Positions 1 through 64,000 of a stretch of 64,000 bases of DNA are shown one piece after another. Within the stretch, counting starts at the first letter, position 1. The number at the start of each line of letters is the position of its first letter. Where the stretch lies: assembly GCA_013298715.1 (NCBI GenBank), contig JAAFIQ010000013.1:1-64000 (forward strand), given 5' to 3'. This stretch comes from Bacteroidota bacterium. GTDB lineage: Bacteria; Bacteroidota; Bacteroidia; B-17B0; Aurantibacillaceae. A program made the translations under genes and the position numbers. The notes under the pieces were generated by a model, which saw nothing but the letters and a program-made list of their open reading frames with translations, did not search any database and was not told the origin of the DNA.

Positions 1-125
1 ACTCCATGTTTACGAAGCTCTATGAGCATATTAAGCCTTTTGATAATTTGCGCAGGCTTACCTGTTTGAAGCTTTTTAAGCTCTTTTGAGCTTTCTTTAA
101 CAATAATAAGTTTTGGTTTTGACAT
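1..125 (-). CDS. partial HTH / transposase N-terminus
   Basis: The window edge cuts this reading frame after 41 codons, read leftwards from an ATG at 125. The peptide begins MSKPKLIIVKESSKELKKLQ and continues with a basic helical stretch ending RLNMLIELRKHG. This resembles the start of the helix-turn-helix region of IS630-like transposases and related HTH proteins. Its neighbours are an inverted repeat (136-192) and an IS5-type fragment, which fits a transposon scar. Family assignment rests on a short stretch and is tentative. Confidence 0.45.
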   Translation of the reverse strand, partial: MSKPKLIIVKESSKELKKLQTGKPAQIIKRLNMLIELRKHG

Positions 126-135
126 ATATACATTT

Positions 136-192
136 ATAATTTAGTCCAAAAATAAGAAAAAAAATTAAGTTAACAAAATTGGACTAAATTAT
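136..192. repeat. 14-bp perfect inverted repeat
   Basis: The arms ATAATTTAGTCCAA (136-149) and TTGGACTAAATTAT (179-192) match perfectly across a 29-base AT-rich spacer. They lie 11 bases upstream of the leftward transposase-like start at 125. They could be an operator or part of a transposon end. There is no T-run, so a terminator is unlikely. Confidence 0.6.
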
Positions 193-215
193 ATTTGGAT
201 TTGGTATTAGTTGAA

Positions 216-408
216 TTAATAAATCAGTTTAAGGAGTGCTTTTTCTTTTTCCTGAGTACTATTGCTTTTGTTTTTTTTAGGACGTTCTATTGGATGTTCA
301 CTAACATCAACTATTACCACATCCCACTCAACATCACTTTGCATTAATTTTTTCTTACCCAGTACATGAAATAATTCGCTTTTTATTAACCAACGTTCAA
401 GCAGAGTA
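216..408 (-). pseudogene. IS5-family transposase fragment
   Basis: Read leftwards, the segment encodes ERWLIKSELFHVLGKKK, then SDVEWDVVIVDVSEHPIERP and KK. This is the middle of Bacteroidota IS5-type DDE transposases, around the Asp that precedes the PIERPKKKQ motif. The frame then drifts: the +1 frame continues LRKKKKHSLN, matching the usual SGKKKRHTLK, and stops. There is no N-terminus, no C-terminal DDE half and no flanking ends, so this is dead. At about 400-408 it joins directly to a DUF4440 gene fragment. Confidence 0.75.
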
Positions 409-653
409 ATTAGGGTAACTTTTCTTGTAGTTATTAAGCGTATTTTGCCAACCGTAGGTAATACCTTTACTTCCAATAAACATAAGGCTATCATTATTCC
501 AATAGTACTTCATAAATTATTTATGTTTCCTTCGTTCCATGCCAATTGCTGTTTGTTAATACGCGTAATAATTTCTTTTGTTGCTTTAGTTTGCGCAAAC
601 ACAAGCACACAAGCAAAGCTAAACAGAATAAAACAACGCAATTTTATTTTCAT
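409..653 (-). pseudogene. DUF4440 (SnoaL-like) fragment, frameshifted
   Basis: An ATG at 653 shares its A with the TAA of the upstream O-antigen ligase gene. It opens a signal peptide (MKIKLRCFILFSFACVLVFA) followed by TRINKQQLAWNEGNINNL and a stop. In the next frame the protein resumes as MKYYWNNDSLMFIGSKGITY, GWQNTLNNYKKSYPN. That is the conserved start of secreted DUF4440/NTF2-like proteins. One missing base near 520-524 explains the shift. The C-terminal half is absent and IS5-like sequence begins instead. The former gene was probably last in the murB/ligase operon. Confidence 0.7.
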
Positions 654-2014
654 TAAGTTGTATTTTTAATTAACACGTTTGTTTTTTCATTATCGTTAAA
701 CTCTAATTTTGGCGCAACTTCTGACTGATACTTATTGTAATTTATGAAATTATAGTAATACATCCAAAAGAATAAGAAGAAAGCATTAAATGTATAATTA
801 CCTTGCCGAAGGTACTGCAATGAAATTAAAACAAACAAAGCATTGCTAATTACCCAATAATCGTTATCGTAATTCAGATTGGTTGGTCTTGAGATATAAA
901 ATTTAAACAAAATTAATAATAAAGCAACAAGACCTAAAAGCCCCATTTCAGATGCTGTTCTTAAGAGCATTGAATTTGCATCGGATTTATTATTCTGATA
1001 CAAATCACCAATTAAGTGCGATTTGTCAAATTTATCAAATGCTATTTCATGCGAACCTAAACCTGTTCCAAAAAAAGGATTTTCTGACAAATTATTCATA
1101 GTAATTTGAAAGTTATTGTAAAACACAAATGAAGAGCCATGAACTTTTGAAAGAAACTCGCGAAGTTTTTGTTTACGTAATTGTTTGTTAGTTGAAAGCG
1201 TTTTGGTATTATCTAATACATCATTAAAATAAAGCTCGTATAAACCATCTGCTCTTAATTTAAAATCGGGACTATTTTTATACGTATAAAAAACACCCAA
1301 AAACAAAACTGGTATTGCAATAAAAAAATACCTTAATGCGCCATAGTTGATAAAAATAAGCACAAAGGCGAAAAACACGCCTAGATAAGCCACGCTTGAA
1401 GCGGATAGAATGTACGTAGCAATAATTATAAATGAGCCACGAATAGAAATATAATTAAAACTTCGGGTAACCAACTGATAAATAGCCACGAAAAAAGCCG
1501 GAGAAATAACGCCTCCTAAATAAGAAGGTTCGCAAAACAACCCGTTCACCCTTATTCCAAGCCCGCCCTTTGAGAAGCCCCATTTATTTATTGGTAAATA
1601 ACTTCTGAAATTAGCAAGAGATTCTAAGCCTATTGTAAATAAAACAAATTGAATGAGCCCTATTATGCAAGCAAAAACTGCTCCTCTCAAATAAAGGTTG
1701 AATATTTTTTTAACATCAAAATCGTAGTATTGAAGCACATATTGATAGAAGATTAAATTTACTGCAAGATTTGCGTAGATTTTAATGAAATTACCCAACA
1801 AATTATTTCCAATAAGAACATTAAACAAGCCAGTTACCAGAAGAATAAATAAGATAACATAGTTTGGTGTATAAAACTTATACTTTGAAATAAAAATTGG
1901 AAGTAAAATTAATATTGGTACGTAAGAAAAATAAAACTCAAAGGGTGTTTTAAAAAAAACATAGGAGGTAAAGAAAACGTTCAGGAAAATACCGATATCA
2001 ATTAATGTTTTCAA
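653..2014 (-). CDS. O-antigen ligase / polymerase-like membrane protein
   Basis: A 453-residue, highly hydrophobic protein with about ten membrane segments and one large loop (roughly residues 250-350). Two features mark the O-antigen ligase (WaaL/Wzy) superfamily: RVNGLFCEPSYLG at residues 155-167, and a FGTGLGSHE motif after the loop where activated glycan would be handled. The expected role is joining or polymerising surface polysaccharide at the periplasmic face of the inner membrane. It starts two bases after murB stops, so the two are probably cotranscribed. A ligase and a polymerase cannot be told apart from sequence. Confidence 0.75.
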   Translation of the reverse strand: MKTLIDIGIFLNVFFTSYVFFKTPFEFYFSYVPILILLPIFISKYKFYTPNYVILFILLVTGLFNVLIGNNLLGNFIKIYANLAVNLIFYQYVLQYYDFDVKKIFNLYLRGAVFACIIGLIQFVLFTIGLESLANFRSYLPINKWGFSKGGLGIRVNGLFCEPSYLGGVISPAFFVAIYQLVTRSFNYISIRGSFIIIATYILSASSVAYLGVFFAFVLIFINYGALRYFFIAIPVLFLGVFYTYKNSPDFKLRADGLYELYFNDVLDNTKTLSTNKQLRKQKLREFLSKVHGSSFVFYNNFQITMNNLSENPFFGTGLGSHEIAFDKFDKSHLIGDLYQNNKSDANSMLLRTASEMGLLGLVALLLILFKFYISRPTNLNYDNDYWVISNALFVLISLQYLRQGNYTFNAFFLFFWMYYYNFINYNKYQSEVAPKLEFNDNEKTNVLIKNTT

Positions 2015-2016
2015 AT

Positions 2017-3039
2017 CTAAATTATATTTACCTCTCGTTCTAAGTTTACACCAAATGTATCAAATACTTTTTGCATTACATAGGTAGAAAGATTGAAAAT
2101 AGACTTACCTGTACTATTATTTTTATTAATTAAAACAAGGGCTTGTTTAGAATGTACAGCAGCTCCTTCGTGCTCAAACCCTTTTAATCCGCAGTGTTCA
2201 ATTAACCAGCCCGCTGCTAGTTTTACATTCCCGTTATCGAGTGGATAAGCAACAATGTTAGGGAATTTTATCTTTAACACATTGTACCTTTCATTCTCTA
2301 TCTCAGGGTTTTTAAAAAAACTTCCTGCATTACCAATTTCCTTTGGGTTTGGGAGTTTGCTTGTTCTAATGGCAGTTACTGCATCTGACACATCTTTTAT
2401 GGAAGGGGAACTTATGCCCATTTTCTCTAATTCAGAATTAATTGCACCGTAGGTTGTGTTAGTTGATGCATTTTTAGTTAGTTTAAATTTTACTGATGTT
2501 ATCAAAAATTGATTTTTTAATTCGCGTTTAAAAACACTTTCGCGGTAACCAAATTTACATTCATCCAAGCTAAATTTTTTAAATTCCCCGCTAATCAAAT
2601 TCCAAGCGGTTAACTCATAAAATACGTCCTTAATTTCTACACCGTAGGCTCCAATGTTTTGCATAGGGCTGGCACCAACGCATCCAGGTATAAGTGATAA
2701 ATTTTCCAAACCGCAATAGTTTTTCTCAATACACCACATCACAAATTCGTGCCAATTTTCGCCAGCATTAGCCTCTACAATTACAGCTTGATCATCCTCT
2801 TGAACTAACGAAATTCCTCGTAAAGAATTTTTAATTACTAATCCTTCAAAATTTTTGGTAAACAAAATATTACTTCCACCCCCTAAAATTAGTTTTTCTA
2901 GATTGTAAATTGGCAAGTTTTTTAATTCGGTTAATTGTTCTAATTGATTTATTTCAACAAAATAATTTGCAATACAATCTAAACCAAATGTGTTTAATGC
3001 TTTTAAATTATAGTTACTTTTTACTTCTAACATATTCAA
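2017..3039 (-). CDS. murB: UDP-N-acetylenolpyruvoylglucosamine reductase
   Basis: MurB reduces UDP-GlcNAc-enolpyruvate to UDP-MurNAc with NADPH and FAD, the second committed step of peptidoglycan synthesis in the cytoplasm. At 340 residues it has the length of type I (E. coli-like) enzymes. Visible motifs are the FAD-binding LILGGGSNIL near residue 50, GCVGASPMQNIGAYG, the YRESVFK arginine segment, and NAGSFFKNP carrying the catalytic serine. The C-terminal HEGAAVHSKQALVLIN segment is intact. It starts MNML; the ATG at codon 3 is equally possible. It heads a leftward operon with the O-antigen ligase-like gene. Confidence 0.95.
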   Translation of the reverse strand: MNMLEVKSNYNLKALNTFGLDCIANYFVEINQLEQLTELKNLPIYNLEKLILGGGSNILFTKNFEGLVIKNSLRGISLVQEDDQAVIVEANAGENWHEFVMWCIEKNYCGLENLSLIPGCVGASPMQNIGAYGVEIKDVFYELTAWNLISGEFKKFSLDECKFGYRESVFKRELKNQFLITSVKFKLTKNASTNTTYGAINSELEKMGISSPSIKDVSDAVTAIRTSKLPNPKEIGNAGSFFKNPEIENERYNVLKIKFPNIVAYPLDNGNVKLAAGWLIEHCGLKGFEHEGAAVHSKQALVLINKNNSTGKSIFNLSTYVMQKVFDTFGVNLEREVNII

Positions 3040-3096
3040 ATTTAATTAATATTGCTCCATAAATTTGCATATATTTAATCCAATATCACCAGCATT

Positions 3097-4227
3097 TTGT
3101 TTACAAATAAAAAAATAGCCATAGTTAGCGTTATTAATGATTTATCAACCGATGCACGGGTTGAAAAAACCTGCACGTGCCTTGTAGATAGCAATTTTGA
3201 GGTAATTGTAATTGGAAGAAAAGTAAAAAATTCTTTGCCACTTAACAACTTGCCTTGGACGCAAAAACGGATAACGCTCCTCATAAATAAAGGTCCTTTA
3301 TTCTATCTATTTTTTAACCTTCGCTTATTTTTCTTTTTACTTTTTAAAAAAGTGGATTTACTTTTTGCGAATGATTTAGATACACTTTTGCCAAATTATT
3401 TAATTTCCAAATTAAAAAATATTCCATTGATTTATGATAGCCATGAATTGTTTTGCGAAGTACCTGAATTAATTACAAATCCTACAAAGAAAAAAATTTG
3501 GTTGAAACTTGAAAAATGGATTATTCCAAAACTTAGAAATTGCATAACCGTTAACCAAAGTATTGCTAACATTTTTGAAGCACAATACAAAACAAAGTTT
3601 AATGTGGTACGCAATATTCCAGAAAAAATTAAACTTGAAAAAGTTTTGAGTAAAGAAGAACTAGGTCTTCCTTTAAACAAAAAAATAATTATTTTACAAG
3701 GTGCTGGAATTAATATAGATAGAGGGGCTGAAGAATTGATTGAAGCGATGCAATACACTGAAGATACTTTTTTATTAATAATTGGTAGCGGCGATGTTTG
3801 GGATAAACTTATTGATTTAGTAAAAAAATTAAAACTAGAATCAAAAGTAAAATTGATTACAAAAATTCCTAAAAAACAATTGATGCACTACACCATTAAT
3901 GCAGACTTAGGAATAACGCTTGACAAAAACACAAACAAAAATTATTTTAATAGTTTACCCAATAAAGTGTTTGATTACTTGCATGCTGGATTACCCATTT
4001 TTAGTAGCCCAATGCCCGAGATTGTAAGTATTATTAATAGACACCAAGTCGGGTTTGTTTGCAGTTCTTTTGAGCCAAGGCAAATTGCTGAACAACTTTC
4101 TAATTTTATTAACTCAGCACAGTATAGCATTTGCCGAGCTAATGTTAAAAACACCTCTGCTGAATATAATTGGGAAACCGAGAAAAAAAACTTACTTGAC
4201 GTAATAACTAATTCTGTTTCTCAATAA
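3097..4227 (+). CDS. glycosyltransferase, GT4 type
   Basis: A 376-residue GT-B fold glycosyltransferase. The N-terminal half begins KIAIVSVINDLSTDARVEKT and contains FANDLDTLLPNYL and YDSHELFCEVPEL. The C-terminal half has LQGAGINIDRGAEELIEAM (donor-site start) and SLPNKVFDYLHAGLPI, the usual nucleotide-sugar region ending at PEIVSII. It is probably involved in surface glycan assembly, as suggested by the divergent murB and O-antigen ligase genes. The only plausible start is TTG at 3097; there is no in-frame ATG before the conserved region and a stop lies at 3076. Its 3' end overlaps the convergent DUF4476 gene by 20 bases. Confidence 0.85.
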   Translation: MFTNKKIAIVSVINDLSTDARVEKTCTCLVDSNFEVIVIGRKVKNSLPLNNLPWTQKRITLLINKGPLFYLFFNLRLFFFLLFKKVDLLFANDLDTLLPNYLISKLKNIPLIYDSHELFCEVPELITNPTKKKIWLKLEKWIIPKLRNCITVNQSIANIFEAQYKTKFNVVRNIPEKIKLEKVLSKEELGLPLNKKIIILQGAGINIDRGAEELIEAMQYTEDTFLLIIGSGDVWDKLIDLVKKLKLESKVKLITKIPKKQLMHYTINADLGITLDKNTNKNYFNSLPNKVFDYLHAGLPIFSSPMPEIVSIINRHQVGFVCSSFEPRQIAEQLSNFINSAQYSICRANVKNTSAEYNWETEKKNLLDVITNSVSQ

Positions 4228-5290
4228 AATCGATCATTTCACTTTCTGATTGCTTGTAAGAAAAAACAGAGTTAATTTTTTGGTAATTTGATTTCTCGGT
4301 ACTTCTAAAATAAATGGATTGCGCAACTTCCAATTTTTCTCTGTCGTGAATAAACGTAAGAAGAATTTGAATTGTATGTTCAACAGTATAACAATAGTCA
4401 TTATACTTCTTTTTAAAAATATCTAATCTGCTTGCATCGTTTAAAGCAGCTTTAAGAACGGTTACAAACTCTTGAATCTCCTCATTTTTACTAGGTTTTA
4501 CACAATCTGAAATAACAATTAACGTATTACTATTTACCTCTTTTAAGTAATTATCAAACTCATTTTTAGAAGATTGGTACGTTAATGTTGATTTGAATTT
4601 AGGAGCATTTTCTTTGTCAATAATGGTTTGGTAAGCCAACTTAAATAATTTAATTTTTTCTACTTCGTACTCTGAATAAGAAATTAATGCAATGGCTTGC
4701 TCAACCGAAAGGCAATTGTTTCTCATAATGGATTCACTCAATTTTTTTTTAGCATCTGGAGTTTCGCATTTAGCCATTAACAATTTTACATAGCTTAAAT
4801 AACTCGTTGGCATTGGCTGCGCGCATTTTTTTTTATGCGGAATATTATTATAAAAAACGGGCTTGTCGTCTTTTATTTCGCAAAAATGTTCTAAGGTTTT
4901 ATTTCGGTATTTAAAAGTGGTATCTTCTATCGGCTTTGGCGGCACAATAGGCTGAGGGAGGCGTTCAGCTTGCGAATGATTAAAGAATTCAAATTTTTTA
5001 GATGTAGGGTTGAATTTATAAACATAAGCTTCGTTTACTGTTGGTTGCCTTTTTAGCATTAAAAATATCCGTTGTGTTATTTTAGTTTTATCAGTAAACT
5101 CAACGCTAATAGTTACAGTATCTTCAATTAATTTGTGAATTTCGACCTGTGCTTGAAACGATTTATTTACAACAGTATCAGCAATTTTTACTTGCATGAG
5201 CTTTGAATCTGATGTAAAAAGCATCAAACTATTTTGGGCATTGAATTTTAACAGAATTAGAAAAAAATATAACAATATTAATTTTCGCAT
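4208..5290 (-). CDS. secreted protein with two tandem DUF4476 domains
   Basis: A 360-residue protein with an N-terminal signal peptide (MRKLILLYFFLILLKFNAQ). After a beta-rich region (20-115) come two copies of the DUF4476 helical unit, about 165-250 and 275-360. Each has the pattern KL...(C)LSVEQ...L...EKLK..Q.... followed by a Y/F-S-YQ-S..E block (TLTYQSSKNEFDNYL and SVFSYKQSESEMIDF). Function is unknown; the family is widespread in secreted Bacteroidota proteins. Its start overlaps the stop of the VOC gene by one base, so both are probably in one transcript. Confidence 0.75.
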   Translation of the reverse strand: MRKLILLYFFLILLKFNAQNSLMLFTSDSKLMQVKIADTVVNKSFQAQVEIHKLIEDTVTISVEFTDKTKITQRIFLMLKRQPTVNEAYVYKFNPTSKKFEFFNHSQAERLPQPIVPPKPIEDTTFKYRNKTLEHFCEIKDDKPVFYNNIPHKKKCAQPMPTSYLSYVKLLMAKCETPDAKKKLSESIMRNNCLSVEQAIALISYSEYEVEKIKLFKLAYQTIIDKENAPKFKSTLTYQSSKNEFDNYLKEVNSNTLIVISDCVKPSKNEEIQEFVTVLKAALNDASRLDIFKKKYNDYCYTVEHTIQILLTFIHDREKLEVAQSIYFRSTEKSNYQKINSVFSYKQSESEMIDFIEKQN

Positions 5291-6354
5291 TAAGTACTTT
5301 TTTTGCGATTAAATTTTAATGCCTTTAACATCCAATTTGGCAATGGTTTTTCTGGCGCACGTTTACTCAAATCTAAATACCATCCTAATTTTTTCATTAT
5401 TGGCATTTTTTTAGTTTCAACAAATTCTATCAATGCGCCATCTGGGTCTTCAATGTAAGTAAAATGTCCGGCGGCTTCGCCCATTTCAAAACCTGCCCCG
5501 CCATCTACTGTAAACGGATGACCTAAACTTTCGCATTGTTTTTGAAGCGCGTTCATGTTTTTTATATCAAAACATAAGTGTATAAACCCTAAATCGCCCC
5601 AAAACCTGTTTTCAAAAATTTTTCGTGGGGAGTAGTTGGTCATCTCTATTAACTCAATATAACTATTACCAAACAATTTGCTGAAGGGCCCTACTCTATC
5701 TTTACTATGCGTTAAAATTGCTCGTTTGCATTTACCCGAACCTCCTGGTAAAGAACTCAAATCACCAAAACTCTCTTCACCTTTAAAAAGAATTTTATCG
5801 TAACCTAAAATTTTATTGTAAAAATTAATTGAGGTTTCTAAATTACTCACGCCAATAATCATACCGACTGGCCCACCAGTATGCTTTAACCCACGACCAA
5901 AAAATACTGTATCTTCAATTATTTCAAAATAATTCCCAAAAGCATCAACAATAAAAAAATGCTTTTTACCAATTGGTGATGTTGAAATTTCTCCTAAAAT
6001 TGTAACGTTTTCTTGTTTTAAATACGCGTATGTTTTTTCAACATCATCGGTTTTTATTTTTGCACAAAACAAACCTAAATCTCCCAATTGTGCTTTAAAC
6101 AAAGGCGCTTGTGGTGTTCTACTTGTGTATTGCCATATTTCAAATCCACCGCCACCTTTTAAATTAATTGCTAAAATAGCGTGGCGTTGGTGTGGTTTAC
6201 CTCCCGTGTAAGGCAACATTAAATTCGCTTCAGCAGCCTCTTCAAAAACGGGGATATCCATTCCAAAATGCTTGTTATACCAATTAAAGCCAGCGTTCAC
6301 ATTAGAAACGCCTATGCCAACTTGTTGTATGCCAGAAATAATATAATTGTTCAT
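5290..6354 (-). CDS. two-domain VOC family protein
   Basis: A 354-residue protein made of two vicinal-oxygen-chelate modules, about residues 5-150 and 160-315. Each opens like a glyoxalase/dioxygenase unit: QVGIGVSNVNAGFNWYNKHF, then GVSNLETSINFYNKILGY. Each ends in the Glu-bearing strand (FGNYFEIIE; PDGALIEFVE). Paired VOC domains occur in extradiol dioxygenases, 4-hydroxyphenylpyruvate dioxygenase relatives and glyoxalases. The substrate cannot be read from the sequence. The preceding 64 bases hold the only space for a promoter. Confidence 0.8.
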   Translation of the reverse strand: MNNYIISGIQQVGIGVSNVNAGFNWYNKHFGMDIPVFEEAAEANLMLPYTGGKPHQRHAILAINLKGGGGFEIWQYTSRTPQAPLFKAQLGDLGLFCAKIKTDDVEKTYAYLKQENVTILGEISTSPIGKKHFFIVDAFGNYFEIIEDTVFFGRGLKHTGGPVGMIIGVSNLETSINFYNKILGYDKILFKGEESFGDLSSLPGGSGKCKRAILTHSKDRVGPFSKLFGNSYIELIEMTNYSPRKIFENRFWGDLGFIHLCFDIKNMNALQKQCESLGHPFTVDGGAGFEMGEAAGHFTYIEDPDGALIEFVETKKMPIMKKLGWYLDLSKRAPEKPLPNWMLKALKFNRKKST

Positions 6355-6418
6355 AGCGCTAAGATAAATTTTATTAAGTAAAAATTTGAATCTATTTTAA
6401 ATGAAAAATTCTTGAAAT

Positions 6419-7267
6419 TTATTCTGCCTCTAAATCTTTAACTAGGTAAACACCATCTGGTTTAATGAGCACTTTTTTATGGCGGTACAAAATACCAATG
6501 GCCTTTTTAAAAGTTGCCTTACTCATGCTTAATTTAATTGAAATTTCTTCGGGAGAACTCTTATCGTTCAAGGGGGTGTAACCATTGTTGCTTTTAATAT
6601 ATTCTAAAACTACTTCGGTTGAATCTAACACATTTTTAAATCCGCTCTTTTGAAAACTCACGTCAATTAAGTTATCTGGGCGTATGTTGCGAACAAAGCC
6701 TTTTAATTCATCTCCAATAAAAACATCTTTATAAATATCGTTGTGGTAAATTAAACCTTTGTATTTATTATTAATAATGCAACTAAATCCAAGTTGCGAT
6801 TCTTCATACACCAACACATCTATAGATTGAGCTACTTCTAATTCAATGTTTTCAGTAATGATAAATTTATCTAATTTACTCGACGCCACAATACGTTTAC
6901 TTACCTCATCTACAAATATATAAACCACGTAAAATCCATCTTCCTCCATGTCTGTTCTTTGCTCATCAAAAGGTACAAATAAATCTTTTTCTAGTCCCCA
7001 ATCTAAAAAGGCACCAACACTGGTAATTGCTGTAACTCGCAAAAAGGCAAAGGAATTAATTTGTGCATAAGGTATTTTGTGCGAAGCTATTAGTTTCGCA
7101 TTAGAATCTGTAAAAACAAACACATCAATTTTTTCATTTAGTTTAATTGGTTTTGTGTTTATGCTTAATGGCAACAACACTTCATTGCCTTCTTCATCTG
7201 TTAAAAAACTTCCAATATCTGTTTCTCTAATTACTTTTAAATTGTGTGTGGTGCCAATGTTTATCAT
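6419..7267 (-). CDS. cvfB: S1-domain RNA-binding protein, CvfB family
   Basis: A 282-residue protein matching CvfB/YitL: three S1-like OB folds followed by a C-terminal winged helix. Visible landmarks are SFAFLRVTAITSVGAFLDWG at about residues 68-87, with the typical DWGLEKDLFVPF continuation. A third S1-like segment contains YKDVFIGDELKGFVRNIR. The winged helix is DKSSPEEISIKLSMSKATFK. CvfB affects virulence and protease gene expression in Firmicutes, presumably through RNA. Its role in Bacteroidota is not known. It is monocistronic here. Confidence 0.85.
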   Translation of the reverse strand: MINIGTTHNLKVIRETDIGSFLTDEEGNEVLLPLSINTKPIKLNEKIDVFVFTDSNAKLIASHKIPYAQINSFAFLRVTAITSVGAFLDWGLEKDLFVPFDEQRTDMEEDGFYVVYIFVDEVSKRIVASSKLDKFIITENIELEVAQSIDVLVYEESQLGFSCIINNKYKGLIYHNDIYKDVFIGDELKGFVRNIRPDNLIDVSFQKSGFKNVLDSTEVVLEYIKSNNGYTPLNDKSSPEEISIKLSMSKATFKKAIGILYRHKKVLIKPDGVYLVKDLEAE

Positions 7268-7324
7268 CTTTTACTTTTAATTCCGTTAAATGTAAGTAAA
7301 TATTATAGTTAATCGGTCTAGATT

Positions 7325-7378
7325 TTTGCCAAAAGTTATTTCTTTTTTTATGAAAAATAAATTTTGTAAATTCGAATA
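7325..7378 (+). repeat. promoter-region repeat, copy 1 (PIN module)
   Basis: About 54 bases upstream of the antitoxin at 7400 closely match 7977-8030 upstream of the second toxin-antitoxin pair. Both carry CCAAAAG, a T-run, ATGAAAA, then ATTTTGTAAATT. The copy includes a -7-like box TAAATTCG (7367-7374), 25 bases before the ATG. It is likely a promoter/operator shared by duplication. Confidence 0.6.
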
Positions 7379-7399
7379 ACACTTAAATATACTCAAGTT

Positions 7400-7564
7400 A
7401 TGGTTGTTGTAATAGAGCAGGGCACAAGCAAAGAAAAATTAGAATTACTCTTAAAAAAATTAAAATTAAGGAAAGGAGTAAATACTAAAAAGTATTGCGG
7501 TGTAATTAATTTAAAGGAAGACGCTTTACAAATACAAAAACAGTTAAGAGATGAGTGGAGATAA
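7400..7564 (+). CDS. small antitoxin of PIN-toxin pair
   Basis: A 54-residue frame starting MVVVIEQGTSKEKLELLLKK and ending QKQLRDEWR. Its last 14 bases overlap the PIN toxin start at 7551. The size, the position just upstream of a PIN ribonuclease and the overlapping stop/start are what a VapB-type antitoxin shows. The C-terminal LRDEWR is the usual toxin-binding kind of tail. Many Bacteroidota PIN toxins have a partner of this shape, but I do not recognise a named DNA-binding fold. Confidence 0.75.
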   Translation: MVVVIEQGTSKEKLELLLKKLKLRKGVNTKKYCGVINLKEDALQIQKQLRDEWR

Positions 7565-7925
7565 CTTTATTCTTGATACAAACATTGTCCTTTATTTACT
7601 TAACGGTGATAAAACTTTAAGTGAGTTATTACACGAGAAAAATTTGTACATTTCATTTATTACCGAAATAGAATTATTAGGCTATCATAAAATTACTAAA
7701 AAAGAAAAACAAGAGATAAAGCAATTTATTGATGATTGTATTATTATTGAGATGAATTCTGAAATTAAAAAACACGCTATTCGAATTCGTAATCAATACA
7801 ATTCAAAACTCGGAGATTGTTTAATTGCAGCAACTGCAGCTTATGCAAATTTTCCTTTTATTACTTCAGATAAAGAATTTTGTAAGGTTGAAGAGTTAAA
7901 TTTAATTTTATATAAGATTAATTAG
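7551..7925 (+). CDS. PIN-domain toxin, VapC-like
   Basis: A 124-residue PIN ribonuclease, the usual VapC length. The acidic active-site set is visible: D9 in LDTN, E39/E41 in FITEIELLGY, D89 in KLGDCLIAATA and D107 in ITSDKEF. VapC toxins cleave tRNA or rRNA when freed from their antitoxin. The start ATG at 7551 lies inside the antitoxin's last codons, implying coupled translation. The target RNA is unknown. Confidence 0.88.
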   Translation: MSGDNFILDTNIVLYLLNGDKTLSELLHEKNLYISFITEIELLGYHKITKKEKQEIKQFIDDCIIIEMNSEIKKHAIRIRNQYNSKLGDCLIAATAAYANFPFITSDKEFCKVEELNLILYKIN

Positions 7926-7976
7926 AACAATCATAAGAATAACAAAAACAAAAAAGCCTTACTTATATGGTATCAA

Positions 7977-8030
7977 TTTTACCAAAAGGTATCTTTTTTT
8001 ATGAAAATTAATTTTGTAAATTTGAGTATC
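7977..8030 (+). repeat. promoter-region repeat, copy 2 (ParE-like module)
   Basis: This is the second copy of the 7325-7378 repeat. It contains a perfect -7 box TAAATTTG (8017-8024), 27 bases before the ATG at 8051. Differences from copy 1 are a few substitutions and two one-base gaps. Confidence 0.6.
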
Positions 8031-8050
8031 TTGATTTATAACTTTTACTA

Positions 8051-8293
8051 ATGACAAAATTAGATTTAAAACAAAAAACGCATGCTTATATTGAGTTAGC
8101 TGACGATAAAATTCTAAAAGCGGTTTATATTATTTTAGAATCTCATGTAAATTCTGTTGATACAAACATAAAATTTTCACCTGAATTAATAACTAGTTTG
8201 AATAAAGCAAAAAAAGATCATTTGTCTGGTAAAGGTAAATCGTATACTATAGATGAGGTGAGGAAATCTGTTTTATCAAAACTTAAAAAATGA
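8051..8293 (+). CDS. antitoxin of ParE-like pair
   Basis: An 80-residue protein beginning MTKLDLKQKTHAYIELADDK and ending KGKSYTIDEVRKSVLSKLKK. The layout, an N-terminal helical HAYIELADDKILKAVY segment and a C-terminal SYTIDEVR helix, is the common Bacteroidota RelE/ParE antitoxin type. The stop overlaps the toxin start by four bases (ATGA at 8290). A clear relative without a toxin sits at 24902-25132. Confidence 0.8.
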   Translation: MTKLDLKQKTHAYIELADDKILKAVYIILESHVNSVDTNIKFSPELITSLNKAKKDHLSGKGKSYTIDEVRKSVLSKLKK

Positions 8294-8586
8294 AATACAA
8301 CTTGGTTGTAAAAGAAAGAGCAAAAGCTGATATAGAAGCGATTGCTCTTTATTATAATAATTTGCAGGAAGATTTAGGTTTAAAATTTTGGTATTCTGTA
8401 GAAATTGCTTTCAAGGAAATAACTACAAATCCTTTGGGTTATCAAGTTAAATATTCATCATTTCGAACGAAATTAACCAAACCATTTCCATATTTGTTGA
8501 TTTATGAAGTAATTGAAAACAATATAATTGTTTACCAATGTTTTGGAGGCTCAGATAATCCAATTAAGAAATATAAACATAAATAA
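8290..8586 (+). CDS. RelE/ParE-superfamily toxin
   Basis: A 98-residue protein of RelE/ParE fold. It opens YNLVVKERAKADIEAIALYY (first strand and paired helices), has the central RTKLTKPFPYLLIYEV strand pair, and ends IIVYQCFGGSDNP. Relatives poison gyrase (ParE) or cleave mRNA on ribosomes (RelE). The target here cannot be decided. It is translationally coupled to the antitoxin. Confidence 0.85.
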   Translation: MKYNLVVKERAKADIEAIALYYNNLQEDLGLKFWYSVEIAFKEITTNPLGYQVKYSSFRTKLTKPFPYLLIYEVIENNIIVYQCFGGSDNPIKKYKHK

Positions 8587-8600
8587 CAAAAAACTTCAAA

Positions 8601-8783
8601 TTATTCATCTAATAAATCATCTAAGGTTTTAGGTTTGCGCTTACCTGATAATATTTGTTTTAAATCTTTTAATCCATTATCAAGACTTTTAGAAGAAGTA
8701 TTTTCAATAAATGGTTTGTCGCCCATTTTTATAGCTAAATCAAACAGTAATTTAATATTTGATTTTATTACTAACGTTTCCAT
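8601..8783 (-). CDS. solitary small antitoxin-like protein
   Basis: Starting at the internal ATG (8783), 60 residues run METLVIKSNIKLLFDLAIKM and end KQILSGKRKPKTLDDLLDE. The first strand followed by a helix resembles small Bacteroidota antitoxins that bind a PIN or RelE partner. No toxin follows: the next leftward bases are the 3' end of the convergent ParE-like gene. An upstream ATG at 8798 would add five residues. Confidence 0.5.
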   Translation of the reverse strand: METLVIKSNIKLLFDLAIKMGDKPFIENTSSKSLDNGLKDLKQILSGKRKPKTLDDLLDE

Positions 8784-8823
8784 AACATAAAGATACAAAA
8801 TTTTATTTTTTTAATTAAAAAAA

Positions 8824-8840
8824 CCCTTCTTTATGAAGGG
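8824..8840 (-). terminator. intrinsic terminator after glnN
   Basis: CCCTTC (8824-8829) pairs with GAAGGG (8835-8840) around a five-base loop. Read leftwards, a run of seven T follows. It lies just after the glnN stop. Confidence 0.8.
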
Positions 8841-8853
8841 CTTTTTAATTTAT

Positions 8854-11049
8854 CTATCTTAAATACAACATTTCTCTGTACTTTGGCAGTGGCCATGTGG
8901 CATCGTTTACGATATTCTCTAACTTATCTACATTGTAACGAATTACTTCAAAAAATGGTTTTACTTTTTCGCAATAAGCATGTGCTTGTTTTTTTGCACT
9001 ATCTAAATTATTTGCTTTTTTGCGTTCTTCAGTCATATCATCTGCCGCCTTTTTAATTATTGTTACACGTTCACTTATTTCTTTAATTAAGTTCAATTGC
9101 GTGTCTGCCGCCTTTTTAAATTCTGCAGCTGATAAAATAGATTTTAATCCACTTACATTATCTACCAGTACTTTTTGATAAGTTATAGCAGCTGGCACAA
9201 TTTGATTATCTACCATATCAGCTATAATACGGCTTTCTATTTGAATTTTTTTAGTGTAGGTTTCTAAAGCAATTTCATAGCGCGCCTCTTGCTCACGGTG
9301 ATTTAATATTCCTAAACTTTCAAATAAGTGTAATGACTTTTTGCTAATCATTGCCTCTAAAGCGCCTGGTGTTGTTGGAATGTTATTTAAGCCACGTTTT
9401 TTAGCTTCTGCTTTCCAAGCATCGCCGTAACCATTTCCTTCAAAACGAATTTTTTTACTTTCACCAATGTATTTTTTTAGCACTTGAAAAATAGCTTCAT
9501 CTTTTTCAACTTTTTTATTCATCAAAGCATCCACATCTTTTTTAAATACAATTAATTGTTCTGCCATAATTGTATTCAAAACAGTCATTGGCCAACCGCA
9601 ATTGGCACTACTTCCAACAGCTCTAAATTCAAATTTATTTCCTGTAAATGCAAAAGGGCTTGTACGATTTCTGTCCGTATTATCTAATAAAATATCAGGT
9701 ATTTTACCAATGTTTAATTTTAAAGCTGTTTTTTCTTCAGGACTCATTTTGCCAGAGTGCACGGCTTTTTCTAATTCATCTAACACTTTAGATAACTGTT
9801 CGCCTAAAAATACCGACATGATTGCTGGAGGAGCTTCGTTTGCTCCCAAACGATGATCGTTGTTAGCGCTGGCAATAGAGGCGCGCATTAAATCAGCATG
9901 TTCGTAAACTGCTTTTACAGTATTTACAAAGAAACTCAAAAATTGTAAATTGGTTTTTGGTGTTTTACCAGGACTTAATAAATTTTTACCAGTATTAGTT
10001 GCTAAACTCCAATTGTTGTGTTTACCACTACCATTAACACCAGCATAAGGTTTTTCGTGAAGTAATACTCTAAAATTATGACGAATGGCAACTTTTTCCA
10101 TAATATCCATTAATAAAATATTATGATCTACAGCCAAATTAGCTTCTTCAAAAATTGGAGCACATTCAAATTGTGCAGGTGCAACTTCGTTGTGGCGTGT
10201 ACGCACTGGTATTCCTAATAAATGACTTTCGTATTCAAAATCTTTCATAAAGGCTGCAACTCGCTCAGGTATTGAGCCCCAGTAATGATCTTCTAATTGT
10301 TGTCCTTTTGCCGGTGCGTGTCCAAATAACGTACGACCAGTTTGTTGTAAATCAAAACGGATATTATAAAGCGCTGAATCAATTAAAAAATATTCTTGTT
10401 CCCAACCTAAAGTGGCAATTACTTTGGTTACATTTTTATCGAAATAACTTTGGCAAACCTCTGTAGCCGCTTTATCTAAAGCACTTAGTGATTTTAATAA
10501 AGGCGTTTTAAAATCTAAACTTTCGCCTGTGTACGAAATAAAAATTGTTGGAATACATAACGTTTCACCCCAAATAAATGCTGGCGAAGTTGGGTCCCAA
10601 GCGGTATAGCCACGCGCCTCGAATGTATTACGAATACCGCCGTTTGGAAAAGATGATGCATCTGGTTCTTGCTGAACTAAAGCATTTCCACTAAAACGTT
10701 CAATGGCTCTTCCACCTTCAATTGGTTCAAAAAAACCATCGTGTTTTTCGGCAGTAGCACCACTTAATGGTTGAAACCAGTGTGTGTAATGTGTTACACC
10801 ATGGCTTTGTGCCCAAGCTTTCATGCAAGCAGCAATTTGGTCGGCAACTTTACGATCAACTGTTGTGCCTTGATGCATACTTTGTTGAATACTATTATAA
10901 GCTTCTTCGCTTAAAAATTCGCGCATGGCGTCGTTCCCAAATACCTTACTACCGTAGTATTGCGATACTTGTTGGTTTTTGTTTTTCTTAAATTCTACAG
11001 GAATTCTTTTTTCTACTTCCTGCATGGCTAAAATTCGTCTTGTACTCAT
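8854..11049 (-). CDS. glnN: type III glutamine synthetase
   Basis: This protein makes glutamine from glutamate, ammonia and ATP. Its 731 residues fit the GSIII class, about 1.6 times the size of GSI and typical of Bacteroidota. Landmarks include FEARGYTAWDPTSPAFIW, the GWEQEYFLID metal-binding strand, the RHNEVAPAQFECAPIFEEAN segment, and the VNGSGKHNNWSLAT glutamate loop. Also present are RNRTSPFAFTGNKFEFRAVG and a long C-terminal helical region (about 590-731). It is transcribed alone, with a terminator downstream. The 190-base upstream gap contains G6 and G7 runs unusual for this AT-rich DNA. Confidence 0.96.
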   Translation of the reverse strand: MSTRRILAMQEVEKRIPVEFKKNKNQQVSQYYGSKVFGNDAMREFLSEEAYNSIQQSMHQGTTVDRKVADQIAACMKAWAQSHGVTHYTHWFQPLSGATAEKHDGFFEPIEGGRAIERFSGNALVQQEPDASSFPNGGIRNTFEARGYTAWDPTSPAFIWGETLCIPTIFISYTGESLDFKTPLLKSLSALDKAATEVCQSYFDKNVTKVIATLGWEQEYFLIDSALYNIRFDLQQTGRTLFGHAPAKGQQLEDHYWGSIPERVAAFMKDFEYESHLLGIPVRTRHNEVAPAQFECAPIFEEANLAVDHNILLMDIMEKVAIRHNFRVLLHEKPYAGVNGSGKHNNWSLATNTGKNLLSPGKTPKTNLQFLSFFVNTVKAVYEHADLMRASIASANNDHRLGANEAPPAIMSVFLGEQLSKVLDELEKAVHSGKMSPEEKTALKLNIGKIPDILLDNTDRNRTSPFAFTGNKFEFRAVGSSANCGWPMTVLNTIMAEQLIVFKKDVDALMNKKVEKDEAIFQVLKKYIGESKKIRFEGNGYGDAWKAEAKKRGLNNIPTTPGALEAMISKKSLHLFESLGILNHREQEARYEIALETYTKKIQIESRIIADMVDNQIVPAAITYQKVLVDNVSGLKSILSAAEFKKAADTQLNLIKEISERVTIIKKAADDMTEERKKANNLDSAKKQAHAYCEKVKPFFEVIRYNVDKLENIVNDATWPLPKYREMLYLR

Positions 11050-11215
11050 TTTTTTGGTTTTAATTACTATTTAGGGGGGTATATTCTTTAAAAAGTATAT
11101 TTTTTGACAAAATTAAGTGAAAAAAAGGGGGGGTGCAAGAAAAATTTTTCATTTTTTTGAGGTTTGAGATTAAAAATTATTCTGAGAGAAATTTTGCTAA
11201 TCTCGAAAAAAGTTA

Positions 11216-11223
11216 TATATTCG
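11216..11223 (+). promoter_or_regulatory. -7 box for T9SS cargo gene
   Basis: TATATTCG fits the Bacteroidota -7 pattern TAnnTTTG with one difference. It ends 16 bases before the ATG at 11240. No clear -33 TTG is seen at standard spacing. Confidence 0.4.
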
Positions 11224-11239
11224 TTTAAAACTAAAAGTT

Positions 11240-12181
11240 ATGAAAAAATTATTTACACTTTGCGTTTTAATGAGTTTAAAAGTTGGTGCGCAAAGCTGGT
11301 GTGCCCCTGGCGCATTATGGCATTTTTACTGGTATAATTTTGGTGAAGCTCCTGGGCATATTAAGTATGCCTACACGGGCACAGTAACAATTAATAACAA
11401 GGTTTGCCAAAAAATTGATGCCTTTCAAGCTACAAAGAGTATTAATCTTCTGAACACCTACACAACTTCCTATAACGTATATACATACACAGAAAATAAT
11501 GTTGTGTACCTAACAAATGTCGCTGGTTCAAGCTTTGATACGCTGTACAACTTTAATGCTAATGTAGGTGATAAATGGAGTTTAACCCCTAAAAATTATA
11601 CATGTTGTGCAAAATCGCGGGTAAATGTGGTTGCTACAGGAACTCAAGTAATTGATGGTGTTATATTAAAGTGGCTAAAAGTTTCTATTAACGGTTTTTC
11701 AGGATATTCAAACTCTCCAACAGGTCCATTTAACGATACTATTATTGAACGTATCGGTGCTTTAAAATACAGCCTTTTTGTAACGTTTCCTATATGCCCA
11801 TATGTTAGCGACGGGCCCTTAGAGAAATCGTTGAGATGTTACCGAGATAACCAAATTGCGGATTATAAAAAAACAACCGGCGTTTGCGATTACCTTTACA
11901 CATCCACAACAGGAAATGCCGAAACAGAACTAACCAATAAAATTTCAATTTATCCTAATCCTGCAAACACTGAAATTTTTGTTAAAGCAGAAGAATTTGA
12001 GGATAAACCTTGTACAATAAAAATCATAAATCTACTTGGTCAAGTTGCTTACGAAACACCAATTATTTCCAAAAAAGGCGAATTTTCAGTTGATTTAAAC
12101 TCTTTGCCAAAAGGAATATATCAACTAGAGATAATAACTTCAGATAAACGAATTTTTACTCAAAAGTTAGTTAAAGATTAG
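11240..12181 (+). CDS. secreted protein with T9SS type A sorting domain
   Basis: A 313-residue protein with a signal peptide (MKKLFTLCVLMSLKVGAQ). A beta-rich body follows (20-230) in which I recognise no enzyme motif; cysteines cluster near YTCCAKSR and at C-terminal YVSD/CRYRD positions. Residues about 235-313 form a Por-secretion C-terminal domain: ISIYPNPANTEIFVKA, IINLLGQVAYE, SLPKGIYQLEI and the terminal QKLVKD. This directs export by the type IX system to the surface or medium. It converges on the PorE-like gene, 20 bases apart. Confidence 0.85.
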   Translation: MKKLFTLCVLMSLKVGAQSWCAPGALWHFYWYNFGEAPGHIKYAYTGTVTINNKVCQKIDAFQATKSINLLNTYTTSYNVYTYTENNVVYLTNVAGSSFDTLYNFNANVGDKWSLTPKNYTCCAKSRVNVVATGTQVIDGVILKWLKVSINGFSGYSNSPTGPFNDTIIERIGALKYSLFVTFPICPYVSDGPLEKSLRCYRDNQIADYKKTTGVCDYLYTSTTGNAETELTNKISIYPNPANTEIFVKAEEFEDKPCTIKIINLLGQVAYETPIISKKGEFSVDLNSLPKGIYQLEIITSDKRIFTQKLVKD

Positions 12182-12201
12182 AAGATGTAAAATTCATTAT
12201 T

Positions 12202-14220
12202 TTACTCCAAAATCATAAACTCTGTTCTTCTATTCTTTGCTCTGCCCTCCTCGTTTGTGTTTGCTGCTATTGGTTTGCTTGGCCCATAACCTTTTGCTGT
12301 TATCCTTTTTGAATCAACCCCTAATTCTTCTAACATCCATTTTACAGAATGGGCACGGTTGGCGCTTAGTGCCTCGTTATCTTTAACTTTACCTACATCA
12401 TCGGTATGCCCTTGTATTTCTACTTTCATATCAGGATTTTCCTTTAAATAATTAGCAAATGCTTCTATTACAATTCTGCTTTCTAATTTTAAATCGGCAC
12501 TATTAGTGTTGTAATAAATATTTTCAATTACAAAACTTTTACCAGGTTTAGCTTCGGATACTTGTAAAGCAATTTCTTTTTTAGGAGAAGTGTAAGTAAT
12601 TTCTTTAGTACTAATAATTTTAGAATTAAACGCAATGCTATCTTTCTTTACAGAAATTAATATATCATCTTTCCGTTTTAAATTAATTGCTGCGGTATAC
12701 TCACCCGTTAAGCTATCAACAACCGCATACGTTTTTTGTTTGGTAACGGTATTCTTAATTTCAACTACTGCATCAGTAACAGCATTTCCTTTATCATCTT
12801 TTACCGATCCTTTTACAAAAGCAACAGTTTGGGGTCTGGCTTCGGGGTATAATTCAAAGTTGTACATGTCATATCTGCCAATGCCTTTACCGCTTACCTT
12901 GCCTTCATCAAAACTAAAAAAGTAGCCTGTTTTGGTATCGCTACTTACAAAAAAACCTGTGTCGTCTGTTGCACCATTTATTGGCGACCCTATATTTTCA
13001 GGCTCTTCCCATTCCCCTTTATCATTTTTTCTTACATAAAAAATATCATAACCTCCAAAGCCGTAATGCCCCGTGCTGCTGAAGTAGAGCGTTTCACTAT
13101 CGCTGTGTATAAATGGAGTTTTTTCATCACCTTTAGTATTTATTTTTGGGCCTAAATTTTTTGGCACACTCCACATTCCTGTTTTTAAATCTTTGGTGGT
13201 GAAGTATAAATCAATACCACCAAAGCCTCCGGGTCTATCGCTTGCAAAATAAAGCGTAATACCATCTGCCGCAATAGTTGGCTGACTATCCCAATATTTT
13301 GGATCGTTTACATTAGTACTTAACTTTTTATAATCGCTCCAACTGCCATCCGCAAAATCGCTTACGTAAATATCTACATTAGGCTGTGCGCCTCCTTCTT
13401 GGCGCTGCATCGCAAAGTATAAGTGTTTGTTATCAATAGATATAGAACATCCACCTTGATTGTCATCACTAGTATTAAAAGGGTTCATCATGGGTTCGCC
13501 ACTTGTAAATGTGTTGGTTTTATCGCGCTTAGCCACCATAAATACTTCTTTTTCTTTATCGCTTGTATAAACTTTATTCATATCTTTAATAGGTAAGCGT
13601 CGCACAAAATAGCACAACTGATCATCGGGTGATACATAACACAAATACTCATCGCGCTGGGTGCTAACTCCTTTTACTACTGCCGGATTAAAAGGAACGT
13701 TGCGTTTTAAACCTTTTTCCTTTTTCGCAGATTTTATCATCATTTTTGCTTGATATAATTCTGCTTCGTAATCTTTTGGAAATTTTTTTTCATCCTCGTC
13801 CTTAAAATCAATAAACTTGTTTAAATATTTTATAGCACTATCGTTTTTTAACTCTTCATAATAGCTGAAGCCTATATAATAATAAGGATCACTGTGTATT
13901 TGTGGGCACTTGGCTATTGCCTTTTTGAAATAGGGCACTAAAGGCGTAAAAGCTAAATTTTCTAATTTTGCTCGCACTACCATTTCTTGTGCCATGTATA
14001 AATTTGCCTCTGCAAAATCTGGCTCAATTTCTAAAGCTTTGGTTAAAAATTCTATACGTTCAGGTTTTTTATATTTTTTTTTATCGAGGGCTTTTTCGTA
14101 AAGCTTCAACGCTTTTTTATCAATGTTGTCATCGCACAATTTTGATTTATTTTCAGTTTCATCTTGCGAAAAAAAAGATAATGAGAAAAAGAAGAAAATA
14201 AAGAAGAAAATGTTTTTCAT
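12202..14220 (-). CDS. PorE-like OmpA-family envelope protein
   Basis: From the ATG at 14220 (MKNIFFFIFFFFSLSFFSQ signal) the protein has four parts. These are TPR-like helices (about 30-160), WD40/PD40 beta-propeller repeats (185-440; DIYVSDFADGSW, DLYFTTKDLKTGMW, DIFYVRKNDKGEW), a carboxypeptidase-regulatory-like fold (465-545), and an OmpA peptidoglycan-binding domain (560-672). The last carries IQGHTDDVG, NEALSANRA and KNRRTEF. This order is the one described for PorE, the peptidoglycan anchor of the T9SS. Several paralogues of this type occur per genome, so PorE identity is inferred. Two or three extra upstream codons exist in the open frame. Confidence 0.8.
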   Translation of the reverse strand: MKNIFFFIFFFFSLSFFSQDETENKSKLCDDNIDKKALKLYEKALDKKKYKKPERIEFLTKALEIEPDFAEANLYMAQEMVVRAKLENLAFTPLVPYFKKAIAKCPQIHSDPYYYIGFSYYEELKNDSAIKYLNKFIDFKDEDEKKFPKDYEAELYQAKMMIKSAKKEKGLKRNVPFNPAVVKGVSTQRDEYLCYVSPDDQLCYFVRRLPIKDMNKVYTSDKEKEVFMVAKRDKTNTFTSGEPMMNPFNTSDDNQGGCSISIDNKHLYFAMQRQEGGAQPNVDIYVSDFADGSWSDYKKLSTNVNDPKYWDSQPTIAADGITLYFASDRPGGFGGIDLYFTTKDLKTGMWSVPKNLGPKINTKGDEKTPFIHSDSETLYFSSTGHYGFGGYDIFYVRKNDKGEWEEPENIGSPINGATDDTGFFVSSDTKTGYFFSFDEGKVSGKGIGRYDMYNFELYPEARPQTVAFVKGSVKDDKGNAVTDAVVEIKNTVTKQKTYAVVDSLTGEYTAAINLKRKDDILISVKKDSIAFNSKIISTKEITYTSPKKEIALQVSEAKPGKSFVIENIYYNTNSADLKLESRIVIEAFANYLKENPDMKVEIQGHTDDVGKVKDNEALSANRAHSVKWMLEELGVDSKRITAKGYGPSKPIAANTNEEGRAKNRRTEFMILE

Positions 14221-14313
14221 TTGCAGCAAATAAATTTATAATGAAGATATAAAAATACGTTACAATTAAAAAGTTAAGAATGTTTAATGGTACTAATTAC
14301 CAACAATTTCAGG

Positions 14314-15549
14314 CTAATTAAACCATGCTTTAAATATAACCCCGCCGTCGGAGGTAAAATTATAATTGGCTTCTAACTGGTCGCACAGCGATTCAATAAT
14401 TTCCATACCGCTCGACTTTTTATTAGAATTCTTATTAGAAAAGCCTACACCATTATCTTTTACTTCTAAATAATATGACAGATTCTCGCGTTTGAAATTG
14501 ATTGAAATAGTTGGGCTATCGATTTCATTGGTAAAAGCGTGCTTGTATGAATTTGTAAGTAGCTCGTTGATAAGCAAGCCACATGGAATAGCAGTTTTAA
14601 TATCCAAATCTAAATTAAAAATATTTTTCTCTACATGTATCGCCTTACCATTTTTTGGTGGATAAGATGCGTTAATTTCATTAACCAAGGCATCGATGTA
14701 CGTTGAAAAACTAATTTTACTAAAATCTTGATTGCGGTAAAGTAGATTATGAATAAACGATATAGATTGCACTCTATTTTTGCTTTCGAGCAAAACCGTT
14801 TCACTATCTAAATTTTTTTGCAAACCAAAATTTAATAAACTAGAAATTAATGCTAAATTATTCTTTACTCGATGATGTAGCTCGGCTAGTAGCAATTCTT
14901 TTTCTTTTAGCGATTTATTAATAACGGCTTCGCTTTTTTGTTTTTCACTTAATCTTTCTTCTAATAATCTATTTTGCAGTTTATTGTTTTGAATACTTAA
15001 GTAAACAAAGTAGAAGAGTGAGAACAAACAAATTGGTAGATTAAAATAGAAGATAATTTGCCTTTGTGAATCATTGAGTAAATGAGTTTCAAAGAAAGTA
15101 TAATTAGTTATTAAATTAATAATTGCAGATAAAATTGTTGCCAGCGTGAGCAACACAATTAACTTTAGTTCAGTTTTGGCATCAAACAAATAGGCTATAA
15201 CTAAGGTAAGGGGAAAATAGTAAAGAAAAGTTCCAGATTTAAATCCAAAATACGAATCAAGAAAGAAAATAGTAGAAATTACAGTTAGCAACAATAACCA
15301 CTTTGAAATTTTAAAATAGCCCCGACTTGTTAGCCAAAACGCAAGTGAAATTATAATATCAACCACTACTAAAAAAAGAGCCGAAAAATAATCTTCTACT
15401 ACTAAAACCAAATTTAAAACGCCTAAAAAACTAACTAAAAAGCTTACTAAGGTAAATTGATTCAACAGAATTACTTTTTGTTTACTAATTTGTTCATCAA
15501 CGTGCTTTAAGCCGTTACCTGAAATAATTCTCCAAAAATTCATAAACAC
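14314..15549 (-). CDS. membrane sensor histidine kinase (HisKA_2 type)
   Basis: A 411-residue protein. Residues about 25-190 hold six hydrophobic helices with no large sensory domain. A short coiled coil (190-215) leads to the phosphoacceptor box ELHHRVKNNLALISSLL. The ATPase follows, with NELLTNSYKHAF (N box) and VKDNGVGFS (G1). The HRVKNN form marks the HisKA_2/HWE-like group. Its start abuts the ridA-like stop (one-base overlap at 15549). There is no adjacent response regulator, so the partner is unknown. Confidence 0.85.
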   Translation of the reverse strand: MFMNFWRIISGNGLKHVDEQISKQKVILLNQFTLVSFLVSFLGVLNLVLVVEDYFSALFLVVVDIIISLAFWLTSRGYFKISKWLLLLTVISTIFFLDSYFGFKSGTFLYYFPLTLVIAYLFDAKTELKLIVLLTLATILSAIINLITNYTFFETHLLNDSQRQIIFYFNLPICLFSLFYFVYLSIQNNKLQNRLLEERLSEKQKSEAVINKSLKEKELLLAELHHRVKNNLALISSLLNFGLQKNLDSETVLLESKNRVQSISFIHNLLYRNQDFSKISFSTYIDALVNEINASYPPKNGKAIHVEKNIFNLDLDIKTAIPCGLLINELLTNSYKHAFTNEIDSPTISINFKRENLSYYLEVKDNGVGFSNKNSNKKSSGMEIIESLCDQLEANYNFTSDGGVIFKAWFN

Positions 15550-15977
15550 TAGTCTACCGTAGCAATAACTTTAAGTTCAATCGCTATTGGAGTTGGGAGT
15601 TTATTAATCTCTAAAGTGGTTCTGCAAGGCAAGTTATCTTTAAAATATTCTGCCCATAATTTATTGTATTTAGGGAAATCATCTTTCATATTTGTAAGGT
15701 AAACAGTTACATCTACAATGTTTTCCCATTTACTCCCCGAATCTTCTAAGATGTACTTAATGTTTCTAAACACGCTGTGACATTGTGCTTCAATATCGTA
15801 GCTAATAATATTTCCTTTTTCGTCTAACTCCACTCCTGGTATTTTTTTCATGCCTCGCTCGCGTGGACCAACGCCGCTTAAAAACAATAAATTTCCAACT
15901 TTACGTGCATGTGGATATAAACCTACTGGCTCTGGTGCTTTGCTCGATTCTATTTTATCAGAAGTAGTCATTTTCAA
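15549..15977 (-). CDS. RidA (YjgF/UK114) family protein
   Basis: A 142-residue protein. RidA enzymes hydrolyse reactive enamine/imine intermediates; relatives include 2-aminomuconate deaminase. Visible are the VGNLLFLSGVGPRE strand, the trimer-core helix QCHSVFRNIKYILEDSGSKW, the DVTVYLTNMKDDFPKYNKLW segment and PCRTTLEI, carrying the conserved substrate-binding arginine. At 142 residues it is slightly longer than RidA itself (about 128), as in the aminomuconate-deaminase-like subgroup. It precedes the histidine kinase gene in the same direction, overlapping it by one base. Confidence 0.85.
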   Translation of the reverse strand: MKMTTSDKIESSKAPEPVGLYPHARKVGNLLFLSGVGPRERGMKKIPGVELDEKGNIISYDIEAQCHSVFRNIKYILEDSGSKWENIVDVTVYLTNMKDDFPKYNKLWAEYFKDNLPCRTTLEINKLPTPIAIELKVIATVD

Positions 15978-16056
15978 TTTTCTAGTTTTACAAATTTAAC
16001 TAAAATATGCTAATTTTTAAGTTTAGTTTTAGCTCTATAAATAGTAAATTTACAGT

Positions 16057-17454
16057 ATGCAAATAAAACAACTCTATACAAATTGTTTAGCACAAGGTGC
16101 ATACTACATTGCACATAATGGGGAAGCGGCAATTATTGACCCATTGCGCGAAACACAACCTTACTTGAATTTATTAAAACAGAATAACGATAAACTACTT
16201 TATATTTTTGAAACTCATTTTCATGCCGATTTTGTAAGCGGCCATGTTGATTTATCAGAGGCAACCGGTGCAGAAATAATTTTTGGTCCTAATGCTGAAA
16301 CAACTTACAAAAGCAAAATTGCAACCGATAATCAAGAATTTAAAATTGGTGAATTAACTTTAAAAGTGCTTCATACACCGGGCCATACGCTAGAAAGCAC
16401 AACATACTTATTACTTGATGAAAATAAAAAACCACATTGCATTTTTACCGGCGATACGTTATTTATTGGCGATGTTGGAAGACCAGATTTAGCCATAAAA
16501 TCAACGCTTACTCAAGAAGATTTGGCCGGCATGTTGTATGATAGTTTAAGAAATAAATTAATGCCATTGCCCGATGATGTGATTGTTTACCCTGCACACG
16601 GAGCCGGCAGCGCCTGTGGTAAAAATATGAGTAAAGAAACATTTGATACTCTTGGTAATCAAAAACAAAAAAATTACGCATTACAAAATATAAGTAAAGC
16701 TGATTTTGTTAAAGAATTAACAACAGGCATATCACCTCCACCACAATACTTTGCAAAAAATGCCAACCTAAATAAAACAGGTTACAAAAATTTTGATTCT
16801 GTTATAGAACAAGGAGCAAAAGCTTTATCTCTTGCGGAGTTTAAATCTTATAAATCTCAAAACGATGTATTGGTTTTAGATGTGCGTAATCAAAAAGAAG
16901 TTGTAAATGGTTTTGTGCCAAATGCGTTGTTTATTGGTTTAGATGGTCAGTTTGCGCCTTGGGTTGGTACAATTATAAAAGATATAAATCAAAAAATTAT
17001 TTTTGTAGCTCCTATAGGCAGAGAGGAAGAAACAGTGATGCGCCTTAGCCGTGTTGGGTATGATAATTGTTTAGGTTATTTAGATGGTGGATTTGAAACT
17101 TGGAAAAACAACAGCGAACCAATTTCAACAATTACATCTATTGCTGCTGAAGAGTTTAAAAGTGAGTTAACGCCTACAACAAAAATATTGGATGTGCGAA
17201 AGCCCGGAGAATACGAAGCACAGCACATTCCAGACATACAAAATAATCCTTTAGATTTTATTGAAGACTGGATAAACAATTTTGATAAAAACGAAAAATA
17301 CTATGTGCATTGTGCAGGTGGCTACCGCAGTGTAATTGCTGCTACTATTTTAATGCAACAGGGTTATAAAAATTTAATTGATGTTGCTGGTGGTTTTGCT
17401 GCTATTCAAAAAGTTGGCATTGAAACAACATCATTTGCTTGTTCGAATAAATAG
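16057..17454 (+). CDS. MBL-fold hydrolase with two rhodanese domains
   Basis: A 465-residue protein. The N-terminal metallo-beta-lactamase fold has the metal ligands H54, H56, D58 and H63 (THFHADFVSGH), then HTPGHT, FTGDTLFIGDVGRPD and YPAHGAGSACG. This is the persulfide dioxygenase (ETHE1-like) pattern. Two rhodanese domains follow, about 260-360 and 365-465. The first has APIGREEE where the catalytic Cys loop should be, so it is probably not a sulfurtransferase. The second keeps VHCAGGYRS. The likely role is sulfane-sulfur detoxification. DUF983 follows two bases later. Confidence 0.88.
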   Translation: MQIKQLYTNCLAQGAYYIAHNGEAAIIDPLRETQPYLNLLKQNNDKLLYIFETHFHADFVSGHVDLSEATGAEIIFGPNAETTYKSKIATDNQEFKIGELTLKVLHTPGHTLESTTYLLLDENKKPHCIFTGDTLFIGDVGRPDLAIKSTLTQEDLAGMLYDSLRNKLMPLPDDVIVYPAHGAGSACGKNMSKETFDTLGNQKQKNYALQNISKADFVKELTTGISPPPQYFAKNANLNKTGYKNFDSVIEQGAKALSLAEFKSYKSQNDVLVLDVRNQKEVVNGFVPNALFIGLDGQFAPWVGTIIKDINQKIIFVAPIGREEETVMRLSRVGYDNCLGYLDGGFETWKNNSEPISTITSIAAEEFKSELTPTTKILDVRKPGEYEAQHIPDIQNNPLDFIEDWINNFDKNEKYYVHCAGGYRSVIAATILMQQGYKNLIDVAGGFAAIQKVGIETTSFACSNK

Positions 17455-17456
17455 TT

Positions 17457-17828
17457 ATGTTTAAAAATACTAGATTATATTCTATACTTTTTAATAAATG
17501 TCCGCGGTGTCACAAAGGTGATTTTTTTAAAACAAATAATCCGTTTGCATTAAAACAGTTTGATAAAATGTATGATAAGTGCGCAACTTGTAACGAAGAT
17601 TTTACCAGAGAAACTGGTTTTTATGTTGGTGCCATGTATGCCAGTTATGGCTTAACCGTGGCTTACGGCCTGGCTCTGTTTTTAATACAAGTTGTTTTGT
17701 TTGATGCAAAAGCGTTTACGTTTTTAATAACCTTTTCTGTTTCATTACTACTTATGCTCCCTTGGCTGTTTCGCAAATCGCGCTTACTTTGGATTAACTT
17801 GTTTGTAGGGAAGAAAAAAGTGAGTTGA
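17457..17828 (+). CDS. DUF983 membrane protein
   Basis: A 123-residue protein. An N-terminal zinc-ribbon-like unit has CPRCHKGDFF at about residues 14-23 and CATCNEDF at about 41-48. The ETGFYVGAMYASYGLTVAYG motif, diagnostic of DUF983, comes next. Two membrane helices lie at about 63-85 and 88-110. Function is unknown. It begins two bases after the MBL-rhodanese stop, so it is cotranscribed with that gene. Confidence 0.88.
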   Translation: MFKNTRLYSILFNKCPRCHKGDFFKTNNPFALKQFDKMYDKCATCNEDFTRETGFYVGAMYASYGLTVAYGLALFLIQVVLFDAKAFTFLITFSVSLLLMLPWLFRKSRLLWINLFVGKKKVS

Positions 17829-17989
17829 ATTTGGTATTATGTAAATAACTTCAAAAGAATTTTATAAACCACTCGTGTAAAATTTTCAAAAATCAGAAAT
17901 TGTTTAAAATTTAGTCTAACATTTCAAATATTTAATCGATTATAAATTAAGTTTCAGCTAATAAGCAAAGATTAGATTTAGAAAAAAAT

Positions 17990-17997
17990 TAACTTTA
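17990..17997 (+). promoter_or_regulatory. -7 box upstream of phase-variable candidate
   Basis: TAACTTTA resembles TAnnTTTG and ends 19 bases before the ATG at 18017. This spacing favours that ATG, not the downstream TTG, as the intended start of the next gene. Confidence 0.4.
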
Positions 17998-18016
17998 TTT
18001 AAAATTTGTTAAACCT

Positions 18017-19310
18017 ATGAAAAAAACTTGCTTTTTTGGTTTTAATAACTATAAAACCAACCCGTCTACCCCCCCCCCATTTAGCCTTAAAATCTACGCT
18101 TAAAATAAGTGTTATGCTACTGTTGGGGCAGAATTTAGTTGCACAAAATGCCACTACGTTTACTACAACTAACCTAAAAGTAACGGATACGCTTACAAGT
18201 GTAAATATGGTAAAAGCACACGAAATTGTGGCAACCGAAACCATTACCGCAAAAGATGATATTGTTGCGGAACAAGATATAAGAATAGCTGGTGCTTTAA
18301 CTGTAACTAGCACCGCTACCTTTAAAAGTACTATTAATACCGACCAAGGTATTAACTTTGGGGGAAACTCTGGCATGCGGTTTTTGGGGACAAACTCGGC
18401 AGGGCAAAGTTTTTTAAGAGTTGGGCCAAACCAAGGGAGCTTAGTGCCACCTCCAACTCCAATATGCCCAACGCCTGCAAGCAACTATTGGTGGATGCAA
18501 AATTACGGCGGCTATATTTCTAGCCATACTGGCGGTGGTGTAAACGCCAGCCTAAGTATGTTTACCGCTGCATGGAATGGAAATGGACATATTGATGTAC
18601 ATGGTGTAAGTGAGTTAGGTCAAGAAAATAATGGACTATTACTAAACTACTTTTGTGGCAGAGACGCCTATATATGCACTAATGCAGGTTTGTCAAATGG
18701 AGGTGGAAAGGTATTAGTTGGTAATTTTTTACAAGCCCGCCAACACGTTGAAATAGGGGAACCTACCTTTGGCATAGCCCCAAACAATAGCCCTGGCAAT
18801 AATGTGGCTTTAGATTTACACGTAAACAATGGCAAGGCCATTAAAGCCAGGACTTACAATGGAACGCTAAGCATGTTTGAAATAGAAAATTATGGCGGTA
18901 ACCAAACAAGTACTACTTTTAAAATTGATGGAAACGGTAGAACATATATTGGCGTTCAAAAACCTAAAACAACTGGTCCACATGCCAACGCTATGCTATC
19001 GGTTGATGGAAAAATACTGGCTAAAGAAATTTATGTTAATATACATAACACCGTGTGGGCCGATTACGTGTTTGATAAAAGTTACAAACTAATGCCTCTA
19101 AATGAAGTTGAAAAGTATATTAGCAATAAGAAACATTTGCCAAATGTGCCAAGCCAAAGCGAGTTGCTAGAAAAAGACTTAAACCTTGCCGAAATGCAAA
19201 AAATACAAATGGAAAAAATAGAAGAATTGTATTTATACGTAATTGAGCAACAAAAACAAATAGACGCTTTAAAAGCCGAAAATAAAGCATTAAAACAAAC
19301 TAGCAAATAA
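18017..19310 (+). CDS. secreted surface protein, C10 tract near start
   Basis: The long frame (TTG 18036 to 19310, 424 residues) is beta/glycine-rich with a hydrophobic segment ISVMLLLGQNLVAQN. It ends in the Bacteroidota fibre-like tail: WADYVFDKSYKLMPLNEVEK, KKHLPNVPSQSELL, then a coiled coil MEKIEELYLYVIEQQKQ. The better start, ATG 18017 with MKKTCFFGFNNYK and a -7 box upstream, is in another frame. The two are separated by ten consecutive C (18069-18078). With nine or twelve C, ATG 18017 would run into the long frame; at ten it stops after 28 codons. This is either a phase-variable OFF state or a homopolymer error. Confidence 0.7.
18069..18078 (+). repeat. C10 homopolymer tract
   Basis: Ten C in a row lie within the first 20 codons of the fibre-like surface gene, in otherwise AT-rich DNA. 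Length changes of -1 or +2 would join ATG 18017 to the downstream frame. Such tracts change length by slipped-strand mispairing. Confidence 0.85.
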
Positions 19311-19311
19311 A

Positions 19312-19830
19312 ATGCAAAAAACACTTATCATAATCATTCTTGCAACTTTTACACTAAGTTTTTTTAATTGCAAAAAATACCCTGATGATAAGGGTATAAA
19401 TACCAAAAGGCCTGTAAATAGAATTTTTGGTGAATGGATATTAAAAAGGATTTTACTGAATGGAAACGATATTACCCAACAAATGAATGACTCAATTTCT
19501 AATCGCGACTTTGAGGGGATTGTTTTGGAGGTTTTGGGAGATTATTTTCAGAGAGATACACCACGCGACTATTATCAAACTCAATTGGTTATAGATGCGA
19601 TAACAAGAACTCGATTTAGCGCTGTAAGAATGTTTGAATTTGAGAAAAATGAAGATTTTAAAGTTGGTACAGGAAGTTATACGCCAAGTTCAAACAATTA
19701 TTCAAATATGCAAGAAGATTTAATTTTCACTAGGCACTTTAACGGGAAATTCAAAATACTCAGGTTACAAAAACACAATTTTAATTTACAATCAAAAAGT
19801 ACAAATATTGTTTATGAATTTATTAAGTAA
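19312..19830 (+). CDS. CKKYPDD-family lipoprotein, copy A
   Basis: A 172-residue lipoprotein. Signal MQKTLIIIILATFTLSFFN leads to the lipidated Cys of CKKYPDDKGIN. The family pattern then follows: GEWILKRILLNGNDITQQMN, RDFEGIVLEVLGDY, a variable middle, and FKILRLQKHNFNLQ before the terminal YEFIK. Repeated strands suggest a small beta barrel or lipocalin-like fold; function is unknown. It starts one base after the surface-fibre gene stops. Its last 17 bases also encode the start of copy B. Confidence 0.8.
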   Translation: MQKTLIIIILATFTLSFFNCKKYPDDKGINTKRPVNRIFGEWILKRILLNGNDITQQMNDSISNRDFEGIVLEVLGDYFQRDTPRDYYQTQLVIDAITRTRFSAVRMFEFEKNEDFKVGTGSYTPSSNNYSNMQEDLIFTRHFNGKFKILRLQKHNFNLQSKSTNIVYEFIK

Positions 19831-20347
19831 AACAACTACTTTACTAGTTATTCTTGCAACTTTTGCATTAAGCTTTTTTACTTGCAAAAAATACCCTGAT
19901 GATAAGGGTATTAACTTGACAAAGCCAGGCAATAGGATAGGAGGTAGGTGGACGCTAAAACGTATTTTGCTGAATGGAAATGATATTACCCAACAAATGA
20001 ATGATTCTGTTGCTAATCGTGATTTTGAAGGAATTGTTTTGGAGGTTTTGGGAGATTATTCTCAGAGTGATACACCAAAAAATTATTATCAAACACAATT
20101 GATTATCAATCCAAACAACGGTACACGATTTGCACCACCTAGCTCTAGTGTTTTTGAAAAAAATAAAGACTTCGAAATTCGTGTAGATAGAAACCAATAT
20201 ACTTTTTCTCCAAATGATTATAACATGCCACATGACTCAATTTTTTGTAGACATTTAAATGACAATTTTAAAATACTTCGTTTACAAAAAAACAATTTTA
20301 ATTTAAAAGCAAATAAAACAGGTATTACATATGAATTTACTAAGTAA
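19814..20347 (+). CDS. CKKYPDD-family lipoprotein, copy B
   Basis: From ATG 19814 (MNLLSKTTTLLVILATFALS) 177 residues run to a lipidated Cys in TCKKYPDDKGIN. It is closely related to copy A: KRILLNGNDITQQMNDSVAN, RDFEGIVLEVLGDYSQSDTP and FKILRLQKNNFNL. The DNA of this stretch is nearly the same as in copy A, which points to recent tandem duplication. The variable part lies at about residues 95-135. An in-frame TTG two codons upstream exists, but the ATG is preferred. The 3' end overlaps the next gene by 17 bases. Confidence 0.8.
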   Translation: MNLLSKTTTLLVILATFALSFFTCKKYPDDKGINLTKPGNRIGGRWTLKRILLNGNDITQQMNDSVANRDFEGIVLEVLGDYSQSDTPKNYYQTQLIINPNNGTRFAPPSSSVFEKNKDFEIRVDRNQYTFSPNDYNMPHDSIFCRHLNDNFKILRLQKNNFNLKANKTGITYEFTK

Positions 20348-20933
20348 AATATTAATAGCAGCAATTATTTTTGTTAATAATTTAACGTTTGCTCAAAACG
20401 AATTTATCAATCATAAAAAATATTGGTATTATAAAACGCGTTTAAATAACGATTTTTTAAAAATTGGTCTTGGCTCTGGAGAATCAATGCCAGCTAACGA
20501 AAGACAATTTACAAATGGGCCTCAATTCGACCATAATTCTTGGAAAACAAAGTGGGGAGATGCTTCTGCGAGGCTTGGTTTGTACTTAGCCGTTTTAGCA
20601 ACCGAATATAAATTACTAAAAAACAGTAATCAAGATTTAACACGGATTAAACATGAAATTTTTTGTGCCTTAAATGCTATTAATCGTATAGATTTTAATG
20701 CGGAGATACTTTGTGGCCAGGCAGTTGGTAATAATGCTTCAGGCAGTTTGAATGGATTTTTTGTGAGAGACGATGTGCCAAGTGAAAAAGAAGTAAAAGA
20801 AAATGGAATTATTACTGCCGATATGGACGCAACCTTGTTGCAAAAAATAGAAGAGCTGTATATACATGTGGTACAGCTAAATAAAAAAGTAGAGGTTTTA
20901 GAAAAAGAAAATGCTTTTTTAAAAAACAAGTAA
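20331..20933 (+). CDS. secreted protein with C-terminal coiled coil
   Basis: A 200-residue protein. The signal peptide MNLLSKILIAAIIFVNNLTF is followed by AQNEF and a conserved-looking block YYKTRLNNDFLKIGLGSGES, MPANERQF, with WGDASARLGLYLAVLATEYK. A C-terminal coiled coil has LLQKIEELYIHVVQLNKKVE, close to the tail of the surface protein ending at 19310. I do not recognise the central domain. Its start uses the same 17-base overlap as the lipoprotein copies. Its stop shares an A with the next ATG. Confidence 0.7.
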   Translation: MNLLSKILIAAIIFVNNLTFAQNEFINHKKYWYYKTRLNNDFLKIGLGSGESMPANERQFTNGPQFDHNSWKTKWGDASARLGLYLAVLATEYKLLKNSNQDLTRIKHEIFCALNAINRIDFNAEILCGQAVGNNASGSLNGFFVRDDVPSEKEVKENGIITADMDATLLQKIEELYIHVVQLNKKVEVLEKENAFLKNK

Positions 20934-21457
20934 TGTATAAATCAGTTAAAAATATTTTTATTGTTTGCCTCTTCACTTTAGTTGTGGCAATTTTGTGTAC
21001 TTGTAAAAAGTACCCTGAAAATAACTTGTGGTTTAAAAACCCAAAAAAAATTAATCCCTTTTGTCGGCGTTTAAAGGAATACAAAGTAAATGGTATTGAT
21101 AGCTTAGCCCTATTAAATAATTACTTCGATACTACAATTAAAGAAGTTAATCCAAAGGATATTAGTTTGGCATCATTTGTTACAAATGTGTATATAAAAA
21201 AAGAGAGCACTGCGCTAATTAGTCCTGGGGTTAACAATATCGGTGGTATAGAATATTCTCTAACAAAACGTAATGACTTTATTAAGATAAATTTCCTTAA
21301 CGGAATGTATAATGGTAAAGTGTTGTTTAAAAAAAACTTATTTATTAGTTCTGAAACAGAGTGGAAAATAATAAAATTAACTAAAAAAACCTGTGATTTT
21401 AAAATAGAAACAACCCTATCTAATGGAAATAAGTATGAGATTTCAATTGGTAACTAA
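20933..21457 (+). CDS. divergent CKKYPE lipoprotein
   Basis: A 174-residue lipoprotein with signal MYKSVKNIFIVCLFTLVVAI and lipobox LCTC followed by KKYPENN. The KKYP start and overall size tie it to the CKKYPDD family, but the middle is divergent (KEYKVNGIDSLALLNNY replaces the LKRILLNGNDIT block). The C-terminal WKIIKLTKKTCDFKIET still resembles the family's KILRLQK..FN strand. It is coupled to the previous gene by a TAATG overlap. Confidence 0.7.
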   Translation: MYKSVKNIFIVCLFTLVVAILCTCKKYPENNLWFKNPKKINPFCRRLKEYKVNGIDSLALLNNYFDTTIKEVNPKDISLASFVTNVYIKKESTALISPGVNNIGGIEYSLTKRNDFIKINFLNGMYNGKVLFKKNLFISSETEWKIIKLTKKTCDFKIETTLSNGNKYEISIGN

Positions 21458-21489
21458 TCTTAATAATTTAAGTTATATAAAAACATAAA

Positions 21490-22239
21490 ATGAAAACAAA
21501 TGCCTATTTAAAGAGAAAAAGTTTAGCCTCACTTTTACTAATTTTCACATTAATTTTTTCTTGTAAAAAGAAAGACACCTCTGCGAGTAATGAAACTCCT
21601 GCTGCTAATACTACTGGCAGTGCAATTCTTGGCGGGGATTGGGGAACGTTTTTAAGCGCATATAGTACATCAAAATTCCTATATGGTGTTTATGAGGATA
21701 GCCTAATAAACGTCAATTTTTACGATAGCCCTTTAAGCACACATAGTAGAATTTATGGAGGGACTGTTAGTGTAAATAACACAACAGTAATGTTTAATTC
21801 AAATGGTAATATTTATGCCAGCTCTAATAACATCAATATAAAAACACTTAAGTGGCAAGTAAGTGGAAGTGGCACTGTTGCCGCTTCAAGTTTTTCTTAT
21901 GTACCATCTTATCCAGTATACACAGGCGCTAACCTGTTGCCGGGCGATACAGTATTAAAATCTAATGGGCTTAATATTGTACTAAATGGTATAAGCAATA
22001 CCACTCATCCAACTTATATTTATGTTGGCCAATCGAATTCAAGTGCTACAATTACGCGTTCTATAAGCATTATACCGAGCACAATAACCTTAAATCCAAC
22101 AGATTTAAGTGTGTTTGCAAGTAATTATCCAATCTCAATTAGAATTTCTATGTTTAATTATTCAACTCTTACGCTTAACAATAAACAGTACGGTATAAAC
22201 GCCAATAGAGATTATACGAAGGAATGTTTTTTAAAATAA
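21490..22239 (+). CDS. SCKK lipoprotein, low-complexity linker
   Basis: A 249-residue lipoprotein. Its signal ends FSCKKKDTS; a Ser/Thr/Ala-rich linker (residues 25-45) then leads to a beta-rich domain starting LGGDWGTFLSAYSTSKF. No enzymatic motif is visible. Its architecture matches the lipoprotein at 23493-24263: linker, beta domain of about 200 residues, and a C-terminal LTLNNKQYGIN/ITSINNNLYNF strand followed by a short Y-containing tail. The two are probably distant paralogues of unknown function. Confidence 0.7.
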   Translation: MKTNAYLKRKSLASLLLIFTLIFSCKKKDTSASNETPAANTTGSAILGGDWGTFLSAYSTSKFLYGVYEDSLINVNFYDSPLSTHSRIYGGTVSVNNTTVMFNSNGNIYASSNNINIKTLKWQVSGSGTVAASSFSYVPSYPVYTGANLLPGDTVLKSNGLNIVLNGISNTTHPTYIYVGQSNSSATITRSISIIPSTITLNPTDLSVFASNYPISIRISMFNYSTLTLNNKQYGINANRDYTKECFLK

Positions 22240-22381
22240 GGTTAAAATGTTTTTTTTATCATCTTTTGATATTCTAATTAACTAAATTGGTGACACGTTT
22301 TTTGAGATTAAAAAATTATTTTGTTAAATTATTTTTCAACTTTAATTTTTTTATTTAACTTGTAACTTAAAATTCATCCCC

Positions 22382-22915
22382 TTGAATCACAACTTCAAAA
22401 TACGAAACCCAATAAATTTTATCTGCACAATCTTAGTTTTATTTTTTATTGGTGCTTGCAAAAAATACCCTGATGATAAGGGTTTAAATACTAAAAAACC
22501 ATTACGGAGAATATGGGGTGATTGGACTTTAAAACGCATTCTGTTGAATGGGAACGATATTACTCAACAGATGAATGACTCTATACCCAACAGAAATTTT
22601 GAAGGTATTGTTTTGCAAGTGTTGGGGGATTATTCACAGCGCGATACCCCAAAGTACTTTTATCGTACCCAGTTGATAATAAACACTAATACCAAATCAC
22701 TCTTTTTTGCTGAAGGTACAAACAAGTTTCATAAAAATGATGATTTTTCAATTTCATTTGATCAATATGGCCTCGTAAATAACGATACGAATTTCATTGG
22801 AGATAAATTTTTCCCTCGTCATTTAAATGGGCTATTTAGAATTTTAAGCTTACAAAAACACAATTTTAATTTACAATCAAAAAATACAAATATTGTATAT
22901 GAATTTGAAAAGTAA
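22382..22915 (+). CDS. CKKYPDD-family lipoprotein, copy C
   Basis: A 177-residue lipoprotein. The only workable start is TTG 22382 (hydrophobic INFICTILVLFFIGA, then CKKYPDDKGLN). The family core is intact: WTLKRILLNGNDITQQMNDS, NFEGIVLQVLGDYSQRDTP and FRILSLQKHNFNLQ. It is nearer to copies A and B than to D. A 142-base AT-rich gap with no recognisable gene precedes it. The last 17 bases overlap copy D. Confidence 0.75.
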   Translation: MNHNFKIRNPINFICTILVLFFIGACKKYPDDKGLNTKKPLRRIWGDWTLKRILLNGNDITQQMNDSIPNRNFEGIVLQVLGDYSQRDTPKYFYRTQLIINTNTKSLFFAEGTNKFHKNDDFSISFDQYGLVNNDTNFIGDKFFPRHLNGLFRILSLQKHNFNLQSKNTNIVYEFEK

Positions 22916-23420
22916 AATAACAACTTCGTTAATTATTTTTACAACTTTTGGTTTAAGTTTTTTTAATTGTAAAAAGTACCCTGATGATGAAGGTATTAAT
23001 CTTACCAAAGCAAGGAAAAGAATTTATGGTGAGTGGAAATTGAAACGAATTATGCTAGATGGAAACGATATTACAGATTTTATGAATAGTCAGGTACAAA
23101 ATAGAAATTACACGAATTTTGTGCTTCATGTAATGGGAGACTATACCTCAAGAGGGATGAAGGATTCATACTGCACCATGATTATGATGAATTCGAGCGG
23201 TGATCGTTTTCAGTCCTTAGGATGTTCTCTCTTCGATAAAGATGAGCCATTTCTTATAAGTTTTGGCAGCCCTCCTAGCACATTAATAGATAATTATTCT
23301 TTAGGCGACTCTTTAATTGCTAGCAATTTATTTGGTCGATATAAAATACTTAGGCTTCAAAAACATAATTTTAATATTAAATCATTAACTAATAATATCG
23401 AGTACGAATTTGAAAAGTAA
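22899..23420 (+). CDS. CKKYPDD-family lipoprotein, copy D
   Basis: From ATG 22899 (MNLKSKITTSLIIFTTFGLS) 173 residues run to a lipidated Cys in NCKKYPDDEGIN. The core is GEWKLKRIMLDGNDITDFMN, then NFVLHVMGDYTSRG, a variable middle, and YKILRLQKHNFNIKS with terminal YEFEK. It is the most diverged of the four main copies. Its 3' end carries the same dual-coding motif, but the embedded ATG has become ACG, so the chain of overlapping genes ends here. Confidence 0.8.
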   Translation: MNLKSKITTSLIIFTTFGLSFFNCKKYPDDEGINLTKARKRIYGEWKLKRIMLDGNDITDFMNSQVQNRNYTNFVLHVMGDYTSRGMKDSYCTMIMMNSSGDRFQSLGCSLFDKDEPFLISFGSPPSTLIDNYSLGDSLIASNLFGRYKILRLQKHNFNIKSLTNNIEYEFEK

Positions 23421-23492
23421 AATAATTAAGAACAAACCATTCCATTTTGATAATAAATACATTTTGTGAAACCTTCTAAAATAATAAACCAA

Positions 23493-24263
23493 ATGAAAAA
23501 TCTGATTTTAATACTTCCAGCTTTGCTCTATTTTTCCTGCAAAAAAGATAAAACTACAGAGCCTGCACCTGCAAATAATTCTAACTCAAGCCCAGCGCCT
23601 ACAAGTACTAATGTTACAAAGCCATACAATGCTTTGTTTGAAGTTTACAAACAGCAATCGCAAATAACATCTGGTACGCCTTTTAGCTTTGATTGGTTTT
23701 ATTTTAATGCACACTTTAGTAGCACCTTAACACAAAATGAAGGTATACCGCTTAGTAGTTTGCAAAACATTGGTAGTGTGTATTGCAATAATTCATTGTT
23801 AACAGAGAATTTGGGATTTACCAATAAGTACCAATTTAGCACAACAACATCAACGGTTACTGCACCATACACTTGGTCTATTACTGGCTCAAGCGCTTTA
23901 CCTGCGGGTAACTATACCGTTAATATAAACACACCAAACTTTAATACACCATTAACAGTATTAGATTCTGCAAGCAAAGCGCAAGGCTTTACCGTAATTT
24001 TGCCTGGTACACAAAGCACAGATTTTATTGAGGTAATGTTTCAGAACGGATTTAGTTTGGGGCAGTTTATAAATAAACGTGTTGCAGGCAATACAACATC
24101 TGTTCAATTTACTAACCAAGAGTTAGCCACCATACCAACAGGCACAGCGGCCATGCTAAGAATTAAATTGGTAAACGATAGTATAACTTCTATTAATAAT
24201 AATTTATACAATTTTAGAAGTACAAGTGTGTATCAAAAATATTATTTTAAGTTAAATAATTAG
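23493..24263 (+). CDS. SCKK lipoprotein with Ser/Pro linker
   Basis: From ATG 23493 (MKNLILILPALLYFSCKKDK) 256 residues form a classical lipoprotein. A low-complexity Asn/Ser/Pro linker at 25-45 precedes a beta-sandwich-like domain. Part of it (PYTWSITGSSALPAGNYTVN) looks like a surface-carried Ig-like fold. An in-frame GTG at 23466 would add nine residues in front of the signal and is less likely. No function is recognised; it resembles the gene at 21490. Confidence 0.7.
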   Translation: MKNLILILPALLYFSCKKDKTTEPAPANNSNSSPAPTSTNVTKPYNALFEVYKQQSQITSGTPFSFDWFYFNAHFSSTLTQNEGIPLSSLQNIGSVYCNNSLLTENLGFTNKYQFSTTTSTVTAPYTWSITGSSALPAGNYTVNINTPNFNTPLTVLDSASKAQGFTVILPGTQSTDFIEVMFQNGFSLGQFINKRVAGNTTSVQFTNQELATIPTGTAAMLRIKLVNDSITSINNNLYNFRSTSVYQKYYFKLNN

Positions 24264-24366
24264 GATTTAATCTAAAACTTAAAAGAGATTTATGGTCTGC
24301 GGGGACTTATTTTTACACAATTAATACTCCCTCATATGTTGAAACAAAAAAATTACTATTAATAAA

Positions 24367-24798
24367 ATGAGAAATTTAACGATAATTATTTTTTTACTTA
24401 CCATTTTCTATTCTTGTAAAAAAAGAAATATTAATCCAGGTATTATTGAACAAGAAATAAATTTTGGCACGTGTCTTCCAATTAATTTGCCTCAACAAGA
24501 ATATGTAATTCAATCAAATACTGAATATCAGTTGCTTTTAAATAACAGTGTTTGCCAAAGCGCTAATTTCCCGAATATCGACTTTTCTCAATATTCTTTA
24601 CTAGGGCAATATACCTCTGGTAAATGTAAAATAACTTTTAAAAGACAAGTTACTAAAGACGAAGGAAATCAAAGATATAATTTTACCGTCCATATATTTG
24701 ACAGAGGAATATGTAAAAAACAAGGGCAAAGCATGAATTGGGTTTTAGTACCAAAATTACCTACCAATTGGACAGTGAATTTTGAAATTAAACAATAG
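24367..24798 (+). CDS. small SCKK lipoprotein
   Basis: A 143-residue lipoprotein. Signal MRNLTIIIFLLTIFYSCKKR leads to a compact domain with four further cysteines (GTCLP, NSVCQS, SGKCKITF, RGICKKQ), which could form two disulfides. The C-terminal WVLVPKLPTNWTVNFEIKQ closes a beta fold. I do not recognise the family. It ends the lipoprotein island. Confidence 0.65.
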   Translation: MRNLTIIIFLLTIFYSCKKRNINPGIIEQEINFGTCLPINLPQQEYVIQSNTEYQLLLNNSVCQSANFPNIDFSQYSLLGQYTSGKCKITFKRQVTKDEGNQRYNFTVHIFDRGICKKQGQSMNWVLVPKLPTNWTVNFEIKQ

Positions 24799-24901
24799 CG
24801 ACTATTTTATATATTGACAATTTTAGATAGTAAAAAGTATAAATTTCAGAAATTGCTTGTTCCAGTATAATAATTTTATACGAAGGTACTCTACTTTACA
24901 C

Positions 24902-25132
24902 TTATAGTTTTTGTTTTACACGTTTGCGTGCTTCTGCAATAGAGTACCCTTTAATTTTTCCAGTCTTGTATAATGCAGATCTTTTAAGAATTTCCTTTTG
25001 TTGTTCAGTAGTTATTAAACTTGAATTACTTTGCCGGTAAACTTCTAAAAGTTGATACACAACTTCGAGTACTTTATTGTCTGCCTCATCAATATATTTA
25101 TGTACTTTGGCACGAATGGTTGTTGTTGTCAT
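24902..25132 (-). CDS. orphan antitoxin
   Basis: A 76-residue protein starting MTTTTIRAKVHKYIDEADNK and ending KIKGYSIAEARKRVKQKL. It has the same plan as the antitoxin at 8051 (HAYIELADDK...KSYTIDEVRK). No toxin frame follows on the same strand before the convergent lipoprotein, so the partner appears lost or encoded elsewhere. Confidence 0.7.
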   Translation of the reverse strand: MTTTTIRAKVHKYIDEADNKVLEVVYQLLEVYRQSNSSLITTEQQKEILKRSALYKTGKIKGYSIAEARKRVKQKL

Positions 25133-25170
25133 ATCAGGATAATTTGTACATAAAGATAATTATTTTTAAT

Positions 25171-26250
25171 CTAAAATTTAAAAATCTTTTTCTCTTCTAA
25201 AGTTTCATTCAACACTTTCTCAATCCGCTCAGGGTGTGTGTCTGTAATAAATACTTGTCCAAAATTATCAGCACTTACCAATTCAATAAGTTTGCTAAAA
25301 CGCGCTTCATCCAACTTATCATAAATATCATCTAATAATAGCAAAGGCTTAGTGTTTTTTTGTTCTTTAATAAATTCAAACTGCGCTAATTTTAATGCCA
25401 ACAAATAACTTTTTTGCTGACCTTGACTTCCAAATTTTTTTAACGGAAAATTACTTATTGTAAATTCTAGGTCATCTTTGTGTGGCCCCACAGTTGTGTA
25501 ATGCACTGCCCTGTCTCTTGGCAAACAAATCATTAGCGCTTGTTTAAACGATTTATCGCCCACACTATTGGCGTATTCTAAATTTACAACTTCATTGCTA
25601 TTACTTAAAAATTGGTAAAATTTATTAAACAAGGGAATAAACTGTTTTAAAAATTGCAAACGCACTTCAATAATATTACTTCCATAAAAACTCAGTTGCT
25701 CATCCCACACATCCAAACTTTCACCATCAAAATTTCTATTCTCAAAAAACGATTTTAATAAAGCATTCCGTTGTTTTAAAACCGATTGGTAATTAATCAA
25801 ATTATCAAGGTAGGTTTTATCGTATTGAGAAATTATGCCGTCTAAAAATTTACGCCTTACTTCGCTGCTATCATAAATTAACTCACTATCGTTGGGTGAT
25901 ATCATTACCAAAGGAAACAAGCCTATATGCTCACTTAAACGGTTGTATTCCTTTTTATTCTTTTTAAATACCTTTTTTTGATTTCGTTTTACTGAGCAAT
26001 GCACTTCAATATCTTCGTAATGCTTATTAAAAACACCTTGAATCATAAAAAAAGGTTCGTCGTGTTTTATATTTTGACTATCAATGGTATTAAAATAACT
26101 TTTACAAAACGATAAATAATAAATGGCATCTAATAAATTGGTTTTTCCTATACCATTATTACCAACAAAACAATTTATTTTTTGAGAAAAATTAGCCTCA
26201 AAACTGGTGTAATTTTTGAAATTTAGTAAAGATAACTGCTGTAAATACAT
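25171..26250 (-). CDS. recF: DNA replication and repair protein RecF
   Basis: From ATG 26250 (MYLQQLSLLNFKNYTSFEAN) 359 residues form an SMC-like ATPase that loads RecA at gaps. Walker A is GNNGIGKTNLLDAIYYLSF, the signature is GSQGQQKSYLLALKLAQ, and Walker B is KPLLLLDDIYDKLDEARF. The arm region (about 150-260) has the family's EVRRKFLDGIISQYD. The longer frame start at 26271 adds seven residues not typical of RecF. It diverges from the TPR gene. dnaN and gyrase genes are not adjacent. Confidence 0.95.
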   Translation of the reverse strand: MYLQQLSLLNFKNYTSFEANFSQKINCFVGNNGIGKTNLLDAIYYLSFCKSYFNTIDSQNIKHDEPFFMIQGVFNKHYEDIEVHCSVKRNQKKVFKKNKKEYNRLSEHIGLFPLVMISPNDSELIYDSSEVRRKFLDGIISQYDKTYLDNLINYQSVLKQRNALLKSFFENRNFDGESLDVWDEQLSFYGSNIIEVRLQFLKQFIPLFNKFYQFLSNSNEVVNLEYANSVGDKSFKQALMICLPRDRAVHYTTVGPHKDDLEFTISNFPLKKFGSQGQQKSYLLALKLAQFEFIKEQKNTKPLLLLDDIYDKLDEARFSKLIELVSADNFGQVFITDTHPERIEKVLNETLEEKKIFKF

Positions 26251-26310
26251 TAATTTAACGCAAAAGTACATAGATTTAAGCGCTTTTTTAGGCTTTTACA
26301 AAAAAAATGC

Positions 26311-26318
26311 TAACTTCG
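26311..26318 (+). promoter_or_regulatory. -7 box for TPR membrane protein gene
   Basis: TAACTTCG matches the Bacteroidota -7 consensus with one change. It sits 21 bases before ATG 26340. Confidence 0.45.
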
Positions 26319-26339
26319 CACACTAATTTTTACAAAAAA

Positions 26340-27089
26340 ATGGCCGATATTAATGAAGAAGCTGCGGTAGAAAAGGTACAAGCAGCCGAACCAGTTGAGC
26401 AAACTAAGAAAGAGATAGACCCAAGTTTAGATGGGATAAGATTATTTTACGAAAAAAACAAAAAGCTAGTTACCTACGGTGGTGGAGGTTTATTAGTGCT
26501 AATTATTGCTATTTTCGCTTATAAATTTTATTACTTACCACAAGTTGAGGAAGAAGCGGCAAATGAAATTTTTTGGGCACAAAATTATTTTGAAAAAGAT
26601 AGTTTTAACATTGCCTTAAAAGGTGGTGTGCAAGTTTATAGTGCGCAAGGGCAAAAAGCCATGATGGGCTTTGAGCAAGTTGCTGAAGAATTTAGTGGAA
26701 CAAAAAGCGGAAGCTTAGCGCATTATTGTGCAGGAATTTGTTTGTTACGCACTGGTAAATACGAGCAAGCTATTGAACATTTGAATCAATACGATGGCAA
26801 TGATGAAATTGTTGCACCTATTGCTATTGGTGCCATTGGCGATTGCCACATGGAACTAAACCATGTTGATGAAGCAATTAATTATTACTTAAAAGCTGCT
26901 GATAAAAGCCACAATAAGTTTACAACTCCTGTATATTTAAAAAAGGCTGGTTTTGCCTATGAGCAAAAAGCGCAATATGCTCAAGCTTTAGAAGTTTACG
27001 AACGCATTAAAAAAGAATTTAGTACATCAACCGAAGGAAAAGAAATTGCACGCGATATTGCAAAAGTAAAAGCCTTAGGAAATTTATAA
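26340..27089 (+). CDS. TPR-containing membrane-anchored protein
   Basis: From ATG 26340 (MADINEEAAVEKVQ) 249 residues: an acidic cytoplasmic N-terminus, one membrane helix (VTYGGGGLLVLIIAIFAYKF), and a periplasmic TPR domain with repeats such as KYEQAIEHLNQYDG, HVDEAINYYLKAAD and QYAQALEVYERIKK. Topology and size match YfgM-like ancillary factors of the Sec/BAM network, but the family is broad. The frame start at 26307 would add 11 residues upstream of the promoter-consistent ATG. It precedes ribH by 97 bases. Confidence 0.75.
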   Translation: MADINEEAAVEKVQAAEPVEQTKKEIDPSLDGIRLFYEKNKKLVTYGGGGLLVLIIAIFAYKFYYLPQVEEEAANEIFWAQNYFEKDSFNIALKGGVQVYSAQGQKAMMGFEQVAEEFSGTKSGSLAHYCAGICLLRTGKYEQAIEHLNQYDGNDEIVAPIAIGAIGDCHMELNHVDEAINYYLKAADKSHNKFTTPVYLKKAGFAYEQKAQYAQALEVYERIKKEFSTSTEGKEIARDIAKVKALGNL

Positions 27090-27186
27090 TAAGAAACATT
27101 TTTAAGTGGCTTTCAAGGTTTTTTGTTTGTTTGATTAAATCAGAGAAGAACAAAAAAATTGGAAGCCATTTTTTATTTAAATAATT

Positions 27187-27723
27187 ATGAGTACAGCCGG
27201 AAATAATTTATCAATCGTAAAGGGTAGCACTACTATAAAATCAAAAGAAGACACTGAGGTAGGAATAGTTTGGGCTGAATGGAACGAAGAAGTTACAGGC
27301 AAACTGCGCGATGGCGCTATAAACACGCTTTTAAATCATGGTGTTAAGCGCGAAAATATAAATATAAAAGCCGTACCAGGCACATTTGAATTGGTGGCCG
27401 CTGCCAAGTGGATGGCAGAGTATAGCACAGTAGATGCAGTAATTTGCATTGGCGTTGTAATACAAGGCGATACTCGCCACTTTGATTTTATTTGTGGGCC
27501 AGTGGCACAAGGATTAATTAACTTAAATATTGAATTTGAGATACCTTTTATTTTTGGAGTACTAACCACAAATGACTTGCAACAAGCCATTGATAGAGCT
27601 GGCGGCAAACATGGCAATAAAGGCGACGAAGCTGCTATTACCGCCTTAAAAATGATTGCTCTTCAAGAGGAGCTATTAGATGAAGATTTGGGTTTTGATG
27701 AGGATGAGTTGGATGAAGATTAG
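27187..27723 (+). CDS. ribH: 6,7-dimethyl-8-ribityllumazine synthase
   Basis: RibH condenses 5-amino-6-ribitylaminouracil with 3,4-dihydroxy-2-butanone phosphate, the penultimate step to riboflavin. At 178 residues it is longer than usual (about 155) because of N- and C-terminal additions. The active-site pieces are KAVPGTFELVAAAKWM, the GVVIQGDTRHFDFIC loop with the catalytic His, FGVLTTNDLQQAIDRAGG and KGDEAAITAL. The usual SRFN is AEWN here. The tail is a run of Asp/Glu (DEDLGFDEDELDED). No riboflavin riboswitch is visible upstream. Confidence 0.95.
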   Translation: MSTAGNNLSIVKGSTTIKSKEDTEVGIVWAEWNEEVTGKLRDGAINTLLNHGVKRENINIKAVPGTFELVAAAKWMAEYSTVDAVICIGVVIQGDTRHFDFICGPVAQGLINLNIEFEIPFIFGVLTTNDLQQAIDRAGGKHGNKGDEAAITALKMIALQEELLDEDLGFDEDELDED

Positions 27724-27862
27724 AGCGAAAAAATAAAATTTTCCTCCACTAGTTTAGTTCAAACTTGTTCAAAACATACAAGCTGTGCTCCTCCTCCAAT
27801 TTTTTTCCACAACCTAGCTTTTGCATTAAAATTTTATTACTTTAGACGCCTATTAAATTTTT

Positions 27863-28438
27863 ATGGCAATTAACCTACAAAAAGGTCAAAAAATTGATAT
27901 TGGCCTTAGCAAATTAAGTGTTGGTTTAGGATGGAACCCTAACCAAGGCACTGGTAATGATTTTGACTTAGACGCATCGGCATTTATGCTTACTGCAAGC
28001 AAACTTATTCCTGCAGATGAATATTTTGTATTTTATGGTAATACCGATTCGCCCGACAAAGCCTTGCACCATACAGGCGATGACCCAACTGGCGGAAATA
28101 GCGAAGATGGCGATGATGAAACAATTAAAGTAGATTTAGCAAACGTAAACGGAAGTATTGAAGAAATACTATTTGTAGTTACAATTCACGAAGCTACCAC
28201 ACGCAAACAAAATTTTGGGCAAGTGCGTAACTCCTACATTAGAATTGTTGATGATACCAATAATCAAGAAATTGCAAAATATGAATTAGGCGAAGATTTT
28301 TCAATAGAAACTGCGGTAGAATTTGGTCGCCTTTACAAACGTGATGGCGCATGGAAATTTGAAGCAAGTGGTATTGGTTATAAAGAAGATTTGGCTTACT
28401 TTGTAGGTAAATATTTTAAAGGGGACATTATTAAATAA
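27863..28438 (+). CDS. terD: TerD-domain protein 1
   Basis: A 191-residue TerD/CABP fold. It starts MAINLQKGQKIDIG, followed by the KLSVGLGWNPNQ strand and DFDLDASAFML. The acidic calcium-binding segments are HHTGDDPTGGNSEDGDDE and EDFSIETAVEFGRLYKRD. TerD proteins bind Ca2+ and cooperate with membrane and kinase partners in Ter stress systems. It heads the 10.5-kb co-directional ter cluster, 139 bases after ribH. TACTTTAG at 27838 resembles a -7 box. Copy 3 (30776) is its closest relative here. Confidence 0.95.
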   Translation: MAINLQKGQKIDIGLSKLSVGLGWNPNQGTGNDFDLDASAFMLTASKLIPADEYFVFYGNTDSPDKALHHTGDDPTGGNSEDGDDETIKVDLANVNGSIEEILFVVTIHEATTRKQNFGQVRNSYIRIVDDTNNQEIAKYELGEDFSIETAVEFGRLYKRDGAWKFEASGIGYKEDLAYFVGKYFKGDIIK

Positions 28439-28465
28439 CACCTTAACTAAAAACAAAAATAAAAC

Positions 28466-29125
28466 ATGGCAATTAACCTAACAAAAGGACAACGCATAGA
28501 TTTAAGAAAGTCAAGCGGGTCTACCCTTACAGAGTTTTGCGTTGGCGTAAACTGGGGAGCAATTGAAAAGAAAGCATTTTTTGGTTTATCAAAAACTGCA
28601 ACACAAGTTGACTTAGATTTAAGTTGTGTAATGATTGATAGCAACGGTCAGGTTTCTGATCATTTGTATTCGCCAGATTACAAACCAGATTTGTTAGCAA
28701 AATTTGGATTACCAGCCGGAAAATTAATTTCACGCAACAGCGCACTGCGTCACTCAGGCGATGACAGAGCTGGTGATACAGGAGGTGATGATGGATTAGA
28801 CAACGAAGTTATTACAGTAAATTTAACTGCTGTAGACCCAACTATTTCGCAAATATTTTTCTTTTTAAACAACGTGGGTCCAGAAGACTTCTCGCAAATT
28901 CCTTACGCTAAAATACGCATGTACGAAGGTACGCCAAGCAAAGTAAAAGAAGTATTTGCTGGCTATAACGTAGCTGCTGAGCCACAATACGCTGGTAAAA
29001 AAGCATTAATTATGGGTAAACTTTACAAAAAAGATACAGAGTGGAAATTTAATGCCATTGGCGACCCAACAGAAGATGTGTTTTTAGGGCAAACCATTCA
29101 GCGTATTGTAAAATCATACCTATAA
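28466..29125 (+). CDS. TerD-domain protein 2 (TerZ/TerX-like)
   Basis: A 219-residue TerD-family protein with an insertion. MAINLTKGQRIDLRKSSG opens it, then FCVGVNWGAIE and a DLDLSCVMID strand. The calcium-site loop HSGDDRAGDTGGDDG is longer than in its sisters, and LYKKDTEWKFNAIGDP is near the end. The LRKSSG start and extra loop match the TerX/TerZ branch. It is 27 bases after TerD 1. The protein is divergent enough that it must have a distinct role in a mixed TerD assembly. Confidence 0.9.
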   Translation: MAINLTKGQRIDLRKSSGSTLTEFCVGVNWGAIEKKAFFGLSKTATQVDLDLSCVMIDSNGQVSDHLYSPDYKPDLLAKFGLPAGKLISRNSALRHSGDDRAGDTGGDDGLDNEVITVNLTAVDPTISQIFFFLNNVGPEDFSQIPYAKIRMYEGTPSKVKEVFAGYNVAAEPQYAGKKALIMGKLYKKDTEWKFNAIGDPTEDVFLGQTIQRIVKSYL

Positions 29126-29189
29126 TAAATTTTTTAATGAATGAGTGAATATTTCCAAAAATCTTCTCATTCTAAAAAATAAAAAAACG

Positions 29190-29912
29190 ATGGTGAATTC
29201 ACAATTAAACTCTCAAAACCTATCGTTTTCAACTATACAACACGTATCATTTGATGTTTGGCTAACACTTATAAAATCAAACCCAACATTTAAAACAGAA
29301 CGTGTAAATTTATTAAAGCACTTCTTTAAAATCCCACATTCGGTTGATGAAATTACTTCATTAATTCGCTTGTGGGATTTGCGTTTTACAAAACTTAATG
29401 AGCTTTCAGGATTGTCTATTGACAGTAGAGAAATGTATTTCCTTTTACTTTTACAACTAGATGCCGATGAGGGCTTAATGCACGAAGCGTTTTTGAACAA
29501 CTATTATTTAGAACAAGAAGAACTCTTTTTTAAATACCACCCAACGTTGATTGAAGAAAATTTACAAGAACTGTTGATTAAACTAAAACAAAAAAATATA
29601 AGTTTAAGTATTTATAGCAACACAGGTTTTATAGATGGCAGCACCTTACGTAAATTATTTTTAAAATTAAATGTTGGTAATCTATTCGATTTTCAATTAT
29701 ACTCAAATGAACTAAACTGCTCAAAGCCCTCACACAAAGCATTTCAGCACATTAAAAACGAAGTAGCAAAAATTAAATACATTGATTCTAATTCAATTTT
29801 ACACATAGGTGATAATCCTGTAGCTGATTATGGCGGCGCAATAAACGCTGGCATGCAAGGCGCAATAATTAATTCGAACGGCCTTACATTAAATCAGTTA
29901 ATAATAAGTTAA
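29190..29912 (+). CDS. HAD-superfamily hydrolase of ter cluster
   Basis: From ATG 29190, 240 residues. HAD motif I is SFDVWLTLIKSNP, keeping the nucleophile Asp; the second (acid/base) position is Trp, as in some dehalogenase-like HADs. Motif II is SIYSNTGF, the Lys motif lies near SKPSHKAF, and motif IV is HIGDNPVADYGGAINAG. HAD phosphatases accompany PRTases in Ter operons, where a nucleotide-like metabolite has been proposed. A GTG at 29145 would add 15 residues. It sits 64 bases after TerD 2 and 55 before the PRTase. Confidence 0.8.
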   Translation: MVNSQLNSQNLSFSTIQHVSFDVWLTLIKSNPTFKTERVNLLKHFFKIPHSVDEITSLIRLWDLRFTKLNELSGLSIDSREMYFLLLLQLDADEGLMHEAFLNNYYLEQEELFFKYHPTLIEENLQELLIKLKQKNISLSIYSNTGFIDGSTLRKLFLKLNVGNLFDFQLYSNELNCSKPSHKAFQHIKNEVAKIKYIDSNSILHIGDNPVADYGGAINAGMQGAIINSNGLTLNQLIIS

Positions 29913-29967
29913 TTTTAAACACCGTTTTAAAAATTAACTTTATAAAAAATTATTTTAATAATTAGTA

Positions 29968-30786
29968 ATGTACCACTACTTCTCCTTACATAAAATAGCA
30001 AACGAAAAGCAATTACCCTTTAATGCTGCGCAATACAGCAAATTCAAATTTGGTGATGCGGAATCCACCAATCAGTTTTCTTTAGAACTGGCAACAGCTT
30101 TTATTGAACAAAATAAAACGTTCTTGCTCCAAAATACTGATATTGTTTTTTTACCAAGCCCGTTTAACCACATCCCTACTGCATCTTATCACCTTTCTCA
30201 ATTATTTAAGCAAGAAGTGAATCGTTTTTTATTTCAACATCAAAAAAAATCATTACTCGAATCTAAGATTCATCGCTACAAAACCTATAGTCAAGATTAC
30301 GGTAACTTGAATTTTGAAGAACGCTTAAACCTTATTTCATCAGACACTTACCACATCGATACAAAATTTTTAACCAACCGCTTATGCATATTTATTGATG
30401 ATATTAAAATAACTGGTAGTCATGAAATGATAATTAAAAAAATTATTCAGCAAAATAATATTGAAGGCGAATTTATGTTTGTGTATTTTGCCGAACTCAC
30501 CAATAAAAACATTGCCCCCACTTTCGAAAATTATTTAAACTATTATTTTGTGAAAGGAAATACGGAAATAATAGATATTCTAAACAGTAAAAATGTTAAA
30601 TATAACACACGCTGCATTAAATATATATTAAATGAGCAAAATCCAATAAAATCTCTTATTTTAGAGGTTCAAAATTCTACACTGCAAACTATTGTAGATT
30701 TTGCAATTGGAAATAATTACCACTTAATGGAAGAATATAAAAACAATTTAAACTTAATTATAAAACACATAAATTATGGCAATTAA
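29968..30786 (+). CDS. phosphoribosyltransferase-like protein of ter cluster
   Basis: A 272-residue protein. The segment RLCIFIDDIKITGSHEMIIK is a type I PRTase PRPP-binding loop (hydrophobic strand, DD, two residues, TG). An earlier IVFLPSPFNHIPTASYHLSQ strand-loop fits the start of the fold. Ter-associated PRTases were predicted to act on a nucleoside-like compound with HAD partners. The final 80 residues are helical and unassigned. Its last 11 bases overlap TerD 3, showing tight coupling. Confidence 0.7.
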   Translation: MYHYFSLHKIANEKQLPFNAAQYSKFKFGDAESTNQFSLELATAFIEQNKTFLLQNTDIVFLPSPFNHIPTASYHLSQLFKQEVNRFLFQHQKKSLLESKIHRYKTYSQDYGNLNFEERLNLISSDTYHIDTKFLTNRLCIFIDDIKITGSHEMIIKKIIQQNNIEGEFMFVYFAELTNKNIAPTFENYLNYYFVKGNTEIIDILNSKNVKYNTRCIKYILNEQNPIKSLILEVQNSTLQTIVDFAIGNNYHLMEEYKNNLNLIIKHINYGN

Positions 30787-31327
30787 TTTACAAAAAGGTC
30801 AACGCGAAAACCTTAACGCACAAAAATTTACAATTGGTCTTGGTTGGGATACCAATGCAAGCTCTACTGGCAGCGGCTTTGATTTAGATGCTTCTGTTTT
30901 TATTTTAGGAGCAAATTCAAAATTATTGGCCGATGAGTATTTTGTTTTTTACAACAACAAACAATCACCAGATGGAGCTGTCGTTCATGCCGGCGATAAC
31001 ACAACTGGTGATGGTGATGGTGACGATGAATCAATCACCGTTGATTTATCAAAAATAAATCCTGCAGTAAATGAAATTTGTGTGGTAGTTACAATCCACG
31101 AAGCAGCAGAAAGAAAACAAAACTTTGGACAAGTACGTAATTCATTTATTCGTGTGGTTGATAACGATAACAATGTATTAGTGAAATACGATTTGGATGA
31201 AGATTTTTCAATTGAAACAGCTGTTGAGTTTGGAAGAATTTACAAAAAAGATACACAATGGAAATTTGAAGCCATTGGTGCAGGTATGAAAGGTGGATTA
31301 GAAGATTACATTAAAAAATACAGTTAA
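30776..31327 (+). CDS. terD: TerD-domain protein 3
   Basis: A 183-residue TerD. MAINLQKGQRENLN is followed by FTIGLGWDTNASS, FDLDASVFIL, the acidic loop HAGDNTTGDGDGDDES and the shared EDFSIETAVEFGRIYKKD. It is very like TerD 1, including VVVTIHEAAERKQNFGQVRN, which is nearly the same in both. It begins inside the PRTase gene and ends 10 bases before the first TerY-like gene. Confidence 0.95.
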   Translation: MAINLQKGQRENLNAQKFTIGLGWDTNASSTGSGFDLDASVFILGANSKLLADEYFVFYNNKQSPDGAVVHAGDNTTGDGDGDDESITVDLSKINPAVNEICVVVTIHEAAERKQNFGQVRNSFIRVVDNDNNVLVKYDLDEDFSIETAVEFGRIYKKDTQWKFEAIGAGMKGGLEDYIKKYS

Positions 31328-31337
31328 TAAAATTATT

Positions 31338-31976
31338 ATGAGAAGATTACCCGTTTACTTATTACTCGATACATCAGGCTCTATGAGCGGCGAGCCAATT
31401 GAAGCCGTTAAAAATGGCGTTCAAGTTATGATTAGCTCTTTGCGTCAAAACCCGCAAGCTATTGAAACCGCTTTTATAAGTGTAATTACTTTTGATAGCA
31501 GTGCGCGTCAATTAATTCCGCTTACAGATTTGGCTTCCTTTCAAATGCAAGAAATTAAAGCAAATGGCACAACCAGTTTAGGTGAAGCATTAAACTTAGT
31601 TTCTAATTGTATATTAAACGAAGTAAAACAAACTACTGCCGAAAGCAAAGGCGACTGGAAACCCTTAGTATTTATTATGACCGATGGTGTTCCAACTGAT
31701 AATTGGCAAAGTGGCTTAGCAGAATTTAAAAAACGTAAGGTAGCGTTTACCGTTGCGTGTGCGGCGGGTAGCGGTGCAGATACCAATGCCCTAAAACAAA
31801 TTACTGATAATGTAGTTAGTTTAGATACCGCAGATGGCGCAAGTATTGCAAAATTCTTTGCGTGGGTTACCGCTTCAATTGGTGTTACATCTACAAAAGT
31901 AGAAGATGCAGGAAAAGAAGTAACTACCATGAATGAGTTGCCACCACCACCATCAGAGTTAAATATTGTTGTGTAA
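31338..31976 (+). CDS. terY: TerY-like von Willebrand A protein 1
   Basis: A 212-residue vWA domain. RRLPVYLLLDTSGSMSGEPI supplies the DxSxS metal-site motif; the Thr (NGTTSLGEAL) and the FIMTDGVPTD Asp complete the MIDAS. GDWKPLVFIMTDG is the TerY hallmark. The tail ELPPPPSELNIVV is a short Pro-rich end that recurs in copy 2. These proteins probably bind phosphorylated or metal-bearing partners in Ter complexes. No signal peptide is present, so it is cytosolic. Confidence 0.92.
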   Translation: MRRLPVYLLLDTSGSMSGEPIEAVKNGVQVMISSLRQNPQAIETAFISVITFDSSARQLIPLTDLASFQMQEIKANGTTSLGEALNLVSNCILNEVKQTTAESKGDWKPLVFIMTDGVPTDNWQSGLAEFKKRKVAFTVACAAGSGADTNALKQITDNVVSLDTADGASIAKFFAWVTASIGVTSTKVEDAGKEVTTMNELPPPPSELNIVV

Positions 31977-31988
31977 AAAAATTTTGTT

Positions 31989-32624
31989 ATGAGAAGATTA
32001 CCTGTTTATTTCTTACTCGATACATCAGGCTCTATGTATGGCGAACCCATACAAGCCTTAAACAATGCGCTAAGTGGCATGATTAACACTTTGCGCTCTG
32101 ACCCACAAGCTTTAGATTCTTTGTGGTTGAGCATTATTACGTTTGATAAAGAAGTAAAACAATTAATGCCACTTACGGAGTTGGTAAACTTTCAATTACC
32201 CGAAATTGTTTGCCCACAAAGCGGACCAACCAATATGGGTGAGGCGTTGATGTTGCTTTGCAAAACCGTAAAACAAGATATGCGCAAAGGTACCGAAGAC
32301 CAAAAGGGTGATTGGAAGCCTTTGTTGTTTTTAATGACGGATGGTAGTCCATCGGATTTATTACAATTTAAAGAAGCCGTTCCGCAAGTAAAAGCAATTA
32401 ACTTTGGTGCTATTATTGCCTGCGCAGCTGGTCCAAAATCGAAGGATGAATTTTTAAAAGAAATTACAACCAACGTTGTACACCTAGACACTGCCGATAG
32501 CCTTACTTTAAAATCTTTCTTTAAATGGGTGTCTGATACAATCGAGAACGGAAATAAAAGTGCTGGTGTTACAGAAGAGTTGGCGCTACCTACTCCTCCA
32601 TCAGAAGTGCACTTAGTAATTTAA
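31989..32624 (+). CDS. terY: TerY-like von Willebrand A protein 2
   Basis: A 211-residue vWA domain, tandem relative of the preceding gene 12 bases away. MIDAS pieces are LLDTSGSMYGEPI, GPTNMGEAL and FLMTDGSPSD, followed by CAAGPKSKDEFLKEIT and the tail LPTPPSEVHLVI. Keeping two near-identical plans but different loop sequences suggests they act as distinct subunits. The next gene starts three bases later. Confidence 0.92.
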   Translation: MRRLPVYFLLDTSGSMYGEPIQALNNALSGMINTLRSDPQALDSLWLSIITFDKEVKQLMPLTELVNFQLPEIVCPQSGPTNMGEALMLLCKTVKQDMRKGTEDQKGDWKPLLFLMTDGSPSDLLQFKEAVPQVKAINFGAIIACAAGPKSKDEFLKEITTNVVHLDTADSLTLKSFFKWVSDTIENGNKSAGVTEELALPTPPSEVHLVI

Positions 32625-32627
32625 TTT

Positions 32628-32894
32628 ATGCGAACATTATTTTTATTACTCACCCTTGCTCTTAATGCCGCAATTGTTGGGCTTTTTCTTTATTCAAAAC
32701 TATTGCCTTATAAAGATAAACTAACAGGTAATTACAAAAGTATTTTTAATTTTTTTGATAATTTGTACACGCCCGTTTTTAATGGTTTAAAAAAATCATT
32801 TAAACCGCATCAAGTAGGTATAGGATTGTTTATTGACATGACACAATTTATCTTACTTATAATTCTACTTTTATTATTAAACTTTTTAACCTAA
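32628..32894 (+). CDS. small two-helix membrane protein of ter cluster
   Basis: An 88-residue protein with membrane helices at about 3-23 and 66-87. Between them lies a soluble loop, KSIFNFFDNLYTPVFNGLKK, then SFKPHQVGIGLFIDMTQ. The P..NGLKK.FKP..VG.G.D pattern recalls YggT-type proteins, but the match is loose. It sits between vWA genes with only three bases to the upstream stop, so it belongs to the same transcript and may anchor the complex to the membrane. Confidence 0.6.
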   Translation: MRTLFLLLTLALNAAIVGLFLYSKLLPYKDKLTGNYKSIFNFFDNLYTPVFNGLKKSFKPHQVGIGLFIDMTQFILLIILLLLLNFLT

Positions 32895-32937
32895 CTAATT
32901 TTTAAAAAAAAATATGATTAACAACTTCGACTCAAAA

Positions 32938-33336
32938 ATGAGCACACAAGAGCTCAAACAAAAAATAGCGGTAGGCGCTAAATTTGTTAGGTTTGAATAT
33001 ACCATTTCCATTTTAGTTGCTACATTTAAACGCAGTAGTGGGCTATATTTTATAGACGCAGGAGAAAGCTCAGCAAAGTTTAGTTGGTACTTAAGTTTGC
33101 TAACTGCAGTTTTGGGCTGGTGGGGCATTCCGTGGGGACCAATTTATACAATCGGAACTTTTGTTACAAACTTTGGTGGCGGAAAAGATTATACCCAACA
33201 AGTAATGCACTCCTTATTATCTCACGAACAACAACATGCTGCAATAAATAACCAAGCCACTCCAGGTGGTTATGGCATCAACAATCAAACTAATAATTCT
33301 AATTCAAATAGCGGTGGCTATAACATTCCTCGTTAA
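32938..33336 (+). CDS. conserved membrane protein with GWWGIPWGP motif
   Basis: From ATG 32938 (MSTQELKQKIAVGAKFVRFE) 132 residues. Two hydrophobic beta/helix segments surround FKRSSGLYFIDAGESSAKFS and LGWWGIPWGPIYTIGTF, followed by NFGGGKDYT and an Asn/Gly-rich tail. I know this motif set from uncharacterised membrane proteins, with no function. The ATG at 32914 would add eight residues. It is likely a membrane component of the ter locus. Confidence 0.6.
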   Translation: MSTQELKQKIAVGAKFVRFEYTISILVATFKRSSGLYFIDAGESSAKFSWYLSLLTAVLGWWGIPWGPIYTIGTFVTNFGGGKDYTQQVMHSLLSHEQQHAAINNQATPGGYGINNQTNNSNSNSGGYNIPR

Positions 33337-33360
33337 TTAAAAATTTAAAATAAAAATACA

Positions 33361-34437
33361 ATGAGAAGATTACCCATTTATTTTTTAATAGACATTTCAG
33401 AGTCTATGGTTGGTGAACCAATTAAACAAGTTGAAGAAGGTTTAGCAACAATTATTAAAGAATTAAAAACCGATCCTTATTCTATTGAAACTGTTTGGGT
33501 TTCTATTATTGTATTTGCAGGGCAACCAAAAACAATTGTACCGTTACAAGAAATAATAAATTTTTATCCGCCCCGTTTCCCAATTGGTGGCGGCACTTCG
33601 CTAAGCAAAGGGCTTGGGCATTTGATGTATGAATTGCGTAAAAATATTGTAACAACAACCATTGAAAGAAAAGGTGATTGGAAACCCATAGTATTTTTAT
33701 TTACCGATGGAGCACCAACCGATGATACAACTTCCGCCATCAGCGAATGGAAAGCAAATTGGGCACGCACTGCAAACATGGTTGCGGTTTCTTTTGGCGA
33801 AGAAGCCGATATGCACTTACTTTCGCAAATGACAGAAAACGTATTGCATTTTAAAAACACAGATGCCAGTTCATACAAATCATTTTTTAAATGGGTTACA
33901 GATTCCATAAAAACAAGCAGTGTAGCTGTTGAAAATAATACCGGTAGTTTTGATTTGGCAAAAATTGATAATGACACCTTATCAAAAGCAGATGTGAAAG
34001 AGATGCCTAACGCACCAGGAAATTCAAACTCGGCTTCATCCTTTATGGTGGATAGTAATTTTGTTGTACTGGCTGGCAAATGCCAAAATACAAAGCGTCC
34101 ATACTTAATGAAATATAAAAAATCGCTAACAGGTTCTGGCATTTATGCAGGACTCGAAACACTTGCCTACCGCTTAGTTGGCGCTTTTCAAGTAGATAAT
34201 AGTTATTATGAATTATGCGACGATAATCAAGGAAAAGTAAAAATAAATACGAGCGAATTAATTGGCGTGCCAACCTGTCCATGCTGCGGCAATCAATATG
34301 CCTTTGCAATGTGTGGTTGCGGAAAAATTCATTGCATTGGCGACGAAGAAGAAAGCACGTGCGCTTGGTGCAACAGCAAAGGTAAATACGGTAGCGGTGG
34401 TAGCGGTGGATTTGATGTTACACGAGCCCAAGGTTAA
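33361..34437 (+). CDS. terY: TerY with C-terminal zinc ribbon (TerY_C)
   Basis: A 358-residue protein. Residues 1-190 form the vWA domain with LIDISESMVGEPI, GGGTSLSKGL and FLFTDGAPTDD. A linker rich in Asn/Ser (200-230) leads to a TerY_C module with six to eight cysteines in pairs: PTCPCCGNQYAFAMCGCGKI, then HCIGDEE and CAWCNSKGKYG. This three-gene order, vWA-zinc ribbon then PP2C then kinase (two-base gaps), is the TerY-P triad described by Aravind and colleagues. The C-terminal gly-rich end is unusual. Confidence 0.92.
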   Translation: MRRLPIYFLIDISESMVGEPIKQVEEGLATIIKELKTDPYSIETVWVSIIVFAGQPKTIVPLQEIINFYPPRFPIGGGTSLSKGLGHLMYELRKNIVTTTIERKGDWKPIVFLFTDGAPTDDTTSAISEWKANWARTANMVAVSFGEEADMHLLSQMTENVLHFKNTDASSYKSFFKWVTDSIKTSSVAVENNTGSFDLAKIDNDTLSKADVKEMPNAPGNSNSASSFMVDSNFVVLAGKCQNTKRPYLMKYKKSLTGSGIYAGLETLAYRLVGAFQVDNSYYELCDDNQGKVKINTSELIGVPTCPCCGNQYAFAMCGCGKIHCIGDEEESTCAWCNSKGKYGSGGSGGFDVTRAQG

Positions 34438-34439
34438 AA

Positions 34440-35852
34440 ATGGACAGAACCGAAAAGTATTTAAGTTCATTATTTGAAAGCTATAAGCTACCAGTAAGCG
34501 AGAAGCGCAAAAAACTTTTTGAAGAATTTGTAATTGATTCGGAGAATGTTGAAATGGTAAACACAATTGTAACAAATCAAAAAAAGATGGTTGATTCTTG
34601 GAAAATAAAAAATTTAATTGCAGATGTAAATGAAAAACAACTGCTAATACCAAACGCTACAGTTGATAAAAAATATGAAGCTGAGTTTAGTTTAAAAAAA
34701 TACAACTTAACCGAAATTTCAGATTTTGAAATTGAAGGCTTAGAAAATGCTGGTGAACTCTCGTTTGAAAAGGCTCTTGGAAAAATAACAGGTACACCAA
34801 AAAATAGTGGTGAGTTTAAATTAACTTTTAAATTCAAGTTAAAAGCACAAAGCGAAGATTCAGCTTTTAATGAAAAGCAAATTTCATTTATTGTAAATCC
34901 AAACCCAAAATCGTTGTGGAAAGATTTACCAAGCGATACAACAGATACCTATTGGAAAGAAGATAATGAAACCATTTACAGTAAACTAGGCGATAAACAA
35001 TTGGTTGTTTCTTCAAAACGCGGAAGAAGCCATGCCAACGTTGGCTCGTTTAGAGATGATGATTTTGCATACACTCACATTGAATCTAACGGTTGGAGTG
35101 TGGTTGCAGTATCAGATGGTGCAGGTAGCGCTAAGATTAGCCGTTATGGCTCCAAACTTGCTTGCCAAACAATTGTAGATTATTTTATTGATAAATTAAA
35201 CGATGAGTTTTCAGCTTCGTTTAGTAAGCTTATTGAAGATAATCACAACACACCAAGCGATGAAATTAAAAAAGAATTAAGTTTAAGTATTTATAATTTA
35301 ATTGGTGGTGCTGCTAATCAAACACACAAAACATTAAACGAATATGCAACTACAAATAATTTTACATTAAACGATTTAAACAGTACATTAATTTACACAG
35401 TATTTAAAACATTTTCGTTTGGTACTGTAGTTTTAAGTTTTGGTGTTGGCGATTGCCCAATTGCACATCTATCAAAAGATTTAAGTGAAGTTAAATTGCT
35501 TAATTGGTTAGATGTTGGCGAGTTTGGTGGTGGCACACGTTTTATTACTACAACGGAAATATTTGCTTCTCAAAAATTTGCAAGCAGAATAAATTTTAAA
35601 ATTATAGAAAACTTTGGTTATTTATTTTTAATGACGGATGGCATTTACGATGCAAAATTTGTAGTAGAAGCCAATTTAGAAAAGTTAGAAACATGGAAAG
35701 AATTTGTTGCCGATTTGAATGGAAATAACGAAAGTAGTATAAAAGTAAATTTAGAAGAAAATAATTCTAACCTCTGCAACGAATTATCTGAATGGATGGA
35801 TTTTTGGAGTCCTGGAAATCATGATGACAGAACCTTAGCAATTGTATTTTAA
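34440..35852 (+). CDS. PP2C-type phosphatase with Ig-like N-terminal region
   Basis: A 470-residue protein. Residues about 60-160 have the putative-Ig/cadherin pattern (LTEISDFEIEGLENAGELSF, then LGKITGTPKNSGEFKL), unusual for a cytosolic phosphatase. The PP2C fold follows, about 195-470: RSHANVGSFRDDDF, AVSDGAGSAKISRYGS (metal-binding DGAGS for the usual DGMGG), VLSFGVGDCPIAHL, FLMTDGIYDAKF and GNHDDRTLAIVF. It is the phosphatase of the TerY-P triad and presumably opposes the next-door kinase. Confidence 0.9.
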   Translation: MDRTEKYLSSLFESYKLPVSEKRKKLFEEFVIDSENVEMVNTIVTNQKKMVDSWKIKNLIADVNEKQLLIPNATVDKKYEAEFSLKKYNLTEISDFEIEGLENAGELSFEKALGKITGTPKNSGEFKLTFKFKLKAQSEDSAFNEKQISFIVNPNPKSLWKDLPSDTTDTYWKEDNETIYSKLGDKQLVVSSKRGRSHANVGSFRDDDFAYTHIESNGWSVVAVSDGAGSAKISRYGSKLACQTIVDYFIDKLNDEFSASFSKLIEDNHNTPSDEIKKELSLSIYNLIGGAANQTHKTLNEYATTNNFTLNDLNSTLIYTVFKTFSFGTVVLSFGVGDCPIAHLSKDLSEVKLLNWLDVGEFGGGTRFITTTEIFASQKFASRINFKIIENFGYLFLMTDGIYDAKFVVEANLEKLETWKEFVADLNGNNESSIKVNLEENNSNLCNELSEWMDFWSPGNHDDRTLAIVF

Positions 35853-35854
35853 TT

Positions 35855-37366
35855 ATGAGCAAATTAGTAACAGTAAAATCAATCATAGATACAACTAAAA
35901 CGTATCAATACCTTGATAATGGCGAACCTATGCGCGGTGGCATGAAAGACGTTTTTTTTAGTGCAGATAGAACGTATGTAGTTGCTTTGTTTAGAGATGT
36001 TCAAGACTTTAATTCTAGAGAACGCTTAAAAAAAATTGCAACAACTTACCGTGAGTCTTTTTTTAATAAAGAGGGCGGAGAGTATTATAAAACCTTGTTT
36101 TGCTGGCCTTATGATGTAGTAGAAAAAGATAAACAAATCGGCATTATTGTTCCTACTTACGATAAAAAGTTTTTGTTTCAAAAAGGATACGCCACACAAG
36201 ATTTAATTAAAGGAAAAGAAAAAGAAGGAAAATGGTTTGCATCGCCAAAATTTAGAAACAAACAATTTGCCTTGCGCTTAGATGATTCAGAATTAGGTAC
36301 GTGGTTAAACTTTTTTCAAATTGCAGTAAACATTTCGCGTGGTGTAAAACGTATGCACGCTGCGGGTTTAGCGCACTCTGATTTATCTTACAAAAACGTT
36401 TTGATTGATCCGGTAACAAAATCGGCAAATATTATTGATATTGATGGCTTGGTTGTTCCAGGAATTTTTCCACCAGATGTGATTGGAACAGCTGATTTTA
36501 TTGCTCCAGAAGTATTGGCAACAAAGCATCTTAAAAAAGATGACCCCAATAGAAAACTCCCTAACCGCTTAACAGATTTACACGCGCTTTCTGTTTTAAT
36601 TTATATGTTCCTCCTTTACCGTCATCCATTAAAAGGTGGCAAGGTTCATGATTTAGATACCGAGAAAGACGATTTATTATCAATGGGTGAAAAAGCGTTG
36701 TTCATAGAGCATCCAACTGATACAAGCAATCGCCCTAAAGCAAGTCAGTTCAACCCAAAAGAATTGCCTTGGGTTGATATTACAAAAATTCCGTATACTG
36801 TTACTGGGCCTTATTTGGTTGAATTATTTAATCAAGCATTTATAAACGGATTACACGCCCCTAATAACAGACCTACGGCAGACCAATGGGAACAAGCCTT
36901 ATTAAAAACAACCGATTTAATGCAACCTTGCTCAAACAAAAGTTGTGAGCAAAAATGGTATGTGTTTAATAATACTACTACACCCAAATGTCCGTTTTGC
37001 GGTACTGCGCATAAAGGAACATTGCCAGTGTTAGATTTGTATGCACAATTTAAACCAGGCGAATGGAAACCAATTAATCATAGGTTAATGGTTTACCACG
37101 ACCAGTATTTATTTTCGTGGCATGTAAATAACAATGTAATACGCAACGAACGCTTAACAGAGCCACAAAAAAAACCAGTTGGCTATTTTAAATTAATGGG
37201 CGACAAATGGATTTTTGTAAATCAAACCCTAACAAGTTTAAAAGATGTAAGCGAAAACATAGATATACCAATAGGTGGAACAGTGGAGTTGAGCGAAGGT
37301 AAAAAAATATTGTTATCAAAAGAAGATGGTGGCAGATTGGTTTTTGTAACCTTGGCGAATAAGTAG
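35855..37366 (+). CDS. TerY-P triad protein kinase with zinc ribbon
   Basis: A 503-residue protein. The kinase fold spans about 25-350. The catalytic loop is AGLAHSDLSYKNVLID, and the metal-binding segment ANIIDIDGLVV stands in for DFG. The beta-3 strand is TYVVALFRD, with no Lys at the usual VAIK position. A zinc ribbon has CSNKSCEQKWY and CPFCG at about 360-390. A C-terminal beta domain (400-503; MVYHDQYLFSWHV, GGTVELSEGKKILL) looks FHA-like but degenerate. It is the third gene of the triad. Confidence 0.88.
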   Translation: MSKLVTVKSIIDTTKTYQYLDNGEPMRGGMKDVFFSADRTYVVALFRDVQDFNSRERLKKIATTYRESFFNKEGGEYYKTLFCWPYDVVEKDKQIGIIVPTYDKKFLFQKGYATQDLIKGKEKEGKWFASPKFRNKQFALRLDDSELGTWLNFFQIAVNISRGVKRMHAAGLAHSDLSYKNVLIDPVTKSANIIDIDGLVVPGIFPPDVIGTADFIAPEVLATKHLKKDDPNRKLPNRLTDLHALSVLIYMFLLYRHPLKGGKVHDLDTEKDDLLSMGEKALFIEHPTDTSNRPKASQFNPKELPWVDITKIPYTVTGPYLVELFNQAFINGLHAPNNRPTADQWEQALLKTTDLMQPCSNKSCEQKWYVFNNTTTPKCPFCGTAHKGTLPVLDLYAQFKPGEWKPINHRLMVYHDQYLFSWHVNNNVIRNERLTEPQKKPVGYFKLMGDKWIFVNQTLTSLKDVSENIDIPIGGTVELSEGKKILLSKEDGGRLVFVTLANK

Positions 37367-37396
37367 GTTATAAATTCTATCAATTCCCTTTTATTA

Positions 37397-38431
37397 ATGT
37401 ATCACGTTGTAAGAAATAATCAAAAGTTTGGGCCCTATTCGCTTCAGCATTTAAAGCAATATGTTGAAGAAGGAAAAATTTTATTGAGCGATAAAGCCGT
37501 TGATGTAAACACAAACCAAGAAGAAAGCGTAAAACATTTTTTAAGAACAAATAATGTTTCCTACTCTATAAAGGATAAAGGAAGCATACTTGAACAAATA
37601 AAATTTATTGGTAAAGATTTACTGTTACCAAAAAAAGATTTTTTAACCAAAGAAATAATAAAAGACAGACGGTTGATTTACCTTGCGGCTATTGGTTTGT
37701 TGCCTGCTTTTTTAATTACATTTACTTTTGCTTCGCAAATAACTTTTTATGTTATTGCACTTTACTTCTCTGCCATTTGGGGATTATTTTTTTATTATCT
37801 GTTTGCAACCAAGCAAGTAAAAACAAAAGAAACCATTATCATTTTTTTTCTTACACAGGTTACAGCCCTTATCCTTGTTAACTTGCAGAGCTTTCCGCCT
37901 TTTAGTTGGTTGTATGGTTTAACCGATTCTAATTTTATTTTGTTTAGATTAATTGGCTTTGTTTTTGGTGTAGGCTTTACTGAAGAAACTATAAAAGCAC
38001 TACCTCTAATTTATTTAATTTACAAAACTAAGGAGCCAATTATACCACAAACACTGGTGTTTTACGGCCTCATATCGGGTATTGGTTTTGGTGTTTTAGA
38101 AGGCGTAATTTATCAAACAGGTGTAAACAAAGAATTAAATTACGAGTCGGCATTTTTTATGAATGTGGCGCGCTTAACCAGTTTACCATTTTTACACGCC
38201 ACATGGGCCGCCATCGCCGGGTATTTTTTAGCCTTTGCAAATATTTTACCAAGGTACCGCAAAGGATTAATTTTTATTGCCATAGCTGTACCTGCTATTT
38301 TACATGGTATTTACGATGTTTTTGGTTGGAATTTAATTGGCTTAGCTACAACAATTTTGTCAGTTATATTATTAGTTTTTTATTTAAAGAAAAGCTCTGA
38401 TTATCAAGCTAAGTTGAATCAAGGGAATTGA
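37397..38431 (+). CDS. GYF_2-PrsW intramembrane protease
   Basis: A 344-residue protein. The N-terminal GYF_2 domain (YHVVRNNQKFGPYSLQHLKQ, residues 2-60) is fused to a PrsW-type membrane metalloprotease with about eight helices. The metal/catalytic motifs are GFTEETIKALPLIY, FGVLEGVIYQTG and FLHATWAAIAGYF. PrsW proteases cut anti-sigma factors or cleave membrane substrates. It follows the kinase by 30 bases in the same direction and is probably the output or regulatory arm of the ter cluster. The substrate is unknown. Confidence 0.85.
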   Translation: MYHVVRNNQKFGPYSLQHLKQYVEEGKILLSDKAVDVNTNQEESVKHFLRTNNVSYSIKDKGSILEQIKFIGKDLLLPKKDFLTKEIIKDRRLIYLAAIGLLPAFLITFTFASQITFYVIALYFSAIWGLFFYYLFATKQVKTKETIIIFFLTQVTALILVNLQSFPPFSWLYGLTDSNFILFRLIGFVFGVGFTEETIKALPLIYLIYKTKEPIIPQTLVFYGLISGIGFGVLEGVIYQTGVNKELNYESAFFMNVARLTSLPFLHATWAAIAGYFLAFANILPRYRKGLIFIAIAVPAILHGIYDVFGWNLIGLATTILSVILLVFYLKKSSDYQAKLNQGN

Positions 38432-38584
38432 GAATTTGATAATCAAATATGCATACTAGGCGCTAAATTGAGCCAAGCCTATATTAATTATGAAAGAGGC
38501 CTACTACAGAATTTTCTTGCTTTTTCTAATGAACAAATTAACTATTTTGAAACAGATTTAATGCTGAAAAAGCAGAAGGACTGA
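38432..38584 (+). other. open stretch without start after PrsW stop
   Basis: After the TGA of the PrsW gene, 50 codons stay open in the same frame to a TGA at 38582. They read AKLSQAYINYERGLLQNFLA, then FSNEQINYFETDLMLKKQKD. This looks helical and gene-like, but no ATG leads it at the front. It may be a decayed gene end. I do not recognise it. Confidence 0.25.
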
Positions 38585-38655
38585 GAAGTATGAATTACAT
38601 CAAATTTTATCAATCATTTTTGACCAAAATGTCACATATTTATTAAACCAATTTA

Positions 38656-38686
38656 AAAAAGTTCTTATTAATATTAAGAACTTTTT
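38656..38686 (-). terminator. terminator of tRNA-Ala
   Basis: A 12-base perfect stem AAAAAGTTCTTA / TAAGAACTTTTT with a seven-base loop ends one base from the tRNA 3' end on the leftward strand. A T-run follows. Confidence 0.8.
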
Positions 38687-38687
38687 G

Positions 38688-38761
38688 TGGAGAATATCGG
38701 ATTCGAACCGATCACCTCTTCACTGCCAGCGAAGCGCTCTAGCCAAATGAGCTAATCCCCC
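38688..38761 (-). tRNA. tRNA-Ala(GGC)
   Basis: Read leftwards, GGGGGAT pairs with ATTCTCC, allowing two G-U pairs. GCTC/GAGC forms the D stem, CTTCG/TGAAG the anticodon stem with loop CTGGCAG (anticodon GGC), and TTCGAAT is the T loop. The discriminator is A and CCA is not encoded. The length is 74 bases. Confidence 0.95.
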
Positions 38762-38802
38762 AATTTTTGAGAATGTAAAAATACAAATTTTATTCGCTAA
38801 AA

Positions 38803-38830
38803 AAAAGTCGCACTAAATAATGCGACTTTT
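38803..38830 (-). terminator. terminator after mdh
   Basis: AAAAGTCGCA (38803-38812) pairs with TGCGACTTTT (38821-38830), loop CTAAATAA. A T-run follows on the leftward strand. It lies 20 bases past the mdh stop. Confidence 0.85.
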
Positions 38831-38849
38831 AATTTGAGTCCAAATAATT

Positions 38850-39788
38850 TTAAGCAGTTTTCATCTCACTCAACACCTTGTTCATGCTTCTTACAGCTTC
38901 TGCGCTTTTTGCAAAGGCAACTTTTTCTTCTTCATTTAAGTTAAAGTCAACAATTTTTTCCCATCCATTTTTTCCAATAACTACTGGTACTCCCAAACAA
39001 ATATCTTTTTGTCCGTACTCACCATCTAAACTAACGCAACACGTGTATAATTTTTTGTTATCGTTTAAAATACTATCAACCAAAACTGCAACAGATGCTC
39101 CTGGGGCGTACCAAGCACTTGTACCAAGCATTCCTGTTAAAGTAGCGCCACCAACCATTGTATCAGCAGCAACTTTTTTTAATTTTTCAGCATCTAAGTG
39201 ATTGCTTGCAGGCACGCCATTATAGGTTGCTAAACGTGTAAGTGGAATCATAGTGGTATCTCCATGACCGCCAATTACGTATCCTTGAACATCGCTCGCA
39301 GGAACATTTAAAGCTTGCGATAAATAGCATTTAAAGCGCGAGCTATCTAAAATACCTCCCATACCAATTACACGGTTTTTTGGTAAGCCACTTTCTTTTA
39401 ATGCTAAATAAGTCATAGTATCCATTGGGTTACTAACCACAATAATTATTGCATCTGGTGAGTGTTTTAATACATTTTCAGTAACTGTTTTTACAATGCC
39501 TGCGTTAATACCTATAAGCTCTTCGCGCGTCATTCCTGGCTTACGAGGAATACCACTTGTTATAACAACAACAGAACTATTAGCTGTTTTGCTGTAATCG
39601 TTCGTACTTCCGGTAATGCGCGTGTTAAAGCCGTTTAACGTGGCAGTTTGCATTAAATCTAAAGCTTTACCTTCTGCAAAGTTTTCTTTAATATCTAAAA
39701 TTACCACCTCACTTGCAATTCTATTAATAGCAATATACTCGGCACATGATGCGCCAACATTTCCTGCTCCAATTACTGATACTTTCAT
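38850..39788 (-). CDS. mdh: malate dehydrogenase
   Basis: A 312-residue LDH/MDH-superfamily enzyme of the archaeal/Bacteroidota type. It interconverts malate and oxaloacetate with NAD in the TCA cycle. The NAD fold begins KVSVIGAGNVGASCAEYIA. IPRKPGMTREEL gives the oxaloacetate-binding arginines, VSNPMDTMTYLAL the Asn, and VIGGHGDTTMIPL the catalytic His. The residue after IP is Arg, not the Gln of lactate dehydrogenases, supporting malate. It is monocistronic with a terminator. Confidence 0.95.
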   Translation of the reverse strand: MKVSVIGAGNVGASCAEYIAINRIASEVVILDIKENFAEGKALDLMQTATLNGFNTRITGSTNDYSKTANSSVVVITSGIPRKPGMTREELIGINAGIVKTVTENVLKHSPDAIIIVVSNPMDTMTYLALKESGLPKNRVIGMGGILDSSRFKCYLSQALNVPASDVQGYVIGGHGDTTMIPLTRLATYNGVPASNHLDAEKLKKVAADTMVGGATLTGMLGTSAWYAPGASVAVLVDSILNDNKKLYTCCVSLDGEYGQKDICLGVPVVIGKNGWEKIVDFNLNEEEKVAFAKSAEAVRSMNKVLSEMKTA

Positions 39789-39896
39789 GTTTTATTTCTT
39801 TAATTAATTAAAAATTTATTCTGGTAAATTTAATTTATTCTGTTTTAACTTGGTTAGCTGTTAACAACTATTTTAGGTTGTTAAAAATTGTTCAAC

Positions 39897-40856
39897 TTAA
39901 TAAAGAAAATACTTCACATCCTCATCCGTTAAAAGTCCCGAATTGAAAGGATATTTCTCTGAAAGTTGCTCCAATTTCTCGGTAAGATCTTGCGCTGCAA
40001 AAACGACCCATTCGTACATTTTTAATTTTTGCACTTTTATTATTCCAAGTGTTTCAGATGATTTAAGCTTCGGAGGATTCATGCCTTTTTCTTTGTATTC
40101 CTTTTGCTTTTCTAAAAAACGTTTATCCACATAATATTCAAATTCTTTGCCATTGGCAGTTTCTTTAATTTTATAATTAAACTGAAAACGCTTAAAATAC
40201 GACCAAGCTAAACCATAATTTACCGCTGTTGTTATATAAGGCATAGGAGCATACACTTGATGCCCATATTTATTATAAAGTGCGTAACAATCACATGGTT
40301 TGCTGCTTCCGTGTTCGGTTACGTATTTTGCGGTATCTTCTTTTACAAAACCAATTGTAGAATTCGCAACAAAACTGCCGCCTTGCAACAATAAATAATA
40401 CTCCTCATTCATTACAATATTAGGGTTTACCTTTAAGTTCGTGTCTAAAAAAATTCCATCGCGTAAGCCTTTTCTTAAACTATCAACTGAATTGCTATAC
40501 ACAAAATAAATTTTAGAAAATTTATAGCTATCAATAAATCCAAACATTAAATTTTTGTTTTCTATATAGAGTTCTAATGATTTTTTAAATACCAATTCAT
40601 TTTGACCACGCTTTTTTAACTCATTTATAAGTAATTGATTAGTTTTTAGAACAACCACCAACGCTCCTTTTTTTAATTGCTCTGCTTGCCATGAAGCAAC
40701 TGCCTTCCGACGCTTATAAAATTTTTTATGACTTTCTTCATTTTTATAGTCAGGATATTCTTTGGCGCTATTATCAGGCTCAACGCTCGTTTGTGCCTTA
40801 AGTGAGAAGTTTAGAGCCATTAAAATAAAAAAACAACTAACGTACTTCGCTGCCAT
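39897..40856 (-). CDS. secreted protein of unknown function
   Basis: A 319-residue protein with a signal peptide ([22 protein letters not shown]). A lysine/glutamate-rich N-terminal part comes next, then a mixed alpha/beta domain (70-230) with [19 protein letters not shown] and [33 protein letters not shown] segment follows. I do not recognise the family. Its first 20 bases overlap the metG 3' end, so it is read from the metG transcript. Confidence 0.7.
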
Positions 40857-42879
40857 TATTAAATTCTAAATTAGTTGGTGATACAAAACACAATTCACCC
40901 TTGTTATTTTCTGCCATTAAAATCATTCCTTTACTTTCAATGCCCTTAATTTTACGGGGCGCCAAGTTGGCTAACAAACACACTTTTTGGCCTATAATAC
41001 TTTCAGGTTTGTAAAAACCAGCTATTCCGCTCACCACAGTTCTTTTATCAACTCCAGTATCTAATAAAAGTTTTAAAAGTTTATCTGTTTTAGGAACTGC
41101 TTCTGCTTCTAAAATGGTTGCCGTTCTAATATCCATTTTAGTAAAGTCATCAAAACTTGTTTCAGGCTTTATAGGATTTGCTGTTGAAGTACTATCATTT
41201 TTTTCTTTACTCGCTAAAAGTTTATCAATTTGTTTTTGAATTTGCTCATCTTCAACTTTTGCGAATAACAACTCCTCTTTATTAATTTTGTGCGAAGCGG
41301 CAATATTACTTGTTTGCTTTGCTGATGGCCATTTTAAATGATTCAAATTAAGTAATTCAAATAATTTTTTTGATGTAAATGGTAAAAAAGGTTCGCACAA
41401 AATAGCAAGGTTGGTACTTATTTGAAGCGCTACATTTATAATAGTTTTTACGCGCTCTTCGTCTGTTTTAATAAGTTTCCAAGGTTCTGTATCTGCCAAA
41501 TATTTATTACCGATTCTTGCCACATTCATCCACTCGCTAATAGCTTCTCTAAATTTGAATTGCTCAATTGCTGCGCTTATTTTTTGAGGTGCTTTTCCTA
41601 ATTCCTCTAAAACTATTAAATCGTCTTTGGTGTAGGTGTTAGCGGCAGGCACCACACCGTTATAAAATTTATGTGTTAATACAAGGGTTCTATTTATAAA
41701 ATTTCCAAAAATAGCGACTAATTCGCTGTTATTTTTTGTTTGAAAATCTTTCCAAGTAAAGTCGTTGTCTTTTGTTTCTGGTGCATTGCTGCAAAGAGTA
41801 TAGCGTAAAACATCTTGTTGGTTTTTAAATTCTTCAAGATATTCGTGCAACCAAACAGCCCAATTGCGCGAAGTAGAAATTTTATTGCCCTCTAAATTTA
41901 AAAATTCATTTGCAGGTACATTATCTGCCAATACATATTCTCCATGTTCCATAAGCATTGCAGGGAATATAATGCAATGAAAAACAATATTATCTTTACC
42001 AATAAAATGAATTAAACGGCTGTCTTCCTTTTTCCAATAATCTTCCCAATTATTTGGTAGTAGCTCTTTCGTTGCGCTTATATAGCCAATTGGCGCATCA
42101 AACCACACATATAGAACTTTTCCATCTGCACCATCTACTGGTACAGGCACACCCCAATCCAAATCCCGGGTCATAGCGCGCGGCTGCAAACCGTCACCAC
42201 TATCTAACCAACTTTTACATTGCCCATAAACATTGCTCTTCCAATCTGTATGCTGCTCTAGGTACGCTTTTATTTTTGGTTGTAATTTATCTAACGGTAA
42301 AAACCAATTTTTGGTTTGTTTTAAAACGGGTTTATTTCCACTTAGCGCAGATTTTGGCTCAATTAAATCAGTAGGACTTAACGTACTTCCACATTTTTCA
42401 CATTGATCCCCGTAAGCATTGGTATTGTTACATTTAGGGCAAGTACCCGTTATGTATCTATCTGCTAAAAACTGATTTGCTGCTTCATCAAAATACTGTT
42501 CGGTAACTTGCTCTGTAAAAACGTTTTTATTGTACAATGTTTTAAAAAAGGCTGATGCAGTTTCATGATGCGTTTTTGAAGAAGTTCGCGAATAAACATC
42601 AAACGAAATTCCAAAATCGTTAAAAGCATCGCCCATTATTTTATGGTATTTATCTACCACTAATTGTGGGCTAGTATTTTCGTTTTTGGCCTTAATTGTA
42701 ATTGGCACACCGTGCTCATCACTACCACAAATAAATTTCACATCATGGCCAGTGTTTCTTAAATAACGTACGTAAATATCAGCTGGTAAGTAACAACCTG
42801 CCAAATGCCCAATATGTACAGGGCCATTGGCATAAGGTAAAGCTGCGGTAACCAAAGTTCTATTAAATTTTTTACTCAT
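40837..42879 (-). CDS. metG: methionine-tRNA ligase
   Basis: From ATG 42879, 680 residues. The class I synthetase has [13 protein letters not shown] (HIGH), a zinc knuckle [18 protein letters not shown], the variant KMSKS loop KISTSRNW, an anticodon-binding helical domain (about 390-550), and a C-terminal EMAP-II-like tRNA-binding domain ([20 protein letters not shown]). This is the long E. coli-type form. The open frame allows an ATG at 42891 four codons upstream; the internal start gives the usual [11 protein letters not shown]. Confidence 0.95.
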
Positions 42880-42938
42880 AAATTTCATCAATAGTGTCGC
42901 TATTTACAAGCGATTGGCGACAAAACTAAAAATAGTAT

Positions 42939-42946
42939 TATTTTTG
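42939..42946 (+). promoter_or_regulatory. -33/-7 promoter for HNH-HTH gene
   Basis: TATTTTTG fits TAnnTTTG exactly. A TTG lies 22 bases upstream at 42914-42916. The downstream ATG is at 42971. Confidence 0.55.
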
Positions 42947-42970
42947 TGTAAATATAATTAAAATTAAACA

Positions 42971-43588
42971 ATGGCTAAAGTTAAAGAAGTTTGGAAACAC
43001 TTAGAAATTAATGGGAAAAAATCGAATTTACCTTACTACGTTTCTAACCTTGGCAGAATAGGCTTGATGGAAGTTAATGATAAAGTAAAAATTGTGATTA
43101 ACAAAATAAAAGACAGAAATCAACGCATTAAAGTACGTGTAAAGAATAAAGATTTAAGTGCTTCTTTAGGTAAATTAGTTGCCACCGCTTTCCTAAAAAA
43201 AGAAAATTCTAAAAAAACAATGGTGATTCATAAAGATCATGACTACACCAACACCAACGTCGATAACTTAAAATGGGTAACTCCTGAAAAACACAGGGAG
43301 CATACCAACAATAGCCCTGCAAGCATTAAAGCACGTAAAAATAAAATTATTACCGCTAAAAGTTTTGCTAAAGTCCTTACCGAAAAACAAGTTAAAGAAA
43401 TTAAAACATTGATTTGGTCAGATAAAAGAAAAGTAACCTACCAACAAATTGCAGAAAAATATGGTGTTTCAAACATGCAGATTTACAGAATTAAACGAGG
43501 CGAAATTTGGTTTCATGTAAAAGTTGAAAACGAACCAGAATCAAAAAAGTACAAACACTATTTGTCAAATCTTAAAAAGATAAAATAG
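42971..43588 (+). CDS. NUMOD4/HNH-type DNA-binding protein with HTH
   Basis: A 205-residue protein. A NUMOD4-like start (EVWKHLEINGKKSNLPYYVS, NLGRIG) leads to an HNH_3-like unit, MVIHKDHDYTNTNVDNLKWV. In it the His-Asn-Asn ligand pattern of homing-type HNH nucleases is mostly kept. A C-terminal resolvase-type HTH (RKVTYQQIAEKYGVSNMQIY) follows. It is not inside an intron or split gene; its flanks are metG and an LD-carboxypeptidase, six bases downstream. It may therefore serve as a DNA-binding regulator or a domesticated nuclease. Confidence 0.75.
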   Translation: MAKVKEVWKHLEINGKKSNLPYYVSNLGRIGLMEVNDKVKIVINKIKDRNQRIKVRVKNKDLSASLGKLVATAFLKKENSKKTMVIHKDHDYTNTNVDNLKWVTPEKHREHTNNSPASIKARKNKIITAKSFAKVLTEKQVKEIKTLIWSDKRKVTYQQIAEKYGVSNMQIYRIKRGEIWFHVKVENEPESKKYKHYLSNLKKIK

Positions 43589-43594
43589 ATACTC

Positions 43595-44485
43595 ATGTCT
43601 TTTTTAAAACCTAACGATACAATTTTACTAATAGGAACAGCTCGTGCCAAAAGCAAAGCGGATTTACAACCAGCCATTGACATTATTAAAAATGAATGGG
43701 GCTTAAAAGTTGAGTTAGGAAAAAATTTATTTAAAAAACACCATCAATTTGCTGGAACGGATGAAGAACGAGCTAATGATTTACAATGGGCTATAAATCA
43801 TAAAAACGCAAAAGCTGTTTTAATTGCTGGAGGTGGCTATGGTACGGTAAGAATAATAGATTCAGTAAACTTTTCCGTTTTAAAAAAATATCCAAAATTA
43901 TTTATTGGCTATAGTGATGCAACTTTTTTGCATAGCCGTTTATTAAGTCTTAAATATCCGTGCATTCATGCCACTATGGCGTTTCAATTCACGAAAAATA
44001 AAGCAGCCACAAACACCATTAAAAAATTATTATTTGGCGAAGAGTTAAACTATAAAATTGAATCTAGTAAATTAAATAAGCCAGGAACTGCAACAGGTAA
44101 GCTAGTAGGAGGCAATTTATCTATAATTTATGCATTAAATGGAAGCAGTGATGATTTAAACACAAAAAATAAAATTCTTTTTATTGAAGATTTAGATGAA
44201 CAATTGTATCACATAGATAGGATGATTTTAAATTTAAAAAGAAGTGGAAAGTTAAAACATTTAAAAGCCTTAGTGGTTGGAGGTATGAGCGATATGAAAG
44301 ACAACGCTATTCCTTTTGGTAAAACTGCTGAAGAAATTATTTTAGATGCTGTGAAGGAATATAATTACCCTGTTTGTTTTAATTTTCCGGCCGGACACAT
44401 TGACGATAACCGCGCTTTGTTTTTAGGAAAAAAAGTAAAATTAAGTGTAACTAAAAAAAATACTACACTTGAGTATGTTAGCTAA
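43595..44485 (+). CDS. ldcA: LD-carboxypeptidase (S66)
   Basis: A 296-residue serine peptidase that trims the terminal D-Ala from murein tetrapeptides during cell-wall recycling. The nucleophile is S107 in LFIGYSDATF, preceded by AVLIAGGGYGTVR. The acidic residue is near ILFIEDLDEQLY and the His near FPAGHIDDNRAL. There is no signal peptide, so it is cytosolic. Its last codons overlap the alpha/beta hydrolase start (ATG 44475 inside the reading frame). Confidence 0.9.
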   Translation: MSFLKPNDTILLIGTARAKSKADLQPAIDIIKNEWGLKVELGKNLFKKHHQFAGTDEERANDLQWAINHKNAKAVLIAGGGYGTVRIIDSVNFSVLKKYPKLFIGYSDATFLHSRLLSLKYPCIHATMAFQFTKNKAATNTIKKLLFGEELNYKIESSKLNKPGTATGKLVGGNLSIIYALNGSSDDLNTKNKILFIEDLDEQLYHIDRMILNLKRSGKLKHLKALVVGGMSDMKDNAIPFGKTAEEIILDAVKEYNYPVCFNFPAGHIDDNRALFLGKKVKLSVTKKNTTLEYVS

Positions 44486-45470
44486 AACTATACTTTTTGC
44501 ATTACTTCTCATACAAACAATAAGTGTATCGCAAACCGAATTATTTTCGAAACTTAGTGTGAATTATTTTCAATTCAATTATAATAATACAAAAGTTGAT
44601 GTGCTTATAAAAAGTAAAAAGGGGGAAGAAAATATAAAAAAACCTCTACTACTTTTTTGCCAAGGCAGTATGCCAGTTCCTTTAATTGTTAAGGATAGCA
44701 CAAATCATTTTTTAATTGGCTTTCCGTTTAATACAGATAGTTTAACCAAAAAATTTCATTTAGTAATTATCTCTAAACCCAAAGTACCATTGGTTGAAAG
44801 CACTCGCAAACTCAACAGCGATTTTACAATACAAGATACAAGTTTAAGAAAAGACTATTTAAAATTAAATTTACTTAGTTACTATTCTCAAAGAAATAAT
44901 TTTGTTATCAAAGAATTATTAAAGAAAAATTTTGTGAGTTCAAAAATGCTTGTATTAGCGGGTCATTCAGAAGGAAGCACAGTTGTTGCAGAAATGATAA
45001 AATCCAACCCACTTGTTACACATTTAATTTATTCAGGAGGAAATCCTTATGGGCGAATTGTAAGTATTGTAAACAAAGCAAGAACTCAAGAAAATGATTC
45101 AATATCTATTGCAGAAGAAGAATTCAGGTATTGGGAAGATATTGTGAACTATCCAAACGATACAGATATAAACAATGGCGATACATACAAAACTACCTTC
45201 CAATTCTCTCAACCACAATTACAGAATTTAAAAAATTTCAAAAAGCCCATCCTAATTACATACGGAAGCAAAGATTTCTCTGCCCCCTATATAGATTTAA
45301 TGCGGGTTGAATTTGCTCGACTAAAAATTAAACATCTTAATTATTTATGTTATTTGAATACAGAACATAACTTTTTCCCTTTAAATAAGTGTGGCGAGGT
45401 AAGCCACAGCGCTTTTAATTGGGATAAAGTAGCAACAGATTGGTATAACTGGTTAATTAAACACAAATGA
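44475..45470 (+). CDS. secreted alpha/beta-hydrolase-like protein
   Basis: From ATG 44475 (MLAKTILFALLLIQTISVSQ signal) 331 residues. The nucleophile elbow is LVLAGHSEGSTVVAEM. A downstream Asp lies in ILITYGSKDFSAPY and a His in LNTEHNFFPL, giving a full catalytic triad. The body is consistent with an envelope esterase or peptidase. A TTG two codons upstream is also open but less likely. It overlaps the next hydrolase by four bases. Confidence 0.75.
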   Translation: MLAKTILFALLLIQTISVSQTELFSKLSVNYFQFNYNNTKVDVLIKSKKGEENIKKPLLLFCQGSMPVPLIVKDSTNHFLIGFPFNTDSLTKKFHLVIISKPKVPLVESTRKLNSDFTIQDTSLRKDYLKLNLLSYYSQRNNFVIKELLKKNFVSSKMLVLAGHSEGSTVVAEMIKSNPLVTHLIYSGGNPYGRIVSIVNKARTQENDSISIAEEEFRYWEDIVNYPNDTDINNGDTYKTTFQFSQPQLQNLKNFKKPILITYGSKDFSAPYIDLMRVEFARLKIKHLNYLCYLNTEHNFFPLNKCGEVSHSAFNWDKVATDWYNWLIKHK

Positions 45471-46264
45471 TTTTTACAACATCAAATGAGCAACAAATTT
45501 ACTACGAATGGCAGGGCAATTTACAGAGTACTAAAACCATTGTATTTTTAAACGGACTAACGCAGAGCACACTAGCGTGGTTCTTTGTACTACCCTATTT
45601 TAAAGAGAACTACAAGATACTTCTTTTAGATTTTGTTTTTCAGGGGCAAAGTAGTAAAGATAGTGAATGGAAAAATTTTGATGAGCACGCACAAGATTTA
45701 AACGAATTACTAGTTTATGAAAAAATTGAAGAACTAACGGTTTGCGGCCTGTCGTATGGTAGTCTTGTGGCACAGCACTTTGCAATTTTATACCCACAAA
45801 AAACCAAACGATTAATTTTAATGGCCACCTTTGCGCACAAAACACCTTATTACGAAGCTATTGAATTAAGCTGGTGGCGTGCACTAGAAATAGGTGGTTA
45901 TAACTTAATGCTCGATATTATGCTGCCAAGTGTTTTAAGTGAGGGGTATTTTTCTAAGCCGATAATTCCTATAGAATTAATGAAAGAAAGCAGGAAAGAT
46001 CTTAACCAAAATGCTGAAGCTATTTTTAAATTGATGCGTGCCACAAAAGAAAGGAAAGATTTTAGAAACGATTTACAAAAAATTAATTGCCCAACATTAA
46101 TTATACAAGGAGAAAAAGATTTATTATTACCGGTTCACTTAGCTTCCGAAGTGCATAAAAACATTGCTAATTCAAAGCTCATTATAATTGCCAGCGCTGG
46201 TCATACATTAAATTTAGAGCATGTAGAAGAGGTAAGTCAGTTAATATTAGAATTTATTAAATAA
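45467..46264 (+). CDS. alpha/beta hydrolase
   Basis: A 265-residue protein with the nucleophile elbow TVCGLSYGSLVAQHFAI, LIIQGEKDLLLPVH supplying the acid, and SAGHTLNLEH the His. The oxyanion loop is FLNGLTQSTLAWF. There is no signal peptide. Members include lactonases and esterases; the substrate is not predictable. It is coupled by ATGA overlap to the secreted hydrolase, the third gene in the ldcA operon. Confidence 0.8.
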   Translation: MIFTTSNEQQIYYEWQGNLQSTKTIVFLNGLTQSTLAWFFVLPYFKENYKILLLDFVFQGQSSKDSEWKNFDEHAQDLNELLVYEKIEELTVCGLSYGSLVAQHFAILYPQKTKRLILMATFAHKTPYYEAIELSWWRALEIGGYNLMLDIMLPSVLSEGYFSKPIIPIELMKESRKDLNQNAEAIFKLMRATKERKDFRNDLQKINCPTLIIQGEKDLLLPVHLASEVHKNIANSKLIIIASAGHTLNLEHVEEVSQLILEFIK

Positions 46265-46267
46265 ATT

Positions 46268-46960
46268 CTATTTATAATTTGCGTCAAAACTCAAATCTAC
46301 AATCAACTTACTACCATAACTTATACTAGGACCTGAAACGTTCATATCAGCATACATTTCACATTTTATAGTGCCTTTCATACGTGTTGCTGTTCTTGAG
46401 GTAATGTTTATCGCACCCGTTTTAACGATTGGATTACCATTATAATACCAAGGCGTAGTGGAAGAACTAGCACTTTTAGTTTCACTAAAAAGTTTTTGAT
46501 TGCCTTGAAGTGAATAAGCACTAGTAATGGTAAGTCCATAATTTGGAGTTGTTTGATTGACACCAGCAAATGAATAATTACCTAAACGAATTGTATCATT
46601 TACACTTGAAATTATACTTTCAATATCATACACTTCGGTTTGACTTTTTTGGTAACGAAATTTAAGTAATAAATCTTTTTTATTAGCAGATAAAACAGCT
46701 CCCCAACCAAAAAAGTTTGCCGCTCCTAAGCCTGCAAATTGAATGGTTCGGTTATTTTCATCAACATAAGTATAAGTTCCTGTAGATTGAGCTTGGTTAG
46801 TTGGCGTAGGTAAAACTGTCGGTGTGGGTGCAGGAGAAGGTGCTGGTGTTCCTGAATTTGAGCTACTTGGTTGACTCTCTTCCTTCTTACAAGCCGTTAA
46901 GCTGGATAAGCAAATAACTAGTGTAAAAATGGCAGAAATGTATAAAATACTTTTTTTCAT
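46268..46960 (-). CDS. lipoprotein with Pro/Thr linker
   Basis: A 230-residue lipoprotein. Signal MKKSILYISAIFTLVICLSS and Cys in TACKKEES lead to a Pro/Ala/Thr/Ser linker (28-55) and a beta-rich domain (60-230) with TYTYVDENNRTIQFAGLGAA. A C-terminal strand SIYGSKLIVDLSFDANYK closes it. No known fold is recognised. It converges on the alpha/beta hydrolase, three bases apart. Confidence 0.7.
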   Translation of the reverse strand: MKKSILYISAIFTLVICLSSLTACKKEESQPSSSNSGTPAPSPAPTPTVLPTPTNQAQSTGTYTYVDENNRTIQFAGLGAANFFGWGAVLSANKKDLLLKFRYQKSQTEVYDIESIISSVNDTIRLGNYSFAGVNQTTPNYGLTITSAYSLQGNQKLFSETKSASSSTTPWYYNGNPIVKTGAINITSRTATRMKGTIKCEMYADMNVSGPSISYGSKLIVDLSFDANYK

Positions 46961-47020
46961 TATTAATTATTATTAAGATGAAGGTATAGTGGCATAAAAA
47001 TACCACTATGCCTTATCAAA

Positions 47021-48241
47021 TTAGTTATAGGTGCAAGGTACCGTTAAAATCAAAGTTGAATTATTGATAATTACTGAACTAGTGTTGTCGTACTTGGCAA
47101 GTAAACATCCGCTTGAATTGGTTGATGTGGTATTGCTTCCAATTTTTAACAAACCCGGATCTGTTAGAAACCCAACTGCAATATTACCTTTACCCGCATT
47201 AGATAATTGAAAATATGGCACAGAATTACCCCCCCCACTAATACTACAAAAATTAATTTCGTTTAATGGATTAGTAGTACCTATAAATAGACCGTTCCAA
47301 AAGCCCGCTGTACTTGTCTCGCCAGTTAATGTAATTGGCTCAGCAGCTGTACCAATCATTTTAATGAAGCCTGTACCAAAAATACCGAGTGCCTTAGATG
47401 CTGTACTTTTGATGGTAACACCAGGGTTAACCGTTAAATTACCTTGAAAGTAGTGACTATTTAATAACATATAAGGCGCATTTGCTTTATTGAAAACAAC
47501 TGACTCAGCAACTTCTCTATTTGAACTAATCGAATATAAGCCAATATAATTATTAGTATTCCCAATAAATGTGCTTGTGGCAACACTAAGGTTTGCCATT
47601 TCTCCTGCGTACAAAATGATAGGCGCCTTCGCATTATTACTTACAATATTATTTGAAAACGTAAGTAAAGTCGCCTCCTCGTATAAATACAAGCCTTCAC
47701 CCCCTGAACCAGTAACAGTAGAATTGGTTAATTTAAAATTACCTGACACCCAAATATTTGCTTTAGTATCGTAAGAAGACGTGCCTATATAACCTGTGTA
47801 TTCTTTGCTACCGCCATTACTCACTACACAATAATCCATACTATTGCGCGGATCGTTTGATTCAATAAATAAACCCCTCCAAGATGCAGGCGCATTTATC
47901 TGCCCTTCAAATACAATTGTTTTAGATGGTGTTCCTTTGGCCTCAATATAAGCATTGTCTTTTATTTTTAACGAACCACCCGTTGAGAATTGAATGATAA
48001 CGTTGGTATCAATAGCTAGTTTACCTCCAGTAATTTCGCAATCGCAATTCACAATGTAATCAACACCAGATCCAATTTTGTTATGATTTGTAAGTGTTAA
48101 GCCGTTATTGTAACTACATCCTAACGTAATTGGGCCAACTACTGGAGTCGGAGCTGGTGTAGGCTCTGGTTGTACCTCTTCCTTTTTACAAGAGAAAGTA
48201 ACCGCTGAAAATAAAGATAAAGTTAAAAGTAGATTTTTCAT
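47021..48241 (-). CDS. lipoprotein with right-handed beta-helix repeats
   Basis: From ATG 48241 (MKNLLLTLSLFSAVTFSCKK) 406 residues. A lipid anchor and Pro/Thr-rich linker precede repeated beta-helix rungs (NIWVSGNFKLTNSTVTGSGG, LTFSNNIVSNNAKAPIIL, GNLTVNPGVTIKSTASKALG). This is the pattern of secreted parallel beta-helix domains that bind or cut polysaccharide, but no catalytic acid cluster is evident. A run of eight G (plus-strand 47229-47236) encodes GGG in the SGGGNSVPYF rung. Twenty-one upstream in-frame codons exist but would hide the signal. Confidence 0.75.
   Translation of the reverse strand: MKNLLLTLSLFSAVTFSCKKEEVQPEPTPAPTPVVGPITLGCSYNNGLTLTNHNKIGSGVDYIVNCDCEITGGKLAIDTNVIIQFSTGGSLKIKDNAYIEAKGTPSKTIVFEGQINAPASWRGLFIESNDPRNSMDYCVVSNGGSKEYTGYIGTSSYDTKANIWVSGNFKLTNSTVTGSGGEGLYLYEEATLLTFSNNIVSNNAKAPIILYAGEMANLSVATSTFIGNTNNYIGLYSISSNREVAESVVFNKANAPYMLLNSHYFQGNLTVNPGVTIKSTASKALGIFGTGFIKMIGTAAEPITLTGETSTAGFWNGLFIGTTNPLNEINFCSISGGGNSVPYFQLSNAGKGNIAVGFLTDPGLLKIGSNTTSTNSSGCLLAKYDNTSSVIINNSTLILTVPCTYN
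47229..47236 (-). repeat. G8 homopolymer in coding strand
   Basis: Eight G in the coding strand of the beta-helix lipoprotein are in frame at present. A change of one or two bases would truncate the protein. Confidence 0.8.
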
Positions 48242-48346
48242 AATATTAATTTTTATGCAAAGTTGAGCTTTGTTGAAGTGAGTTACTTCATGGTTTCCCT
48301 GCAAAAAAATAAATTCATGGTTTTCCCTGAGAAAATGAGAATTTAC

Positions 48347-49000
48347 TTATTCATCTAATAACTTATGTTCGTATGCTTCTCTTACTAAACCCGCAACATT
48401 TTTTACATTTAATTTTTGAAACAAATTCATGCGATGTGTTTCAATGGTTGCTTCTGATAAAAATAACTGGGCAGCTATTTGTGCTGTAGTTTGTTCATTG
48501 ATAATTAAAGTCAACACTTCTTTTTCACGTGGTGTTAGTTTGGGTTTTAAATATCCTATTGCTTCCGATTTATTGAGGGTATTATTAATTAATACCGATT
48601 TCACCTCTTCTGCAAGATAAATACTGCCACTTAAAACGGTATTAATGCAAGTATAAAGCTCGGTATCATAAATTGTTTTTAGCAAGTACCCCATTGCACC
48701 TGCTTTCATAAATTCTTTTATTACTTTTAATTCATTATGGCTGCTGAGTCCGATAAATTTTAACTGTGGGTATGTTTTGTGAAGATATTTACTTATTTCT
48801 AAGCCATTCATAACAGGTAAGTTGATATCTAAAAAAACCAAATCGGGTTGTGTTTCATTTAAGGCTTCTAAAAACACTTTAGATTGATGAAATAAACGGG
48901 TATTTACAGTAAGTTTAGGCATCGCTTCCAACAAACCAGCTAATCCTTTTGTGTAGAAAGGGTGATCATCTAAAATCCAAATGGTGATTGAAGTATTCAT
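48347..49000 (-). CDS. LuxR/NarL-type response regulator
   Basis: A 217-residue protein. The receiver domain has D11/D12 and phosphoacceptor D58 (DLVFLDINLPVMNG), S/T in FIGLSSHNE, and K in MGYLLKTIY. A LuxR HTH follows at about 150-215 (LTPREKEVLTLIINEQTTAQ, IAAQLFLSEATIETHRMNLF). It follows the histidine kinase stop by four bases, so the two form a pair. Targets are unknown. Confidence 0.9.
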   Translation of the reverse strand: MNTSITIWILDDHPFYTKGLAGLLEAMPKLTVNTRLFHQSKVFLEALNETQPDLVFLDINLPVMNGLEISKYLHKTYPQLKFIGLSSHNELKVIKEFMKAGAMGYLLKTIYDTELYTCINTVLSGSIYLAEEVKSVLINNTLNKSEAIGYLKPKLTPREKEVLTLIINEQTTAQIAAQLFLSEATIETHRMNLFQKLNVKNVAGLVREAYEHKLLDE

Positions 49001-49004
49001 AGTG

Positions 49005-50858
49005 CTAAATTGTAAAACTAAACGCGAAAGAACTACCTTTTAGAGAACTATCTATATTAATTGTGCCTTTAAATAAATGTGTGCGTTGATGTATATTTTT
49101 AAATCCTAATCCTTTGTTTACGGTATCCACATCAAAGCCAATACCATTGTCTTCATAACTCATTACCAGTTTACCCGCGTGAAGGTGTAATTGGAGGTAA
49201 ACATCTGTTGCTTTACTATGCTTTAATGCGTTATTCATTAACTCCTGAAAAATACGAAACAAATTTACACTTAAATGATAGTGTTCTTTAATTACATCAT
49301 TATTTACACTAGAGCTATAATTGAACTGAATAGGCTGAGATTGATTTAAACGGTTAAGGTAATTCGTTACTTGCTCATTAAAATTAAACGCGTTGGCATT
49401 ACTAATTTGTAGGTTGTGAGATATACTTCTAACATCTGCATTAATTTGTTGTAATTGATTTACAATTGGCAGGAGCTTTTCTTTGGCACTATCAGATGTT
49501 TGTTGATTGGCATGAATAAGCTGAAGACTCACTGCTGCAATAGAACTACAAACCGAATCGTGCAATTCCTTTGCGGTACGCTCCCGTTCATTTTCTTCAC
49601 CAATTAAAATAGCTTGTGCTTTATTTAATTCACTTTGTTTTTGAATGAGTTTTAATTTGAGTTTGTTTCGGTAGCTTAATAACAATACTATAAAAATTAA
49701 TAATATCCCAGCTGAGATACTTAGTACAATCCATAAACGTTGTTTCGTTAATTTTTGTTCTTGTACAGCTAGTTCAACTTGTTGAGATTTATTGTTGTAT
49801 TTAGCTTCATATTCCACAATTTTTTCTTGCATACTATTTTCGTTAATCTCCGAAAATATAGCATAATGAATTCTCAAGTATTCGTTTGCCTTTTTAAAAT
49901 CTCCTTGAGTTTGGTAAATATTAGCGGCTTTCAAATACAAATCCTTGGCTCTAAATTTTTCTTTTAAATTCTCGTTGTAATAGATGGCCGAGTCGATGGC
50001 TTGCTTTTGTAAACTTAATTCCTTTTTTGCCTCATACACAGAGCTAAGCCCCATGTAAGTAATTGCTTTTTTTACTTTACTATTTAGTTGGCTAGATAGA
50101 GATAGCATTTTATCTAAAAAAAATTGTGCTTTCTCAAACTGATTTAAAGAAATATGTATATCGGCTAAGTTACTGCAAGAAGCAAAGATAAGTTCAGGAT
50201 CATTAGTAGTATTGGCAAAGGCATAGCATGTATTAAAAATACTATAGGCACTATCTAGTTTATTACCTTTTTTATAGGCTAATCCACAGTTTAAAAGGGC
50301 GTAATGAGCCGATAAACTATCTTTAATTGCCAAGAAATGATTATAAGCTTTTTTACAATAGGCTAAACCTTTTTCATACTGATTCAAATTCAGTAAAATG
50401 CCTCCCAAATTCTGTTCGGTTGAGGCCATTAATTTTTTGTCGTTTATAGAAGCAAAAATGGTGTTTGCGTTTTCAAAATTTATAACCGCTGTGTCGGTTC
50501 GTCCCAAATTCATATACGCAACACCTAAGTTCGAATACAATATGCCTTGATTGCGCACATCTCTAATATCTTTAGCATACTTTAATGCTTTATATAAATG
50601 CTCTTTTGCTTTGTCAAACTGGCCAGTAATTAGTTTTGAACGTATAAAAATGGAGTAGGCTTTTAAGAATGCCTTATTAGTGCCGGCTTTCTTTTGCAGA
50701 AGTTGAATTTCATCAAATAATCTATCAATTTCAGTTGTTTTGGTTAAATCATTCTTTTCAATTTGCAGTAATTTATAATAAATTGGTAGGGTATCAGCGC
50801 AAAGTAAACTTGTAACAAATAAAGTAATTAATAATAGTATTTCATTTTTAAATTTCAT
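49005..50858 (-). CDS. TPR-sensor histidine kinase (HisKA_3)
   Basis: From ATG 50858 (MKFKNEILLLITLFVTSLLC signal) 617 residues. A periplasmic array of about six TPRs (50-320; GILYSNLGVAYMNLGRTDTA, ASTEQNLGGILLNLNQYEKG) comes first. A coiled coil and one membrane helix (IVLSISAGILLIFIVLLLSY) lead to the HisKA_3 phosphoacceptor ERTAKELHDSVCSSIAAVS. The ATPase has NNALKHSKATDVYLQL and YEDNGIGFD. It is paired with the NarL-type regulator downstream. An upstream ATG (50891) adds 11 residues. Confidence 0.88.
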   Translation of the reverse strand: MKFKNEILLLITLFVTSLLCADTLPIYYKLLQIEKNDLTKTTEIDRLFDEIQLLQKKAGTNKAFLKAYSIFIRSKLITGQFDKAKEHLYKALKYAKDIRDVRNQGILYSNLGVAYMNLGRTDTAVINFENANTIFASINDKKLMASTEQNLGGILLNLNQYEKGLAYCKKAYNHFLAIKDSLSAHYALLNCGLAYKKGNKLDSAYSIFNTCYAFANTTNDPELIFASCSNLADIHISLNQFEKAQFFLDKMLSLSSQLNSKVKKAITYMGLSSVYEAKKELSLQKQAIDSAIYYNENLKEKFRAKDLYLKAANIYQTQGDFKKANEYLRIHYAIFSEINENSMQEKIVEYEAKYNNKSQQVELAVQEQKLTKQRLWIVLSISAGILLIFIVLLLSYRNKLKLKLIQKQSELNKAQAILIGEENERERTAKELHDSVCSSIAAVSLQLIHANQQTSDSAKEKLLPIVNQLQQINADVRSISHNLQISNANAFNFNEQVTNYLNRLNQSQPIQFNYSSSVNNDVIKEHYHLSVNLFRIFQELMNNALKHSKATDVYLQLHLHAGKLVMSYEDNGIGFDVDTVNKGLGFKNIHQRTHLFKGTINIDSSLKGSSFAFSFTI

Positions 50859-51295
50859 TAAATGCTTAGGTAACTTTAAAAATAGGCACATGCGCCCAGT
50901 ATAAATATAATACTAATATATAAATGTAAAGCGTTTTGAGAATTAAAGTTTTTAATATCATTTTTTGTCTTTAAATGTAAGGTAACAATTAAAGAATAAT
51001 AATACCGTAATTAGTTTTGTAAGTGAAACCAAGTTGGCTAATTTTACAATCAAAAATAGGTATGAATTCCTAATTATTATTGATAGTTAAATTTTTATTA
51101 AACCGAAATTAGAGAGAAAAAGTAGATTTTATATCCGCGATAGTTGTCATTGTTTGGAATAGTGAAATTTGCAAGCTTATGACGAATAATTTAGAGTTCA
51201 CCTATAATTCTTCGCAGTATTTTTCGTATTTATTAACTTTAATTTAACTTACGAGTTTATTGAGAATTTTAAATTTTTTAAACTAACTTTGATTT
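50859..51295. other. 437-base AT-rich intergenic region
   Basis: I see no coding frame, RNA fold or repeat between the histidine kinase start and the flavoprotein start, apart from promoter-like boxes near the two ends. The leftward gene and the rightward gene are divergent, so this holds both promoters. Confidence 0.6.
51284..51291 (+). promoter_or_regulatory. -7 box directly before flavoprotein ATG
   Basis: TAACTTTG is an exact TAnnTTTG and ends four bases before ATG 51296. With usual spacing, transcription would begin at or inside the start codon, suggesting a leaderless mRNA. Confidence 0.5.
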
Positions 51296-52777
51296 ATGGA
51301 ACAATTTAATTTAGTAGTGATAGGTGGCGGCCCAAGTGGTTATGCGGGCGCTATGCGGGCAGTAGACTTTGGAAAAAAAGTATTGATTGTTGAAAAAAAA
51401 AGAATTGGTGGTGCTGGTGTTTATGATGGCGTATTAACCTCAAAAACACTTTGGGAGCAAGCTCTAAAAATAGCTTCGATTAGGGAATTAATCCCTGAAT
51501 ACAACGTCAATTTTGAAACAATATCTAAAACAGTGAATGAAGCAGTTTTTGAACGAAAAACCCAAATGACCGTTCATTTACAACTATTGCATAAACAAAT
51601 AAATAAATTGTTTTATTACGAAAAAGGTAAAGCGGTTATACAAGATAAACACATAATAGAAATTACAAAAGAAGATGGATCAAAAAAATTGGTAAGAACT
51701 GATTTTATTTTGATTGCCACAGGAAGCAGACCAAGAATTCCGGCGAATATAAAAGTTGATGAACAAATTATTGTAACCAGCGATGGCATAAAGAATTTTA
51801 CAGATTTCCCTAAAAGCATGGTAGTTCTTGGTGCCGGGGTTATCGGTTGTGAGTTTGCCACAATTTTTTCAGCCTTCGGAAAAACACAAGTAAACTTAAT
51901 TGATAAGGCTGATAGAATTTTACCTTTTGAAGATGAAGATATTGCAGATGTGATTAAAAATAATTTAGAGGCGCATAATGCACACGTTCATCAAGGCGCT
52001 TCATTAAAAAGGATGGAAAATGTTAACGGTGTTGTTGAGTACGAATTAGAATTTAAAACAGGTGAAACGAAAATATTTAAGGTTGAAAAGGCTTTAATTT
52101 CCATCGGGCGTGTTCCAAATATTGAAAACATTGGACTAGAAAATGCCGGAGTAAAATTAAACGATAGAGGTTGTGTTTGGGACGATGACACTCAAACTAA
52201 CATTAGCAACATATACGTTGCGGGAGACGTAACAACAGAAATGGCTCTGGTGAATGTAGGGGAACGAGAAGCAAGGCATGCCGTTGTAAGAATGTTTGGA
52301 CCAACAATTAAACCGCTCTCCTATAAAAATATAAGTAGTATTATGTTCTTAAATCCAGAAGTTGCGGCCGTGGGTATGAACGAACAAGAGTGTGTTGCCA
52401 AAGGCATTGCGCACAAAGTAGTAAAGCTTGATTTTACAACCAATGCGCGCGCAATAGCCATGCGTAAAACAAAAGGCTTTTTTAAAATTATTGTTACTAA
52501 CGATAACGGCATGCGTATATTAGGAATGCGTGTGGTTGGAGAACATGCTAGTAGCGCCATACAAGGTGTTGCGTATTTAATCCATACCAATCAAGGCATA
52601 CGCGAATTGGCAGATATGATGCACCCGCATCCAAGCATTATTGAAGGTGTTCAAGAATGTTTACGTATGCTATTAAACAAATCTATTTACAAACCTTATA
52701 TTTTTAAGGATCGCTTAAAATGTTATGTTTGCGAAAATGGTACATGCACGCCTATTGAACATTTGGTAATACAATAA
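51296..52777 (+). CDS. transhydrogenase-like flavoprotein lacking redox cysteines
   Basis: A 493-residue protein of the pyridine nucleotide-disulfide oxidoreductase fold. FAD-binding GGGPSGYAG is at 10-18, the NAD motif is VLGAGVIGCEFATIFSAFG, and IYVAGDV contacts FAD. The C-terminal dimer domain ends HMPHPSIIE-like (MMHPHPSIIEGVQECLRMLL). Where dihydrolipoamide dehydrogenases have GGTCLNVGC, this has GGAGVYDGV, so positions 41 and 46 are Gly and Val. It is nearer to soluble transhydrogenase (SthA), which also lacks one Cys, but is more extreme. A CYVCENGTC tail could bind metal. Confidence 0.8.
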   Translation: MEQFNLVVIGGGPSGYAGAMRAVDFGKKVLIVEKKRIGGAGVYDGVLTSKTLWEQALKIASIRELIPEYNVNFETISKTVNEAVFERKTQMTVHLQLLHKQINKLFYYEKGKAVIQDKHIIEITKEDGSKKLVRTDFILIATGSRPRIPANIKVDEQIIVTSDGIKNFTDFPKSMVVLGAGVIGCEFATIFSAFGKTQVNLIDKADRILPFEDEDIADVIKNNLEAHNAHVHQGASLKRMENVNGVVEYELEFKTGETKIFKVEKALISIGRVPNIENIGLENAGVKLNDRGCVWDDDTQTNISNIYVAGDVTTEMALVNVGEREARHAVVRMFGPTIKPLSYKNISSIMFLNPEVAAVGMNEQECVAKGIAHKVVKLDFTTNARAIAMRKTKGFFKIIVTNDNGMRILGMRVVGEHASSAIQGVAYLIHTNQGIRELADMMHPHPSIIEGVQECLRMLLNKSIYKPYIFKDRLKCYVCENGTCTPIEHLVIQ

Positions 52778-52804
52778 ATTGAGTACAAATAAGAAAAATC
52801 TTAT

Positions 52805-53712
52805 ATGAAATTATTAATTAAACTAATAACTATATTTTTAATTTTTGGGCAGAGTGCATCTGCCCAAAAATTACTTGGCTTTTATATAGAACCTACAATT
52901 TCTACAAAACTACATACAACAAAAAAATCTAATTTACCGCCAGATATGGTTACAGAATATTTTACCATTAAACCAAGACAATTTATTTTTACATTAGGTA
53001 CTGGTATAAGTCTAGGTGTAAATATGGGATATAAATTTAATAATAACGATAAAATACAAATTGGCTTATTTCATGATGAAGTTACACAAGGGATTTATGC
53101 TTATGGAACAGCTGTAAATTCATTCACACCAAGTGTTTTTGCCGGGACATCAACTTATAAGAGATATGGAGGAACCTCGTGTACTAATTTTAATTTTATT
53201 TATAAACGCGCGCTACTTAACTTTAAAACAATTGGGCACAAAATAATAGGTCTTTATTAGTACACCTTAATTTTGGTCTATCTTACTTGTATAAACCCAA
53301 TAACGGTCTAGAAAATTTAACAGGAACAAGTGGTTTATCCTGGACAGCTCTAGATTCAAGCCGAGTAACGGTTCAAATAACAAACTGGAATGCACCACAA
53401 CTTTTTAAAAATTCATTTAAAGCCATTGCTGGCTTTGATTTTACTTTTAATAAAAACAATAAGGAGGTATTTGTTTTCAGTATGTCATTTTTTACTGGTA
53501 GAGGTGGTTTTGATGCCTCATCATTTGGGTATAGTGATATTGAAGCCTTTGTCGTAAAGAATGGTAAAACAACAACTTACTACGATAGAATTAATGGTAC
53601 TGGTAACGGTATACACTTTACATTATCAAAAAGAATTTATCCATTTAAAATAATAAATGATAGAAGGTTAAAAAAGCAACAAGAGTTTGAGAGTAAAAAA
53701 TATGCAAATTAA
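52805..53712 (+). pseudogene. outer-membrane-type protein, single frameshift
   Basis: The first frame (52805-53260) has signal MKLLIKLITIFLIFGQSASA and beta strands such as LGTGISLGVNMGYKFNNND, and stops at IIGLY. From about 53250 the next frame continues as SLLVHLNFGLSYLYKPNN, FKAIAGFDFTFNKNNKEVFV and FTLSKRIYPFKIINDRR to 53712. One missing T in CTTTATTA would join them into one protein of about 302 residues, probably an eight- to ten-strand barrel. It is either a real mutation or a sequencing slip; function is unknown. Confidence 0.6.
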
Positions 53713-53772
53713 CTATTCCCATAAATAAGTTATGATTTTAAAAACAAACCTTTCTCACCAAATTATGCGAAA

Positions 53773-54285
53773 CTATGAATTGTTCAATAGTTTGATTATT
53801 TCTTCAAAGTTAAATGGAGAGACAATTTTGTATTTTTGATGATACTTTTTACAATAATATTCATTTAATTCAAAAATCATTTCTCTGCTAAATTTATTTT
53901 CTCGCAACACATCTTCCGTCCAAGGAACATCGTTGTTAGTAATCAAAACTAAATCAAAAATTTCTTTTTTAATTTCTTCTTCAATAAAATCTATTCTAGA
54001 ATTAAACTCTAATTCTGCCCATATTTTAAGTGTTATTAAATTGGTATCACAAAATAAAAAATTGAGTGCATGTTCTAATCCCTTTTTTTGCGATACAATT
54101 TGCGCTTTTGCAATCGCTTCAATATCATTTAATGTACAATCCTGAATTAGTTTATTTTTGAAATAATCGCGGGCATACTCCTCAACATAAACTGTATGGT
54201 ACCAAGTTGCTAACTCGCTACAAAGACTAGTTTTTCCAGTACTTTCTGCACCAATAACCGCTATTTTTTTAATATTTTTTTCCAT
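53773..54285 (-). CDS. nicotinamide riboside kinase-like ATPase (NadR C-domain)
   Basis: A 170-residue P-loop protein with Walker A GAESTGKTSLCSELATWY and the NadR-type VEEYARDYF motif. FCDTNLITLKIWAE and LVLITNNDVPWTEDVLRENK follow. It matches the ribosylnicotinamide kinase domain of NadR without the adenylyltransferase or HTH parts. It probably phosphorylates nicotinamide riboside imported by PnuC, whose gene it overlaps by 25 bases. Confidence 0.85.
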   Translation of the reverse strand: MEKNIKKIAVIGAESTGKTSLCSELATWYHTVYVEEYARDYFKNKLIQDCTLNDIEAIAKAQIVSQKKGLEHALNFLFCDTNLITLKIWAELEFNSRIDFIEEEIKKEIFDLVLITNNDVPWTEDVLRENKFSREMIFELNEYYCKKYHQKYKIVSPFNFEEIIKLLNNS

Positions 54286-54809
54286 TCAAAATAACCTAGC
54301 GCTGCTAAAGCTGCAAAAATTAAATACAAAACCGCAAACAACCACATGTGCTTTATGCCATAAAGCGCAACATAAGCAATATCAATGGCAACCCAAATAA
54401 GCCAATTTTGAAGGTACTTGTTTATCATCAAATAAGTACAAGCCAAACTAGCTGCAGTTAATATGCTATCAAAAATTATTTTATCGCTTTTTAAATAAAC
54501 TAAAATTGGGTAAATAAATGCAAATAAAATGATGACTGAGCAAATGAAAAAAATAATTTTTTTTGTATCTACTATTTTAATTTCGAACACCCCATTTTTT
54601 CTTTTGTACCAAAATATCCAACCATAAAAACTTTGGATAAGATAAATGAGTTGTAAAAAAAAATCGCCAAATAATTTAGTTGAGTAAAATGCATACCCCG
54701 AAAACACAATACTAACAATGGCTAACGGCCAACACCAAATACTTTGTTTTACTGTAAAAATTACACCTAATACGCCAAATACAAATGCTAACCAATCTAT
54801 TATTCCCAT
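54261..54809 (-). CDS. pnuC: nicotinamide riboside transporter PnuC
   Basis: A 182-residue membrane protein with seven hydrophobic helices. It has the PnuC signatures SIWCWPLAIVSIVFSGYAFY and QLIYLIQSFYGWIFWYKR, and a C-terminal IYAALYGIKHMWLFAVLYLI-like stretch. PnuC imports nicotinamide riboside down its gradient, trapped by the kinase. Some Bacteroidota homologues (PnuT) carry thiamine instead. The NadR-like kinase downstream favours nicotinamide riboside, although the adjacent TenI-like gene keeps thiamine possible. Confidence 0.88.
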   Translation of the reverse strand: MGIIDWLAFVFGVLGVIFTVKQSIWCWPLAIVSIVFSGYAFYSTKLFGDFFLQLIYLIQSFYGWIFWYKRKNGVFEIKIVDTKKIIFFICSVIILFAFIYPILVYLKSDKIIFDSILTAASLACTYLMINKYLQNWLIWVAIDIAYVALYGIKHMWLFAVLYLIFAALAALGYFEWKKILKK

Positions 54810-55441
54810 TAATCAAACGAGATGTTATTTTGTTTAAAGGCATCAAGAATTTCTAAAAATCGATCATAAGGTAATTCCGATTTCCAAATGTATGAATTGG
54901 CTGCAACGCCATAAAAACCATAATCGTTTGCAAGTTTAATAGTTTTGGGACTAACACCGCCACGCGCCACAAATTTCTTTCCAGAATTCTTTATAAGAGA
55001 ACTTACTCCTTCTGGGTAGTAACCACTATAAAGGCTAACAGTAATATTATTAAACATAGTACCAATTAAGTAATAATCGTAATTTGTAGTTTCTACTTGC
55101 GATGCCGAGGTTAAATTCCGATAACCTTTGCTCCTACTGATACTGTCTAATTTTATTTTAAGCCTCAATTTAATCCAAAAATATTTCCATTTAGACTTTA
55201 AATGAGTAGTTGACATATAAACGCCATGCAAATTATATTTAAGTGCCAGCTTATGGTGCGAATGAATAATAATTCTATTATGGTATTGTTTTGGAATTTC
55301 ATTAAGGTACTCAATCATTCTTAATGTAGTAAACCTAGGCTTTTTTAAGTGCAGGTGGGTTAGTCCAGATTCAAACATTTTTGTAATCAAACTTGTTTCA
55401 TCTGGAACGTTTGTGCTACCTGTTATAAGCATTAATTTCAT
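54809..55441 (-). CDS. TenI/ThiE-family protein
   Basis: A 210-residue TIM barrel of the TMP-TENI family. FESGLTHLHLKKPRF is the first strand-loop, IIIHSHHKLALKYNLHGVYM the second, with LIGTMFNNITVSLYSGYYPE and ARGGVSPKTIKLANDYGFYG following. The key GADYIGVGP loop of thiamine-phosphate synthase is replaced, so it is probably a TenI-like aminase/isomerase or an enzyme of unknown substrate. It starts 12 bases after the GGGP synthase stop and overlaps pnuC by one base. Confidence 0.8.
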   Translation of the reverse strand: MKLMLITGSTNVPDETSLITKMFESGLTHLHLKKPRFTTLRMIEYLNEIPKQYHNRIIIHSHHKLALKYNLHGVYMSTTHLKSKWKYFWIKLRLKIKLDSISRSKGYRNLTSASQVETTNYDYYLIGTMFNNITVSLYSGYYPEGVSSLIKNSGKKFVARGGVSPKTIKLANDYGFYGVAANSYIWKSELPYDRFLEILDAFKQNNISFD

Positions 55442-55453
55442 TTACTCTTTCTT

Positions 55454-56173
55454 TTAAAAAAACTTACAGAATTTTGGTAATAAAGATATGTTTTTTTCTA
55501 GTGCGGTTCCAATAACTATCAATTTTGCATTAGAAGCTTTTGCGGTAATTAACTGTTGCTCGTTCATAACACCACCACCAACAATAATTGGCAAATTGGT
55601 TTGTTCGGCTATTTTGTTTATTAAAGCATTTTTAATTGGTGTTTTAGCTCCACTTCCAGCTTCTAAGTAAAGCAACTTAAAGCCTAATTGTTGTGCAGCA
55701 AGCGCGGTGTTTATTATATAACTTTTATTTTTAGGATTAAGTGGGGTAGTACTAGTAACAATTTGTGTTTGCGATTGTTTACCACCATCAATCAACAAAT
55801 ACGCCATGGGCAAATGACTTAAATTCATACGTTTAATAATTTGTGCTGATTGTATGTGTTTTTCAATTAAATAGTCAGTATTTCTGCCCGATAAAAGACT
55901 TGGTAAAAATAAGCCATCGGCCTCGGCACATAACTGGTGCTCATTTCCGGGAAATAAAATTACAGGTATAGACGAAATTTTTTTAATAGCAGTAACCGTT
56001 TTTTTCACAGTGTTCCCCTTTTTTAATTCACTTCCTCCTACCAAAAAACATGTTACCTTTTTTGGATCTGAAATTTTTATCAATTCTTCATTAAATTTAT
56101 CTGGGTCTATAAGCACCGCCAGTAAAGCCTTTTTGGTTGAAGTAATTTTTTTAATTAGGTTAGTGAATTTCAT
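55454..56173 (-). CDS. geranylgeranylglyceryl phosphate synthase
   Basis: A 239-residue TIM barrel of the PcrB/GGGPS family. LLAVLIDPDKFN is the glycerol-phosphate region, FLVGGSELKKGNTVKKTV the first phosphate loop, and PVILFPGNEHQL the hallmark loop. AYLLIDGGKQSQTQIV, LLYLEAGSGAKTPI and PIIVGGGVMNEQQ bind phosphate and prenyl diphosphate. Archaea use this for ether lipids. Group II Bacteroidota enzymes make sn-glycerol-1-phosphate prenyl ethers of uncertain role. Its start overlaps the phosphopantetheinyl transferase 3' end by 14 bases. Confidence 0.9.
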   Translation of the reverse strand: MKFTNLIKKITSTKKALLAVLIDPDKFNEELIKISDPKKVTCFLVGGSELKKGNTVKKTVTAIKKISSIPVILFPGNEHQLCAEADGLFLPSLLSGRNTDYLIEKHIQSAQIIKRMNLSHLPMAYLLIDGGKQSQTQIVTSTTPLNPKNKSYIINTALAAQQLGFKLLYLEAGSGAKTPIKNALINKIAEQTNLPIIVGGGVMNEQQLITAKASNAKLIVIGTALEKNISLLPKFCKFF

Positions 56174-56741
56174 TTAATACGTAAGTTAAACAATAATTAT
56201 CAAATTTAGTTAAGCCAATTTCAAACGTATACAACTTATTATTTATACTAATTGATGCACTCGTTTTCTCATCATTGATTTTAAAATCCACAACCGCCAT
56301 ATCTTTTTTAAAATCTATCCCTCTAACGCCAAAAATTTTGTATAATGTTTCTTTTACACTCCAAACAAAGGTTATTAAAATTAAGTTATTAGCACAAAAT
56401 TTTTCTTCATTTTCGTTTAAAAATTTATGCTTTATGGTTAAAATCTTTTCACGAATTAATTCTACATCTATACCCGTGTTCATTCTCGTTTCTTTAATTA
56501 TGGCAAGCCATTGGTGCGAATGGGAGATAGAAATAAACCAACTACTTTCTTTTAAAAACGGTTTTTTATTTTCAGTATAATGCAACTCAAGCTCTGTTGA
56601 AGGAAAAAGATGTTTTAATAAATAATGAGTTCCTTGCTGTTCAATTTCGCGTTTTGCTAAAAGATTTTTAGATGTGGTAAATGCATCCAAATCTAACAAG
56701 CCTATGGTTATGAATTCGTTTATTTGATTGATTTTAAGCAA
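56160..56741 (-). CDS. 4'-phosphopantetheinyl transferase
   Basis: A 193-residue Sfp/AcpS-superfamily enzyme. The two metal-binding motifs are GIDVELIREKILT and FVWSVKETLYKIFGVRGIDF. The preceding HSHQWLAII segment contacts CoA. It transfers the phosphopantetheine arm to acyl or peptidyl carrier proteins. It begins the operon PPTase-GGGPS-TenI-PnuC-NadR-like, all leftward and overlapping or nearly so. Confidence 0.88.
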   Translation of the reverse strand: MLKINQINEFITIGLLDLDAFTTSKNLLAKREIEQQGTHYLLKHLFPSTELELHYTENKKPFLKESSWFISISHSHQWLAIIKETRMNTGIDVELIREKILTIKHKFLNENEEKFCANNLILITFVWSVKETLYKIFGVRGIDFKKDMAVVDFKINDEKTSASISINNKLYTFEIGLTKFDNYCLTYVLNEIH

Positions 56742-56770
56742 TTTTTTGATTTTTATTGCAAACTTATTAA

Positions 56771-56778
56771 TATCTTTG
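56771..56778 (+). promoter_or_regulatory. promoter of ahcY
   Basis: TATCTTTG is an exact TAnnTTTG box; a TTG lies 22 bases upstream (56746-56748). It is 37 bases before ATG 56816. No SAH riboswitch fits in the 75-base gap. Confidence 0.6.
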
Positions 56779-56815
56779 GTATCCTAAAAAATAAACGTAA
56801 TTAAAATAAAAGAAC

Positions 56816-58135
56816 ATGTCAACAACAACTGCAACAAAGTACATTAAGTACAAAGTAAAAGACATCTCATTAGCTGAATGGGGTAGAAAAGAAATTAAAT
56901 TAGCTGAAGAAGAAATGCCAGGTTTAATGGCGCTTCGTAAGGAATATGGCGCAAGCAAACCATTAGCAGGTGCGCGTGTTGCAGGATGTTTACACATGAC
57001 TATTCAAACTGCTGTTTTAATTGAAACATTAGTAGAATTAGGCGCTGAAGTAACTTGGAGTTCGTGTAATATTTTCTCTACACAAGACCACGCCGCTGCT
57101 GCAATTGCCGCTGCTGGAATTCAAGTTTATGCTTGGAAAGGTCAAAACGCTGAAGAGTTTGATTGGTGTATTGAACAAACATTATGGTTTGGCGAAGACC
57201 GCAAACCTTTAAATATGATTTTAGATGATGGTGGCGATTTAACTAACATGGTGTTTGATAAATACCCTGAGTTAGCTGCTGGCATTAGAGGATTAAGCGA
57301 AGAGACTACAACTGGTGTACACCGCTTGTATGAGCGTATGAAAAACGGAACTTTATTATTGCCTGCAATTAACGTAAACGATTCAGTTACAAAATCTAAA
57401 TTTGATAACAAATACGGTTGCCGCGAAAGTTTAGTAGATGCTATACGCCGTGCTACTGATGTAATGATGGCTGGTAAAGTAGCTGTAGTTGCTGGCTATG
57501 GCGATGTTGGTAAAGGTTCTGCTCAATCCTTATCATCGCAAGGTGTGCGTGTAATTGTAACTGAAATTGATCCTATTTGTGCTTTACAAGCTGCAATGGA
57601 CGGTTATGCTGTTCAAAAAATGGATAACGCTGTTAAAGTTGCTGATATCATTGTAACAACTACTGGTAATAAAGACATTGTTGTTGGTCGTCATTTTGAA
57701 AACATGAAACACGGCGCTATTGTTTGTAACATTGGGCATTTTGATACTGAGATTGATATGGCTTGGTTGAATAAAACACATGGTGCTACAAAAGATACAA
57801 TTAAACCACAAGTTGATAAATATACTATTAACGGAAAAGATATTATTGTATTAGCTGAGGGCCGATTGGTTAACTTAGGTTGTGCTACTGGCCACCCAAG
57901 TTTTGTAATGAGTAATTCATTTACCAACCAAACGTTGGCGCAATTAGAGTTATGGACAAACACCGCTGCTTACGAGAAAAAAGTATATACCTTACCAAAA
58001 CATTTGGATGAGAAAGTAGCAATGTTGCACCTAGAAAAAATTGGTGTAGAATTAGATACCTTAAACCAAGAACAAGCAGATTATATTGGCGTAAAAGTTA
58101 AAGGGCCATTCAAATCTGATTTATACAGATACTAG
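56816..58135 (+). CDS. ahcY: adenosylhomocysteinase
   Basis: A 439-residue protein that splits S-adenosylhomocysteine to adenosine and homocysteine to keep methylation going. Landmarks are the substrate helix [19 protein letters not shown], the [14 protein letters not shown] motif, [10 protein letters not shown], the NAD motif [14 protein letters not shown], and [34 protein letters not shown] and a terminal SDLYRY, instead of the more common PDHYRY, complete it. It is monocistronic, with a clear promoter and terminator. Confidence 0.96.
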
Positions 58136-58154
58136 AATTGTTTTATTTCTAAAA

Positions 58155-58454
58155 CTAAAAAGCCATTTGTTTTGTACAAATGGCTTTTTTATTGATTACA
58201 TCTGGTATTTTCGAAATTAATAAATCTATTTTTTCTAATAAATTTTTATTTTGAGAAATTAAACTTTCAATAAAGATTGATTGTTGAGATGTAAATTCTT
58301 TTTGTGATTCAATGAATTGATTGATATAAGCTATATTAATGTGATTATTATTAAAATTGACGGAAGGCGAAACTTCAAAAAATTCGTTACAGGGGTTTTT
58401 TAAAATCTTGGCTAATAACTGAAAATATTTTTTTGTTAAGTAAATCCAATCGCT
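58155..58454 (-). pseudogene. decayed regulator C-terminus (XRE-like)
   Basis: A frame of 99 open codons with no ATG reads LTKKYFQLLAKILKNPCNEF then FEVSPSVNFNNN. It continues INQFIESQKEFTSQQSIFIE, SLISQNKNLLEKIDLLISK. The first part resembles the last HTH helix of XRE regulators and the second their Bacteroidota-type coiled tail. Its upstream end overlaps the truncated kinase frame and its downstream end overlaps the ahcY terminator. It is probably a remnant. The XRE identity is tentative. Confidence 0.4.
58159..58187 (+). terminator. intrinsic terminator of ahcY
   Basis: AAAGCCATTTGT (58159-58170) pairs with ACAAATGGCTTT (58176-58187) around TTTGT, followed by T residues. Confidence 0.85.
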
Positions 58455-59547
58455 CTAATTCGTGCAAGTTGGATTGAATTTGTAATTTTTGAAGGTTTAA
58501 TTGAACGGATAAAGATTTTTGTTTTTTATAGAAGAAAGCAATAATTGCCAGCAATATTAAAAAAATTACCGAAGCGATTATTGAAATCCAAATAACCAAT
58601 TTTTGTTTTTGTAATACATTATTTTGCTCATTTGTTAAGAGCTTCAAATTCTCAATTTCTTTACGTTTAATGGTGTTTTCATACTTTGCTTCGAGTTTAA
58701 GTGCTTCAGATTTTGATGCTTCTGCCCCAATTAAATTAGCAATTGAATCGCGTTTTTCGAGACAGCTAATTGCATTAGAAGGCTTGTTATTCTTTTTATA
58801 AATCTTGGTAAGGGTCTCATAAAACAACTTATAAGAATTCAAATCATCAATCTTTTTTAATAGCGGAATTGTTGAGTTGTAAAGTCTATCAAATTGATTA
58901 TCTAATTTTTGGTACGCATAAAGTTCGAGCTGATTAAAGTTAAGGTTTAATAATCTAATGCTGTAACTTGTATTTAATGCAAAAATCTCTTCGGCTTTTT
59001 TATAAAAGTTATGTGCATTGCTTAAATTGCCATTTTTAAAGGCGCAATAGCCCAATATTTGAAAGCAATCTCCTCTAATAAAATTGTGCGCCTCCGGAAT
59101 TTTATTCATTGCTATTGAACTGTAATAACACGCAGAATCGAAATTCTGCAAAGTAAAATAATCTGCGGCTATTAACTGATTGGCAAGGGCACTTAAAGAA
59201 TCTTCTGTTGGTACATTTTTATTTAATAGTTTTTTAGCCTGTCTCAAAACATCTATTCCTTCGCTTAACATTCCTCTCGACACGAGTAATTCGTTTAACA
59301 ATGAGTGTGCTTTAAAATTATCAGAAAGCGATTTATTACTATAATTGATATAATTCCGTGTTATAATAATGGCAGAATCATCAAATGTTTTATCGTTAGC
59401 TTGCTCTAACCAAAAAATTAAATCAGCCATTGTTTTAGTTTGTGAATAAACGCCGTTTTGGCAGAAAATGAAAACAACTATAAACACAACATGTAATTGT
59501 AATTGCACTAATTTACCTGATAATTTATTTTTTGTAACACCAAACAC
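58387..59547 (-). CDS. TPR membrane protein, truncated histidine kinase
   Basis: A 386-residue protein with a signal region, TPR helices (40-290), a coiled coil and one membrane helix (LVIWISIIASVIFLILLAII). A second coiled coil follows. It ends LNKKIFSVISQDFKKPL then stop. Related sensors continue FSIISHDLRSPL into a kinase, so the phosphoacceptor His is Gln here and everything after is missing. It may be a decayed kinase or a kinase-less TPR protein. The stop lies inside the frame of the regulator remnant. Confidence 0.65.
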   Translation of the reverse strand: MFGVTKNKLSGKLVQLQLHVVFIVVFIFCQNGVYSQTKTMADLIFWLEQANDKTFDDSAIIITRNYINYSNKSLSDNFKAHSLLNELLVSRGMLSEGIDVLRQAKKLLNKNVPTEDSLSALANQLIAADYFTLQNFDSACYYSSIAMNKIPEAHNFIRGDCFQILGYCAFKNGNLSNAHNFYKKAEEIFALNTSYSIRLLNLNFNQLELYAYQKLDNQFDRLYNSTIPLLKKIDDLNSYKLFYETLTKIYKKNNKPSNAISCLEKRDSIANLIGAEASKSEALKLEAKYENTIKRKEIENLKLLTNEQNNVLQKQKLVIWISIIASVIFLILLAIIAFFYKKQKSLSVQLNLQKLQIQSNLHELERLDLLNKKIFSVISQDFKKPL

Positions 59548-59784
59548 GTTAGTACAAATCTCAATTGATATTAGAATCTGAATACAAAGTTAATTCATTC
59601 CGTTGATTTTCTTAACACTTAATAGTAATTTAATATCGTGGAGTGAATATTTATTTCGGACCTTAAAATACCTATGAAAGGAACAAACTCAAAGATTAGT
59701 TAACACTTCAGTTAAAACTTATTATTGGTTTTATAGGAATATGTATGTTTAAATACATTATTTATATATTTAAAGAAAAACTAA

Positions 59785-60282
59785 ATGAAAAAAATTATTC
59801 TTTTTTCTGCCATTTGTTCATTCTTATTTTCATGTAAACCAACTACAAACGATGCAATAAAGTATAATGATAATGTTATACAAATTATTGAAGCTGTAAC
59901 TAAAACACAAAATAATTTTCTTTTGCAGGTTGATGGACACAATATTGATTCGTTGAAAATTACTCAAAGCCTATTTGTGGCTGCTTCTGCGAATGCTGTT
60001 GCCAAAGCTAAAGTCCTTCAAACCTTTGATAACGGTTCAGAGTTTAGTGATGCAGCAAAAAGTTATGTAAATGAGATAAATTTTTTAGCAAACATAGAAG
60101 CAAAAAAACTAGTAGAATTAATCGCACAGGACAGTACCGATTTTTCAGAAGAGCAAGCAGCCGAAATAAAAAAAACAGCCGAAACTTATGATGCTAAATA
60201 CAACATAGCCTACACAAAAATTAACGAAGCTCAAAAAGTATTTTCAAAAAAATATGGTTTTATGTTGTTGAATAAAGAATAA
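59785..60282 (+). CDS. SCK lipoprotein, helical
   Basis: A 165-residue lipoprotein. Signal MKKIILFSAICSFLFSCKPT leads to an all-helical body (25-165) with VNEINFLANIEAKKLVELIA and long Ala/Lys-rich stretches. It resembles small Bacteroidota lipoproteins of unknown function. It is preceded by a 237-base AT-rich gap in which I see no gene. Confidence 0.7.
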   Translation: MKKIILFSAICSFLFSCKPTTNDAIKYNDNVIQIIEAVTKTQNNFLLQVDGHNIDSLKITQSLFVAASANAVAKAKVLQTFDNGSEFSDAAKSYVNEINFLANIEAKKLVELIAQDSTDFSEEQAAEIKKTAETYDAKYNIAYTKINEAQKVFSKKYGFMLLNKE

Positions 60283-60458
60283 GAATTTACTAATTCAATC
60301 CATTTTTGGTATTAGTCCAAAATTTGTGTCATTAAAATCTTTAAAATAATAATTCGTTTATTACCGTTTTTTGCTTTACAATATGATTACAATCTGTTAT
60401 AGTAAAAAACTTGCAAAAAATTAGATTTTATTGTAACTTTAATTTGCAAAACCATTTT

Positions 60459-61175
60459 ATGCCAAATGATTTTTTTGCCTTTAAACAATTTACTATAAAT
60501 CAAAGCCAATGCGCAATGAAAGTAAATACCGACGGTGTTTTGCTGGGCGCATGGGTAATACCAAATGGCAGTAAAAAAATTTTAGACATTGGCACTGGTA
60601 CAGGCGTTATAGCATTAATGTTGGCGCAAAAAAGTGAAGCAACTATAACTGCAATTGAAATTGATAAAGATAGCGCACAACAGGCAGACGAAAATTTTAA
60701 ATCAAGTAAATTCTACAACCAATTAAATTTAATAAACGTATCTTTTCAAGCGTACGCAAAACAAACAAATGAAAAATTCAATTTAATTGTTACTAACCCT
60801 CCTTACTTTGTTGATTCATTAGCTTCTATACAACCCAATAAAGCAATTGCAAAGCACAACTATGCGCTTCCGTTTGATGAATTGATAGATAACGTAAAAT
60901 TAGTATTAGAGGTAAAGGGGAAATTTTGTGTGATTTTACCTAAAAACGAAGCTGAACAGTTTAGAGAATTAGCAAAACAAAAAGGACTATACCTCTCTAA
61001 GCTATTGCGTGTAAAAACCAAACAAGAAAGTGAATCTGAAAAAAGACACCTCATGCAATTTGAGTACCGAGAAACAGAATTCTCTGAAGCAGCTTTAGTA
61101 ATTGAAAAAGAAAAACGACACGAGTACACGGATGAGTATATTAACCTCACAAAAGATTATTACCTGCATTTTTAA
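60459..61175 (+). CDS. trmN6: tRNA1(Val) A37 N6-methyltransferase-like
   Basis: From ATG 60459 (MPNDFFAFKQFTINQSQCAM) 238 residues. The class I methyltransferase has KILDIGTGTGVIALML (SAM motif I), an acidic AIEIDKDSAQQA end of strand 2, and LIVTNPPYFVDSL, the NPPY motif of N6-adenine methylation. This matches YfiC/TrmN6, which modifies A37 of tRNA1(Val). The frame extends 16 codons upstream, but the conserved start is this ATG. It converges on the PNP gene. Confidence 0.88.
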   Translation: MPNDFFAFKQFTINQSQCAMKVNTDGVLLGAWVIPNGSKKILDIGTGTGVIALMLAQKSEATITAIEIDKDSAQQADENFKSSKFYNQLNLINVSFQAYAKQTNEKFNLIVTNPPYFVDSLASIQPNKAIAKHNYALPFDELIDNVKLVLEVKGKFCVILPKNEAEQFRELAKQKGLYLSKLLRVKTKQESESEKRHLMQFEYRETEFSEAALVIEKEKRHEYTDEYINLTKDYYLHF

Positions 61176-61185
61176 TTCTCAACCA

Positions 61186-62007
61186 TCAATCATTACACTG
61201 TCTTACAAATTCTTTTACTATCAAAGTCATTTTAGGTTCTTGTGCTTTTGCAATATGTTGTACCTCTTCGTGACTTACGTTTTGCACAACACCTTCAACA
61301 CCTAAATCAGTTACAATACTAATTCCAAAACAATTCATGCCGCCATGTTTTGCAACAATAACTTCAGGCACAGTGCTCATGCCTACTACATCAGCGCCTA
61401 TACGCCAAATATAGCGGTACTCGGCAGGTGTTTCAAAACAAGGTCCGCTTAACCCAGCATAAATACCTTCGCTTACTTTTATATTATTTTCTGATGCAAT
61501 TTTTTTACCAAGTTCAATATATGATTTTTTGTAAGCCTCGCTCATATCCGGGAAACGTGGTCCTAATTCATTTATATTCTTTCCAATTAAAGGATTAGTT
61601 GGAAATAAATTAATATGATCGTTAATAATCATAATCTCCCCTACTTCAAACGTAGGATTCATACCGCCGCTAGCGTTGCTTACAACCAAAGTATTAATTC
61701 CTAAAGCTTTCATTACCCTTACCGGAAAAGTTACTTGCTGCATGGTATACCCTTCATAAAAATGAAAACGACCTTGCATTGCCATCACTTTTTTTCCGCC
61801 TAATTCTCCAAAAATTAATTTCCCACTATGTCCTTCAACTGTACTTACAGGAAAGTGAGGGATTTCATTATACGGTATTGAAAACTCCACTGCAATTTCA
61901 TTTACAAGCCCACCAAGACCGGTGCCAAGTATTATTCCAAATTGTGGTTTAAAATTATTTGTTCTATTGAGTATACTTTTGGTGGTAAATTCTATTTGTT
62001 CTAACAT
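61186..62007 (-). CDS. punA: purine nucleoside phosphorylase I
   Basis: A 273-residue trimeric PNP that cleaves guanosine/inosine with phosphate for purine salvage. GIILGTGLGGLVNEI binds phosphate; HSGKLIFGELGGKKVMAMQG, VSNASGGMNPTFEVGEIMII and YAGLSGPCFETPAEYRYIW bind the ribose and base. GADVVGMSTVPEVIVAKHGG closes the site. Its start overlaps the lpxK 3' end by 44 bases, so it is translated from the same message. Confidence 0.95.
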   Translation of the reverse strand: MLEQIEFTTKSILNRTNNFKPQFGIILGTGLGGLVNEIAVEFSIPYNEIPHFPVSTVEGHSGKLIFGELGGKKVMAMQGRFHFYEGYTMQQVTFPVRVMKALGINTLVVSNASGGMNPTFEVGEIMIINDHINLFPTNPLIGKNINELGPRFPDMSEAYKKSYIELGKKIASENNIKVSEGIYAGLSGPCFETPAEYRYIWRIGADVVGMSTVPEVIVAKHGGMNCFGISIVTDLGVEGVVQNVSHEEVQHIAKAQEPKMTLIVKEFVRQCND

Positions 62008-63052
62008 ATTTTAAAATTAAATTATTAAACTCTTCTTCTTTGTCTTTAAATGTTACTTCAACTGGGAGTACAAATATATTCATTCGTTTTGCAACCTCCC
62101 AAATACCAGGATTTTTTAATCGCATAAAATCTTTTTCGGTTGTAACTAAAATTTTATTTCCGCCTTCTAAACCTGTATAGTAACGGTCAATATCTTCAAG
62201 ATCTTTTAGCGTATACTCATGGTGATCGCTAAATGGTAAATGTTTTAAATCAGCCGCATATTCTTTCAAATAATTTATCATGGGCGTGTAATTTGCTATA
62301 CCTGTAAAGGCAATTATTCTAAAGCGAAATAAATCATTTAAGGTATCTAACTTTTCGTTAGCATTTGAAATCGAATACATTTCTCCGTACTTTAGATAAC
62401 TAAAAAATAATTGTTGATGTGCTTTAGGGTTTACGTCTTTAGTAATATTTCGTAATTCAACGGGACTAGTATGTTCAGGGGTTTTGCTGATAATAATTAC
62501 ATCTGCTCTACTGATTCCTTTATTAAACTCTCTTAAGGTGCCGCTAGGCAGCATGGTATCAGCATAAAAAGGATTGTTAAAATCGCTTACACAAATTGTT
62601 AGGCCGCATTTTATTGCTCGGTGTTGATACACATCGTCTAACAAAATTACCTTTGGCTTATTTTCTTGCTGAAGTAATTTCTTTATACCATTCACTCGGT
62701 TTGCATCTACTGCCACTTGTATTGGATACTTAGATTTATATATAAGAGGCTCATCGCCAATATCAAGTGCCGAACTTTCGTTTGATGCTAATACAAATCC
62801 ACTTGATTTTCTTTTGTAACCTCGGCTTAAGGTTGCCAACGAAGTTGTTTCTTTTAGCAATAAGTTAATAAGGTATTCAACTAGAGGCGTTTTACCGGCA
62901 CCGCCAACAGAGAGGTTTCCAACTCCAATGGTGTGTGTTTCAAATTTTGTTTCTCTTAAAACTTTACTATCGTATAACTTATTTCTAATATAGGTTATTG
63001 TTCCATACAAATAACTAAACGGCAATAACACTATTTTTAGAAAGGAATTCAA
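61964..63052 (-). CDS. lpxK: tetraacyldisaccharide 4'-kinase
   Basis: A 362-residue protein that phosphorylates the 4' position of the lipid A precursor on the inner face of the inner membrane. An N-terminal amphipathic segment (LLPFSYLYGTITYIRNKLYD) precedes VGNLSVGGAGKTPLVEYLIN (Walker A with the LpxK NxxxGGxGKTP signature), LSRGYKRKS and VILLDDVYQHRAIK (Walker B). The enzyme shows the organism makes lipid A. The overlap with punA is long but the frame is intact. Confidence 0.95.
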   Translation of the reverse strand: MNSFLKIVLLPFSYLYGTITYIRNKLYDSKVLRETKFETHTIGVGNLSVGGAGKTPLVEYLINLLLKETTSLATLSRGYKRKSSGFVLASNESSALDIGDEPLIYKSKYPIQVAVDANRVNGIKKLLQQENKPKVILLDDVYQHRAIKCGLTICVSDFNNPFYADTMLPSGTLREFNKGISRADVIIISKTPEHTSPVELRNITKDVNPKAHQQLFFSYLKYGEMYSISNANEKLDTLNDLFRFRIIAFTGIANYTPMINYLKEYAADLKHLPFSDHHEYTLKDLEDIDRYYTGLEGGNKILVTTEKDFMRLKNPGIWEVAKRMNIFVLPVEVTFKDKEEEFNNLILKYVRTNRIYHQKYTQ

Positions 63053-63105
63053 TGCGCATTAAAAGTGGCACTTTTTTTTTAAAAATCAAAGTTTGGGGCA
63101 AATAA

Positions 63106-63133
63106 AAAAGCCACCCTTAAAAGAGTGGCTTTT
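63106..63133 (-). terminator. terminator after adhesin-like gene
   Basis: AAAAGCCAC (63106-63114) and GTGGCTTTT (63125-63133) form a stem with a ten-base loop, T-rich on the leftward strand. It lies just after the stop of the following gene. Confidence 0.75.
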
Positions 63134-63150
63134 ATTCTAGAAATATCTTC

Positions 63151-64000
63151 CTATTTTAGTAAGGTTACATGACCTACAAATTCCTTTTTTCCTTGACCAT
63201 TTGCGCCTACAATTTTAATTTTATAGATATAAACACCATCCTCATTTTTTTGACCTTTGGTAACGCCATCCCATCCTTTAGTAATATCTTTTGTAAAGAA
63301 AACTGAGTTGCCCCAACGATCAAATATTTCACAGGTATAATTTTCTAATTTCATGCCAGTACCTTTTACCAAGAAATTATCATTTATTCCATCTCCATTA
63401 GGCGTGAACGAGTTTGGAATAAAAACATTAAAGTCTTCTACAACCTCAATAAATTTCACTACAGAATCTGTACACCCTAAATCAGTTGAAGCAACTAGCA
63501 TTACAGGGAATTTACCTACATTTTCGTAAACCCTTTGAGGATTTGTTTGATTAGTACTATCTACTCCTGCAATTGTAGTACCAAGGAAACTCCAGGTTTT
63601 TCTTTCGGCGTTAACCTTACTGTATACTGGATTAAATGTTACAACATTATCTGTTAAAGTAACCAATTCAGGGCTCCAAGTGATTTCAGCTCCTGGCTTA
63701 GGGTGCACAACAATAGGTGCTGGATATGTATAAACTCCGCTACATCCATTTGTTCCTTTTGACAAGATTCTTAATTTGTAAGTCCCAGGATTTTCTAAGC
63801 AGTAACTAAAGCTATCGGCTTGCATTTGTAAATTACCCCCAAAATCCCAAGTTGTTATAGCTGCCTCTGATTGAGTTTTGCTATCTAAAAACAAACATAA
63901 AGGTTGACATCCAGCTTCTTTTTGTAACTTTAAATTTGGCATTGGCGGTTGCTTTACATCAATCGTAAACGCATGGTTAATTGTGTAGTTAGGGCAAGCA
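63151..64000 (-). CDS. large secreted protein, gliding/T9SS-type C-terminus, partial
   Basis: The frame remains open to the window edge, giving 282 residues before a stop at 63151. PKD-like repeats (ITTWDFGGNLQMQADSFSYC, KTWSFLGTTIAGVDSTN) lead to a C-terminal type B sorting/gliding-associated domain. That domain reads FNVFIPNSFTPNGDGINDNF, then EIFDRWGNSVF, GWDGVTKGQ and YIYKIKIVGANGQGKKEFVG. The family's proteins are often thousands of residues long and surface-exposed. The PKD-type domains and T9SS sorting suggest an adhesin. An apparent ATG at 63942 is internal. Confidence 0.9.
   Translation of the reverse strand, partial: ACPNYTINHAFTIDVKQPPMPNLKLQKEAGCQPLCLFLDSKTQSEAAITTWDFGGNLQMQADSFSYCLENPGTYKLRILSKGTNGCSGVYTYPAPIVVHPKPGAEITWSPELVTLTDNVVTFNPVYSKVNAERKTWSFLGTTIAGVDSTNQTNPQRVYENVGKFPVMLVASTDLGCTDSVVKFIEVVEDFNVFIPNSFTPNGDGINDNFLVKGTGMKLENYTCEIFDRWGNSVFFTKDITKGWDGVTKGQKNEDGVYIYKIKIVGANGQGKKEFVGHVTLLK

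What the first reader, a model, noticed from the sequence alone, without database searches (positions are those of the whole stretch)
27863..38431. Thirteen-gene Ter-type signalling cluster without TerC, TerB or TerA
Read directly, thirteen genes on one strand with mostly tiny or negative gaps encode TerD (x3), HAD, PRTase-like, TerY vWA (x3), two small membrane proteins, PP2C, kinase and a GYF_2-PrsW protease. The TerY-P triad and TerD combination is established for Ter stress systems (Anantharaman, Iyer and Aravind). The absence of TerC, TerB and TerA/TelA and the attachment of an intramembrane protease are unusual. Inference: this is an envelope- or phage-sensing module whose output may be regulated proteolysis.
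Basis: partly seen in the sequence, partly recalled or inferred. Interest (0 to 1): 0.75.

Follow-up and report, generated by a model that had tools for sequence, protein, structure and literature searches.

The report
Ter stress operon with PrsW protease
This is a slimmed-down version of a known bacterial stress-signalling operon whose usual metal transporter gene sits elsewhere in the genome; comparing its relatives shows that the transporter position is filled by exchangeable calcium or manganese transporters, a strong hint at what the whole system controls.

Summary
The thirteen genes are real and form a Ter/TerY-P cluster of a known kind. "Without TerC" is a matter of linkage: the genome carries an unlinked TerC, 82% identical to the TerC inside the sister cluster of UBA4416. 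TelA is absent from the held genome, but it is out of view in 41 of 80 related clusters too. TerB was not searched genome-wide. The GYF-PrsW protease is a recurrent minority part: 6 of 80 clusters, next to TerC in all six, and a clade of its own. The two small membrane proteins are common (50 and 36 of 80).

The unexpected result concerns the slot after the kinase, which PrsW fills here. In 71 of 77 relatives a divalent-cation transporter of one of four kinds lies there: Alx-type TerC, YkoY-type TerC, Na+/Ca2+ exchanger or calcium P-type ATPase. Seven genomes with exchanger or ATPase show no Ter-type TerC anywhere; nine with no transporter in the cluster all have a TerC elsewhere. Two Flavobacterium clusters are 94% identical over 13.3 kb, then carry different TerC types from the start codon on. 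I read the system as a metal-sensing phospho-switch on calcium/manganese transport, with PrsW as optional regulator. Whether the swapping is already in print could not be checked in the key 2012 paper.

The parts
27863..28438 (+). TerD paralogue 1 (191 aa)
   Evidence: PF02342 4.4e-68; 86% identical to the first TerD of the G044 cluster
28466..29125 (+). divergent TerD paralogue (219 aa)
   Evidence: PF02342 7e-29 in two stretches; 87% to G044 copy
29145..29912 (+). HAD hydrolase (255 aa as listed; GTG start uncertain)
   Evidence: PF13419 2e-09; HAD in view in 54 of 80 related clusters
29968..30786 (+). PRTase_3, ComF-like phosphoribosyltransferase domain (272 aa)
   Evidence: PF15610 1.1e-73; in view in 55 of 80 clusters
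30776..31327 (+). TerD paralogue 2 (183 aa)
   Evidence: PF02342 1.2e-71; 86% to the TerD copy that follows PRTase_3 in G044
31338..31976 (+). vWA protein 1 (212 aa), C-terminal tail ELPPPPSELNIVV
   Evidence: PF00092 1.8e-15; tail strongly conserved in relatives
31989..32624 (+). vWA protein 2 (211 aa), C-terminal tail LPTPPSEVHLVI
   Evidence: PF00092 1.1e-13; tail family conserved
32628..32894 (+). small hydrophobic (probably membrane) protein, 88 aa
   Evidence: no Pfam family; homologues in 50 of 80 clusters, in the printed rows between vWA2 and TerY_C
32914..33336 (+). small, probably membrane, protein of 140 aa with a conserved GWWGxPWGPxYT motif
   Evidence: no Pfam family; homologues in 36 of 80 clusters; invariant residues in 16 aligned; modest AlphaFold model, pLDDT 67
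33361..34437 (+). TerY: vWA plus TerY_C metal-binding domain (358 aa)
   Evidence: PF15616 9.7e-50, PF00092 4.1e-13
34440..35852 (+). PP2C phosphatase (470 aa)
   Evidence: PF13672 1.9e-27
35855..37366 (+). protein kinase of the TerY-P triad (503 aa)
   Evidence: PF00069 3.3e-09; 84-85% to UBA4416 copy; C-terminal cysteine pairs read by eye
37397..38431 (+). GYF-PrsW glutamic-type intramembrane protease (344 aa), in the slot after the kinase
   Evidence: PF13367 2.2e-17; GYF_2 22.4 bits, below the cut-off of 25.8; predicted model resembles APH-1 plus GYF domains, weakly by E-value; full-length orthologues at 6 of 80 Ter clusters

Best explanation
It is a reduced Bacteroidota Ter/TerY-P operon. 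Metal-binding proteins in the cytoplasm (TerD, vWA with TerY_C) report divalent-cation or envelope stress to a kinase/PP2C pair. The pair controls a membrane complex whose core effector is a divalent-cation (Ca2+/Mn2+) transporter. In relatives that transporter is encoded after the kinase, as a YkoY- or Alx-type TerC, a Na+/Ca2+ exchanger or a calcium P-type ATPase. In this genome it is a YkoY-type TerC encoded elsewhere. PrsW is an optional add-on, probably docking through its GYF domain on the proline-rich tails of the two vWA proteins and cleaving or clearing a membrane partner such as TerC. Shown here: gene content, conservation, slot swapping, complementation by genome content, PrsW clade. 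Inferred: direction of signalling, the ion moved, GYF docking, PrsW substrate.
For: Membership of the cluster: Pfam, same order in UBA4416/G057, and kin clusters in 80 named loci. Slot after the kinase: of 77 clusters with the whole kinase in view, 44 Alx-type TerC, 22 YkoY-type TerC, 3 Na/Ca exchanger, 2 Ca-ATPase, 6 none. Family identity of representatives: YkoY TIGR03716, Alx TIGR03718 and PMCA TIGR01517 over their cut-offs, PF01699 over its cut-off. Complementation: 0 of 7 genomes with exchanger or ATPase have a Ter-type TerC of at least 60% identity; 9 of 9 with no transporter in the cluster have one elsewhere. Scatter: 15 changes among the four transporter types on the kinase tree. Recent swap: L059 vs L057, 93.9% over 13,345 columns, ending within 5 bp of the TerC start codon. 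Own TerC 82% to the cluster-linked TerC of G057. PrsW: one clade, 100/100; next to TerC in 6 of 6. A like tail motif in a betaproteobacterium.
Against: No experiment. The ion carried by these TerCs is unknown; TerC relatives in print are linked to Mn2+ (and Zn2+) rather than Ca2+ in what I saw. YkoY-type TerC also occurs in 8 of 145 relatives without TerY_C, so it is not exclusive to Ter. The exchangers score under the NCBIfam cut-off for the Ca/Na antiporter model (125-135 vs 180 bits). The 60% line was drawn after seeing the data, several genomes are close kin, and L040, L103 and L108 of the seven exchanger/ATPase genomes are MAGs that may be incomplete. P-type ATPases were not searched in the other genomes. 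The proline tails are conserved in clusters without PrsW, so they cannot exist for PrsW alone. GYF support is weak. Many clusters also carry HAD/PRTase_3, which fit a metabolite output. A slot next to the kinase may be filled by linkage alone, without regulation.
Confidence: 0.6

Rival explanations
1. The main output is a diffusible metabolite: HAD and PRTase_3, with other biosynthetic genes in other Ter clusters, make a nucleoside-like compound, and the transporter is a side component.
For: HAD and PRTase_3 in view in 54 and 55 of 80 clusters; HpcH, StiP and PRTase genes beside Ter genes in Aromatoleum and Azospirillum, ATP-grasp in Aromatoleum; the title of the 2012 Ter paper names such a metabolite (reference list seen; paper not held).
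Against: 25 of 80 clusters have no PRTase_3 in view, some stretches being cut, while 71 of 77 have a transporter near the kinase.
Confidence: 0.2
2. One reading: a phage- or envelope-sensing module whose output is regulated proteolysis by PrsW.
For: Close full-length PrsW relatives were seen only at Ter clusters in this sampling; phage phenotypes of terC/terD/terZ mutants are cited in PMC12054061 (passages); TerY-P-like modules are reported as antiphage in passages of PMC11090510.
Against: PrsW is in 6 of 80 clusters and its distribution needs 7 changes on the kinase tree, so proteolysis by PrsW cannot be the core output; no PADLOC family except weak kinase matches among nine proteins scanned.
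Confidence: 0.12
3. The window cluster is decaying: it lost TelA, X324, two TerD genes and TerC and is no longer functional.
For: Relatives G044 and G057 have TelA and X324, and G044 more TerD genes; the TerY_C cluster is sparse, 5 of 150 relatives.
Against: All thirteen frames are intact with short gaps; TerD1, TerDx, TerD2, vWA, TerY and kinase are 81-90% identical to copies in a sister genus, PP2C 59-61%; TelA is out of view in 41 of 80 clusters; TerC is kept elsewhere in the genome.
Confidence: 0.06

Closest known systems
Ter / TerY-P systems (Anantharaman, Iyer and Aravind 2012; recalled, paper not held)
   Same: TerD, vWA, TerY_C, PP2C and kinase in one cluster, as also in plasmids of Aromatoleum, Azospirillum and Conchiformibius
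   Different: No TerC, TerB or TelA in the cluster; GYF-PrsW after the kinase; 88-aa and 140-aa small proteins
Ter cluster of Bacteroidetes bacterium UBA4416 (G057 = L034)
   Same: TerD-vWA1-vWA2-88aa-140aa-TerY_C-PP2C-kinase-PrsW in the same order, 59-90% identity
   Different: UBA4416 also has TelA and X324 in the cluster, and TerC directly after PrsW
TerY-P triad attached to restriction systems (CoCoNuTs, PMC11090510, passages read)
   Same: vWA + PP2C + kinase triad
   Different: No CoCoNuT helicase or nuclease gene among the seven flanking genes scanned in Pfam
TerC family of B. subtilis (MeeF, MeeY) and Alx
   Same: Own unlinked TerC falls in the YkoY family, TIGR03716; abstract start of PMC12096827 in a listing describes Mn metalation
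   Different: Here linked by gene order in relatives to a Ter kinase triad
PrsW (glutamic-type intramembrane protease)
   Same: PF13367 match; EExxK and two His invariant in 7
   Different: 35 bits against a cut-off of 225 for the PrsW equivalog model; N-terminal GPY motif absent from the first 40 residues of 18 other PrsW homologues compared

Membership tests
Ter / TerY-P system | TerD-family genes in the cluster | tested here: met
   three genes, PF02342
Ter / TerY-P system | TerY-P triad: vWA/TerY, PP2C and kinase adjacent | tested here: met
   33361-37366
Ter / TerY-P system | TerC encoded in the genome | tested here: met
   G000:C6:99047-99808, 82% to cluster-linked TerC of G057
Ter / TerY-P system | TerC linked to the cluster | tested here: not met
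   all three PF03741 hits lie on contigs C6, C1 and C23, none on C5. Not universal: 6 of 77 relatives also have no transporter in view near the kinase
Ter / TerY-P system | TelA present | tested here: not met
   0 matches in G000; present in G003, G044, G057. Not universal: in view in 39 of 80 clusters
Ter / TerY-P system | TerB present in the genome | not tested
   no search of PF05099 was made; none of the thirteen proteins matched it
PrsW glutamic intramembrane protease | PrsW domain with conserved Glu and His residues | tested here: met
   PF13367 63.7 bits vs 23.5; E196 E197 E235 H267 H303 invariant in 7
PrsW glutamic intramembrane protease | curated PrsW equivalog score | tested here: not met
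   35.2 vs 225 bits
GYF domain | curated GYF_2 score | tested here: not met
   22.4 vs 25.8 bits; 3 of 7 members match at E<=0.01
GYF domain | GYF fold | tested here: inconclusive
   Foldseek probability 0.98-0.99 to four solved GYF domains among the 50 listed, but E about 1-2
Known anti-phage defence system | match to a defence family model | tested here: not met
   9 of the 13 proteins scanned in PADLOC, only weak PD-T4-6 kinase matches
Divalent-cation transport switch | changes cell Ca2+/Mn2+ | not testable with these tools
   needs an assay

The most novel reading that the evidence does not exclude
Ter/TerY-P operons are a general metal-sensing phospho-switch with a plug-in port after the kinase gene. 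Unrelated divalent-cation exporters (two TerC types, Na+/Ca2+ exchanger, PMCA-type Ca2+-ATPase) are exchanged there whole, so the long-sought function of Ter is control of cytoplasmic Ca2+ (or Mn2+) during membrane insult. GYF-PrsW, docked on the proline tails of the vWA proteins, is a second, proteolytic control on that exporter.
Probability: 0.35. Interest if true: 0.8.

Novelty: new variant of a known kind. Interest (0 to 1): 0.6.

Why it matters
What the ter genes do has been unclear for decades (recalled): they affect tellurite, colicin, phage and oxidant resistance without an agreed mechanism. If nature keeps replacing TerC, in place, by calcium pumps and exchangers, then TerC in this system probably does the same job, and ion homeostasis could explain all these phenotypes, since pore-formers, phage entry and oxidants disturb cation gradients. 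That makes a direct test possible: swap the transporter and measure the ion. The Ter-linked GYF-PrsW adds a testable link between Ter signalling and intramembrane proteolysis.

Tried and rejected
Integration island at tRNA-Ala: RecF, TPR and RibH upstream are conserved in 9 of 11 relatives' stretches fetched (the other 2 show RibH alone), but no match to Mdh, the 319-aa gene or MetG and no tRNA gene was found in any of the 11, so no empty site was shown; L151 has only about 2 kb after ribH. PrsW tied to one TerC type: rejected, 3 of 6 with each. PrsW tied to the small membrane proteins: rejected, 3 of 6 with the 88-aa and 2 of 6 with the 140-aa family. PrsW homologue on a Deinococcus plasmid (31% over residues 63-334): no Ter genes annotated around it. 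Phage-borne copies: one weak kinase match in 50,697 phage records. A further sample of TerY_C clusters in the family of G453 gave 2 of 397, both already known. Structure of the 140-aa protein: low confidence, not searched further. TerB and TerA proper: not searched genome-wide.

A count of my own that was wrong: searches used a frame finder that lets a longer antisense frame mask a gene; it missed the TerC of L080, which lies about 30 bp after its kinase. A six-frame recount and relabelled tree replace those numbers. L080 moved from 'none' to YkoY-type, and the complementation count fell from 10 of 10 to 9 of 9.

Dropped before counts: of the 80 loci, L033 and L099 have no kinase in the stretch and L044 only a cut one. 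The 9 unnamed-genome loci, and L020, L022 and L023, are not in the 80. L033 and L034 are the same contigs as the G044 and G057 stretches. Only the best 80 of 435 candidates were kept, so the sample leans to close relatives. PrsW tree: of 23 loci with remote homologues 18 gave an ORF, and only the 11 shorter than 300 aa were used.
Full report
What is there. The thirteen genes at 27863-38431 are real, intact and on one strand, with gaps from -11 to 55 bp. Pfam names TerD x3, HAD, PRTase_3, vWA x3 (the third with TerY_C), PP2C, kinase and PrsW; the 88-aa and 140-aa genes are unnamed. Upstream is ribH, downstream tRNA-Ala(GGC) and a lactate/malate-dehydrogenase gene. The cluster is the only TerD and TerY_C site found in the held genome (4.01 Mb, 46 contigs, completeness 99.99).

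How rare it is nearby. TerY_C is found in 5 of 150 relatives, own genome included, and in 10 of 395 genomes drawn from the phylum, own included. It is therefore an accessory cluster. The kinase is 85% identical to that of UBA4416, another genus of the same family, but 74% to that of G003 in the same genus, which speaks for transfer rather than simple descent.

Is TerC missing? Not from the genome. PF03741 gives three TerC genes in G000, on C6, C1 and C23. The C6 copy is 82%, 80% and 74% identical to the TerCs that follow the kinase or PrsW in G057, G044 and G003; the other two own copies are about 25% identical to it. It stands beside glycosyltransferase-like genes (read by eye). In G057 the order is kinase-PrsW-TerC, so the window looks like the same arrangement from which TerC has left (inference). 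TelA is absent from the held own genome and present in G003, G044 and G057. Compared with G044, the block TerD-TelA-X324-TerD between TerD2 and vWA1 is missing. TelA is in view in 39 of 80 related clusters, so its absence is common, though some stretches are cut.

Conservation of the unusual parts. I fetched 80 named clusters by TerY_C (435 candidates existed and only the best 80 were kept). By a six-frame profile count the 88-aa family is in 50, the 140-aa family in 36, and full-length PrsW in 6: UBA4416, Flavobacterium lacisediminis, a Flavobacterium MAG, a Spirosoma MAG, a Bacteroidia MAG and a Flavobacteriia MAG. Five have kinase-TerC-PrsW with 2-30 bp between TerC and PrsW; UBA4416 has kinase-PrsW-TerC with 48 bp between the last two (starts as found mechanically). 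In 150 relatives only G057 has a close PrsW (61% over the full length); the other 23 with a match are 24-32% and match part of the protein only. Genomes beyond these 150 were not searched for PrsW away from Ter clusters, except the plasmid collection, which gave one remote match. The seven Ter-linked PrsWs, window included, form one clade against 11 others (100/100). All seven have a GPY motif near the start; none of 18 others do. On the kinase tree PrsW needs 7 changes for 7 carriers (at least 6 forced), so it is gained or lost often. In L072 against L092, DNA identity of 91% ends 7 bp past the TerC stop, just before PrsW begins.

The slot after the kinase. Of 77 clusters with the whole kinase in view, 44 have an Alx-type TerC, 22 a YkoY-type TerC, 3 a Na+/Ca2+ exchanger, 2 a P-type ATPase and 6 none of these. 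In 69 of the 71 it lies within about 400 bp of the kinase on the same strand; in L034 PrsW and in L093 a PRTase_3-like gene stand between. The types were assigned by best profile or BLAST match and checked by curated models on representatives only: TIGR03716 (own, L059), TIGR03718 (L046, L057, L072), TIGR01517 PMCA (L106, L108), PF01699 (L040, L073, L103, L143, L023). The four exchangers tested fall below the NCBIfam antiporter cut-off (125-135 vs 180 bits). In L023 (G087) the exchanger precedes the TerD genes instead.

Complementation test. For 16 genomes whose cluster has no TerC beside the kinase I searched whole genomes with both TerC types and the exchanger. Seven have an exchanger or ATPase in the cluster (L040, L073, L103, G453, G087; L106, L108): none has a Ter-type TerC (best identities 26% short type, 42% long type, both in G538). 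Nominal Fisher p = 9e-5, not corrected for kinship; the 60% line was set after seeing the gap, and L040, L103 and L108 are MAGs. G352 has both types. P-type ATPases were not searched elsewhere. Against exclusivity: 8 of 145 relatives without TerY_C also have a YkoY-type TerC of at least 60% (set).

Swaps in place. On the kinase tree (93 rows) the four transporter types need 15 changes when rows without a transporter are left out, and 19 with 'none' as a fifth group, against 35 in shuffles. The exchanger appears at five separate places (at least three forced by well-supported branches). That tree is a quick one, and L023 and other rows are long branches. The sharpest case is Flavobacterium sp. 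ov086 (L059) against F. bizetiae (L057): 13,345 columns at 93.9%, ending at L059 14013, while its TerC starts at 14009. L059 then has a YkoY-type and L057 an Alx-type TerC. A transposase-like frame lies near the contig end of L059 (read by eye). Three other pairs break within 1-12 bp of the kinase stop (L096/L087, L089/L097, L040/L097); one pair, L036/L101, loses alignment about 130 bp before it. Kinase followed by TerC also holds in Aromatoleum (one small gene between) and Conchiformibius plasmids; Azospirillum has TerC elsewhere in the cluster, and the Moraxella stretch and the Hymenobacter stretch show none annotated.

Mechanism. TerY-P triads are hypothesised to be a metal-sensing phosphorylation switch (passages of PMC11090510). 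TerC proteins are tied to Mn2+ metalation (PMC12096827, abstract start in a listing), and in Klebsiella the ter operon responds to Te, Zn and Mn (passages of PMC12054061). A slot that is refilled by calcium exchangers and pumps suggests that the regulated activity is divalent-cation export. TerD proteins are calcium binders (recalled). PrsW: the model has an N-terminal GYF-like domain and a helical core like APH-1 of gamma-secretase, but all Foldseek E-values exceed 0.06. The two short vWA proteins end in PPPP(S/A)E-like tails, with PPP in 134 of 149 tails, also where PrsW is absent, and similar tails occur in Aromatoleum. GYF domains bind proline-rich peptides (recalled; one solved match is such a complex), so docking of PrsW on these tails is a fair guess, not a result.

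Novelty. The system type is known. Searches for papers with PrsW and TerC gave 0; TerC, TerD, calcium and exchanger gave 3, none about this by title and abstract start; a wider search listed 10 of 16, none on this by title. The key 2012 paper is not held, so I cannot say that the transporter swapping is unreported. I rate it a new variant of a known kind.

Noticed in passing
L061 9372-10001; 209-aa genes in L064, L091, L102, L105, L111; L158 7071-7775: In Chitinophaga clusters the place between vWA2 and TerY_C holds a 209-aa gene (AIM24 family in L061; the others judged by length and position); Aromatoleum has a TIGR00266 family gene beside its TerD genes. The small-protein slot may be exchangeable too.
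   Followed up: partly
window 31338-32624; tails in related loci: Strongly conserved C-terminal tail PPPP(S/A)E-hydrophobic on both short vWA proteins, independent of PrsW; an unexplained docking motif.
   Followed up: partly
L019 5278-5969: A small gene plus a PIN-domain gene (toxin-antitoxin-like pair) sits between TelA and X324 inside the G044 Ter cluster.
   Followed up: no
L019 6062-7036 (X324): Unnamed 320-aa family without Pfam match at E<=0.01; present in exactly the same 39 of 80 clusters as TelA, so the two are a fixed pair.
   Followed up: partly
window 42971-43588: Small gene with sub-threshold HNH_3 and HTH matches between metG and a peptidase-like gene; looks like an HNH endonuclease.
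   Followed up: no
G000:C6:99047-99808: Own YkoY-type TerC stands on another contig, 82% to the Ter-linked TerC of UBA4416.
   Followed up: yes
L093: A PRTase_3-like gene lies between the kinase and TerC in this cluster, a further insertion at the same joint.
   Followed up: no
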